Shown piece after piece: positions 1 to 39,311 of a DNA stretch of 39,311 nt. Source of the DNA: Miniimonas arenae (lineage in GTDB: Bacteria; Actinomycetota; Actinomycetes; Actinomycetales; Beutenbergiaceae); NCBI RefSeq assembly GCF_006351005.1, contig NZ_VENP01000030.1, forward strand, positions 1 through 39,311, given 5' to 3'. The number at the start of each line of letters is the position of its first letter. Positions within the stretch are counted from its first letter, which is position 1. Below the pieces are notes generated by a model. That model ran no database searches. It had not been told where the DNA came from and saw nothing but the letters and a program-made list of their open reading frames with translations. The translations under genes were made by a program, and so were the position numbers.

Positions 1-129
1 GGCCTCGGCGAGAGCCCTGATCTTCCGCAACTGGGTCTCGACCGTCCACCGGTCGCCCTTGCGATCCATCGAGGCGCGGACGTACGCGGCGACCTCGTTC
101 GTCTTCCTCAGCGATACCAGTTCAACCAT
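1..129 (-). CDS. Serine recombinase family protein, N-terminal part (runs off window)
   Basis: Forty-three codons are visible, starting at the ATG at 129 and open to the window edge. The reading contains AAYVRASMDRKGDRWTVETQ, which resembles the start of the serine resolvase/integrase catalytic domain. In that family Y-x-R-x-S carries the nucleophilic serine (here Ser20), followed by D-R-x-G-D and a helix of the type ETQLRKIRALAEA. Such enzymes integrate or excise phages and mobile elements. The gene starts only about 45 bp from the point where the neighbouring oxidoreductase gene is cut, which is where an integrase gene is expected relative to its attachment site. The rest of the protein is outside the window, so the choice between large serine integrase, resolvase or another recombinase cannot be made. 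Confidence 0.55.
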   Translation of the reverse strand, partial: MVELVSLRKTNEVAAYVRASMDRKGDRWTVETQLRKIRALAEA

Positions 130-172
130 GCAACCAAGCTTACGTGAACGAGTGTTGCAACCGCGATATAAG

Positions 173-424
173 CTACCGCATGTCGATCACGCCCGTGCCG
201 ATCTCGATCCGGCTCGTGCGCGCACCGACGGCCGCGAGCAGCGGGAACGGCGAGCCGAGCTGGTGGGCGTAGTGGTGCACGCGGAAGTAGGCGCCGTCGG
301 CGCCGAGCTCCTCCGCCGCGACGGCGAGGTCGATGGACTGCAGCAGCACGTCGGAGGCGCTGCGGGTGGCGGAGTGCGGCGAGGCGGACCAGTGGCCGAA
401 CGAGAGGAACCCGATCTTCTTCAT
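173..424 (-). pseudogene. LLM-class flavin-dependent oxidoreductase, 3'-truncated
   Basis: The frame gives 83 residues beginning MKKIGFLSFGHW and ending GTGVIDMR followed at once by TAG. It matches the first strand-helix-strand part of bacterial luciferase-like monooxygenases: a beta-strand start, a DVLLQSIDLAVAAEELGADGAYFRVHH segment, then a TSRIEIGTGV strand. Such proteins are normally 300-350 residues and run on after VIDMRY without a break. Here the reading stops at that point and is followed by AT-richer DNA and the start of a recombinase gene. I infer that insertion of a mobile element replaced the downstream three quarters. The fragment should be non-functional, because most of the barrel and flavin/F420 site is missing. 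Confidence 0.75.
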
Positions 425-435
425 GGCTCGTTCAA

Positions 436-449
436 CATTCAACTGAATG
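436..449. promoter_or_regulatory. Palindromic operator candidate upstream of the truncated oxidoreductase
   Basis: CATTCA-AC-TGAATG is a perfect 6-2-6 inverted repeat ending 11 bp before the start codon of the truncated oxidoreductase gene. A further TTCAAC half-site abuts it at 431-436. Its form fits a small dimeric regulator such as MarR, but no binder is identified. Confidence 0.4.
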
Positions 450-474
450 GATCTGTTCCCGGCGCGGGAGCACG

Positions 475-1110
475 TCACACGACCGCGACGAGCTGGACCG
501 CGGGCCCGGTCCCCCGACCGGCGTGCGCCGCGATCCGCCGCTCGGCGAGGCCGCGCACGCCGCCGCCCGCGACGGTCGGCCCACCGCGCCACCGCGCCGG
601 ATGACCCGTGCGCAGGTCGCGAGGCTCGCCGTCGTGCACCTCGAACGAGCCGGGGGCGACCTCGCCGCCGACGGTGAGCACCGCCGAGCGCGCCGTGGGC
701 ACCTCGAGGACGACCGAGCCGTGCCGCCGCACGATGCCGACACCGGCGGCGGCGATCCCGGTGACGGTGAGCGTCGCGTCCTCACCCAGCAGCACCACGA
801 ACCCGTCGCCCTCGGCCAGGGTGCGCACCGCGCGCCACTGGCTCGCGAGCGGCGCGCCCCCGGCCCAGTGGCCCAGCAGCGCGACGGTGCACCACCGCCC
901 GCCGAGCACCGCACCCGCGGCGATCGCGGCGTCGGCCGCGGCGTAGCGCCCGACGGCGGGGATCGCCTCGATCCCCTCGCGCACCACGCGCGGGGTCAAC
1001 ACGCCCCAGGGATCCTCCTCGATCGCCACGTCCTGCGCGTGCTCGACAGCGAGCACACCGGATCCGCGCTCCGTCACCGGGGGCGGGGGCGTGCGCCGGA
1101 AGGGGCTCAT
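475..1110 (-). CDS. Hypothetical protein, 211 aa
   Basis: I do not recognise the family. The ORF has strong G/C third-position bias and starts MSPFRRTPPPP at an ATG. A GACAAT box lies 6 nt before the start, so the message may be leaderless. There is no signal peptide or clear membrane helix. A central part rich in short beta-like segments (GFVVLLGEDATLTVTGI, GSVVLEVPTARSAVLTVGG) suggests a beta-rich fold, and the C-terminus is Arg/Gly-rich. It is divergent from nothing: the next gene upstream, a glycosyltransferase, is on the same strand, and the two are separated by a palindromic repeat array that lies just upstream of this gene. An in-frame extension through the repeats to 1311 is open but looks like repeat-derived sequence. 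Confidence 0.6.
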   Translation of the reverse strand: MSPFRRTPPPPVTERGSGVLAVEHAQDVAIEEDPWGVLTPRVVREGIEAIPAVGRYAAADAAIAAGAVLGGRWCTVALLGHWAGGAPLASQWRAVRTLAEGDGFVVLLGEDATLTVTGIAAAGVGIVRRHGSVVLEVPTARSAVLTVGGEVAPGSFEVHDGEPRDLRTGHPARWRGGPTVAGGGVRGLAERRIAAHAGRGTGPAVQLVAVV

Positions 1111-1194
1111 GTCTCCATTGTCCGCCCGGACTCGCCGGGAGCTCGAGCGCGGAGTGCGGGGGGCCGCCTGCCGTCGCGGTGGCTGCGGGACCGC

Positions 1195-1460
1195 GAACCC
1201 AGCGATCTGTTCCGGTTCAGCGCCCGCAACCGGCACACATCGCTGGCACCAGGAGATGCTCCACCACGAACCCAGCGATCTGTTCCGGACCAGCGCCAAC
1301 AACCGGCACACATCGCTGGCACCAGGAGTTGCTCCACCACGAACCCAGCGATCCGTTCCGGTTCAGCGCCCGCAACCGGCACAGATCGCTGGCACCAGCT
1401 TCAGGGGCGGCACACATCGCTGGCACCAGCTCCACGGCGGCACAGATCGCTGGCACCAGC
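1195..1460. repeat. Palindromic intergenic repeat array, 73-bp and about 30-bp units
   Basis: Three units spaced exactly 73 bp begin at 1199, 1272 and 1345. Each has CCAGCGATCTGTTCCGG or a close variant, a 14-bp loop, and the near inverted copy CCGGCACACATCGCTGG, so each can fold as a 17-bp-arm hairpin. The right-hand arm GGCACASATCGCTGGCACCAG is then repeated alone at 1409 and 1439, about 30 bp apart, giving five copies at 1232, 1305, 1378, 1409 and 1439. The array lies between the 3' end of the glycosyltransferase gene and the start of the hypothetical gene. It resembles REP/BIME-type elements. Confidence 0.9.
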
Positions 1461-1472
1461 GCCGCCAGGCGG

Positions 1473-2726
1473 CTACGACGCGGGCTCGTGCGCGTGCAGC
1501 ACGTCGGCGTACACGCGGCCGGTCGCACCGGCCACGGTCGCCCAGGTGCGCCGCAGCGCCACGGTCCGGCCGGCCGCGCCGAGCCGGGCGCGCTGCGCCG
1601 GGTCCCCGAGCAGCCCGCCGATCGCCCCGGCCCAGTCCTGCGGGTCGCGGGTCGGCACGAGGACGCCCGTGACGCCGTCGAGCACGGCCTCGACAAGCCC
1701 GCCGGCCTCACCCGCCACCACGGGGACGCCGCTCGCCGACGCCTCGAGCGCGACGAGCCCGTAGGTCTCCGAGTGCGAGGGCACCAGGACGAGGGTGGCG
1801 CGGCGCATGAGGTCGGCTAGCTGGGTGCGCCCGAGGGGGCCCATGAGGTCCACGTCGCGCTCGACGCCGAGGTCGCGGGCGAGGTCGGCCAACGAGGCGA
1901 CGAACGCGGAGTCCGACGTCGCACCGCCGGCCACCCGCAGCACCGGGCGCGGCTGCGGCAGCGCGGCGAGCGCCCGGATCGCGAGGTCGACACCCTTGAG
2001 CGGTTCCAGCCGCGCGGCGACGACGAGCGAGGGGCGAGGATCCTCGCCCGAGGGGGGCTCGCCGTCGTGCGCCGCGGCGGCGAGGGGGTGGAAGCGCTCG
2101 GTGTCGACGCCGGGGTGGACCACGCGGATCCGCGCGGGGTCGGCGCCGAGGCGCTCGACGGCGGTGCGCGCCTCCGCGTGGCTCACCGCCACGATCGCGT
2201 CGCTGAGCCGGGCGAGCTCGGCCTCGCCGGCCAGGCGGCCCGGGGACTCGGGGCGCTCACCCTCGGCCAGCTCGGTGTGCGCCGGTGCCGCGATGCTGTG
2301 GAAGGACTGCACGTGCGGCACGCCCCACGCGCGCGCGACCGGCAGCGCGGCGATGCCGGAGAACCAGTGGTGGGAGTGCAGGAGGTCGTAGGGCCCGAGG
2401 TCGGCGAGCGCGGCGCCGAAGTCGGCCATGAACGCCTCGTGGTCGCCCTTGGGGACCGGGCCGAGCGGTCCGACGGCGAGCCGGTGGACCGTGACGCCGT
2501 CCACCTTCTCGTGGGCCGGGACGCGCGGGTCGGCGTGCCGCGTGACGACCTCGACCGCGACCCCGAGCGCCGCCATCGCGGTGCACACGTGCCGCACGAC
2601 GACGTTCATGCCGCCGACGTCGCCGCTGCCGGGCTCGGCGTAGGGGTCGGTGTGGAGGCACACGATGCCCACGCGCGCGCCCACGGGCAGGCCGAGGCCC
2701 GGCTGCGGCGTCGGTTCGGTGGACAC
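1473..2726 (-). CDS. GT4-family glycosyltransferase, MshA-like
   Basis: This 417-residue GT-B retaining glycosyltransferase has the acceptor/donor loop PGSGDVGGMNV (residues 32-42) and HSHHWFSG in the N-terminal half. Around the hinge it has VVHPGVDTERF. In the donor-binding half it has the SETYGLVALEASASGVPVVAGEAGG segment that carries the E-x7-E motif. These features are shared with MshA (D-inositol-3-phosphate GlcNAc transferase, first step of mycothiol synthesis) and with sucrose-phosphate-synthase-like enzymes. The GGMN loop and HTxP start favour the MshA-like branch, but assignment to mycothiol is not certain, so no symbol is given. The start is GTG at 2726; it is divergent from the VOC gene. 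No signal peptide, so cytosolic or peripheral at the membrane. Confidence 0.85.
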   Translation of the reverse strand: MSTEPTPQPGLGLPVGARVGIVCLHTDPYAEPGSGDVGGMNVVVRHVCTAMAALGVAVEVVTRHADPRVPAHEKVDGVTVHRLAVGPLGPVPKGDHEAFMADFGAALADLGPYDLLHSHHWFSGIAALPVARAWGVPHVQSFHSIAAPAHTELAEGERPESPGRLAGEAELARLSDAIVAVSHAEARTAVERLGADPARIRVVHPGVDTERFHPLAAAAHDGEPPSGEDPRPSLVVAARLEPLKGVDLAIRALAALPQPRPVLRVAGGATSDSAFVASLADLARDLGVERDVDLMGPLGRTQLADLMRRATLVLVPSHSETYGLVALEASASGVPVVAGEAGGLVEAVLDGVTGVLVPTRDPQDWAGAIGGLLGDPAQRARLGAAGRTVALRRTWATVAGATGRVYADVLHAHEPAS

Positions 2727-2846
2727 GAGGGTTCATTCTGCCCCGGACGGTCCCTGCGGCGGACCGCGCCGGCTCGCATGTCGGTGCGTGGACCTACCCT
2801 CGGCGCACGCGGTGCTCTCGGCGCCGCCCGGACGAAGGAGCGCGTC

Positions 2847-3245
2847 ATGGCACTGCGGTGGTACTCGGTGGTCGTGGAGACGACCCAACCCCGTCACCTG
2901 GCGGACTGGTGGGCGCGGGCGCTGGACTGGGAGACGGTGTACGAGGCCGACGACGAGGTGGTGATCGTGCCGCGCTGGGCGCGCGAGCTCAGCGAGCAGC
3001 TGCCCTTCCACCGCGTGCCGCCCGGCCTCGTGTTCGTGCTCGTGGAGCACGAGAAGACCACGAAGAACCGGCTGCACCTCGACCTCGCGCCGCACACGAG
3101 CGACGACCGCGACGCGGAGATCGCCCGCCTGGAGTCGCTCGGCGCGACCCGCGTCGACGTCGGCCAGTCGCGGGACGTCTCGTGGACGGTGCTCGCCGAT
3201 CCGGAGGGGAACGAGTTCTGCGTGCTGTCCTCGCGGGAGTTCTGA
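2847..3245 (+). CDS. VOC family protein (glyoxalase-like domain)
   Basis: A 132-residue protein of the vicinal-oxygen-chelate superfamily, Glyoxalase_6-like. It begins LRWYSVVVETTQPRHLADWWARALDW, the usual first beta-alpha unit. It continues with KNRLHLDLAPHTSDDRDAEIARLESLGATRVDVGQ and ends WTVLADPEGNEFCVL, the standard closing module with DPEGNEFCVL. The His of HLDL and the Glu of NEFCVL are at the usual metal-ligand places. The ATG at 2847 is preceded by GAAGGAG with 6 nt spacing, which decides the start. It is convergent with the phosphoribosyltransferase gene 9 bp away. The substrate is unknown; many such proteins bind antibiotics or small metabolites. Confidence 0.85.
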   Translation: MALRWYSVVVETTQPRHLADWWARALDWETVYEADDEVVIVPRWARELSEQLPFHRVPPGLVFVLVEHEKTTKNRLHLDLAPHTSDDRDAEIARLESLGATRVDVGQSRDVSWTVLADPEGNEFCVLSSREF

Positions 3246-3254
3246 CGCGACCGG

Positions 3255-3776
3255 TCAGGCGTCGGGCGCGCCCCTGCCCGTGACCGGCGGGAGCGAGGAC
3301 CACGGGAACATGATCCAGGCGTCGGTCTCGCGCCAGGAGTACGTCGGGCGCACCACCGAGCGCGGCTTGGTGTAGAGCACCGCACTGCGCACGTCGGCGC
3401 CGTGCGCACCGATCATCTCGAGCACGAGCTGCAGCGTGCGGCCGGAGTCGGCGACGTCGTCGACGACGAGCACGCGCTGGCCGCGCAGCTCGGACGTGTC
3501 CAGCGCGGGCGGCAGGACCACGGGGTCGGCGAGCGTCTCGCCCACCCCGCTGTAGAACTCGACGTTGAGGGTGCCCATCGCCTTGCGGTCCAGCGCGTAG
3601 GCCAGGGCGCCCGCCGGCACGAGCCCGCCGCGTGCGACCGCGACCACGAGGTCGGGCTCCCAGCCGGTGGCCGCGATCGTGCGGGCGAGGGCGCGCACGG
3701 CGTGGCCGAAGTCCGCCCAGGTGAGGACCTCGCGGTCGGGATGGTCAGCGGCGGTCGGGAACCGGTCCGGGGTCAT
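3255..3776 (-). CDS. Phosphoribosyltransferase (type I fold)
   Basis: This 173-residue type I PRTase has the PRPP-binding loop VLVVDDVADSGRT at residues 102-114, with the acidic pair Asp106-Asp107. An upstream ARGGLVPAGALAYAL loop (48-62) corresponds to the pyrophosphate loop. It resembles the xanthine-guanine/Gpt-like group of short actinobacterial PRTases, which salvage purine bases from PRPP, but the base specificity cannot be read. A TACCCT box 8 nt before the ATG supports a leaderless start there. It is transcribed toward the VOC gene, and the DNA glycosylase gene lies upstream on the same strand 73 bp away. Confidence 0.85.
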   Translation of the reverse strand: MTPDRFPTAADHPDREVLTWADFGHAVRALARTIAATGWEPDLVVAVARGGLVPAGALAYALDRKAMGTLNVEFYSGVGETLADPVVLPPALDTSELRGQRVLVVDDVADSGRTLQLVLEMIGAHGADVRSAVLYTKPRSVVRPTYSWRETDAWIMFPWSSLPPVTGRGAPDA

Positions 3777-3784
3777 GACTCCGG

Positions 3785-3790
3785 AGGGTA
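3785..3790 (-). promoter_or_regulatory. -10 box of leaderless phosphoribosyltransferase promoter
   Basis: TACCCT on the minus strand ends 8 nt before the ATG at 3776. There is no room for a Shine-Dalgarno, so the transcript should start at or next to the start codon. Confidence 0.5.
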
Positions 3791-3849
3791 TCCGGGTCAC
3801 GTGGCCGCCGCGTGAACCGTGGCCCGGCCGACCCGTCTCACCCGGCCGC

Positions 3850-4527
3850 CTACGCCGCCCGCACGGGGCAGGTGGCGAGGTGGTCGTCCACGAGGCCGAC
3901 CGCCTGCATCGTCGCGTAGGTCGTGACCGGCCCGACGAAGGTGAACCCGAGCCGCTTGAGCTCCTTCGCGAGTGCGATCGACTCGGGCGTGTCGGTCGGC
4001 ACCTCGGCGTAGGACGCGGGCGGGGTGGCGCGCGGCTCCGGGCGGTACCGCTCGAGGACGTCCCACAGCCGCCCGCCCTCGGCATGCAGCGCTACGAGTG
4101 CCTGCGCGTTGCGGATCGTCGCCTCGATCTTCCGGCGGTTGCGGACGATGCCCGGGTCGGCGAGGAGGCGCTCGACGTCGTCGGGCCCGAAGCCGGCGAC
4201 GACGTCCGGCGCGAAGTCCGCGAACGCCGCCCGGAATGCTTCGCGCTTGCGCAGCACGATGATCCACGCGAGTCCGGACTGGAAGCCCTCGAGAGCGAGG
4301 CGCTCAAGCAGCTCGCGCTCGTCCACCGTCGGCTCGGGACGCACGCCCCACTCGGTGTCGTGGTACCGCTCGTAGACCGGGTCGCCGTCGCCGAAGCACC
4401 GCCTCCCTGCGGGAGGCGCGGCGTCGGCGAGGGGCTCGCCGGCGACGGGCTCGCCGGCGGCGGACTCGAGGTCTCCGGCGACGTCGGTCACAGGCGGGAT
4501 CGTGCCGTCGGTGGTCTGTGCGGTCAT
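3850..4527 (-). CDS. tag: DNA-3-methyladenine glycosylase I
   Basis: Base-excision-repair glycosylase that removes 3-methyladenine from alkylated DNA. The 225-residue reading has the family signature YERYHDTEWGV followed by LEGFQSGLAWIIVLRKREAFRAAF and IVRNRRKIEATIRNAQA. The structural zinc site is complete: Cys44 (RRCFGD), His56 (YHDTEW), His216 and Cys220 (DDHLATCPV). Compared with the usual length of about 190 residues it has an extra Ala/Pro/Glu-rich N-terminal extension of about 40 residues. A possible GTG start nine bases further upstream is less likely, because a TACGGT box sits 7 nt before the ATG at 4527 and would put transcription start on that codon. Confidence 0.93.
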   Translation of the reverse strand: MTAQTTDGTIPPVTDVAGDLESAAGEPVAGEPLADAAPPAGRRCFGDGDPVYERYHDTEWGVRPEPTVDERELLERLALEGFQSGLAWIIVLRKREAFRAAFADFAPDVVAGFGPDDVERLLADPGIVRNRRKIEATIRNAQALVALHAEGGRLWDVLERYRPEPRATPPASYAEVPTDTPESIALAKELKRLGFTFVGPVTTYATMQAVGLVDDHLATCPVRAA

Positions 4528-4534
4528 GTCGCCC

Positions 4535-4540
4535 ACCGTA
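4535..4540 (-). promoter_or_regulatory. -10 box of leaderless tag promoter
   Basis: TACGGT on the minus strand is 7 nt from the ATG at 4527. This decides between two possible starts of the glycosylase, because the alternative GTG at 4536 lies inside the box. Confidence 0.5.
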
Positions 4541-4597
4541 GGCGCGGGGGCCGACGTGCGCCCGCCGGCCTGTGGACGAGCGTCGGACCGCCGCCGC

Positions 4598-4603
4598 TAC
4601 CGT
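4598..4603 (+). promoter_or_regulatory. -10 box of leaderless pentapeptide-protein promoter
   Basis: TACCGT ends 6 nt before the GTG at 4610, and no ribosome-binding site is present. Together with the oppositely oriented tag box at 4535-4540 it forms a compact divergent promoter. Confidence 0.5.
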
Positions 4604-4609
4604 GGCGCT

Positions 4610-5293
4610 GTGGTCACCCCGAGACGTCCCGCTGCCGTGCGACCCCCGGCGGTCGAGCCCGTGCTGCTGCCCGACCTCACCGTGGTGGACCCGGCCGGGC
4701 TGCACCCGCACGCCGAGCTCGAGGGCGTCCGGATCGCGCTGGATGCCGCCCTGGACCCGGACGACGCGGTGGACGCCTCGCACGCGGAGATCTTCTCGAG
4801 CGAGCTCAGCGGTCTGCGCGCGGCCCGGGTCGCCGCACGGGGTGCACGGCTGCGCGAGACGCGCCTGACCGAGCCGGACGTCACGGTGCTCGACGCGCCC
4901 GCCTCGGACTGGCGCGACGCCGAGGTCCTCGGCGGTCGGTTCGGCTCCGCCGACCTGCACGACGGCGAGCTGCGCCGGGTCAGCCTCGTCGGGGTGCGGC
5001 TGCGCTACCTCAACCTGCGGGCGGCCCGCCTCGCGGACGTGGTGCTGCGCGACTGCGTCGTCGACGAGCTCGACCTCGTCGAGGCCTCGGCCGAGCGCGT
5101 GGCGCTGCCGGGCTCCCGAGTCGGCCGGCTCGACCTGCAGCACGCGCGGCTCGTCGACGTCGACCTGCGCGGCTGCGACATCGAGGAGGTGGTCGGACCG
5201 CGGTGGCTCGCGGGCGCCGTCGTCGACTCCGCCCAGCTCATGTCGCTCGCGCCGGCGCTGGCGACGGCGGTGGGCCTGCGCGTCGTGGGCTGA
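4610..5293 (+). CDS. Pentapeptide-repeat-like protein
   Basis: This 227-residue protein has a right-handed-helix repeat pattern. From about residue 60 on there are successive five-residue turns such as SHAEI-FSSEL-SGLRA-ARVAA-RGARL, then ADLHDGELRRVSLVGVRLRYLNLRAARLADVVLRDC and LDLQHARLVDVDLRGCDI. The Leu/Ala centres at every fifth residue match the A(D/N)LxX pentapeptide family. These proteins form rod-like beta-helices; some (MfpA/Qnr) mimic DNA and bind gyrase, but most have no known role, and none is assigned here. The GTG at 4610 is chosen because of the -10 box at 4598. It is divergent from the DNA glycosylase, so the two may share control. Confidence 0.75.
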   Translation: MVTPRRPAAVRPPAVEPVLLPDLTVVDPAGLHPHAELEGVRIALDAALDPDDAVDASHAEIFSSELSGLRAARVAARGARLRETRLTEPDVTVLDAPASDWRDAEVLGGRFGSADLHDGELRRVSLVGVRLRYLNLRAARLADVVLRDCVVDELDLVEASAERVALPGSRVGRLDLQHARLVDVDLRGCDIEEVVGPRWLAGAVVDSAQLMSLAPALATAVGLRVVG

Positions 5294-5356
5294 CCGGCGC
5301 TGCCGGACCCGACGTCGTGCGGCGACGCCCGGGGCGGCCCCGGGCCCGCGCCGGGC

Positions 5357-5851
5357 TCAGGCCACGCGCTCGCGCACGTAGTCGACGATCCCGGGCGCGC
5401 ACGCCTCGATCGTGGCGAGGCACTCCTGGAAGTCCTCGGGCCCGCCGTACCAGGGGTCCGGGGTGTCGGGCGCGTCCTGGTCGGACGGGTCGCCACCCGG
5501 CACGCCGTCCTCGAAGGCGCGGAAGAGCGCGACCTTGGCGGCCGGGAACCCGAGCGCGCGGAGCGCCCGTGCGTGCTGCGCCGTCATGGCGAGCGCGAGG
5601 TCGGTCGCCTCGACGTCGGAGCGCTGCACCCGCACCGCCCGGCGGCGTGGCACGGCGTACCCGGCGTCGGCGAGCACCCGCTGCGCGCGGCGGTCGATCG
5701 GGTTGCCGATCTCCTCGCTCGTCACCGCCGTCGAGCGGACCGACACGACATCGGCGAGGCCGGCGCGCTCGAGGGCGTCGCGCAGCACGACCTCGGCCAT
5801 CGGCGAGCGGCAGATGTTGCCCGTGCAGACCGTCATCAGCGAGAACGTCAC
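5357..5851 (-). CDS. Low-molecular-weight protein-tyrosine phosphatase
   Basis: A 164-residue enzyme with the P-loop VCTGNICRSP: the C-x5-R nucleophile is Cys9 and the phosphate-binding Arg is Arg15. The general-acid loop DPWYGG is at 132-137. Between them is the expected Rossmann-like fold, with LALAMTAQHARAL. It removes phosphate from protein tyrosine, often acting with a tyrosine kinase in capsule or exopolysaccharide control. The start is GTG at 5851, 3 nt after the stop of the polysaccharide deacetylase gene, so the two are probably co-transcribed. An internal ATG at Met6 is a less likely start, because it would place the P-loop Cys only three residues from the N-terminus. Confidence 0.92.
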   Translation of the reverse strand: MTFSLMTVCTGNICRSPMAEVVLRDALERAGLADVVSVRSTAVTSEEIGNPIDRRAQRVLADAGYAVPRRRAVRVQRSDVEATDLALAMTAQHARALRALGFPAAKVALFRAFEDGVPGGDPSDQDAPDTPDPWYGGPEDFQECLATIEACAPGIVDYVRERVA

Positions 5852-5854
5852 GCG

Positions 5855-7246
5855 TCAGCCCCCCGAGAAGTGCTTGGTGCCCGGCTGCATCGACCCGCCG
5901 AGCAGCTGCTCCACGGTGACGAACGTGTAGCCCTGGGCGCGCAGGTCGTCGATGATCGAGGGCACCGCGTCGATCGTCCACGAGTGGATGTCGTGCATGA
6001 GCACGATGCCGTTCTGCTTGGCGGTCGTGATCACGCGGTCGTGCGTGGCCTGGGCGTTCTTGGACTTCCAGTCCTCGCTGTCGACGTTCCACAGGACGAC
6101 CGCCATGCCGTCGCGGCCCGCCTCCGCGAGCACCGCGTCGTCCACTGCGCCGTAGGGCGGGCGGAGGGCGTCCGGCGCCTGCCCCGCCGCGTCGACGATC
6201 GCCTGCGACGTGCGCTGGATCTCCGAGGCCATGTCGCCCGCCGAGAGCGTCGTGAGGTTGGGGTGGTTCCACGTGTGGTTCGCCAGCTCGTGGCCGGCGT
6301 CCGCGATGGCCTTCACCGTCGAGGGGTACCGGGAGACGTTCGACCCGACCATGAAGAAGGTCGCCTTCACGTCCTTGTCCGCGAGGATCTGCAGCAGCCG
6401 AGGCGTGTCCGGGCCGGGTCCGTCGTCGAACGTCAGCGCGAGGCACTTCGCGACGGCGCAGTCCACGCCGGCGGCGGGCGGCGTGACCGGCGCGGGCGGC
6501 ACGGGTGGGGCCGGCAGGGGCGCGCTCGCCGGCGCCGGGACCACCTGGGCTGTGGTCGCGATCGCTCCGACGAACGCCCCGCCGGAGCGCACGGAGCCCC
6601 GCACCACCCGACCCGCGTCCGTGAGCAACGCATCGGTCTCGTCGGCCCGGAGGCGCCACGCGGTGCCGTCGGAGTGCACCAGCACGAGATCTCCTTCGGT
6701 GTCGAAGCGGACGTCCGCGAACGGGTCCGCGACGTCGTCGCCGGTGACCTCGGCGAATGCGGGCGAGACGATCGCGTGTCCCGCGTCCGAGACCAGCTCG
6801 CCGCCCTGCCACACCCGCCCGGACGCCGCGTCCGTGTACACGGTGCGGGCACCGGCCGTCGACTCGCACCGCACGCCGAGCACCTGGCGGTAGGCCGCCA
6901 CGACCTCGATCGCGACGGAGGCCGCGTCGCCCTGCGCCGCGTCGCCCTGCGCCGCGTCGACGGAGGCCGGGTCGGCGTCGGGCGGGACGGGCACGCCGTC
7001 GCACCGCTGCGCGCTCGCGGCGAGCAGGGGGAACGACGTGAGAGCCGCGGTGTCGAGCGTGCCGTCGCTGGAGCCGTCCACGCCCACCGCGACGAGTCCG
7101 GCCGCGGTGGGGTCCGCCGTCACGGGAGGGTCGGTGGGCGCGAGGCTCACGCCGGCCTGCGCGTCGGAGTCGGAGCCGCCCGGCGCGGTGCACGCGGCGA
7201 GCAGCAGCGGCACGGCGAGGGCCGCGACCCAGCGAGAACGACGCAT
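5855..7246 (-). CDS. Polysaccharide deacetylase lipoprotein (NodB domain)
   Basis: A 463-residue exported enzyme. The N-terminus has two arginines, a hydrophobic stretch and the lipobox LLAAC with Cys19, so it should be lipid-anchored outside the cell. Residues 20-260 form a separate less conserved domain and a Pro/Ala linker. The NodB deacetylase domain follows: LTFDDGP at 271-277 (catalytic base and metal Asp), HTWNH with metal ligands His324 and His328, RPPYG near 365 and VLMHDIHSW near the end. Such enzymes N-deacetylate peptidoglycan or other GlcNAc polymers. An AGGAAG lies 10 nt before the ATG. Just downstream is the tyrosine phosphatase gene, suggesting a shared cell-surface role. Confidence 0.92.
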   Translation of the reverse strand: MRRSRWVAALAVPLLLAACTAPGGSDSDAQAGVSLAPTDPPVTADPTAAGLVAVGVDGSSDGTLDTAALTSFPLLAASAQRCDGVPVPPDADPASVDAAQGDAAQGDAASVAIEVVAAYRQVLGVRCESTAGARTVYTDAASGRVWQGGELVSDAGHAIVSPAFAEVTGDDVADPFADVRFDTEGDLVLVHSDGTAWRLRADETDALLTDAGRVVRGSVRSGGAFVGAIATTAQVVPAPASAPLPAPPVPPAPVTPPAAGVDCAVAKCLALTFDDGPGPDTPRLLQILADKDVKATFFMVGSNVSRYPSTVKAIADAGHELANHTWNHPNLTTLSAGDMASEIQRTSQAIVDAAGQAPDALRPPYGAVDDAVLAEAGRDGMAVVLWNVDSEDWKSKNAQATHDRVITTAKQNGIVLMHDIHSWTIDAVPSIIDDLRAQGYTFVTVEQLLGGSMQPGTKHFSGG

Positions 7247-7382
7247 GCGTGGTACTTCCTGCTCGTGCCGGGCGCCGGCGCCCTGTGCCCCGCGTCCCCT
7301 GCCCGCAATTCTTCCCTACGACCCGCCGTGCGGCGGGCCGCAGCGCCCCCGGTGGTGTGGCGAGTTGGTGACGAAAAAGGGG

Positions 7383-7412
7383 GTGACGCGAAGGTTCACC
7401 CGTGCCTACCGT
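7383..7412 (+). promoter_or_regulatory. Promoter candidate for the 12-codon ORF
   Basis: GTGACG (7383-7388) and TACCGT (7407-7412) are separated by 18 bp. This is a good sigma-70-type pair upstream of a strong ribosome-binding site. Confidence 0.45.
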
Positions 7413-7444
7413 GTCACCACACGGAGAGGAGGTGGTCCGAGCCA

Positions 7445-7483
7445 ATGAAGAACCTTCGGACGCGTGAGGTGGTCGCCCGCTAG
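7445..7483 (+). CDS. Candidate 12-residue ORF with very strong ribosome-binding site
   Basis: The ATG at 7445 opens a 12-codon frame reading MKNLRTREVVAR and closed by TAG. AGGAGGTGG at 7427-7435, 9 nt before the ATG, is almost perfectly complementary to the 3' end of 16S rRNA, and a promoter-like pair lies at 7383-7412. The peptide is basic and has no known match for me. It could be a genuine microprotein or a leader peptide, but no gene follows closely on the same strand except the oxidoreductase at 7669, which has its own promoter-like box. Its TAG shares a CTAG with the stop of a minus-strand small ORF. The strength of the initiation signals is the only support. Confidence 0.4.
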   Translation: MKNLRTREVVAR

Positions 7484-7605
7484 TCGGGGACCGCACAGGA
7501 CGGTTCGTCCTCGACCGCCGACCCGGCGAGCGAGAACCAGGCGATCACCGGAGCCCGCGGGAGTCGCGCCTCGTCCAGCGCGACGGCCGGTCGGTCCGCG
7601 ACCAC
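7480..7605 (-). CDS. Candidate small ORF, 41 aa
   Basis: A short frame with GTG at 7605 and TAG at 7480 has G or C in about four of five third positions. Its sequence looks protein-like (VVADRPAVALDEARLPRAP then VIAWFSLAGSAVEDEPSCAVPD). The frame stays open upstream into the antisense of the oxidoreductase gene, so the true start is not known and it could be the remnant C-terminus of a lost gene. There is no clear ribosome-binding site. The family is unknown. Confidence 0.25.
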   Translation of the reverse strand: MVADRPAVALDEARLPRAPVIAWFSLAGSAVEDEPSCAVPD

Positions 7606-7668
7606 CGGCAGCCCGCGGGCTCTTGCCTGTCCGGCTGCAGATCGGCGGCACGTGGCAGGCTGGTTCCC

Positions 7669-8589
7669 ATGGACCTGCGCATCTTCATCGAGCCCCAGCA
7701 GGGCGCCTCCTACGACGACCAGCTCCGCGTGGCCCAGGCCGCGGAACGCCTCGGCTTCGACGCCTTCTTCCGGTCCGACCACTTCGTCGCCATGGGCGGC
7801 GACGGCCTGCCCGGCCCCACCGACTCGTGGGTGACCCTCGGCGGGATCGCGCGCGAGACGTCCACGATCCGGCTCGGCACCCTCGTCACGTCGGCAACCT
7901 TCCGTCACCCCGGCGTGCTCGCGATCCAGGTGGCCCAGGTCGACGCGATGTCCGGCGGCCGGGTCGAGCTCGGCCTCGGCGCGGGCTGGTTCGAGCGGGA
8001 GCACGCCGCCTACGGGATCCCGTTCCCCCCGCGTCGGTTCGGCCTGTTGACCGAGCAGCTCGAGGTGATCACCGGCCTGTGGTCCACCCCGGACGGTGAG
8101 ACCTTCTCCTACGACGGCGAGCACTACACCCTCGTCGACTCCCCCGCCCTGCCCAAGCCCGTGCAGGCGCCGCTGCCCGTCGTGATCGGCGGGAACGGGC
8201 CGTCCCGCACGCCGGCGCTCGCCGCGCGGTTCGGCGCCGAGTACAACACGAGCTTCCCCGAGATCGCCGACATCCCGACCCGGTTCGCCACCGTCCGCGA
8301 CGCGTGCGACGCCGCCGGACGCGACCCCGAGTCCCTCACATACTCCGCGGCGCTCGTGCTCGCCGTCGGCGCCGACGAGACCGAGCTCGCCCGGCGGGCC
8401 GCGGCGATCGGCCGCGAGCCGGCCGAGCTGCGCGAGCACGGCATCGCGGGCACCGTTCCCGAGGCGCTGGACCGGCTCGGCCAGCTGCGTGAGTGGGGCA
8501 CCGACCGCGTCTACCTCCAGATGCTCGACCTGGCCGACCTCGATCACCTCGAGCTGGTCGCCGCGGAGCTGCTGCCGCACGTGCGCTGA
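7669..8589 (+). CDS. LLM-class F420-dependent oxidoreductase
   Basis: A 306-residue luciferase-like TIM-barrel protein. Landmarks in order are MDLRIFIEPQQGASYDD, RLGFDAFFRSDHFVAMGG (the SDH turn typical of F420-binding members), TSTIRLGTLVTSATFRHPGVLAIQVAQVD, SGGRVELGLGAGWFEREH, then PLPVVIGGNGPSRTPALAARFG. GTLVT...RHP and GLGAGW..EH are the usual cofactor and phosphate contacts. These enzymes transfer hydride from reduced F420 to varied substrates, and the substrate here is unknown. The start at 7669 has no Shine-Dalgarno; CAGGCT lies 7 nt before it. It is complete, in contrast to the truncated relative at 173-424. Cytosolic. Confidence 0.88.
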   Translation: MDLRIFIEPQQGASYDDQLRVAQAAERLGFDAFFRSDHFVAMGGDGLPGPTDSWVTLGGIARETSTIRLGTLVTSATFRHPGVLAIQVAQVDAMSGGRVELGLGAGWFEREHAAYGIPFPPRRFGLLTEQLEVITGLWSTPDGETFSYDGEHYTLVDSPALPKPVQAPLPVVIGGNGPSRTPALAARFGAEYNTSFPEIADIPTRFATVRDACDAAGRDPESLTYSAALVLAVGADETELARRAAAIGREPAELREHGIAGTVPEALDRLGQLREWGTDRVYLQMLDLADLDHLELVAAELLPHVR

Positions 8590-8670
8590 CGTGCGCTGAC
8601 GTGTCCTGACGTGCGCCGAGGCGCGCCGAGGCGCGCCGACGTGCTCTGACGCGCTCAGACGTACGCCGCG
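8581..8670. repeat. Degenerate 10-bp tandem repeat
   Basis: Nine consecutive 10-bp units in strict phase start inside the last three codons of the oxidoreductase gene: GTGCGCTGAC twice, then GTGTCCTGAC, GTGCGCCGAG, GCGCGCCGAG, GCGCGCCGAC, GTGCTCTGAC, GCGCTCAGAC and GTACGCCGCG. The array fills the whole space up to the stop of the opposing membrane-protein gene. Confidence 0.85.
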
Positions 8671-9753
8671 TCATCGTGCGCGCGTCGGCTGCTCCCGTCC
8701 GTCCGCCGCGGCGAGTGCCGCGAGCACACTCGCCAGCGGCTCGGGGTCGTCCAGCGTGACGGCGAACTCGCGCCCGTCACGGCGCACGACGACGAGCGCC
8801 GGGCCGCGCCGCGCGACGTACGCGGTGCGGCCCGGCAGCCAGCGGAAGCCCCAGCCGCCCCACTGCGTCGGCTCGAGGTCCTCGCTCCGCACGGCCGCGA
8901 CATCGCTCAGCGGGATGCGCTTGACCGGAATGCCGAGCCACGAGGTGACGCGCAGGCCCCGGGCGTCGACCGTGGCGGTGATCCGTGCCAGCCAGGCCCC
9001 GGCGACGGCGGCGACGACCAGCACGCCGCCCACGAGCGCCGCCGTCGCGGGGGACGCACCGCCGGCGGTGCTCACGAGCACGGCGACGACGGCGAGCGCG
9101 GCCGTCGCTGCGGTCAGCCACCAGAACATCGGGGCGCTCGTCGTCGCCGAGGCCGCGAGGCGTTCGCCCGCGGCGAGCGGCGCAGGCGCCACGGCGCCCG
9201 ACGAGGTGGGCGTGCGCCGCGCCGGGCCGTGCGCCCCCCACGCGAGCGCGCCCCACCCGCACGCGAGGAGCACGACGGCGAACGCCTGCCACGAGAGCGA
9301 CTCCTCCCCCGGAGCGCTCGCCGCGAGCGTGACCAGGGCACTGGCGAACCACAGTCCGGCCACGAACGCGGCGGCCCAGGCGAGCGCGACGAGTGTCCAC
9401 ACCCGCGCGAACGCCTGGCGCAGCGGCAGCACGGCGACGCCCACCACCGCGAGCGCGGCCACGACGAGCGTGATCGTGAGCCAGTAGCGGCCGGAGTCCG
9501 ACCACGCGTCCGCCGCTCCGCTCGCGCCGAAGTGCGTCGGCGTGAGCGGCGGCAGCCGGTCCAGCAGGACCTCGCCCCACGTGAGCAGCAGGACGAGCGG
9601 CGCGGCCACGACGAGCGCTGCGAGCGCCCGGCGCCACCACGGCGTGGGCCGCGGGCTGTGCGCGTCGCCGGTCGCGTCGGCGGACCGGCTCGCGCCACCG
9701 CGCGAGGGCGCACTCGTTCCGGGGGTGCGGGCCGGGTCGACCGGGCGGGTCAT
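8671..9753 (-). CDS. DUF1648-like multi-helix membrane protein
   Basis: A 360-residue integral membrane protein. After a polar N-terminal 40 residues there is a first helix (RALAALVVAAPLVLLLTW) followed by RLPPLTPTHFGASGAADAW, which matches the DUF1648 signature (P-x-H-F-x-x-x-G-x-x-D). Further helices are near 95-170 and 215-265. The C-terminal soluble part (TATVDARGLRVTSWLGIPVKRIPLSDVAAVR ... YVARRGPALVVVRRDGREFAV) looks like a bacterial PH/GRAM-type beta domain. It overlaps the upstream GntR gene by ATGA, so translation is coupled. DUF1648 proteins are often paired with YtrA-type GntR or ArsR regulators. Function unknown; a role in envelope stress or SdpI-like immunity is possible but not shown. 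Confidence 0.8.
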   Translation of the reverse strand: MTRPVDPARTPGTSAPSRGGASRSADATGDAHSPRPTPWWRRALAALVVAAPLVLLLTWGEVLLDRLPPLTPTHFGASGAADAWSDSGRYWLTITLVVAALAVVGVAVLPLRQAFARVWTLVALAWAAAFVAGLWFASALVTLAASAPGEESLSWQAFAVVLLACGWGALAWGAHGPARRTPTSSGAVAPAPLAAGERLAASATTSAPMFWWLTAATAALAVVAVLVSTAGGASPATAALVGGVLVVAAVAGAWLARITATVDARGLRVTSWLGIPVKRIPLSDVAAVRSEDLEPTQWGGWGFRWLPGRTAYVARRGPALVVVRRDGREFAVTLDDPEPLASVLAALAAADGREQPTRAR

Positions 9754-10214
9754 CGGGTGCCTCCTGCAGGGTGGTCGGACGGGCGTGCGGGGTCGGTCAG
9801 GTCGGTCGGACGAGTCGGTGGAGGCGCCGGGCGCTCAGCGCCCGCGGCGCCCGCCGTGCGCTCCGGCCACGCCCGCACGACGGCGTCGATCGCCTCCTGC
9901 AGCTCGGCGCCGGTGCGCAGGGCCTCGGTCGCCAAGTCGCGGGCGAGTGCCTCGAGCCCGGCGCGCGACGTCGAGGCGCCCGGCGCGATGGTGGCGCCGC
10001 GGCCCCGCCGCAGGTCCAGCACGCCCTCGTCGCGCAGCTCCTGGTAGGCGCGCAGCACGGTGTGGAGGTTGATCTCGAGCATCGCGGCGAGGGCGCGCGC
10101 GGACGGGAGACGATCGCCGGGGGAGAGCTCGCCGTCGGACACTGCGCGGCGCACCTGCGCCGCGAGCTGGTCGGCGTAGGTGCGCTCGCTCCGCGTGTCG
10201 AGGCGCCACAACAT
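9750..10214 (-). CDS. GntR-family transcriptional regulator, YtrA subfamily
   Basis: A 154-residue repressor. The first 75 residues form the winged helix of GntR proteins: SERTYADQLAAQVRRAVSDGELSPGDRLPSARALAAMLEINLHTVLRAYQELRDEGVLDLRRGRGATI. The short C-terminal part, mostly one or two helices plus a Pro-rich tail, is the YtrA type rather than FadR or HutC. A perfect inverted repeat directly abuts the start codon, so the protein is probably autoregulated and controls the co-translated membrane protein downstream (ATGA overlap at 9750-9753). A divergent oxidoreductase gene starts 116 bp away and could share the control. Confidence 0.92.
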   Translation of the reverse strand: MLWRLDTRSERTYADQLAAQVRRAVSDGELSPGDRLPSARALAAMLEINLHTVLRAYQELRDEGVLDLRRGRGATIAPGASTSRAGLEALARDLATEALRTGAELQEAIDAVVRAWPERTAGAAGAERPAPPPTRPTDLTDPARPSDHPAGGTR

Positions 10215-10215
10215 A

Positions 10216-10232
10216 TTCGTATGTTATACGAA
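10216..10232. promoter_or_regulatory. GntR/YtrA operator
   Basis: TTCGTAT-GTT-ATACGAA is a perfect 7-3-7 inverted repeat 2 bp upstream of the ATG of the GntR gene. It is far AT-richer than its surroundings. In the minus direction it also contains the likely -10 region, so a bound dimer would block transcription. Confidence 0.8.
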
Positions 10233-10330
10233 CAACTCGGCGCGGACCAGCCGGATTCGGCGTGCCGGGTAGCGTGACCGGGAGAACGAGCGCCGGGGCT
10301 CCCCCTGCCCGGACCTGACGAGGAGGGGCG

Positions 10331-11377
10331 ATGCGGCTCGGCCTGCACACGGGGTACTGGAAGGCGGGACCGCCCGCCGGCGCTGCCGAGGCGGTCGCAT
10401 GGGCCGACGCGCACGGCATCGACTCGGTCTGGACGGCGGAGGCGTACGGGTCCGACGCGTTCACGCCGCTCGCGTGGTGGGGCGCGACCACCTCCCGGGT
10501 GCGCCTGGGCACCGGCATCGCCCAGCTCTCCGCCCGCACGCCGACCGCGACGGCGATGGCCGCGCTCACGCTCGACCACCTCTCGGGCGGCCGGTTCGTG
10601 CTGGGCCTGGGCGCCTCGGGTCCGCAGGTCGTCGAGGGCTGGTACGGCCAGCCGTACGCCCGGCCACTCGCGCGCACCCGCGAGTTCGTCGCGATCGTGC
10701 GGGACGTGCTGCGTCGAGAGGCGCCCGTCACCGCGCCCGGCCCTGCGTACCCGTTGCCGCTGCCCGCGGACGCCCCGGGCGCGACCGGCCAGGGCAAAGC
10801 CCTGCGTTCCACCGTGCACCCGCTGCGCGCCGACCTGCCGATCCACCTCGCGGCGCAGGGGCCGCGCAACACCGCACTCGCGGCGGAGATCGCGGACGGC
10901 TGGCTGCCTGCCTTCCTCTCCCCCGCCCTGGACGCCGAGGCGCGGGCCCTGCTCGAGGAGGGGTTCGCCGCCCGGTCGGCGACCCTGCGGCCCGCGGCCG
11001 AGTTCGAGGTGTGCGCGAGCGTGCCGCTCGCCGTCGCCGGCTCGATCGCCGAGGCCGTCGACCTCGTACGGCCACACGTCGCGCTCTACGCGGGTGGGAT
11101 GGGGTCCGCGAGCGCCAACTTCCACCGCGACGCGATGGCCCGCCTCGGGTACGCCGAGGCGCTGGCGGAGGTGTCGGCGCACTACACGGCCGGGGACCGC
11201 GAGCGTGCCGCGGCCGCCGTGCCCGAGGAGCTGGTGCGCGAGATCGCGCTCGTGGGGACGCCCGCCGACATCGCGGAGCAGGTGGCCCGCTGGGAGCGCA
11301 CCTGCGTCACGACCCTCGTCGTGCAGACCGACCCACGCGCGCTGCCGGCGCTGGCGCCGCTGCTCGCCGCCTCCTAG
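10331..11377 (+). CDS. LLM-class F420-dependent oxidoreductase
   Basis: A 348-residue luciferase-like barrel protein of the long F420-dependent group. It begins MRLGLHTGYWKAGPPAGAAEAV, continues with DSVWTAEAYGSDAFTPLAWWG (the AEAYG active-site turn), TSRVRLGTGIAQLSARTPTATAMAALTLDHLSGGRFVLGLGASGPQVVEGWYG and later LPIHLAAQGPRNTALAAEIADGW. The G-L-G-x-S-G-P-Q-V-x-E-G-W-x-G string is characteristic of F420-dependent enzymes related to methylenetetrahydromethanopterin reductase. Substrate unknown. AGGAGG lies 5 nt before the ATG. Its last codons overlap the opposing GNAT-like gene in a shared CTAG. It is divergent from the GntR gene. Confidence 0.88.
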   Translation: MRLGLHTGYWKAGPPAGAAEAVAWADAHGIDSVWTAEAYGSDAFTPLAWWGATTSRVRLGTGIAQLSARTPTATAMAALTLDHLSGGRFVLGLGASGPQVVEGWYGQPYARPLARTREFVAIVRDVLRREAPVTAPGPAYPLPLPADAPGATGQGKALRSTVHPLRADLPIHLAAQGPRNTALAAEIADGWLPAFLSPALDAEARALLEEGFAARSATLRPAAEFEVCASVPLAVAGSIAEAVDLVRPHVALYAGGMGSASANFHRDAMARLGYAEALAEVSAHYTAGDRERAAAAVPEELVREIALVGTPADIAEQVARWERTCVTTLVVQTDPRALPALAPLLAAS

Positions 11378-12018
11378 GCGACGAGCGCAGGACGGCGCCC
11401 GCCGAGCCACACCTCGTTGCCCTCGCCGAGCGGCACCCGCCCCACGGTGGCGAAGCCGCTCTGGCGCAGGAGCGCGCCGCGGCCGTCGTCGATCGCGACG
11501 GCGAGCACCGGCTCGTCGCGCGAGAGCACCGGCTCCACGACCGTCCTCGCCATCGTCACGACGTCGTGAGGCTCGACGTGCGGCGCGACCGCGACGGCGA
11601 ACAGCACCAGCCGGGCGCTCGAGAGCTGGATGAGGTCGCCCACCTCGGCCATCGCCGACTCGAGCGCGGGTCGCAGGTGCACCGCGGGACCGACGGCGTC
11701 GACCACCCGGTCGACCTTGAGCTCGCGGCGCAGCAGCTGGTCGAGCGCGCCCGCGCGCACGCTCGCGGCGTCGTCGCCGCCGGGGACCCACACCGACGCG
11801 GCCACGATCTCGCCGTCGCGCTCGGTCACCCACAGCTCGCCGCTGGCGAGCACGAGGTGGGCCAGCAGCATCCGCGCGGTCGCGTCCGCCGCGCCGGGGT
11901 CGGCGGGCCCGTCCGGCACCCCGTCGCCGTCGATGTCGAGCTCGTGGGCGCTCGCGCGCAGGAGGCGGGCGACCGGATTGACGTCGAGCAGGTGACCCTG
12001 TCGGGTGTGGAGCGTCAT
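11374..12018 (-). CDS. GNAT-like acyltransferase, tentative
   Basis: A 214-residue soluble protein. A segment LWVTERDGEIVAASVWVPGGDDAAS, a later helix-rich middle and a final PVLAVAIDDGRGALLRQSGFATVGRVPLGEGNEVWLG resemble the fold order of GNAT N-acetyltransferases, where LLRQSGFATVG corresponds to the last helix-strand (xxYxxxGF). The canonical Q/R-x-x-G-x-G/A acetyl-CoA loop is not clear, so the call is weak. Near the N-terminus ELDIDGDGVPDG (residues 27-37) fits the calcium-loop pattern D-x-D-x-D-G, which is odd in a protein without a signal peptide. A TACGGT box 8 nt before the ATG suggests a leaderless message. Confidence 0.55.
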   Translation of the reverse strand: MTLHTRQGHLLDVNPVARLLRASAHELDIDGDGVPDGPADPGAADATARMLLAHLVLASGELWVTERDGEIVAASVWVPGGDDAASVRAGALDQLLRRELKVDRVVDAVGPAVHLRPALESAMAEVGDLIQLSSARLVLFAVAVAPHVEPHDVVTMARTVVEPVLSRDEPVLAVAIDDGRGALLRQSGFATVGRVPLGEGNEVWLGGRRPALVA

Positions 12019-12026
12019 GCCGCCTC

Positions 12027-12032
12027 ACCGTA
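12027..12032 (-). promoter_or_regulatory. -10 box of leaderless GNAT-like gene promoter
   Basis: TACGGT on the minus strand is 8 nt from the ATG at 12018, and no Shine-Dalgarno is present. Confidence 0.45.
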
Positions 12033-12064
12033 GGGACGCCGGCTGGGAGCAGCCTGGGTGTCGG

Positions 12065-12160
12065 GTGAGCACTGCTGCCGGTGAGCACTGCTGCCGGTGA
12101 GCACTGCTGCCGGTGAGCACTGCTGCCGGTGAGCACTGCTGCCGGTGAGCAGTGCTGACG
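12065..12160. repeat. 16-bp tandem repeat, six units
   Basis: GTGAGCACTGCTGCCG is repeated five times without error at 16-bp spacing (12065, 12081, 12097, 12113, 12129). A sixth variant GTGAGCAGTGCTGACG is at 12145. The variant unit makes a perfect inverted repeat with its neighbour: AGCACTGCT at 12132-12140 pairs with AGCAGTGCT at 12148-12156. The array lies between the promoter of the GNAT-like gene and the terminator of the sugar-transport genes. Confidence 0.95.
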
Positions 12161-12174
12161 CACGCACCGCGCAA

Positions 12175-12214
12175 CGCACGACGGCGAGGCTCGGGTGAGC
12201 CTCGCCGTCGTGCG
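12175..12214. terminator. Terminator hairpin after the sugar-binding protein gene
   Basis: Arms at 12175-12191 and 12198-12214 pair over 17 bp without mismatch around a 6-nt loop. It lies 23 bp after the stop of the binding-protein gene. There is no long T tract, as is usual in high-GC genomes. Confidence 0.8.
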
Positions 12215-12237
12215 CGAGCAGTGGGGTCAGCGGGAGG

Positions 12238-13605
12238 TCACTCGGTGCTGACCGTGAAGCCCTGCTCCTCGCCGTACTTCACGTTCGCGTCCTGCCACGC
12301 CACGAGGCCCTCGTTGAGGTCGGTGCGGTTGAGGTAGGACTGGCCGAGCGTCTCCGACACGATGCTGTTGGCGTAGGACTGCCAGGGCAGGTACTGCCAG
12401 CCGGTGCCGACGTTGTCGATGCCCTCGACGAGCACCTTGTTGATCTCCTGGCCGCCGAAGTAGTCGGAGGTGAAGCCGAGGAACTCGTCGGACTGGAGCT
12501 CGGCCACGGTCGCCGGGAAGCCGCCACCGCTGTTGAGGAACACGGAGATCGACTCGGGGTCGGAGTTCAGCCACCGCAGGAAGGCGGCGCCGAGCTCGGG
12601 GTTGGGGGCGCCCTTCGGCACGACCTCCGTGGAGCCGCCGTTCTCGGCGTTGGCGGGCGTGCCGTCATAGGTCGGCATGGGCGCCACGCGCCACTTGCCG
12701 GCGCCGTCGGGCGCGCTGTTCTCGAACACGCCCGGCATCCAGGCGCCCGTGGGCAGCGTGGCGATCGTGCCGTCGGACAGCGCGGCGAACCACTCGTCGG
12801 TCCAGCCGGGGATCTCGCAGTTGAGGCCGCCCTGGACGATCTTGTTCCAGGTGTCGGCCCAGAGCTTCGAGCCCTCGTCCTGGAGGTTGATCGTCACGTT
12901 CTCGCCGTCGACGGCGAACGGGCGGCCACCGGCCTGCCAGATCATCGAGGTGGTGAAGCCGGCGTCGCCGGAGTCGTTGACGATGCACGTGTCGGGATTC
13001 GCGGCCTTGATCGCCTCGCCCGCCGTGATGTACTCGTCCCACGTGGTGGGCACCTCGATGCCGAGGGACGTGAACACCTCCTCGTTGTAGAACAGCGCCA
13101 TCGGTCCGGAGTCCTGCGGGAGGCCCCAGATGCCGCCGTTCTGCGTGACCGCACCCCACGTGGAGGGGGTGTAGAGGTCCTCGAGGTCGGCGAAGCCGTA
13201 CTCGGTGAGGTCGGTGAGCGAGCCCGGGAGCTGGAACTGGGAGACCGACTGGTACTCCAGCTGCGCGACGTCGGGGATGCCCGAGCCGGCCGTGAGGGCG
13301 TTCTGCAGCTTGAGGTTGTGGTCCGCGGCGCCGCCGGTGTTGGTGACGTTGACCGTGACGTTCGGGTAGGCCTTCATGAACGCCGCGGCCTGCTCCTCGG
13401 CCTGCGGGGTCCAGGTCCAGTACTCGATCGTGCCGCCCTGCTCGAGCGCGGCGTCGAGCGCGTCGGAGCTGCCGCCGTCGGAGCCGCCTGCGGTCCCGTC
13501 GCCGGAGCCGGAGTCGGAGGAGCCGCCGGAGCAGGCGGCGAGGACGAGCCCGAGGGCGACCGCAGACGCGGTCACCGTGAGGACTCGGCGGGTGGAGCTG
13601 GCCAT
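12238..13605 (-). CDS. ABC transporter sugar-binding lipoprotein (family 1)
   Basis: A 455-residue extracellular solute-binding protein. The signal sequence MASSTRRVLTVTASAVALGLVLAAC ends in the lipobox LAAC, then a Gly/Ser/Asp linker, so the protein is anchored on the outer face of the membrane. The mature part starts with GTIEYWTWTPQAEEQAAAFMKAYPNVTVNV, the usual CUT1 binding-protein beginning, and includes IPDVAQLEYQSVSQFQLPGSLTDLT, GIWGLPQDSGPMALFYNEEVF and TIATLPTGAWMPG. It should bind an oligo- or monosaccharide and deliver it to the two permeases upstream. An AGGAAAGG precedes the ATG, which decides this start over an upstream in-frame one at 13671. It is last in the gene order, separated from the permease gene by 130 bp with a hairpin. 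Confidence 0.93.
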   Translation of the reverse strand: MASSTRRVLTVTASAVALGLVLAACSGGSSDSGSGDGTAGGSDGGSSDALDAALEQGGTIEYWTWTPQAEEQAAAFMKAYPNVTVNVTNTGGAADHNLKLQNALTAGSGIPDVAQLEYQSVSQFQLPGSLTDLTEYGFADLEDLYTPSTWGAVTQNGGIWGLPQDSGPMALFYNEEVFTSLGIEVPTTWDEYITAGEAIKAANPDTCIVNDSGDAGFTTSMIWQAGGRPFAVDGENVTINLQDEGSKLWADTWNKIVQGGLNCEIPGWTDEWFAALSDGTIATLPTGAWMPGVFENSAPDGAGKWRVAPMPTYDGTPANAENGGSTEVVPKGAPNPELGAAFLRWLNSDPESISVFLNSGGGFPATVAELQSDEFLGFTSDYFGGQEINKVLVEGIDNVGTGWQYLPWQSYANSIVSETLGQSYLNRTDLNEGLVAWQDANVKYGEEQGFTVSTE

Positions 13606-13700
13606 GGCCTTTCCTTTCACTTCACTGTGGTGGCGCGTGACGCGCCGGGTGGGGGTGGCGTGGTCGTCCACGGGCCGAGGCCGGCACGTGGACTCCTGGG

Positions 13701-13727
13701 GACCGGCCGGGCTCGCCCCGGCCGGTC
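13701..13727. terminator. Intra-operon hairpin between permease and binding-protein genes
   Basis: GACCGGCCGGG and CCCGGCCGGTC form a perfect 11-bp stem with a 5-nt loop, 9 bp after the stop of the second permease gene. It could be a partial terminator or an mRNA-stabilising hairpin that sets the ratio of permease to binding protein. Confidence 0.6.
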
Positions 13728-13735
13728 TGGTCGGG

Positions 13736-14734
13736 TCAGGCCTTGACGGAGCCGGCCGAGAGGCCGTTCTGCCAGAAGCGCTGGAGGGACAGGAAGGCGA
13801 CGACGATCGGGATGATCGTGAGCAGCGACGCCGTGATCACGAGGTGGTAGATCGGCGACGCCTGGACGCCCGTGGCCTCGAGGTTCCAGGCCTGCAGGCC
13901 GAGCGGAAGCGGGTAGAGGCTCTCCGAGCGCAGCATGATCAGCGGCAGGAAGTAGTTGTTCCACGTGGCCACGACGGCGAACAGCAGCACCGTCACGATG
14001 CCCGGCGCCATCATCCGGACGCTGATCGTCGCGAAGGTGCGGATCTCGCTCGAGCCGTCGACGCGGGCCGCCTCCAGCACCTCGGTGGGCACGGACTCCT
14101 GCGCGAAGATCCACATGAGGTAGAACCCGAACGGGGAGACCAGCGCCGGGATGATCACCGACAGCATCGTGTTGGTGAGACCGAGCGACGAGAACATGAG
14201 GAACGTCGGGACCGCGAGGGCCGTGCCGGGAATCGCGATCGCGCCCAGGATGACGGCGAACACGGACTTCTTGCCCGGGAAGCTGAACTTCGCCATCCCG
14301 TAGCCGCCGAGGGTGGCCAGCAGGGTCGCGCCCCCCGCGCCGACGACCACGTAGATGATCGTGTTGAGGAACCAGCGGACGAAGATCCCGTCCTTGCGGG
14401 TCAGCACCTCGCCGATGTTCGCGAACAGCTGGAAGCTGTCCCCGAACCACAGCCCCGAGGAGCTCAGCAGGCTGCCGTAGTCCTTCGTCGAGTTGACGAC
14501 GAGCCAGTACAGCGGCAGCAGGCAGTAGATCGCGAAGAAGATCATGACGACCGTCAGGGCGACCGACCGGTGGATGTGCCGGTCCGGGCGCAGGTGCTCG
14601 TAGCCCGGGGCCACGCCCTGACGTCCCTTCGCTCGACTCGCGCCCGTGGTCCTGGTGCCCGACGGCGAGGCGAGCGTCCCCGCGGAGGTGGTGCTCGCGG
14701 TCGTGCCGGCGTGGGTGCTCACGTCGCCGCTCAC
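13736..14734 (-). CDS. Carbohydrate ABC transporter permease (MalG type)
   Basis: A 332-residue inner-membrane permease of the CUT1 family. A long polar N-terminus (about 60 residues, Thr/Ser-rich) precedes six helices beginning SVALTVVMIFFAIYCLLPLYWLVVNSTK. The EAA loop that docks the ATPase is EVLEAARVDGSSEIRTFATISVRMMAPG, with the conserved E-A-A-x3-G spacing altered only by DG. The end, LSLQRFWQNGLSAGSVKA, is typical of MalG-like proteins. The GTG start overlaps the stop of the first permease gene (14731-14734), so they are translationally coupled. No ATPase gene is nearby; actinobacterial CUT1 systems usually share an MsiK-like ATPase encoded elsewhere. Confidence 0.93.
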   Translation of the reverse strand: MSGDVSTHAGTTASTTSAGTLASPSGTRTTGASRAKGRQGVAPGYEHLRPDRHIHRSVALTVVMIFFAIYCLLPLYWLVVNSTKDYGSLLSSSGLWFGDSFQLFANIGEVLTRKDGIFVRWFLNTIIYVVVGAGGATLLATLGGYGMAKFSFPGKKSVFAVILGAIAIPGTALAVPTFLMFSSLGLTNTMLSVIIPALVSPFGFYLMWIFAQESVPTEVLEAARVDGSSEIRTFATISVRMMAPGIVTVLLFAVVATWNNYFLPLIMLRSESLYPLPLGLQAWNLEATGVQASPIYHLVITASLLTIIPIVVAFLSLQRFWQNGLSAGSVKA

Positions 14735-15636
14735 TTGAGGGCCTCCCGGTTCCCGCGGAGCTGGACGACGTAGGCGATGACCGCCGTGACGACGCCCATG
14801 ATGATGGCCAGCGCCGCCGCGTAGTTCACCTGCTGCCCGGTGAAGGACAGGTTGTACGCGTACATGTTCGGCGTGTAGTAGGTCGAGATGAGGTTCGGGA
14901 CGAGCTTCTGCATGATGTTCGGCTCGTTGAACAGCTGGAACGAGCCGATGATCGAGAAGATCACCGCCACCACGATGGAGCCCTGGACCGCGGGCAGCTT
15001 GATGTTCCGCACGATGCGGAGCTGACCGGCGCCGTCGAGCGCGGCCGCCTCGTACAGCTCGGGCGAGATCGCCTTGAGCGAGGAGTACAGGATCAGCATG
15101 TTGTAGCCCATGAACGACCAGGTCACGATGTTGCCGATGCCCACGAGCAGCCACTGCTGGGAGAGCACCGAGAAGTCGGTGCCGAGCCAACCGTTGAGGT
15201 TGCCGACCAGGCCGAACCGCTCGCCGTACATGAAGCCCCACATGAGCACCGCCGCGACGCTGGGCACCGCGTAGGGCAGGAACATCGCGATCCGGAAGAA
15301 CCGGATCCCGTGCAGCCGGGCCGAGTCGATCACCAGGGCCGCGACCAGCGCCATCGCCAGCATCACCGGGACCTGCACGAGGAGGAACAGGCTGACGCGG
15401 CCCAGGCCCTCCCAGAACTTCGGGTCCTGGAACACGGCGACGAAGTTGTCCGCACCGACGAAGGACGTGCCTCCGATCAGCTTCGTCTGGAACAGGCTCA
15501 GCCAGATCGTGTACGCCAGCGGGGCGATGAACACGAACACGAAGACCAGGAGGAACGGGACCGTGAACCACAGTCCCGTCAACCGTCGCCTGACCTTTCG
15601 CACCTGGCCGGGCCGCTCGGCGACCACGCTCGACAT
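14731..15636 (-). CDS. Carbohydrate ABC transporter permease (MalF type)
   Basis: A 301-residue permease with six predicted helices, the first at LWFTVPFLLVFVFVFIAPLAYTIWLSLF. It has the CUT1 permease markers NFVAVFQDPKFWEGLGRVSLFLLVQVPVMLAMALVAALV and RIAMFLPYAVPSVAAVLMW. The EAA loop is ELYEAAALDGAGQLRIVRNIKLPAVQG (E-A-A-x3-G). It pairs with the MalG-type permease to form the channel. It is the first gene of the transport operon and begins 49 bp from the nearest LacI operator. It is divergent from the lacI gene, so the set should be induced by the imported sugar or a derivative. Confidence 0.93.
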   Translation of the reverse strand: MSSVVAERPGQVRKVRRRLTGLWFTVPFLLVFVFVFIAPLAYTIWLSLFQTKLIGGTSFVGADNFVAVFQDPKFWEGLGRVSLFLLVQVPVMLAMALVAALVIDSARLHGIRFFRIAMFLPYAVPSVAAVLMWGFMYGERFGLVGNLNGWLGTDFSVLSQQWLLVGIGNIVTWSFMGYNMLILYSSLKAISPELYEAAALDGAGQLRIVRNIKLPAVQGSIVVAVIFSIIGSFQLFNEPNIMQKLVPNLISTYYTPNMYAYNLSFTGQQVNYAAALAIIMGVVTAVIAYVVQLRGNREALK

Positions 15637-15684
15637 CCTCGTCTCCTCACCACGGACCTGCGCTGGCCGGCCGGCGAGGCGTCA

Positions 15685-15721
15685 TGTTGACGTCAACAGC
15701 CGACCGATGGTGACGTTATCA
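15685..15721. promoter_or_regulatory. Two LacI-type operators in the divergent lacI/transporter promoter
   Basis: TGTTGACGTCAACA at 15685-15698 is a perfect 14-bp palindrome with a central CG, the classical LacI/GalR operator form. A second imperfect site, TGGTGACGTTATCA, lies at 15708-15721. The centres are 23 bp apart, about two helical turns, which would let two dimers bind the same face. Both lie between the first permease gene and the lacI gene. Confidence 0.8.
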
Positions 15722-15797
15722 TGGGATAGCCGGGACACACGTCTCGAAACGGTAACGATGTCGTCGCCGCCCCGCCGTGGGCAGAGGAGGAGCTCCG

Positions 15798-16907
15798 ATG
15801 CCCGCCCGTGCCGCGAACGACCGCTCCCCTTCTCGCACCCATGCCGCTGCCGGCCGCGCGCCGTCGCTCGCCGACGTCGCACGCCTCGCCGGCGTCTCGA
15901 CACAGACGGTGTCCCGCGTCTCGACCGGCTCGACCCAGGTGCGTCCCGAGACGCGGGCCGCGGTGCTCGAGGCGATGTGCGCCGTCGGGTACGCCCCGAA
16001 CGCCGCGGCGCGTGCGCTGCGCTCGGGCGCGTTCGGCACGTTCGGCGTCATCGTCCACCAGATCTCCCGGACCGGGGAGTCGCGCAGCGTGGAGGCGATC
16101 GTCGCCGCGGCACGTCGGCACGGGTACGCCGTGACGCTCGTCGACGTCGAGCACGCCGGCGACTCCGACGTCGAGGCCGCTGTCGCCCGCCTGCAGAACC
16201 AGCTCATCGACGGCCTCATCGTGCTGCGGCACGAGACCGAGACGCCCGTGCACCTGCGCGTGCCGGACACCCTGCCGCTCGTGGTGTCCGACGCACGGTT
16301 CGTCGGCGAGCACGCCACCGTCGGCGCGGACCAGCTCGCGGGCACGGCGGCCGCCGTCGAGCACCTGCTCGGCCTCGGCCACGTCACGGTGCACCACGTC
16401 GGCGGGCCCCCGACGTCGAACCCCGCCCAGGTGCGCCGGACCGGCTGGGTCGCGGCGCTCGAGGCGCACGGGCGCCAGGTCCCCCCGCTCACCACTGGCG
16501 ACTGGACCCCCGCGTCCGGGTACCGCGCGGGGACCGAGCTCGTCGCGCGCATCCACGACGGCGAGCGGATCACCGCGGTCTTCAGCGCCAACGACGAGAT
16601 GGCCGCGGGGCTCCTGCTCGCGCTCACCCGCGCCGGCCTGTCGGTGCCGGGCGACGTGTCGGTCATCGGGTTCGACAGCATCCCGCTGTCGGCCTACCTG
16701 CAGCCTCCGCTCACCACGGTCGAGCAGGACTTCGCGGCGATGGGCGAGGCGCTGGTCGAGATGCTGATCGCGCAGGTGCGCCGGCGCGGGGCCGGCCGGC
16801 TGGTGCCTGGCGGGCCCTCTGGCGAGGCGGCTCCAGCGGAAGCCACACGGCGGGTGGTCCCGGCGAACCTCATCGTGCGCGAGAGCACCGCGCCGCCGCG
16901 GCGCTGA
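15798..16907 (+). CDS. LacI-family transcriptional regulator of the sugar transporter
   Basis: A 369-residue repressor. After a 20-residue tail comes the HTH and hinge helix: SLADVARLAGVSTQTVSRVSTGSTQVRPETRAAVLEAMCAVGYAPNAAARALRSG. The periplasmic-binding-protein-like effector domain includes TFGVIVHQISRTGES, IDGLIVLRHETE, GHVTVHHVGGPPTSNPAQVRRTGWVAALE, TAVFSANDEMAAGLLLAL and VSVIGFDSIPLSAYLQPPLTTVEQDF. AGGAGG lies 7 nt before the ATG. It is divergent from the ABC permease genes with two operators between them, so it probably represses both. The effector sugar cannot be read from the sequence. Confidence 0.93.
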   Translation: MPARAANDRSPSRTHAAAGRAPSLADVARLAGVSTQTVSRVSTGSTQVRPETRAAVLEAMCAVGYAPNAAARALRSGAFGTFGVIVHQISRTGESRSVEAIVAAARRHGYAVTLVDVEHAGDSDVEAAVARLQNQLIDGLIVLRHETETPVHLRVPDTLPLVVSDARFVGEHATVGADQLAGTAAAVEHLLGLGHVTVHHVGGPPTSNPAQVRRTGWVAALEAHGRQVPPLTTGDWTPASGYRAGTELVARIHDGERITAVFSANDEMAAGLLLALTRAGLSVPGDVSVIGFDSIPLSAYLQPPLTTVEQDFAAMGEALVEMLIAQVRRRGAGRLVPGGPSGEAAPAEATRRVVPANLIVRESTAPPRR

Positions 16908-16935
16908 GCACGCGGCGGGCTCGCCGTCGTACGTC

Positions 16936-17481
16936 TCACTCCTGTCGGAGATACAGGTCGCGCAGCAGCGCGATCTCGGCGCCGTGGTGGATGACCTCGC
17001 GGTGGATGTGCAGCACGAGCCCGGCCATGGAGGAGTCCTCGTGGCCCGGCTCGCGGCAGTTCTCGGCGAGCGCGGCGTCGTCGAGTGCTGCCACGCCGGC
17101 GCGCCAGCGGGCCTCGCCGGCGTCGAGGTCGGCGAGCGATGCGGCGGCGGCGAGCGGGTAGTCGTAGGAGTCGTAGCTGATCTCGGGGCCACCGAAGTAC
17201 CGCGCGTTGCGGTCGCCGAAGACGCCGACCACGAGGTGGGCGAGGCGCCAGGCGATGGTGGTGACCGGGGCGGGGACGGGTTCGGGCACCTCGAAGTCGA
17301 CGACGCCCGAGCCCGAGCCGATCGTGGCCCACGGGCCGTGCTCGCCGCGCCGGCGGACCGTCCAGGAGTCCGTGACCGGCGGCCACAGGTACTCGGCGTC
17401 CGTCAGCCCTTCCAGCCGGGGCCGCAGCTGGTGGTCCCAGTGCCAGGTGTGCTGCTCGAGAAGCTCGTCGGTCAAGGTCAT
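16936..17481 (-). CDS. DinB-superfamily protein
   Basis: A 181-residue four-helix-bundle protein. It begins MTLTDELLEQHTWHWDHQLRPRLEGLTDAEYLW, then has TTIAWRLAHLVVGVFGDRNARYFGG and ends AGLVLHIHREVIHHGAEIALLRDLYLR. The histidines in the first helix (His11 region), in LAHLV and in HREVIHHGAE are at the three positions that bind a metal in DinB/YfiT-like proteins. Related actinobacterial proteins include mycothiol-dependent maleylpyruvate isomerase and many of unknown role. A GGGAG precedes the ATG. The gene is convergent with lacI (28 bp between stops) and is separated from nrdF by a terminator. Confidence 0.85.
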   Translation of the reverse strand: MTLTDELLEQHTWHWDHQLRPRLEGLTDAEYLWPPVTDSWTVRRRGEHGPWATIGSGSGVVDFEVPEPVPAPVTTIAWRLAHLVVGVFGDRNARYFGGPEISYDSYDYPLAAAASLADLDAGEARWRAGVAALDDAALAENCREPGHEDSSMAGLVLHIHREVIHHGAEIALLRDLYLRQE

Positions 17482-17577
17482 CGCCGTCTCCCTCGCTCGT
17501 CTCGACCCGTGTCGGGCTCAGTCTGCGCCCGCCATACGACATCCGCGCGCCACGCGGGCGCTCGTCCCGAGAACGGC

Positions 17578-17611
17578 AGGACCGCCACACCCGGGAGGGT
17601 GCGGCGGTCCT
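17578..17611. terminator. Terminator of the nrd operon
   Basis: Arms AGGACCGCCACACCC and GGGTGCGGCGGTCCT (one mismatch) enclose a 4-nt loop. It lies 35 bp after the nrdF stop on the transcribed strand. Confidence 0.75.
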
Positions 17612-17645
17612 GTGCGGTGCTGGTCGATCGCAGGGCGACGGCGGG

Positions 17646-20853
<3,208 letters not shown>

Positions 20854-21348
20854 AACTGTGCCAATCCTTCGCGGACGCGAGTCACGTCCTGGTCGGTTCC
20901 GAGAAGCTCGAAGCGGTAGAGGTAGGGGACGCCGCACTTCGCGGCGACGATGTCGCCGGCGCGGCAGAAGGCCTCGCCGAAGTTCGTGTTGCCGGCCGCG
21001 ATCACCCCGCGCAGCAGGGCGCGGTTCCCCTCGTCGTTGAGGAAGGCGATCACCTGCCGGGGGACCGCGCCCCGCTCGCCGTTCCCGCCGCCGTACGTGG
21101 GCAGGAGGAGCACGTACTCCTCGTCCACGTGCAGCGGCGGGTCGGTCCGCCGGACCGGGATGCGGTGCGCCGGCAGGCCGAGCCGCTCGACGAACCGGTG
21201 CGTGTTCTCCGAGACCGAGGAGAAGTACACGAGACGTGCCATGTGCTCCTCCTCAGCGGTGCGCGGGACGATGACGAGGTGGGCCCTGCCGTGCGGTGTG
21301 GTGCGGGGGTGCCGTTGCCGAGAGCGGGTGCCGACGGCGACGCCGGGG

Positions 21349-21606
21349 TCAGGCCCCGACGACCTCCGCCGCCGGAACCGCGGCGGCGGCGAGCGCCTTG
21401 ATCTTGTCCGGGCGGAAGCCGGCCCAGTGGTCACCGTTGGCGAGCACGACCGGCGCCTGCTGGTAGCCGAGCGCCTTGACCGACTCGAGCGCCTCGGCGT
21501 CGATGCTGAGATCGACGACCTCGTAGCTCAGGCCGTGCTTGTCGAGCGCGCGGTACGTGGCCGAGCACTGGACGCAGTTCGGCTTGCTGAAGACGGTGAT
21601 GCTCAC
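21349..21606 (-). CDS. nrdH: NrdH-redoxin
   Basis: An 85-residue glutaredoxin-like protein that accepts electrons from thioredoxin reductase and reduces NrdE. The active site is Cys11-Val-Gln-Cys14 in [17 protein letters not shown]. The C-terminal half has [24 protein letters not shown], whose WAGFRPDKI segment is the NrdH hallmark. The start is a GTG at 21606 preceded by AGGGGAGAA. It is the first gene of the operon, and the leader of about 100 nt carries a long palindrome, with NrdR boxes at the promoter. Confidence 0.96.
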
Positions 21607-21656
21607 GTTCTCCCCTGACGCTCGGGCTTGGTTGCCGGTCTCGTTCTGACGTGCTC

Positions 21657-21676
21657 ACGCGTGTAGTTACACGCGT
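21657..21676. promoter_or_regulatory. Perfect 20-bp palindrome in the nrdH leader
   Basis: ACGCGTGTA-GT-TACACGCGT is a 9-2-9 perfect inverted repeat 51 bp upstream of nrdH and downstream of the predicted promoter. It could be an additional operator or an RNA hairpin in the 5' leader. Confidence 0.6.
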
Positions 21677-21714
21677 GTCGTTCGGGTCCGGGTGTGGTGC
21701 TGCCCGGGCTCTGA

Positions 21715-21762
21715 ACACTACACCTAGTGGTCGGAGGGGCCAGGCACCACCAGATGTCGTGT
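21715..21762. promoter_or_regulatory. Two NrdR boxes at the nrdHIEF promoter
   Basis: ACACTACACCTAGTGG (21715-21730) and CCACCAGATGTCGTGT (21747-21762) match 12 and 11 of the 16 positions of the NrdR consensus aCaCwAtATaTwGtGt as I recall it. They are spaced 32 bp apart, three helical turns, as is usual for NrdR box pairs. The proximal box contains a TAGTGT that can serve as the -10 element in the nrd direction. Confidence 0.75.
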
Positions 21763-22141
21763 CTCGGCGTGTCGGTGCTCGACGTCCGTCCACCCCTGTG
21801 CGAGGGCTCCACCCCCAGGCGTGTGGACAGTCCACGGCCCTCGGCACGCGGGACCGCGGGACCCGCACCACCGGGCCCGGAAGGGCGCCTCGACGCCGTC
21901 CACGGGCTGTGGACACAGATGTGGACCGCGTGTGCACCGCGCTCGGGACGACGCGGCCGGAGCCGCCCGCGACACTCCGCGAAGTCGTTCGCGACGCGCG
22001 CCGGCTCGGCGTGTCGCGCACCTCGAGAGGCGCCCGGGACCACGTCCCGGACCACCGGCACACCCCGCGGACCAGTCATGCACTCAGGTTCTCACCGACC
22101 ACTGACATCCGGCCCGGAGCGAGGGGCACGTGGGTGCGGCG
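21763..22141. other. Gene-free region upstream of nrdHIEF
   Basis: Frames here are open by composition only and none looks like a protein. The stretch holds three TGTGGACNN motifs (21822-21928) listed separately. Otherwise I see nothing defined. Confidence 0.5.
21822..21928. promoter_or_regulatory. DnaA-box-like cluster upstream of nrdHIEF
   Basis: TGTGGACAG (21822-21830), TGTGGACAC (21908-21916) and TGTGGACCG (21920-21928) are reverse complements of near-matches to the actinobacterial DnaA box TTGTCCACA (one to three mismatches). Two lie 12 bp apart. DnaA control of ribonucleotide reductase genes is known in enterobacteria; here it is only suggested. Confidence 0.35.
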
Positions 22142-22612
22142 CTACGCGTCGGGGCACTCCCCGACGAGCGAGGTGAGCGCCGCCTCGGTCTGCGCGCGCA
22201 GATCGGCCGTCTCCCCCGGGGTGACCGTGGCGCCGTCGGCCGCCTGCTGGGCCAGCGCGACGAGCCCGTCGAGCGCGGACACGAGGCTCGCGCCCGCATC
22301 ACCGAGCCGCCCGTCGACGCCGGACACGGCGGTGGCCGTGTTGTCCCGCAGCTGCGTCAGCCCGGTCACCGCACCCTGCGGGTCCACGGCGATGTCGGCG
22401 AGGAGCTCGTCGAGCCGGTCCCCGACCGACTGCGCCACGGGCGTGACCGCGGCGCACGCGGCGGTCTGCGCGGCGTCGGAGACGACCGAGCACGAGCCGA
22501 GCGCTCCGGCCGCGAGCAGGAGGGCCAGCGGCAGGGCGACGGCACGACGGCGCCGGCTCGGTTCGCGGGTCGTCCGGCCACGTGCTGTGGTCGGGCAGGA
22601 GAGACGGGGCAT
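22142..22612 (-). CDS. Hypothetical lipoprotein
   Basis: A 156-residue secreted protein of unknown function. The N-terminus has an Arg-rich stretch (SRRRRAVALPLALLLAAG) and the lipobox ALGSC, so the mature protein should start at that cysteine and be lipid-anchored. The rest is a helical Ala/Asp/Thr-rich domain with repeated long amphipathic segments, VGDRLDELLADIAVDPQGAVTGLTQLRDNTATAVSGVDGRLGDAGASLVSALDGLVALAQQAADG. Three cysteines follow the lipobox Cys, at TAACAAV and near the end (VGECPDA). A GTG nine bases upstream of the ATG is an alternative start. No ribosome-binding site is evident. Confidence 0.7.
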   Translation of the reverse strand: MPRLSCPTTARGRTTREPSRRRRAVALPLALLLAAGALGSCSVVSDAAQTAACAAVTPVAQSVGDRLDELLADIAVDPQGAVTGLTQLRDNTATAVSGVDGRLGDAGASLVSALDGLVALAQQAADGATVTPGETADLRAQTEAALTSLVGECPDA

Positions 22613-22673
22613 CGGGCTCACACGTCAGCAACGCCCGGGCGAGGCCGGCGTGTTCCCGTGCGCCGGCTCAGCC

Positions 22674-23420
22674 TCAGGCCGGGATCGGCTCGGCGTGCGC
22701 GAGGGGCGCCGCCACCGGAGCGACCTCGTCCGGGGCCGGTGCGGGCCGCGCCGCGAGCGACCCGTGTCCCGCCACGTCGGTGCCGACCTCGAGGATCCGG
22801 GCCACGCCGTCGGACACCGCCACGCGCGAGACCGACGCGTTCGGCAGGGCGGCGAGCCCGTCGTGGCCCACGAGCGAGAGGTAGGCGCCGAGCGTCACAC
22901 CGTGCCCGACGACGAGCACGTCCTCGCCCGGGTGGGCCGCGACGATCTCGGTGAAGGCACGGCGCACGCGCGCCATGTAGTCCGCGCCCGACTCCCCGTT
23001 CGGCAGGCCCGGGTGCGTGCCGGCGAGCATCGCCGGGACCAGGCGCGACCACGGTTCGTGCCGGTCGAGCTCGTGCTCGGGGCGGCGCTCGTAGATCCCG
23101 AACGAGACCTCGCGCAGGCCCTCGTGCGTGCGCAGCCGCAGACCCTCGTGGCGGCGGACGATCTCGACGGCGGTCATGACCGCACGGCCCTGCGGCGAGG
23201 AGTACGCGGCGTGGAAGGAGTGCGGCTCGAGGTGGCGGGCCGTCGACTGCACGCCGAGGCGGCCCGTCCGCGTCAGCGGGGAGTCGCACGAGCCCTGCAT
23301 GAGGCGGCGGGCGTTGAGGTAGGTCTGACCGTGACGCACGAGCGTGAGCGTCGTGGTCGGGGCGGCCGGTGCCGCCTGGGTGTCGGCCGTCGTCGTTGCG
23401 GCCCTTTCGTGTCGTGTCAT
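22674..23420 (-). CDS. Histidine phosphatase family protein
   Basis: A 248-residue phosphoglycerate-mutase-like phosphatase. The nucleophile motif LVRHGQT is at residues 27-33. It is followed by RRLMQGSCDSPLTRTGRLGVQSTARHL, AAYSSPQGRAVMTAVEIV and LREVSFGIYERRPEHEL (general acid Glu), and the second histidine is in VLVVGHGVTLGAYLS. The first 20 residues and the last 30 (Pro/Ala-rich) are extra to the core. A TAGCGT box 7 nt before the ATG indicates a leaderless start. The substrate is not predictable; related enzymes act on sugar phosphates or nucleotides. The lipoprotein gene lies downstream on the same strand 61 bp away. Confidence 0.88.
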   Translation of the reverse strand: MTRHERAATTTADTQAAPAAPTTTLTLVRHGQTYLNARRLMQGSCDSPLTRTGRLGVQSTARHLEPHSFHAAYSSPQGRAVMTAVEIVRRHEGLRLRTHEGLREVSFGIYERRPEHELDRHEPWSRLVPAMLAGTHPGLPNGESGADYMARVRRAFTEIVAAHPGEDVLVVGHGVTLGAYLSLVGHDGLAALPNASVSRVAVSDGVARILEVGTDVAGHGSLAARPAPAPDEVAPVAAPLAHAEPIPA

Positions 23421-23427
23421 GGCGCCC

Positions 23428-23433
23428 ACGCTA
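23428..23433 (-). promoter_or_regulatory. -10 box of leaderless histidine-phosphatase promoter
   Basis: TAGCGT on the minus strand is separated by 7 nt from the ATG at 23420, with no Shine-Dalgarno. Confidence 0.5.
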
Positions 23434-23570
23434 GGGACCGTCGGAACCGGCCGGGCGACGGCCCGGTGACGCTCCGGTAAACGTTGCGGCACGCCGCAGG
23501 GCCCGCGGCGGCCGGCTCGAAACGTGCGGTTCACGCACGCCGCCGCCGCACGACGCGACTCCACGCCGCC

Positions 23571-25094
23571 TCACAGCGCTCGGTGCGTCCACTCCCCCGC
23601 GAGCAGCGTGCCGGCGACGCCCAGAGCTCGAGGGCGACTCCCCGCCGTCGACTCACGCGCCCAGGCGACGGGGTCGCCGTCGAGCACCACGAGGTCCGCG
23701 ACCTGTCCCACAGACGGCCGTACGCCGCACCCGCCCGTCGAGGCCAGCAGCGCCGCCACGGCGCCGATCCGCTGCTCGGGATGCCACGGCGGGCGCGCGT
23801 CGCCGGTCCGACGCACGGCCGCGGCGACGGCGAGCAGCGGGTCGAGCTCAGCGACCGGCGCGTCCGAGCCGAGTGCGAGCCGCACCCCGGCCACCAGCAG
23901 GTCGGCGAACCGGTAGGCGCGCGCCGTGCGGCCCGGCCAGAGCTCCTCCGCGACGTCGCGGTCGTCGAGCAGGTGCGCCGGCTGCACGCTCGCGACCAGC
24001 CCGAGCGCCGCCAGCCGGGTGAGGTCGGTGGTCGCGAGGAGCTGCGCGTGCTCGAGGCTGCCGGCGGTGCCCGTCGCCGCGAATGCGTCGAGCGCGAGCG
24101 TCGCCGCGGCGTCGCCGATCGCGTGCACCGCGCACCGCAGCCCGGCCCCGTGCGCCCGCGCCAGCAGCGGCGCGAGCTCGGCCGGCCCCACGTTGAGCGT
24201 CCCGCGCCCCCCGCCCGGGTAGGCGTCGTGGCAGTACGCCGTGCGCGTGTTGAGCGAGCCGTCGGAGATCACCTTGAGCGGCCCGAGCCGCACCAGCGCG
24301 TGCCCGACGGCGTCCCGCGCCCCCGCGAGCGCGTCACCCGGGCGCAGCCCGGCCGCGAGCACCGCCTCGACGTCCTGCGGCCACACCGCCGCCTCGACCC
24401 GGATCGGGAACCGCGTGACGTCGGGGCCCTCGCCGGGCCCGCCGTCGAGCCGCCGCGTCCACTCGCGCGGGTCCACGGCCTCCATGTCCACGACGCCGAC
24501 GACGCCGCGGGTGGCGGCCTGCGCGGCGGCGGCGCGGACCCAGGCGTCGCGCTCGGCCGGGGTGCCGCCGTCGAGCGCGCCCGCCACGGGGAAGAAGTCG
24601 TCCTCACGGACGAGGCCGCTGGCGTCGGCCGTGAGGCCGAGGCGCGCGAGCGCGGCGGTCGAGAACCAGCCGGAGTGCAGGTCGCCGCTCGTCAGCGCGA
24701 CGGGCGCGCCGCCGCCCGCGGCGTCCAGCAGCGCCGCCGTCGGCTGGTCCGGCCAGCCCACCGCGCGGAACCCGAACCCGACGACGACCTCGCCCGGCCG
24801 CGGCGGATCCCGCCGCACCCGGGCCGCGACGAGGTCGGCCGCCTCGCGGGCCGAGCGCGCGGACGCGACGTCGAGCCGGCGTGCCGCGAGCGCCTGCTGG
24901 AGCAGGTGCACGTGGGCGTCCCAGAACCCCGGGAGAAGGTGACGGCCGTCGAGGTCGACGTGCTCGCCGTCGGAGGCCGCGCAGACGCCCGCGGGAGACG
25001 CAGGAGCGGGCGCGATGCGCGCCACCCGGCCGTCGACCAGGAGGACGTCGACGAGGTCGGGCCGCCCCACGAGGCGGGCGTTCGCGAGCAGCAC
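23571..25094 (-). CDS. Amidohydrolase family protein (YtcJ-like)
   Basis: A 507-residue metal-dependent hydrolase of the amidohydrolase-3 group. It has the small beta-sandwich start VLLANARLVGRPDLVDVLLVDGRVARI, then LLPGFWDAHVHLLQ with metal ligands His61 and His63. It continues with GLKV-type VISDGSLNTRTAYC, AVHAIGDAAATLALDAF (metal His), EHAQLL, SVQPAHLL and LALGSDAPVAELDPLLAVAAAV with the catalytic Asp, and closes with VGQVADLVVLDGDPV. Members cleave amides or related bonds; the substrate is unknown and many have no assigned activity. The GTG start at 25094 lies 5 bp after the methyltransferase stop, so the two are co-transcribed. Confidence 0.88.
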   Translation of the reverse strand: MLLANARLVGRPDLVDVLLVDGRVARIAPAPASPAGVCAASDGEHVDLDGRHLLPGFWDAHVHLLQQALAARRLDVASARSAREAADLVAARVRRDPPRPGEVVVGFGFRAVGWPDQPTAALLDAAGGGAPVALTSGDLHSGWFSTAALARLGLTADASGLVREDDFFPVAGALDGGTPAERDAWVRAAAAQAATRGVVGVVDMEAVDPREWTRRLDGGPGEGPDVTRFPIRVEAAVWPQDVEAVLAAGLRPGDALAGARDAVGHALVRLGPLKVISDGSLNTRTAYCHDAYPGGGRGTLNVGPAELAPLLARAHGAGLRCAVHAIGDAAATLALDAFAATGTAGSLEHAQLLATTDLTRLAALGLVASVQPAHLLDDRDVAEELWPGRTARAYRFADLLVAGVRLALGSDAPVAELDPLLAVAAAVRRTGDARPPWHPEQRIGAVAALLASTGGCGVRPSVGQVADLVVLDGDPVAWARESTAGSRPRALGVAGTLLAGEWTHRAL

Positions 25095-25099
25095 GGGCG

Positions 25100-26380
25100 T
25101 CAGTCTCGCACCGGGACCGGCGCCGGCCGCAGCACGGTGCGCGCGACCGTGAAGGCGCCGTTGTCGCCCATCACGCGGGTCGGTCCGACGAGCCGGCGCA
25201 GCGCGGCCGCGTGCGCCAGCCGCGAGTTGTACACCGTCCACAGCTCCCCGCCCGGTCGCAGCACGGTGCGGGCGTTCGCGAGGAGCCGCAGCGCGACGTC
25301 GGGCACCACGGCGCTGCCGACGTGGAACGGCGGGTTGCACACCACGAGGTCGACGCTCGCGGGCGGCAGGCCGCGCAGGCCGTCCGCGCGGCGGACCTCG
25401 ATCCGCGGCGCGAGGCCGTTGGCCGCGGCGGTGGCGCGCGCCGAGTCCACGGCCGCGGCCGAGACGTCGAGCGCGAGCACGCGCGCCTGCGGGCGGGAGC
25501 GGGCGAGCATCGCCGCGAGCACGCCCGTCCCGCAGCCGAGGTCCACCACGTCGACGGCGTCCGGCGCCATCTGCGGCACGAACTGCAGGAGGTAGCGCGT
25601 CCCGACGTCGAGCGCGGCGCCCGCGAACGCCGCACCGTGCGCGACGACGTCGAGGTCGAGCTCCGGCAGGCGCCGGGCGAGCGGGTACGTCCGAGCGGCC
25701 GCGGGGTGCGGTCCCCGCGCGCGCAGCACCCGGGCCTTGCCGTGCGCGAGCGACGCGCCGACCTCGGCGAACGAGCGCCCGAGCACCACGTTCTGGGTGC
25801 GCGTCATGTGCTTGACGCGGCCGCTGGCCAGGAGGAGCACGTCCGGCCCGGCCGCGGCGGCGGCGACCTGCGCGATCTCCTCGAGCGCCGCGAGCGAGCG
25901 CGGCAGGGCGACGAGGACCAGCCGGGCGCCGGCCACGAGCGCCGGCTCGAGGCCGTGGTGCGCGACGACGTCGCCGCGCTCGTCCGCGAGCGCGACGCCG
26001 AGCCGGCCCGCGTTCGCCACCAGCGCCTGCTCGGACAGCAGCGAGTCCTGGTGCACGCGCACGCGGGGCGGCCGGATCCCCACGGCGCCGGTCAGCAGCC
26101 CGAGCGTGAGCGCGCCGTAGTGGTCGCCGACCACCACGACGTCCGACGCCGTGAGGCCGCCCGGTGCGGCGGCCAGCGCCGCGAGCGGGCCGGCCGCCTC
26201 GACGAGGAGCAGCCGGTCGGCGGCGTCGACGGCCACGAGGTCGGGCGCCTCGACGTCGGGCCAGCGTCGCAGTGCGGTGAGGTCCGCGTGCCCGACGGCG
26301 AGCGCGCCGTCCGCGGCGTCGTCACCTACGCCGTCGCGCGCCTCGGCGGGGTCACGGGCGTCTCGCGGCTGGTCCGGCAC
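25100..26380 (-). CDS. RsmC/RlmG-like rRNA guanine-N2 methyltransferase
   Basis: A 426-residue two-domain protein. The C-terminal half is a class I SAM methyltransferase with motif I DLGCGTG at 280-286, ALDVSAAAVDSARATAAANG, and the catalytic NPPFH at 349-353. This is the N/D-P-P-F/Y motif of base N-methyltransferases and is specifically of the RsmC/RlmG form (CNPPFHVG). The N-terminal half is a degenerate methyltransferase-like domain, also as in RlmG/RsmC. It probably methylates a guanine of 16S or 23S rRNA, but which one cannot be decided. The start is GTG at 26380; it is divergent from the hexuronate regulator gene. Confidence 0.87.
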   Translation of the reverse strand: MPDQPRDARDPAEARDGVGDDAADGALAVGHADLTALRRWPDVEAPDLVAVDAADRLLLVEAAGPLAALAAAPGGLTASDVVVVGDHYGALTLGLLTGAVGIRPPRVRVHQDSLLSEQALVANAGRLGVALADERGDVVAHHGLEPALVAGARLVLVALPRSLAALEEIAQVAAAAAGPDVLLLASGRVKHMTRTQNVVLGRSFAEVGASLAHGKARVLRARGPHPAAARTYPLARRLPELDLDVVAHGAAFAGAALDVGTRYLLQFVPQMAPDAVDVVDLGCGTGVLAAMLARSRPQARVLALDVSAAAVDSARATAAANGLAPRIEVRRADGLRGLPPASVDLVVCNPPFHVGSAVVPDVALRLLANARTVLRPGGELWTVYNSRLAHAAALRRLVGPTRVMGDNGAFTVARTVLRPAPVPVRD

Positions 26381-26436
26381 GGCTCCAGTCTCCCGCGCCC
26401 CGGTGCCGAAGTCCGCAGTGGCGCGCCCCCTCGTCC

Positions 26437-26571
26437 GGATAACGTTTACAGCAGGCCGTCTGCCGCCCGTGCCCCACGGCTCCCGCCCGCGTGTGCGGAT
26501 GAGGACCGATCGGTGCGGCAACTTCGCGGCAACCACTTCCACCTTCCCCATTCCACTTGTTAACGTTTTCA
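26437..26571. promoter_or_regulatory. Two LacI-type operators at the hexuronate operon
   Basis: GGATAACGTTTACA (26437-26450) and TGTTAACGTTTTCA (26558-26571) both have the central AACGTT of LacI-family operators and are clearly AT-richer than the surroundings. Their centres are 121 bp apart. The second is 17 bp before the ATG of the regulator and just ahead of its ribosome-binding site; the first lies 57 bp from the divergent methyltransferase gene. A looped repressor tetramer or autoregulation is plausible. Confidence 0.8.
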
Positions 26572-26588
26572 TCGAAGGGAGGCCATCG

Positions 26589-27629
26589 ATGGTCACGATC
26601 AAGGACGTCGCCGGTGCCGCCGGCGTCTCCATCGCCACGGTCTCCCGTGCCCTCGCGGATCCCGACCGGGTCGCCGCCGCGACCCGCGACCGCGTCCTCG
26701 CGGCGGCCGACGCCCTCGGCTACACGCCGAACCGCGCCGCGCGCGGCCTGCGAGCCGGACGGACCAACGCGATCGGGCTCCTGGTGCCCGACCTCACCAA
26801 CCCGTACTTCGCCGTCGTGGCCCGCGGCGTGAGTCAGCGCGCCCGCAGCCACGGCGTCGCCGTGTTCGTCGCGGACTCCGAGGAGGACCCGGCGGCCGAG
26901 GTCGACCTGCTGCGCGGGCTCGTCGGCCAGACCGACGGCGTCCTGCTGTGCTCCCCGCGCGCCCTCATCCGCGACACCGACGTGCTCGGCGCGCACCCCG
27001 CGGTCTTCGTCAACCACGCGCTCGACGCCGCCCCCTCGGTCGCGCTCGACGACGTCGCCGGAGCGGTCGCGGCGCTCGAGCACCTGCGGTCCCTCGGGCA
27101 CCGCAGCATCGCCTACGTGGCGGGGCCCACGACGTCGTGGTCGGACGCGCGGCGACGTGACGCGCTGCAGGCGGTCGCCGAGCGCCACCCCGAGCTCGAG
27201 ATCCACGTCCTCGGTCCGTACCCGCCCACGGTCGAGGGCGGCTCGGCCGCCGCGGGCGTCGTCATCGCCTCCGGCGCGACGGCGGCGCTCGCCTTCAACG
27301 ACACGGTCGCCGTCGGCCTCATGCGCCGCGTGATCGCCCTGGGCCTGCGCGTGCCGCACGACCTGTCCGTCGCCGGGTTCGACGACACCTACCTCACGAC
27401 CCTCGTCACCCCGGCGCTCACGAGCGTGCACGGCGACGTCACCGAGGTCGGCCGGCGCGCCACCGACCTCCTGCTGGACCGCATCGAGCGGCCCGACGCC
27501 CCCGGCGAGCTCGTCCTGCTGCCGAGCTGGCTCGTCCAGCGCGACTCCACGGCTCCCCCGCTCAGCCGGCTCGTCCCGGCGCCCACCACCTCACCAGCAC
27601 CCGCCGAACCGACACCAGGAGCACCATGA
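26589..27629 (+). CDS. LacI-family regulator of the hexuronate (uxu) operon
   Basis: A 346-residue repressor. The HTH and hinge are MVTIKDVAGAAGVSIATVSRALADPDRVAAATRDRVLAAADALGYTPNRAARGLRAGRT. The effector domain includes GLLVPDLTNPYFAVVARGVSQRARSHG, TDGVLLCSPR, RSIAYVAGPTTSWSDARRRDAL, TAALAFNDTVAVGLMRR and LSVAGFDDTYLTTLVTPALTSVHGD. The sequence GAAGGGAGG precedes the ATG. Its TGA overlaps the ATG of uxuB (ATGA, 27626-27629), so it is the first gene of the operon it probably controls, through the two operators upstream. The inducer is likely a hexuronate pathway intermediate; this is inferred from context only. Confidence 0.93.
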   Translation: MVTIKDVAGAAGVSIATVSRALADPDRVAAATRDRVLAAADALGYTPNRAARGLRAGRTNAIGLLVPDLTNPYFAVVARGVSQRARSHGVAVFVADSEEDPAAEVDLLRGLVGQTDGVLLCSPRALIRDTDVLGAHPAVFVNHALDAAPSVALDDVAGAVAALEHLRSLGHRSIAYVAGPTTSWSDARRRDALQAVAERHPELEIHVLGPYPPTVEGGSAAAGVVIASGATAALAFNDTVAVGLMRRVIALGLRVPHDLSVAGFDDTYLTTLVTPALTSVHGDVTEVGRRATDLLLDRIERPDAPGELVLLPSWLVQRDSTAPPLSRLVPAPTTSPAPAEPTPGAP

Positions 27630-29158
27630 CCACGCCCACCCCCGACCTGCCGCGCCTCACCCGCTCCACCCCGATCGCCCCCGAGGCGAGCGGCCCGCGG
27701 GTCCGCCCGACGGGCGTCGGGATCGTGCACCTCGGCTGGGGCGCGTTCCACCGCGCCCACCAGGCGATCTACACCGAGGACGCGATGGCCGAGACCGGCG
27801 ACCTGAGCTGGGGCATCCTCGGCGACGTCGAGCGCTCGCCCCAGGTGCGCGACGCGGTCCGCCCGCAGGACGGCCTCTACACCGTGCTCACGGTCGGCCT
27901 CGACGAGCACGGGCACACCGTGCGCAGCGCCCGGGTCGTTGGATCCGTCGTCGACGTCGCCTACCCGGGCGAGGAGACGCCGCGCCTGCTCGCCGCGATC
28001 GCCGCGCCCACCACGCACGTCGTCACGCTGACCGTGACGGAGAAGGGCTACGCGCGCCGGCCGGACGGCCGCCTCGACGTCGAGCAGGCCGCCGCCGACA
28101 TCGCGCTGCTCGCCGCGGAGGAGGCCGCGGGCGACGCCGACGTGTCGGCCGCCGCACCGGCGACGACCGCGATGGGGCTGCTCGTCCGCGGACTGGCCGC
28201 TCGCCGTCGGGCCGGCGGGGCGCCGGTCACGGTGCTCTCGTGCGACAACATGCCCGAGAACGGCCGCGTGCTGCGCGGCGTGGTCGACGAGCTCGTCGAC
28301 GCGGCCCTGCCGGGCGAGGCCGGCGCCGCGCTGCGCAGCTACCTCGAGGAGTCGACCACGTTCCCCGGCTCGATGGTCGACCGGATCACGCCCGCGGCGA
28401 CACCGGACGTGCTCGACCAGGTCGCGGCCGCGATCGGCGCCCGCGACGAGGCCGGGATCGTCGCCGAGCCGTTCCGCCAGTGGGTGATCGAGGACCGCTT
28501 CGCCGGTCCGCGCCCCGCCTGGGAGCGCGTCGGCGCGGAGCTGGTGCCCGACGTCGTGCCGTGGGAGAACGCCAAGCTCCGCCTGCTGAACGGGACCCAC
28601 TCCGTGCTCGCCTACGCCGGCCGGCTGGCCGGCCACGCCACGCTCGCCGAGGCGGTCACCGATCCCGCGATCGCGAGCCACGCGCGCGCTTTCATGGTCG
28701 ACGACGCGCTGCCCACCCTGACCCCGCCCGCGGGCGCCGACCTGCTCGCCTACGGCGAGGAGCTGCTCGTCCGGTTCGCCAACCCGGCCACCGGCCACAC
28801 CACGCGCCAGGTCTCCACCGACGGGACCCAGAAGATCCCGTTCCGCTGGGGCGAGGCCGTCGCGTGGAACCTCGAGCAGGGACGCGTGCCCGACGGCGTG
28901 GCGTACGGCCTCGCGGCGTGGAGCGAGTTCGTGCGGCGTGCGGTGCGCGACGGCGTGGACCTGGGCGACCCGGCCGGCGCCGAGCGGCTCACCGCGACCG
29001 TGCACGAGGTCGGTGAGGACCGGCCCGAGGACGCGGCGCGCGCGCTCGTCGCAACGCCCGGCCTCCTGCCGGGGGACGCGGGCACCGACGACCGGCTCGT
29101 CGACGCCGTACTCGCACACGTTCGCGATCTGACCCAGGCGGGCGACGGCCTGCTCTGA
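27626..29158 (+). CDS. uxuB: Fructuronate reductase (mannitol dehydrogenase family)
   Basis: A 510-residue NAD(H)-dependent polyol/uronate dehydrogenase. The cofactor loop is GIVHLGWGAFHRAHQAIY near residues 32-49 (G-x-G-x-F-x-R-x-H). The catalytic block AKLRLLNGTHSVLAY near 315 has the Lys-x4-Asn-x2-His set of the long-chain mannitol dehydrogenase family. SCDNMPENGRVLRGVV and STTFPGSMVDRITP are further family landmarks. The reaction is fructuronate to mannonate. The assignment to UxuB rather than mannitol 2-dehydrogenase or tagaturonate reductase rests on the mannonate dehydratase gene directly downstream. It is translationally coupled to the LacI gene upstream. Confidence 0.88.
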   Translation: MTTPTPDLPRLTRSTPIAPEASGPRVRPTGVGIVHLGWGAFHRAHQAIYTEDAMAETGDLSWGILGDVERSPQVRDAVRPQDGLYTVLTVGLDEHGHTVRSARVVGSVVDVAYPGEETPRLLAAIAAPTTHVVTLTVTEKGYARRPDGRLDVEQAAADIALLAAEEAAGDADVSAAAPATTAMGLLVRGLAARRRAGGAPVTVLSCDNMPENGRVLRGVVDELVDAALPGEAGAALRSYLEESTTFPGSMVDRITPAATPDVLDQVAAAIGARDEAGIVAEPFRQWVIEDRFAGPRPAWERVGAELVPDVVPWENAKLRLLNGTHSVLAYAGRLAGHATLAEAVTDPAIASHARAFMVDDALPTLTPPAGADLLAYGEELLVRFANPATGHTTRQVSTDGTQKIPFRWGEAVAWNLEQGRVPDGVAYGLAAWSEFVRRAVRDGVDLGDPAGAERLTATVHEVGEDRPEDAARALVATPGLLPGDAGTDDRLVDAVLAHVRDLTQAGDGLL

Positions 29159-29173
29159 GGACCCGGCCGCGCG

Positions 29174-29214
29174 CCACCCACCCCCACCACACCCCACCAC
29201 CACCACACCCCACC
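29174..29214. repeat. C-rich CCACC tract in the uxuB-uxuA spacer
   Basis: A run made only of C and A, with repeated CCACC and ACCCC blocks, lies 16 bp after the uxuB stop and 44 bp before uxuA. The template strand is G-rich, with more than four runs of two to five G, so a quadruplex could form there. Confidence 0.6.
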
Positions 29215-29258
29215 GCCGCGCAGTCGCGGCAGAGCAGCAGAGTCGAGGAGAGACACCG

Positions 29259-30380
29259 ATGAAGATGGGTTTCCGCTGGTACGGGGAGGGCAACGACACC
29301 GTCGCCCTCGACCAGATCCGCCAGATCCCGGGGGTCGAGACGATCGTCTGGAGCCTCCACCACAAGCAGGCCGGCGAGGTCTGGGAGACCGCGGAGATCG
29401 AGGCCGAGATGGCCCGGATCACCGGCATCTCGGCCGAGGCGGCCGCCCGCGGGGTCACCCGCACGCTCGACGCCGACGTCGTGGAGTCGGTCAACGTGCA
29501 CGAGTCGATCAAGCTCGACAAGACGGTCCTGGGCCTCAGCCGCGACGAGGCGATCGAGAACTACGTCACCACGCTGGAGCGCCTGGGCCGGGCGGGCGTC
29601 AAGGTCGTCTGCTACAACTTCATGCCGGTCTTCGACTGGCTGCGCACCGACCTGTGGCACCCGCTCCCCGACGGCTCCACGGCGCTGTACTACGAGAAGG
29701 CCGTGGTCGACCAGATGTCGCCCGAGTCCCTCATCGCCGACATGGAGAAGAACTCCGGCGGGCTCACGCTGCCGGGCTGGGAGCCCGAGCGTCTTGCGAG
29801 CTTCAGCGAGCTCAACGCCGCCTACGAGGGCGTCACGCACGAGGACATGTACCGCAACTACAAGTACTTCCTCGACGCGATCATCCCCACCTGCGAGGAG
29901 TACGACGTGAAGGTGGGTGTCCACCCGGACGACCCGCCCTTCGACATCTTCGGCTGGCCGCGTGTGGTGTCCACCAAGGAGGACCTCGCGACGATCCTGT
30001 CGCTCAACGACAGCCCGTACAACGGCCTCACGCTGTGCCTCGGCTCGTTCTCGGCGAACCCGGCCAACGACGCGGTCGGCGCGGTGCGCACGTTCATGGA
30101 CCGCATCCACTTCTCGCACGTGCGCAACATCAAGCACTTCCCGAACGGCGACTTCACCGAGGTCGGCCACCGCGCGTGCGAGGGCGACGTCGACACGGTC
30201 GGCATCATGGCGGCGTACGCCGAGGCCGACTACACCGGCTACATCCGGCCGGACCACGGGCGGCACCTGTGGGACGAGAACACGACGAACAAGCCGCGCC
30301 CCGGGTACGGCCTCTACGACCGCGCGCTGGGCATCCAGTACCTGCTCGGCGTGTGGGACACGGTGCGCCGGGGTCGCTGA
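29259..30380 (+). CDS. uxuA: Mannonate dehydratase
   Basis: A 373-residue enzyme that dehydrates D-mannonate to 2-keto-3-deoxygluconate. It starts MKMGFRWYGEGNDTVALDQIRQIPGVETIVWSLH. Family features are ESVNVHESIKLD, VVCYNFMPVFDWLRTDL, YDVKVGVHPDDPPFDIFGWPRVVSTKEDL, LCLGSFSANPANDAV, IHFSHVRNIKHF and GYIRPDHGRHLWDE. Together they contain the His/Asp/Glu/Cys metal ligands of the xylose-isomerase-like barrel of UxuA (the VHPDDPP and RPDHGR segments are diagnostic). AGGAGAG precedes the ATG. It completes the two-step branch with UxuB; the uronate isomerase and KDG kinase are not in the window. Confidence 0.96.
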   Translation: MKMGFRWYGEGNDTVALDQIRQIPGVETIVWSLHHKQAGEVWETAEIEAEMARITGISAEAAARGVTRTLDADVVESVNVHESIKLDKTVLGLSRDEAIENYVTTLERLGRAGVKVVCYNFMPVFDWLRTDLWHPLPDGSTALYYEKAVVDQMSPESLIADMEKNSGGLTLPGWEPERLASFSELNAAYEGVTHEDMYRNYKYFLDAIIPTCEEYDVKVGVHPDDPPFDIFGWPRVVSTKEDLATILSLNDSPYNGLTLCLGSFSANPANDAVGAVRTFMDRIHFSHVRNIKHFPNGDFTEVGHRACEGDVDTVGIMAAYAEADYTGYIRPDHGRHLWDENTTNKPRPGYGLYDRALGIQYLLGVWDTVRRGR

Positions 30381-30462
30381 GCGCGATCGTGCACAGGGCC
30401 CACGGGAGGCCGGCGCGAGGCCAGCACCACTGACGCATCTCCCACGCACGGCCCACGCACGA

Positions 30463-30495
30463 CGAACGGCGCCACCCCTCGGGTGGCGCCGTTCG
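30463..30495. terminator. Terminator after uxuA, bidirectional
   Basis: CGAACGGCGCCACCC and GGGTGGCGCCGTTCG form a perfect 15-bp stem with a CTC loop. It lies between uxuA on the plus strand and the small membrane-protein gene on the minus strand, so it can end both transcripts. Confidence 0.9.
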
Positions 30496-30526
30496 CCGTC
30501 GGGCGCCGGGGTTTCCGGCGGACGGG

Positions 30527-30667
30527 TCAGCTGAGCTGCGGGTCGGCCGCACGACGTGCGCGGGGCCGCAGCTCCAGGCGGGCGACGAAGGCGAGCCCGA
30601 GCAGGGCGACACCGGTCACGACGACGACGAGCACGAGGGCGAGCAGGAGCAGGAAGGCAAAGGGCAT
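30527..30667 (-). CDS. Small single-span membrane protein, 46 aa
   Basis: The frame gives one long hydrophobic stretch (PFAFLLLLALVLVVVVTGVALLGLAFVA) followed by a basic tail (RLELRPRARRAADPQLS), the pattern of a small membrane protein with the tail inside. Third positions are G/C-rich. The ribosome-binding site before the ATG at 30667 is weak. The gene lies between the uxuA terminator and the transglutaminase operon, on the minus strand. I know no specific family. Confidence 0.5.
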   Translation of the reverse strand: MPFAFLLLLALVLVVVVTGVALLGLAFVARLELRPRARRAADPQLS

Positions 30668-30984
30668 GGCAAGGCTCTCAGGTGAGGAGGGTGGAAGGTT
30701 CTCTCGGGTGCGCACGCGAGTGCGCTGACGGCACGCGAAGGCATGTGGCGAGCGCCAGCACGAGTGGTCGGGACCGGCATTCCCTCGGCGTCGACGCGGC
30801 GGTCGGGGCGGAGGGTGCGGGCATGCCCGCCGACTGGTGGCACGCGGATGTGGCGGTGGGATCACGCCGTTTCGTAGCGGAGGGGCAGAGACACCGGACC
30901 TGGGTGCGGTCCGACTCCACGCGGGGGCCCGCCTGACGAGCGCGGGGCGTCGTCGCGGGAGCGCCGTCAAGGCTAGTCGAGGCG
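30668..30984. other. Gene-free region upstream of the small membrane protein
   Basis: No frame here looks like a protein. A short palindrome at the end of the transglutaminase gene (GCGGGTAACCACCCGC, imperfect) could act as its terminator. Otherwise nothing is recognised. Confidence 0.4.
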
Positions 30985-33510
30985 TCAGCGGGTAACCACC
31001 CGCGCAGGCGGATCGGCGGCGTGAGTCGGGTCACCCTCGGCTCGGCGGATGCGCGCGCGCCGCGCGACGTCCGTCCGCAGCGACCGCGGCAGCCACCGCG
31101 CGCCCAGACCGATCGGTTCGTAGCGGTCCAGTCCCTGACGCACCTGCCCGACGGCGAGCACGAGCTCGCGCGGGTCGGCGCCGCCCGCCGTGGGGGCGTC
31201 GGCGACGAGCGGCGGACCGCCCGCCCCGGCCGCCCCGGCCGCCCCGGCCTCCTCGGCCGCCCCGCCGTACCAGGCGCGCTCGCTGGCGCGCACGAGGGCC
31301 GCCATCCGCGCGCGCCCATCCCGGTCCAGCCGCGCCCGGCGCGAGAGCAGCGCGGCCACGCCGCGCACGCTGGCGGTGTCGTCGAGCGGCTCCCCGTGGT
31401 CGACGGCGAGGTCGTTCAGCTCGGCCCAGACGTCCTCGACCGCGCCGGGGCCCCCACGTGCCGCTCGGCGCAGCCGCGTCCGGCGCCGCCACCACCGCGC
31501 GGCCGCGGGGCCGAGCACCAGCGCCGCCCCGCCGAGGAGCGCGAGCAGTGCGACCCCGAGCGCGCGCCAGCGGGCCGCCTCCTGCGCCTGGGCGACCTCG
31601 GCCGCCGTGTCGACGTCCGTCCCGGCGGTCGCCTCGGAGCCGCCCACCGGGTTCGCGGGGTCGACCGGCTGCGCGCCGCCCGGGATCTCGAGGTCGTCCG
31701 GGTTGGCCGCCTGCGCCGTCGACCCGGGCACGGGGAGCACGGGGGCGCCGTCGACGGTCTGCGGGGCCTGACCGGCCGCCGCCGGGGTGGGGTCGAACGC
31801 GACCCAGCCGGCGCCGTCGAACAGGACCTCGACCCATGCGTGCGCGTCGTGGCTCGAGATGACCACCGAGCCGTCGGACTGCACGGTGCCCGCGCCGAAG
31901 CCGACCACGACGCGCGCGGGGATGTCGAGCGAGCGCAGCATCACGGCCATCGCGGAAGCGAACTGCTGGCAGTACCCCTGCCGCTCGGCGAGGAAGTCCA
32001 GCAGCGGGTCGCCGGTGCTGCCGGCGGGCACCGTGAGGCTGTAGCGAAAGCCGTTGGCGGGATCGGTGAACCACTGCTGCAGCGCCACCGCCTTGGCGTA
32101 CGGGCTCGTCGCGTCCTTGGTGTGGTCGACGGCGGTCCGGAACACCGCGCGGTCCAGGTCCCCGACCTCCGTCAGCGGACCGCCCGCGGTCACGGTGTCG
32201 GCGTCCAGCTCGGCCTCGCTGGGGACGCGGGTGTCGACCCGGATCGTGTACGCGCCCGGGTTCGTCGCCTCGGCGCGGTGCCAGGCGCGCAGGTCGGCGT
32301 CGTAGGACCACGGCTCGTCGGTCGCCACGTTGACCGTGCCCTCGCGCACGGGCAGGAACGTCCCGGTGTACCCGAGCGACTCGACCTGCGCCTCCTCGTC
32401 GTACGCCGCGGGCTGCTGCTCGCCGTCGAACGCGATCACGTCCCCCGTCTCGGCGTCCACCTGCACGTCGCCCTGCACCCCGACGGGCGAGGCCTCCGGC
32501 TGCAGGTCGTTCTCGACGTCGCCCATCGACCAGCCCACGCCGTCGGTCCAGACCGTGAGCGCGGCGGTGCGCACGTAACCCGGCGCGGACTGGCCGGTCA
32601 CCCGCAGGAGCGGCGCGTCGGAGCCGCGCAGGAGGTCGCCGGTGAGGTTGGTCAGCAGCGACGGTCCCTCGTACGCGACGCGGTCCAACCGCCCCGTGGT
32701 GCCCACGCCCGTCGCCGCGCCGGTCACGGTGAGCGCCGCGGCCACCGTCAGCGCGCCGATCGCGACGGTGCCGGCCACCCGGTCCGCGCCGGCCGTCCCG
32801 CCGCCACGAGCGGCGGCACCTGAGCGCGGTCGCCCGACGGCGAGCAGCAGCAGGTAGCTCGCCGCCGGCAGCGCGAGGGCGTACCAGGGCAGGGGCCCGA
32901 CGGCGAAGGTCGCCGCCACGAGCACCACGCCGAGGGCGGGGAGCGCCACGAGGGCGGGCGCGCGCACGGCGAGGTGGCTCACCAGGATCGCGAGCAGGCC
33001 GAGCGCACCCGCGACGAGCGCGGTCAGCGCGGGGACGACGGGCGCCGGCGCGACCGAGGTCCGGATGTGCTCGCCCGCGGCCGCCAGCAGGGCGCCCGCC
33101 CCCGCGGGCGTCGTCACGCCGGAGACGAACGACAGCATGAGCGTGAGCGCGGCGACCTGAGCGACGACGACGGCGACGACGGCGACGACGACGCGCAGAC
33201 CTCGCGCCCGGCACACCTCCTCGACGACGGTCACCGCGGTGACGGTGAGCACGGCCGCGGGCCACCACGACCCGCCCTGGAGCAGCGCGCCGAAGCCGGC
33301 GGCCGAGGTCAGCAGGGTGATGGCGCCGAGCACGGCGGGCCACGCCGAGCGGGTCGGCTGCGCGGCGCGCCCGGAGATGACCGGACCGGCTCCGGCACCT
33401 GGCCCGGCGCCTGATCCGGGACCAGGGCTGGGCACCGCACGACGCGGCGGTGGGGGTGGTGGTGGCGGCGAGCTGGCCGGCGGCCGCGGCGTCCACGTGG
33501 ACGCGCTCAT
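30985..33510 (-). CDS. Transglutaminase-like membrane protein (TgpA family)
   Basis: An 841-residue integral membrane protein. A Pro/Gly-rich cytoplasmic head (nine prolines in a row) precedes about six helices in residues 55-230. A large outside domain with the transglutaminase core follows: QGYCQQFASAMAVMLRSL (catalytic Cys near 513), SHDAHAWVEVLFDGAGWVAFDPTP (His near 554, Asp near 571). After a linker, one more helix (ALGVALLALLGGAALVLGPAAARWW) leads to a DUF4129-like C-terminal tail (VWAELNDLAVDHGEPLDDTASVRGVAALLS). Such proteins accompany MoxR and DUF58 proteins; the reaction in vivo is mostly unknown. It overlaps the DUF58 gene by 4 bp, so translation is coupled. Confidence 0.9.
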   Translation of the reverse strand: MSASTWTPRPPASSPPPPPPPPRRAVPSPGPGSGAGPGAGAGPVISGRAAQPTRSAWPAVLGAITLLTSAAGFGALLQGGSWWPAAVLTVTAVTVVEEVCRARGLRVVVAVVAVVVAQVAALTLMLSFVSGVTTPAGAGALLAAAGEHIRTSVAPAPVVPALTALVAGALGLLAILVSHLAVRAPALVALPALGVVLVAATFAVGPLPWYALALPAASYLLLLAVGRPRSGAAARGGGTAGADRVAGTVAIGALTVAAALTVTGAATGVGTTGRLDRVAYEGPSLLTNLTGDLLRGSDAPLLRVTGQSAPGYVRTAALTVWTDGVGWSMGDVENDLQPEASPVGVQGDVQVDAETGDVIAFDGEQQPAAYDEEAQVESLGYTGTFLPVREGTVNVATDEPWSYDADLRAWHRAEATNPGAYTIRVDTRVPSEAELDADTVTAGGPLTEVGDLDRAVFRTAVDHTKDATSPYAKAVALQQWFTDPANGFRYSLTVPAGSTGDPLLDFLAERQGYCQQFASAMAVMLRSLDIPARVVVGFGAGTVQSDGSVVISSHDAHAWVEVLFDGAGWVAFDPTPAAAGQAPQTVDGAPVLPVPGSTAQAANPDDLEIPGGAQPVDPANPVGGSEATAGTDVDTAAEVAQAQEAARWRALGVALLALLGGAALVLGPAAARWWRRRTRLRRAARGGPGAVEDVWAELNDLAVDHGEPLDDTASVRGVAALLSRRARLDRDGRARMAALVRASERAWYGGAAEEAGAAGAAGAGGPPLVADAPTAGGADPRELVLAVGQVRQGLDRYEPIGLGARWLPRSLRTDVARRARIRRAEGDPTHAADPPARVVTR

Positions 33511-34850
33511 CGCGTGCCCACCCCGGTGCGGGGGACGGCCGAGCGCACGGGTGTCACGCCGTCGAGCCCCCCGGTGGGCTCACGCAGCATGCCGAGGTGG
33601 GTGAGGTGCTGCCACGCGAGGGCGATCTCGGCTGCGCCGCCGGGGCCGCGCGCGGCGGTGACGTCGACGACGGCCACCCGCCAGCCCGCGACCCGCAACG
33701 CCTGCGCCGTCGTCGCGGCGGTCGGCACGGCGTGCTCGAGCCGCGCCGGCAGGAAGGAGCGCGGGTCCAGCACGAGGGCCATCGCGGTTGCACCGCGGCG
33801 CCGCACGCGCGCGAGGGCGGCGGTCTCGTCGTCGGTGAGCGGACCCACGATCGCGATCACGAGGTCGAGCGCGTGGGGCACGGCGGGGGTGAACTGGTGG
33901 CCGGTGCGCCCCAGGTCCGCGAGGCGTGCCTGCAGGGTGCCCGGCACCGCCTCCGGCTCGAGCAGCACGGCGCCGGTGTGGTCCGTCAGCGTCACCTCGA
34001 TGCCCGCTGCGGCGAGGTGCAGGCCGACCGAGGCGGCCAGGGTCGCGGCGACGTCGAGGCCCGCCGCGTCGAGGCCGCCCGCGGTGCGCGGTTCCCGGGG
34101 GCGGTGGTCCAGCACGAGCGCCACCGTCGCGGGCGAGGGGACCTGTGCGGTCCGCACCACGACGTCGTCGGCGAGCCGGGCCGACGCGCGCCAGTGGATG
34201 GTGCGCACGTCGTCGCCGATCCGGTACGGCCGCACGCCCACGTCGGGCGCACCGCCGGTCGGTGCGGTGCCGGTGCTCGCCGTCGTGCTCCCCCGTCCTG
34301 CCGCGCTGCGCGGCAGGCCCGCGAGCTCGACGACCTCGGGCACGACGAGCACCTCGAGGGTGCCGGGCACGGTGCGGCGGTCCTCCCACAGGCCGAACGG
34401 GTCGTGCGAGCGCAGCAGCACGGGTCCGATCGCGTAGCGACCCCGACGGTCCCCGACGAGCGGCACCTGCAGCGTCGTCACGCTCCCCGGGAGCAGGGGC
34501 GGCACGGCGCGGCGCTGCTCCTCGAGCAGGCCCGGCGCCTGGGGCAGCCGCAGCTCGAGCGAGCGACCGGGCAGGCGGCCCACGTTGTCCACGCGGACGT
34601 CCGCCGTGCCCTCCCCGGCCACCGGGAGCACCGGGCTGGCCGTCGACAGGCGCACGGCCAGGCGAGGCCTGCGCACGGTGAGGAGCACGGCGACCACGGG
34701 CAGCAGCACGCCGATCGCGGCGGCGAACAGCAGGTCGCGCTCGTCGAGCACGAGGGCCACGAGGCCGGTCGCGGCTCCTCCGGCCAGCAGCCAGCGGCCG
34801 CGAGCGGTCAGCCCGCGGCGGACGGTGCCGCGCTCATCCGCGCGTTCCAC
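33507..34850 (-). CDS. DUF58 domain protein
   Basis: A 447-residue membrane-anchored protein. Two adjacent helices (RWLLAGGAATGLVALVLDER and LLFAAAIGVLLPVVAVLLTV) are followed by a beta-rich region. The DUF58 signature VRPYRIGDDVRTIHWRASARLADDVVVRT is at about 205-233, then a von-Willebrand-A-like part with ATVALVLDHRP carrying the first Asp of a metal site. DUF58 proteins work with MoxR ATPases. The gene starts inside the last codons of moxR (17-bp overlap) and its stop overlaps the transglutaminase start (33507-33510), so all three are a tight operon. Confidence 0.9.
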   Translation of the reverse strand: MERADERGTVRRGLTARGRWLLAGGAATGLVALVLDERDLLFAAAIGVLLPVVAVLLTVRRPRLAVRLSTASPVLPVAGEGTADVRVDNVGRLPGRSLELRLPQAPGLLEEQRRAVPPLLPGSVTTLQVPLVGDRRGRYAIGPVLLRSHDPFGLWEDRRTVPGTLEVLVVPEVVELAGLPRSAAGRGSTTASTGTAPTGGAPDVGVRPYRIGDDVRTIHWRASARLADDVVVRTAQVPSPATVALVLDHRPREPRTAGGLDAAGLDVAATLAASVGLHLAAAGIEVTLTDHTGAVLLEPEAVPGTLQARLADLGRTGHQFTPAVPHALDLVIAIVGPLTDDETAALARVRRRGATAMALVLDPRSFLPARLEHAVPTAATTAQALRVAGWRVAVVDVTAARGPGGAAEIALAWQHLTHLGMLREPTGGLDGVTPVRSAVPRTGVGTR

Positions 34851-35916
34851 GCGGCACCTGGGCCCGGCTCACGAGGGCGGAGACCAGCTCGTGCGTGGTG
34901 CGGTGCGGCGACCCCGGGGTCGCCGGACCCAGCAGCATCCGATGCGCGAGCACCGGCACGGCCAGCGCCGAGACGTCGTCGGGCACCACGTAGGGCCGGC
35001 CAGCGAGCGCCGCCGAGGCCTTCGCGGCGCGCGCGAGGTGGAGCGCCGCGCGGGGCGAGGCCCCCAGCCGCACACTCGGCAGGCCGCGGGTGGCCCGCAC
35101 GATGCCGACGAGGTAGGAGCGCACCTGAGGCGCGAGGTGCACGCGGCGCACCGCGGCCGCCATCGCCAGGACGCCGGCGTCGTCGGTGACGGGCCGGACG
35201 CTCGTGAGCGGGTCGACCTGGTCGCGGTCCAGGAGCATCTCCAGCTCGGCGTCCGCGGCCGGGTAGCCGATGCTCGTCTGGGCGAGGAACCGGTCGCGCT
35301 GCGCCTCGGGCAGCGGGAACGTGCCCTCCATCTCGACCGGGTTCTGCGTGGCCAGCACGAGGAACGGGCGCGCGAGCGTGTACGTGGTCCCGTCGACCGA
35401 GACCTGGTGCTCCTCCATCGCCTCCAGTAACGCCGACTGGGTCTTGGGCGAGGCGCGGTTGATCTCGTCGGCCACCACGATGTTGGCGAAGATCGGCCCG
35501 GGGCGGAACTCGAACTCGCTGGTCAGCCGGTTGTAGATGCTGCCGCCGGTGACGTCGGTGGGCATGAGGTCGGGGGTGAACTGCACACGCGAGACGTCGG
35601 CGGCCACCGCGAGCGCGAGCGCCTTGGCGAGCGACGTCTTGCCCGTCCCCGGGACGTCCTCGATGAGCAGGTGCCCCTCGCTCAGCAGACACACGACGGC
35701 GAGGCGCACCACCTCGTCCTTGCCCACCAGCACGCGGGCCACCTCGGCCTGGATCCGGCCGCCCACCTCGGCGACCTGCTCCACGGGCGGCGTCTCGCCG
35801 GGGCTGGCTGCCCAACGCGGACCGCGCGCCTGGTCGTGGCTCAGATCGGCACGCGCGTCGGCGTCGTCCGGCCTCGCATGCTCCGTCTGCTCCTGGGTCA
35901 CGGCGTGCTCCGTCAC
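34834..35916 (-). CDS. MoxR-family AAA+ ATPase
   Basis: A 360-residue cytosolic chaperone-like ATPase. Walker A is EDVPGTGKTSLAKAL near residue 90; Walker B is VVADEINRASPKTQSALLEAMEE near 150. The MoxR-specific TPDLMPTDVTGG lies between them. Sensor 1 is in LVLATQNPVEMEGTFPLPEAQRDRFL, and the lid ends with ASPRAALHLARAAKASAALAGRPYVVPDDV. The first 45 residues are a charged extension (Glu/Asp/Arg-rich). GTG at 35916 is the best start; a second GTG five codons later is possible. MoxR proteins help insert metals or assemble complexes with VWA/DUF58 partners, here the two co-transcribed membrane proteins. Confidence 0.92.
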   Translation of the reverse strand: MTEHAVTQEQTEHARPDDADARADLSHDQARGPRWAASPGETPPVEQVAEVGGRIQAEVARVLVGKDEVVRLAVVCLLSEGHLLIEDVPGTGKTSLAKALALAVAADVSRVQFTPDLMPTDVTGGSIYNRLTSEFEFRPGPIFANIVVADEINRASPKTQSALLEAMEEHQVSVDGTTYTLARPFLVLATQNPVEMEGTFPLPEAQRDRFLAQTSIGYPAADAELEMLLDRDQVDPLTSVRPVTDDAGVLAMAAAVRRVHLAPQVRSYLVGIVRATRGLPSVRLGASPRAALHLARAAKASAALAGRPYVVPDDVSALAVPVLAHRMLLGPATPGSPHRTTHELVSALVSRAQVPRGTRG

Positions 35917-35962
35917 TGCGTCGGGTCCCCCCGAGCGTGGAGGCGTGCTCCGTCGCTCGCTG

Positions 35963-36282
35963 GGCCAAGTCTCGCACGGGACTGGCACCACCCCGGCCTC
36001 CGTCACGAGCCTCCTGCAGGGGCTCGAGGCGCGTGGCTTCATCACCCGCACGTCCTCGCCGCACGACTCGCGCGTCAAGGTCGTGCGGTCACGCCCGAGG
36101 GCGAGCAGATCATCGCCGGCTTCGACGAGGCGATGCGCGCGGCCTCCGAGGCGTTCTACGCGCCGCTGTCCGAGGCTGAGCAGGACCAGCTCCTGGCGCT
36201 CCTCGAGCGGCTCGTCGAGAACGTCGAGGTGCCCAGCCGTCCTGGCGGTCCGCCCGGCGACCCTCGCCGTCGACCGCTGTAG
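35963..36282 (+). pseudogene. MarR-family regulator remnant, N-terminally lost and frameshifted
   Basis: One frame reads TTPASVTSLLQGLEARGFITRTSSPHDSRVKVV, the recognition helix and wing of a MarR protein. The natural continuation AVTPEGEQIIAGFDEAMRAASEAFYAPLSEAEQDQLLALLERLVENV is in another frame. Loss of one base near 36083 (GTGCGG where GTNGCGG is expected) explains the shift. The first half, with the dimer helices, is missing: upstream sequence runs directly into the start region of moxR. The gene precedes a MATE exporter in the same direction, a common regulator-pump pair. A sequencing error could cause the shift but not the missing N-terminus. Confidence 0.8.
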
Positions 36283-36493
36283 TCCACGGCCGGTCGGGTC
36301 GCTCCTTCGCCGCCCGCCCTCTCTCGCCACCCGCTCTCTCTCCACCGTCCTCTCTCTCCGCTGCACCCCACCGCCACGCGCCTGCCGAGGCGCGACACGC
36401 CGTCGTGCCCGGCCTGCGCCCGACCACGAGTCGCCCGCGACCGACCGACCGGCCACTCCCCTCTCGCACCGTCTCGTGAACGGAGACTCCGCC

Positions 36494-38014
36494 ATGCCTG
36501 CTGACCTCACCACTCCTGCTGTCACCAACGCCGACGACGCGTCCGAAGGGACCGCGTCCGGGAGCACCTCCGGCAACCGCCGGGCGCTCGCGACGGCGCC
36601 CGTCTGGCGCGCCCTCGTGCACCTCTGCGTGCCGATGATCGCCGGCTTGTCCGTCGGCACCGTCTACAACATCGTCAACGCGGGCTTCGTCGGCTCGCTC
36701 CACTCGACCCCGATGCTCGCGGCGCTGACGCTCGCGATGCCGGTGTTCGCCGTGCTCATGGCCGTCGGCGGCGTGTTCGGCGTCGGCGGCGGCACGTACG
36801 TCTCGCGCCTGATCGGCGCGGAGGACGCCGTGGACCCTGTGGGAGGCACGGACCCACTGCGCTCACCCGCCGAGACCGCCCTGCGGATCAAGCAGGTCTC
36901 GGCCTTCACCCTGTGGGGGGCGGTCGCTGCGGGCGTGGTGGTCGGCGTCGTCGGGCTCGTGCTCGCCACGCCGATCGCGACGGCGGTCGGGGCCTCGGGC
37001 GATGCGCTCGTCCCGACGGCGCAGTACATCGCCGCGATGTGCGCGTTCGCGCCGGCGATGGTCGCGAGTTTCGCGCTCGAGCAGCTCGTGCGCGCCGAGG
37101 GCGCCGCCGTCTCCTCGATGACGGGCGTCCTGATCTCGACGGCGGCGAACTTCGCGTTCGACGTCCTCTTCATCCTCGTGCTGCACCAGGGCGTGCTCGG
37201 GGCGGGGATCGCCGTCGGGCTCTCGAACGTCGTGATGGCCGGCTACTACGTGTGGTGGTTGGTCCGCCGCAGCGAGGCGGCCGCGCTCGCTCCGCGATGG
37301 CTCAGGCTGGACCGGGAGCTGCTGCGCACGGTGTTCGGTGTGGGCGTCTCCGAGCTGCTGCAGTCCTCATTCCTCGTCGTCAGCACCGTGGTGATGAACT
37401 GGGTCGCGATCGGGTACGGCTCGGCGCTCCTGGCCGGGATGGGCGTGGCACTGCGGATCTCCCAGCTGCCCGAGATGATCTGCATGGGTGTCTTCCTCGG
37501 CGCGATCCCGCTGTTCGCGTACGGCTACGGAGCCGGCGACGGCGTGCGGCTGCGTCGCGCGATCACCGGCGCGGCCGTGGCGATCCTCGGCTTCACGGCC
37601 GTGTTCTCCACGCTCGTGCTGCTCTTCCGCGAGCAGGTGTTCGCGCTGTTCAGCGCGGACGCCGACGTGCTGGCGGACGGCACCCGGATCCTCACCGCGA
37701 TGCTCGTGGCGACGGTGTTCAACGGGATCTCCGGGCTCGTGATCGCGGTGTTCCAGGCGACCGGGCAGATGCGTGACGCCGCGATCATGTCGGTCGCGCA
37801 GGGCGTGCTGTTCGTGCCGGTGGTGCTCCTGGGCAACGCGTGGTTCGGGATGACCGGCGTGATCTGGGCGATGACGGTCACCGAGCTCGTGGTGTTCCTG
37901 CTGGGCGCGGTGCTGTTCGTCGCGGCACGCAGGGAGTTCGCGGGCGTCGCGGAGTCGGGGGCGGCCGTCGAGACCGGTGCCGACGTGCTCGACGCGGCGC
38001 CGGCCACCGCCTGA
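36494..38014 (+). CDS. MATE-family efflux transporter
   Basis: A 506-residue multidrug/toxin exporter with about 12 helices in two similar halves. Half one has the start VWRALVHLCVPMIAGLSVGTVYNIVNAGFVGSL, PMLAALTLAMPVFAVLMAVGGVFGVGGGTYVSRLIGA (the GGG-x-x-x-S-R-x-x-G string of MATE proteins) and LEQLVRAEGAAVSSMTGVLISTAANFAFDVLFI. Half two has GVGVSELLQSSFLVVSTVVMNWVA and QLPEMICMGVFLGAIPLFAYGYGAGDGVRLRRAI. Charged or proline residues inside helices fit cation antiport with Na+ or H+. A GGAGA precedes the ATG. The spacer from the MarR remnant holds three pyrimidine tracts. Loss of MarR may leave the pump unregulated. Confidence 0.93.
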   Translation: MPADLTTPAVTNADDASEGTASGSTSGNRRALATAPVWRALVHLCVPMIAGLSVGTVYNIVNAGFVGSLHSTPMLAALTLAMPVFAVLMAVGGVFGVGGGTYVSRLIGAEDAVDPVGGTDPLRSPAETALRIKQVSAFTLWGAVAAGVVVGVVGLVLATPIATAVGASGDALVPTAQYIAAMCAFAPAMVASFALEQLVRAEGAAVSSMTGVLISTAANFAFDVLFILVLHQGVLGAGIAVGLSNVVMAGYYVWWLVRRSEAAALAPRWLRLDRELLRTVFGVGVSELLQSSFLVVSTVVMNWVAIGYGSALLAGMGVALRISQLPEMICMGVFLGAIPLFAYGYGAGDGVRLRRAITGAAVAILGFTAVFSTLVLLFREQVFALFSADADVLADGTRILTAMLVATVFNGISGLVIAVFQATGQMRDAAIMSVAQGVLFVPVVLLGNAWFGMTGVIWAMTVTELVVFLLGAVLFVAARREFAGVAESGAAVETGADVLDAAPATA

Positions 38015-38034
38015 GCAGCGCGTCGCTGAAAGCA

Positions 38035-38070
38035 CGAGAGGGCGGGACCCGGACGGGACCCGCCCTCTCG
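38035..38070 (+). terminator. Terminator after the MATE gene
   Basis: CGAGAGGGCGGG and CCCGCCCTCTCG form a perfect 12-bp stem around a 12-nt loop, 20 bp after the stop. Confidence 0.85.
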
Positions 38071-38381
38071 TCGATGTGCGCAAGGGGGGAGTTGAGCCTA
38101 CACGCCCTGGGTTCGCCCCCAGTGGCTGGAATGCCCTCGATTTGGGCTCTGACCTGCGACGATGCGAAAAGCACGTTGTGACCCCCAGAGCGATCTTGGC
38201 ACCCGGGAGCATCTAGATACATGTGGTGTGACACATGGGTGACACATGGGACTACCGCTGGCTGCGTAACGCACGGCGCACAGCCATCCGGTGACCGAGA
38301 GGATGCCGCCTGCCGGCGGTGTTGTTGTGCGGCTGACGCCCGCAGGCGCCGCTTCGTTTCCTGGTGTCCCCGCCTAGCGAC
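38071..38381. other. Gene-free foreign-looking stretch
   Basis: Base composition is lower in G/C and codon bias is absent in all frames. It contains an 11-bp direct repeat GTGACACATGG in two adjoining copies near 38229-38250 and a third partial copy. I see no gene, and no tRNA fold could be built. It may be the edge of an old integrated element. Confidence 0.4.
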
Positions 38382-38668
38382 CTACCAGCCGCCCACCCAG
38401 TTGAATCGCGAGCCTGCGCGTCCCCCCATGTAGAAGTTGGCGTTGAGCGCCGAGGAGGCGAGCCGGATCGATGCCGCGTAGGCATCGAGTTCGGGCTGTG
38501 GGCGTGTGCCCGATGGTGCCAGCGGAACCTCACCTCTGGTTGGCGCCGTCAACTTTGTCCAGGTCCGTAGGTTGTCGAGCCCGCCACTCACGGGGTCGCG
38601 CCAGCCGGTGAGGTCGGTCAGCCAGCGGATCGCAGCCTCGAGAACAGGGGGAGTGGTGCTGATCAGGT
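38382..38668 (-). pseudogene. C-terminal fragment of an unknown protein, cut by the IS element
   Basis: A frame of about 95 codons reads LISTTPPVLEAAIRWLTDLTGW, then DPVSGGLDNLRTWTKLTAP, and ends NANFYMGGRAGSRFNWVGGW and a stop. It looks like real protein (regular hydrophobic pattern and aromatic-rich end) but has no start. Its upstream side runs into the predicted left end of the IS3 element at 38669. I infer that the IS separated it from its N-terminal part. The family is not recognised; a phage or plasmid protein is possible given the setting. Confidence 0.5.
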
Positions 38669-38722
38669 TGAAGCGCCCCAGGTTTGATGCCGCTCCTGTT
38701 TGAGTCCAGGAGGATGGCCACC

Positions 38723-39034
38723 ATGCCGAAGAAGATCGATCCCGAGCTCAAGGCGCGCGCGGTGCGTCTGGTGCGAGAGCACGCCGGGCAGTACCAGAAC
38801 GTGACGGCGGCGTCGGTCGCCGTGGCCAAGCAGCTCGGCGTCTCGCGTGAGTCGGTGCGCCGGTGGGTCGCGCAGGACGAGGTCGACGCCGGGACCCGGC
38901 CGGGCACGACGAGCGAGGAGTCGGCCGAGGTCCGCCGGTTGAAGGCGGAGAACAAGCGGCTGCGCGAGGACGTGGCGGTGCTGAAGGCCGCGACGTCTTT
39001 CTTCGTCGGGGAGCTCGACCCCCGCAACCGCTGA
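38723..39034 (+). CDS. IS3-family transposase OrfA
   Basis: A 103-residue protein. It starts MPKKIDPELKARAVRLVREHAG and has the helix-turn-helix VTAASVAVAKQLGVSRESVRRWVAQDEVDAG that binds the element ends. A leucine-zipper coiled coil VRRLKAENKRLREDVAVLKAATSFF follows. It ends GELDPRNR. AGGAGG lies 9 nt before the ATG at 38723, which makes that start better than the ATG at 38714 that directly abuts it. OrfB is in the -1 frame and begins around the stop of this gene, as expected for production of an OrfAB fusion transposase by frameshifting. Confidence 0.92.
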   Translation: MPKKIDPELKARAVRLVREHAGQYQNVTAASVAVAKQLGVSRESVRRWVAQDEVDAGTRPGTTSEESAEVRRLKAENKRLREDVAVLKAATSFFVGELDPRNR

Positions 39035-39036
39035 TC

Positions 39037-39311
39037 ATGGGGTTCATCGACACCATGAGAGCCGAGGGTCACGCGGTCGAGACGGTCTGCCGGGTCCTGC
39101 GCGAGCAGGGCTGCCCGGTGGCTGCGCGGACCTACCGGGCATGGCGCGGTGCGCATCGGCGGGTCGCGGCGCGCACGATCAGCGACGCCGTGGTCGAAGA
39201 CGCGGTGCGCTCGGCGGCGTGGCGCACCGACGAGGCGGGTGTGCGTCGGCTGACCGGCGAGGGCCTGTACGGGCGGCGCAAGATGACCGCGCTGCTGCGC
39301 CGCACGAGCGT
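39037..39311 (+). CDS. IS3-family transposase OrfB, N-terminal part (runs off window)
   Basis: The frame starts MGFIDTMRAEGHAVETVCRV and continues LREQGCPVAARTYRAWRGAH, later LTGEGLYGRRKMTALLRR. This is the HTH_21-like N-terminal part of IS3 OrfB, where V-x-R-L...YGRRKM precedes the DDE catalytic core. The core with its Asp/Asp/Glu is outside the window. The ATG is 3 bp past the OrfA stop, but the frame is open further upstream in the -1 register, so a frameshifted OrfAB product is likely. Confidence 0.9.
   Translation, partial: MGFIDTMRAEGHAVETVCRVLREQGCPVAARTYRAWRGAHRRVAARTISDAVVEDAVRSAAWRTDEAGVRRLTGEGLYGRRKMTALLRRTS

What the first reader, a model, noticed from the sequence alone, without database searches (positions are those of the whole stretch)
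21657..21928. Layered nrd control region: NrdR pair, long palindrome and DnaA-like motifs
Two NrdR boxes in 32-bp phase explain dATP/ATP control. A 20-bp perfect palindrome in the leader and three TGTGGAC motifs upstream are not explained by NrdR. Coupling of dNTP supply to replication initiation through DnaA would be a notable addition in an actinobacterium.
Basis: partly seen in the sequence, partly recalled or inferred. Interest (0 to 1): 0.55.

Follow-up and report, generated by a model that had tools for sequence, protein, structure and literature searches.

The report
Cell-cycle regulator operator at RNR promoter
The palindrome in front of this bacterium's ribonucleotide reductase genes is most likely part of a docking site for McdR, a cell-cycle regulator, kept at set distances from the NrdR sites in the actinobacteria examined, so supply of DNA building blocks may be wired to cell division.

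Summary
The described features are real: a NrdR box pair 32 bp apart, a 22-bp interrupted palindrome and three TGTGGAC motifs. The palindrome itself is not conserved (arms of 7 bp or more in 4 of 24 family loci), but an overlapping element is: GAAYnACA-N4-TGTnRTTC (21683-21664). It equals the published operator of the actinobacterial MerR-type regulator McdR/ResR (AATnACAnnnnTGTnATT, PMC9040748). Within 3 mismatches it stands upstream of nrdH in 104 of 105 actinobacterial loci, in one of two zones phased to NrdR box 2: -51 to -48 (70 loci) or +45 to +69, in the leader (37 loci; 3 have both). Other spacer lengths and shuffles do not show this. The genome encodes McdR and carries the same dyad before whiB, a proven mycobacterial target, and beside crgA and a DUF3263/NapA gene. 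CGACACGC, the published WhiB2 motif, is also strongly enriched. DnaA-box cores occur in 24 of 24 family loci but only 8 of 81 others. So the palindrome points to McdR; DnaA is a plausible extra layer limited mainly to this family. All binding is inferred from sequence; nrd is not mentioned in the main texts of the two McdR papers searched, whose supplements I could not see.

The parts
21362..21606 (-). nrdH (glutaredoxin-like NrdH), first gene of nrdHIEF
   Evidence: NCBIfam TIGR02194 111 bits, cut-off 85.75; Pfam Glutaredoxin
20823..21242 (-). nrdI (start at MARLVYF inferred)
   Evidence: Pfam Flavodoxin_NdrI 155.6 bits on the longer frame 21434-20823
18676..20937 (-). nrdE, class Ib RNR large subunit (start uncertain; overlaps nrdI as read)
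   Evidence: translation; relatives 74-92% identical over nearly the whole length in the family and beyond
17646..18623 (-). nrdF, class Ib RNR small subunit
   Evidence: Pfam Ribonuc_red_sm 323.8 bits; TIGR04171 NrdF 489.8 bits
21747..21762 (-). NrdR box 1, ACACGACATCTGGTGG
21715..21730 (-). NrdR box 2, CCACTAGGTGTAGTGT; contains the presumed -10 TAGTGT (21720-21715)
   Evidence: -10 role inferred (TAnnnT), sigma-70 scan found none
21664..21683 (-). McdR/ResR-type dyad GAACGACA-CGCG-TGTAACTA in the leader (2 mismatches to GAAYNACAN4TGTNRTTC, both in the right arm)
   Evidence: motif from PMC9040748
21656..21677 (.). the reported palindrome CACGCGTGTA-GT-TACACGCGTG; overlaps the dyad but its axis lies 7 bp away
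   Evidence: not conserved as a palindrome
21767..21774 (-). CGACACGC, published WhiB2 motif, next to NrdR box 1
   Evidence: motif from PMC9040748
21673..21680 (-). CGACACGC inside the McdR-type dyad
22009..22016 (-). third upstream CGACACGC
21822..21829 (-). DnaA-box-like CTGTCCACA core
21908..21915 (-). DnaA-box-like GTGTCCACA core
21920..21926 (+). TGTGGAC, weaker DnaA-like motif (GGTCCACA on the other strand)

Best explanation
The region is a composite operator. NrdR acts through two boxes one integral number of turns apart, box 2 covering the presumed -10. The palindrome marks a dyad bound by the MerR-type cell-cycle regulator McdR/ResR, here about +26 to +45 of the leader, where a bound dimer would most simply repress (block RNA polymerase or help NrdR close the promoter). 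In other lineages the same dyad abuts NrdR box 1 instead, where it could compete or cooperate with NrdR. WhiB2 (with WhiA) would act at CGACACGC, and in this family DnaA at the upstream box cluster. dNTP supply would thus answer both to dATP/ATP and to the McdR-WhiB2 division switch. Shown: motif presence, spacing rule, conservation, phasing, presence of the regulators' genes. Inferred: binding, start site, sign of regulation.
For: (1) Dyad with N4 spacer at 3 mismatches or fewer within 400 bp: 24 of 24 family loci, 80 of 81 other actinobacterial loci; spacers N2, N3, N5, N6 give 7, 12, 5, 5 of 81; five shuffles 1-6 of 81; reversed pattern 1 of 81. The paper reports that changing the spacer length abolishes McdR action at whiB2. 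(2) 104 of 105 loci place it in one of two zones relative to NrdR box 2, -51/-50/-49/-48 or +45-48/55-60/69; of 120 sites in 450 bp, 109 lie in these zones. (3) A matrix trained only on the family's leaders scores above all 20 shuffles in 66 of 81 held-out actinobacterial loci, 0 of 4 Agrobacterium-type loci. (4) Own genome: 7 sites at 2 mismatches or fewer, reversed control 0: upstream of a WhiB gene closest to Streptomyces WhiB, beside crgA/rhomboid, between a DUF3263/NapA gene and ung, beside an NlpC/P60 gene, nrd, plus one inside secE and one unassigned. whiB2 and the Rv0430 (DUF3263) homologue MSMEG_0833 are McdR DIP-seq targets in M. smegmatis. (5) McdR orthologue at G000:C65:36162-36776 beside the DUF151 gene; strong orthologues (E 1e-60 or better) in 34 of 34 actinobacterial genomes, 63% identical in Mycobacterium with garA-ftsR-DUF151-mcdR order. 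(6) Own mcdR promoter carries CGACACGC, the published feedback motif. (7) NrdR, WhiA, DnaA genes present.
Against: No binding or expression data. The window's site has 2 mismatches, both in the right arm; in the family the arm usually ends TTA, not TTC. 15 of 81 held-out loci do not exceed their shuffles with the matrix; 1 locus (L046) has 4 mismatches; 1 of 4 Agrobacterium-type loci has a chance site at 3 mismatches. The 24 family loci suggested the element and the 81 were seen by eye before the dyad was fixed; loci are related, so counts are not independent. The two McdR papers searched do not mention nrd in the main text, and the M. smegmatis DIP-seq reports only five peaks, named targets whiB2, MSMEG_0833, MSMEG_5468.
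Confidence: 0.7

Rival explanations
1. DnaA is the main extra regulator, coupling dNTP synthesis to replication initiation; the palindrome is incidental.
For: T[GA]TCCACA in 24 of 24 family loci (31 sites; shuffles mean 1.0 loci, max 4) and exact TTGTCCACA in 13 of 24 (shuffles mean 0.12, max 1); about 0.05 exact sites expected from the genome-wide density of 472 in 104.5 Mb. The only TGTCCACA pair within 100 bp in the own genome is here. E. coli nrdAB is a known DnaA target (PMC8203912, passages).
Against: Only 8 of 81 loci outside the family have the core, while the McdR-type dyad is in 80 of 81. The 13 exact boxes come from four genera. It does not explain the dyad. Most likely an added layer, not an alternative.
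Confidence: 0.45
2. The palindrome acts as an RNA hairpin in the leader (attenuation, stability or translation).
For: The leader folds with a 9-bp hairpin there.
Against: Energy is not unusual (z -1.65, 12 of 200 shuffles as good); arms of 7 bp or more exist in only 4 of 24 family loci; in 67 of 105 loci the element lies only upstream of the promoter, where it is not transcribed with nrdH.
Confidence: 0.04
3. Another protein binds the same dyad: FtsR (the neighbouring MerR regulator), a third NrdR site, or an unknown factor.
For: Identity of the binder rests on motif match and genome content only.
Against: FtsR's published motif is AACCCTAAAGTAAAGGTTGAGGGTA (PMC6683498, passages), unlike the dyad. 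NrdR boxes have a different dyad, and the element also stands at genes outside nrd. The same dyad at whiB and DUF3263, McdR's proven targets, favours McdR.
Confidence: 0.2
4. Chance palindrome without function.
For: The exact palindrome is unique to this genome among those searched.
Against: The overlapping dyad is conserved and phased.
Confidence: 0.05

Closest known systems
McdR/ResR (Rv1830) operator at mycobacterial whiB2 (PMC9040748)
   Same: Same dyad AATnACAnnnnTGTnATT with fixed 4-bp spacer; near the start site; orthologous regulator encoded in the genome; same dyad before this genome's whiB
   Different: Target is the class Ib RNR operon; site is inside the leader and phased with NrdR boxes; two mismatches; binding not shown
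NrdR box pair of bacterial RNR operons (PMC12051234)
   Same: Two boxes, 16-bp gap, 32-bp repeat, over the presumed -10
   Different: Nothing unusual in the pair; here abutted or followed by a second operator
WhiB2/WhiA cGACACGc sites (PMC9040748)
   Same: CGACACGC enriched upstream of nrdH and present at own mcdR and whiB
   Different: nrd not named as a target in that main text
DnaA control of E. coli nrdAB (PMC8203912)
   Same: Several DnaA-box cores upstream of an RNR promoter
   Different: Class Ib operon, actinobacterial box type (TTGTCCACA), conserved mainly in one family, binding untested

Membership tests
NrdR-regulated RNR promoter | two NrdR boxes about three turns apart near the promoter, nrdR gene present | tested here: met
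   32 bp; 97 of 105 loci at 32, 7 at 31, 1 at 28, by best match within 26-39; NrdR TIGR00244 153.6 bits
McdR/ResR operator | dyad AATnACA-N4-TGTnATT, spacer exactly 4 | tested here: met
   met within the published tolerance of up to 3 mismatches (rplN): window 2 mismatches; 104 of 105 loci at 3 or fewer in phased zones
McdR/ResR operator | McdR encoded in the genome | tested here: met
   G000:C65:36162-36776; 62% identical to the mycobacterial orthologue, HTH nearly invariant
McdR/ResR operator | McdR binds the site | not testable with these tools
   needs EMSA/ChIP
WhiB2/WhiA target | cGACACGc upstream of the promoter | tested here: met
   24 of 24 and 60 of 81 loci; shuffles mean 2.4 and 5.3; reversed word 2 and 3; binding not tested
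DnaA-regulated promoter | DnaA boxes (TTGTCCACA) above chance | tested here: inconclusive
   window has one-mismatch boxes only; family 24 of 24 core, 13 of 24 exact; 8 of 81 outside
DnaA-regulated promoter | DnaA binds and changes expression | not testable with these tools
   needs footprint and reporter
PafBC (DNA-damage) promoter | tTGTCRgtg-N8-TAnnnT | tested here: not met
   absent in the window; 3 of 24 family loci, 51 of 105 in all

The most novel reading that the evidence does not exclude
nrdHIE(F) is an ancient core target of the McdR-WhiB2 cell-cycle switch across Actinobacteria: a NrdR-McdR composite operator in which the McdR dyad is locked in helical phase to the NrdR pair and has moved as a unit from directly upstream of box 1 (-51) to the leader (+46/+58/+69) in some lineages, possibly changing its sign, with DnaA boxes added in this family. 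This would tie dNTP supply directly to the regulator linked to division arrest and antibiotic resilience in mycobacteria.
Probability: 0.5. Interest if true: 0.75.

Novelty: new variant of a known kind. Interest (0 to 1): 0.6.

Why it matters
How actinobacteria match dNTP synthesis to replication and division is poorly known. A conserved, phased McdR site beside the NrdR boxes gives a specific and cheap test, and would make ribonucleotide reductase a direct target of an essential actinobacteria-specific regulator. It also gives an evolutionary puzzle: one operator, two fixed positions around the same promoter.

Tried and rejected
Exact palindrome as a regulon site: unique in the genome. RNA hairpin: weak and not conserved. 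Rfam: only Ms_IGR-5 at 7419-7628. A regulator gene next to nrd: none among the flanking frames scanned, the LacI gene at 26151 is beside sugar genes. DUF3263/NapA as the binder (my idea, from its own-promoter site): dropped when the McdR paper named that gene's homologue as an McdR target. FtsR: other motif. WhiA alone by GACAC: the shorter word GACAC is less clear (family 128 found, reversed word 135). A first DNA alignment used a wrong orientation and was discarded. One search's arm lengths were not used for L014-L018, where the script's anchor did not match; one search was used instead.

Papers: PMC9040748, abstract, outline, sections 6 and 10, passages; PMC10336103, PMC6683498, PMC5656591, PMC8203912, PMC12051234 and PMC11804915, passages only; others, search listings. 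That nrd is not linked to McdR in print rests (20 of 81 rows listed); supplements and non-open papers were not seen. That ResR and Rv1830 had a further clinical study is recalled.

Full report
Observation. All three features are there: NrdR boxes 21762-21747 and 21730-21715, palindrome 21656-21677 (10-bp arms, 2-bp centre), TGTGGAC at 21822, 21908, 21920. The operon is class Ib nrdHIEF, read leftward.

The palindrome. It is unique in the genome, and among the 24 loci of the window's own family (f1; its name is not given) only 4 have a palindrome with arms of 7 bp or more there. What is conserved is an overlapping element. The pattern GAAYSACA-N4-TGTARYTACA at up to 1 mismatch hits 22 of 39 genomes (21 of 24 of the family; not G001, G002, G004), and each of the 23 rows lies within about 1 kb upstream of that genome's nrdE as placed; reversed control 0. 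A matrix trained only on the 24 family leaders then picks out, in 66 of 81 other actinobacterial loci, a site above all 20 shuffles of the same DNA (0 of 4 Agrobacterium-type loci), often in the opposite orientation, which revealed the symmetric dyad GAAYnACA-N4-TGTnRTTC.

Dyad statistics. At 3 mismatches or fewer in 400 bp: 24 of 24 family and 80 of 81 other loci; spacers N2/N3/N5/N6: 1/3/1/0 of 24 and 7/12/5/5 of 81; shuffles 0-2 of 24 and 1-6 of 81; reversed pattern 0 and 1; Agrobacterium-type 1 of 4. Position relative to NrdR box 2 is quantised: 70 loci at -51 to -48, 37 at +45 to +69 (mainly +46, +58), three of these at both; L046 has none at this threshold, though a 4-mismatch site at +46. 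The steps +46, +58, +69 are about one helical turn. In the upstream type the dyad abuts NrdR box 1; in the leader type it lies about 30 bp past box 2.

Who binds. The published McdR (Rv1830, also ResR) motif is AATnACAnnnnTGTnATT, with loss of action on changing arms or spacer length, and targets whiB2, MSMEG_0833 (homologue of Rv0430, the DUF3263/NapA gene) and MSMEG_5468; McdR tolerates up to 3 mismatches (rplN) and is said to be exclusive to actinobacteria. Searching GAAYNACA-N4-TGNNNTTC exactly in 24 genomes gave 36 places in 22 (none in G005, G064), 21 of them matching on both strands, against 4 reversed-control matches. Among 20 fetched stretches, those I could read include DUF3263 genes (L148, L150, L166, L167) and rhomboid/crgA (L149, L153, L157, L159, L162, L163); others were nrd, jag or unassigned. 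In the own genome at 2 mismatches or fewer there are 7 sites, reversed control 0: DUF3263|ung, crgA|rhomboid, whiB promoter (WhiB Pfam, nearest to Streptomyces WhiB 138 bits against 68 for WhiB1), NlpC/P60|Cys_Met_Meta_PP, nrd, inside secE (likely chance), and one unassigned. McdR itself is at C65:36162-36776 beside DUF151; E 1e-60 or better in 34 of 34 actinobacterial genomes, only a weak hit (E 1.3e-4) or none in the two Agrobacterium-type genomes. The mycobacterial orthologue sits in gcvH-garA-ftsR-DUF151-mcdR order (gene names by my reading, ftsR by NCBIfam in G005).

WhiB2. CGACACGC, published as the WhiB2 motif, is upstream of nrdH in 24 of 24 family and 60 of 81 other loci (shuffles mean 2.4 and 5.3, max 5 and 10; reversed word 2 and 3), and at own mcdR and whiB. 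In the window it occurs at 21774-21767, 22016-22009 and inside the dyad at 21680-21673.

DnaA. T[GA]TCCACA is in 24 of 24 family loci (31 sites; shuffles mean 1.0, max 4) and TTGTCCACA in 13 of 24 (mean 0.12, max 1) with shifting position and strand; the genome-wide density would give 0.05. Outside the family 8 of 81. The own oriC region holds TTGTCCACA on both sides of dnaA. So DnaA coupling is credible for this family, not for the group.

Mechanism. Inferred: start near 21709, dyad at about +26 to +45. McdR represses whiB2 from a site around its start site, so repression is the simplest reading here; McdR overproduction in M. smegmatis lowers division genes and raises replication and repair genes, so the upstream-type arrangement might even activate. 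NrdR binding depends on helical phase (abstract passage), and the phased McdR site suggests contact or competition.

Novelty. nrd has 0 occurrences in the two McdR main texts, and nrdH and nrdE are 0 in the four listed papers that hold Rv1830, ResR or McdR (20 of 81 rows shown). Supplements were not readable. Known parts, new combination and target: a new variant of a known kind.

Noticed in passing
nrdH upstream regions of 51 of 105 actinobacterial loci, e.g. L050, L032; 3 of 24 in the window's family: TGTCRG-N10-TAnnnT, matching the published PafBC/P1 DNA-damage promoter (tTGTCRgtg-N8-TAnnnT, PMC5656591), in 46 loci overlapping NrdR box 2; spacers 7-9 and 11-13 give 0. The window lacks it.
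   Followed up: partly
G000:C104:13354-13373 and 13395-13402 (L149): The McdR-type dyad between crgA and a rhomboid gene lies 21 bp from a TGTCCACA DnaA core.
   Followed up: no
G000:C70 upstream of dnaA (L124): CGACACGC stands shortly before the TTGTCCACA box upstream of dnaA.
   Followed up: no
L062, L079, L105: A second, better dyad lies at -144 from NrdR box 2, far upstream.
   Followed up: no
window 7419-7628, + strand: Rfam match to actinobacterial sRNA Ms_IGR-5, 53.3 bits.
   Followed up: no
L091, L097, L098, L110: Agrobacterium-type genomes hold an nrdE about 78% identical to the actinobacterial one, without the McdR-type element in phase.
   Followed up: no
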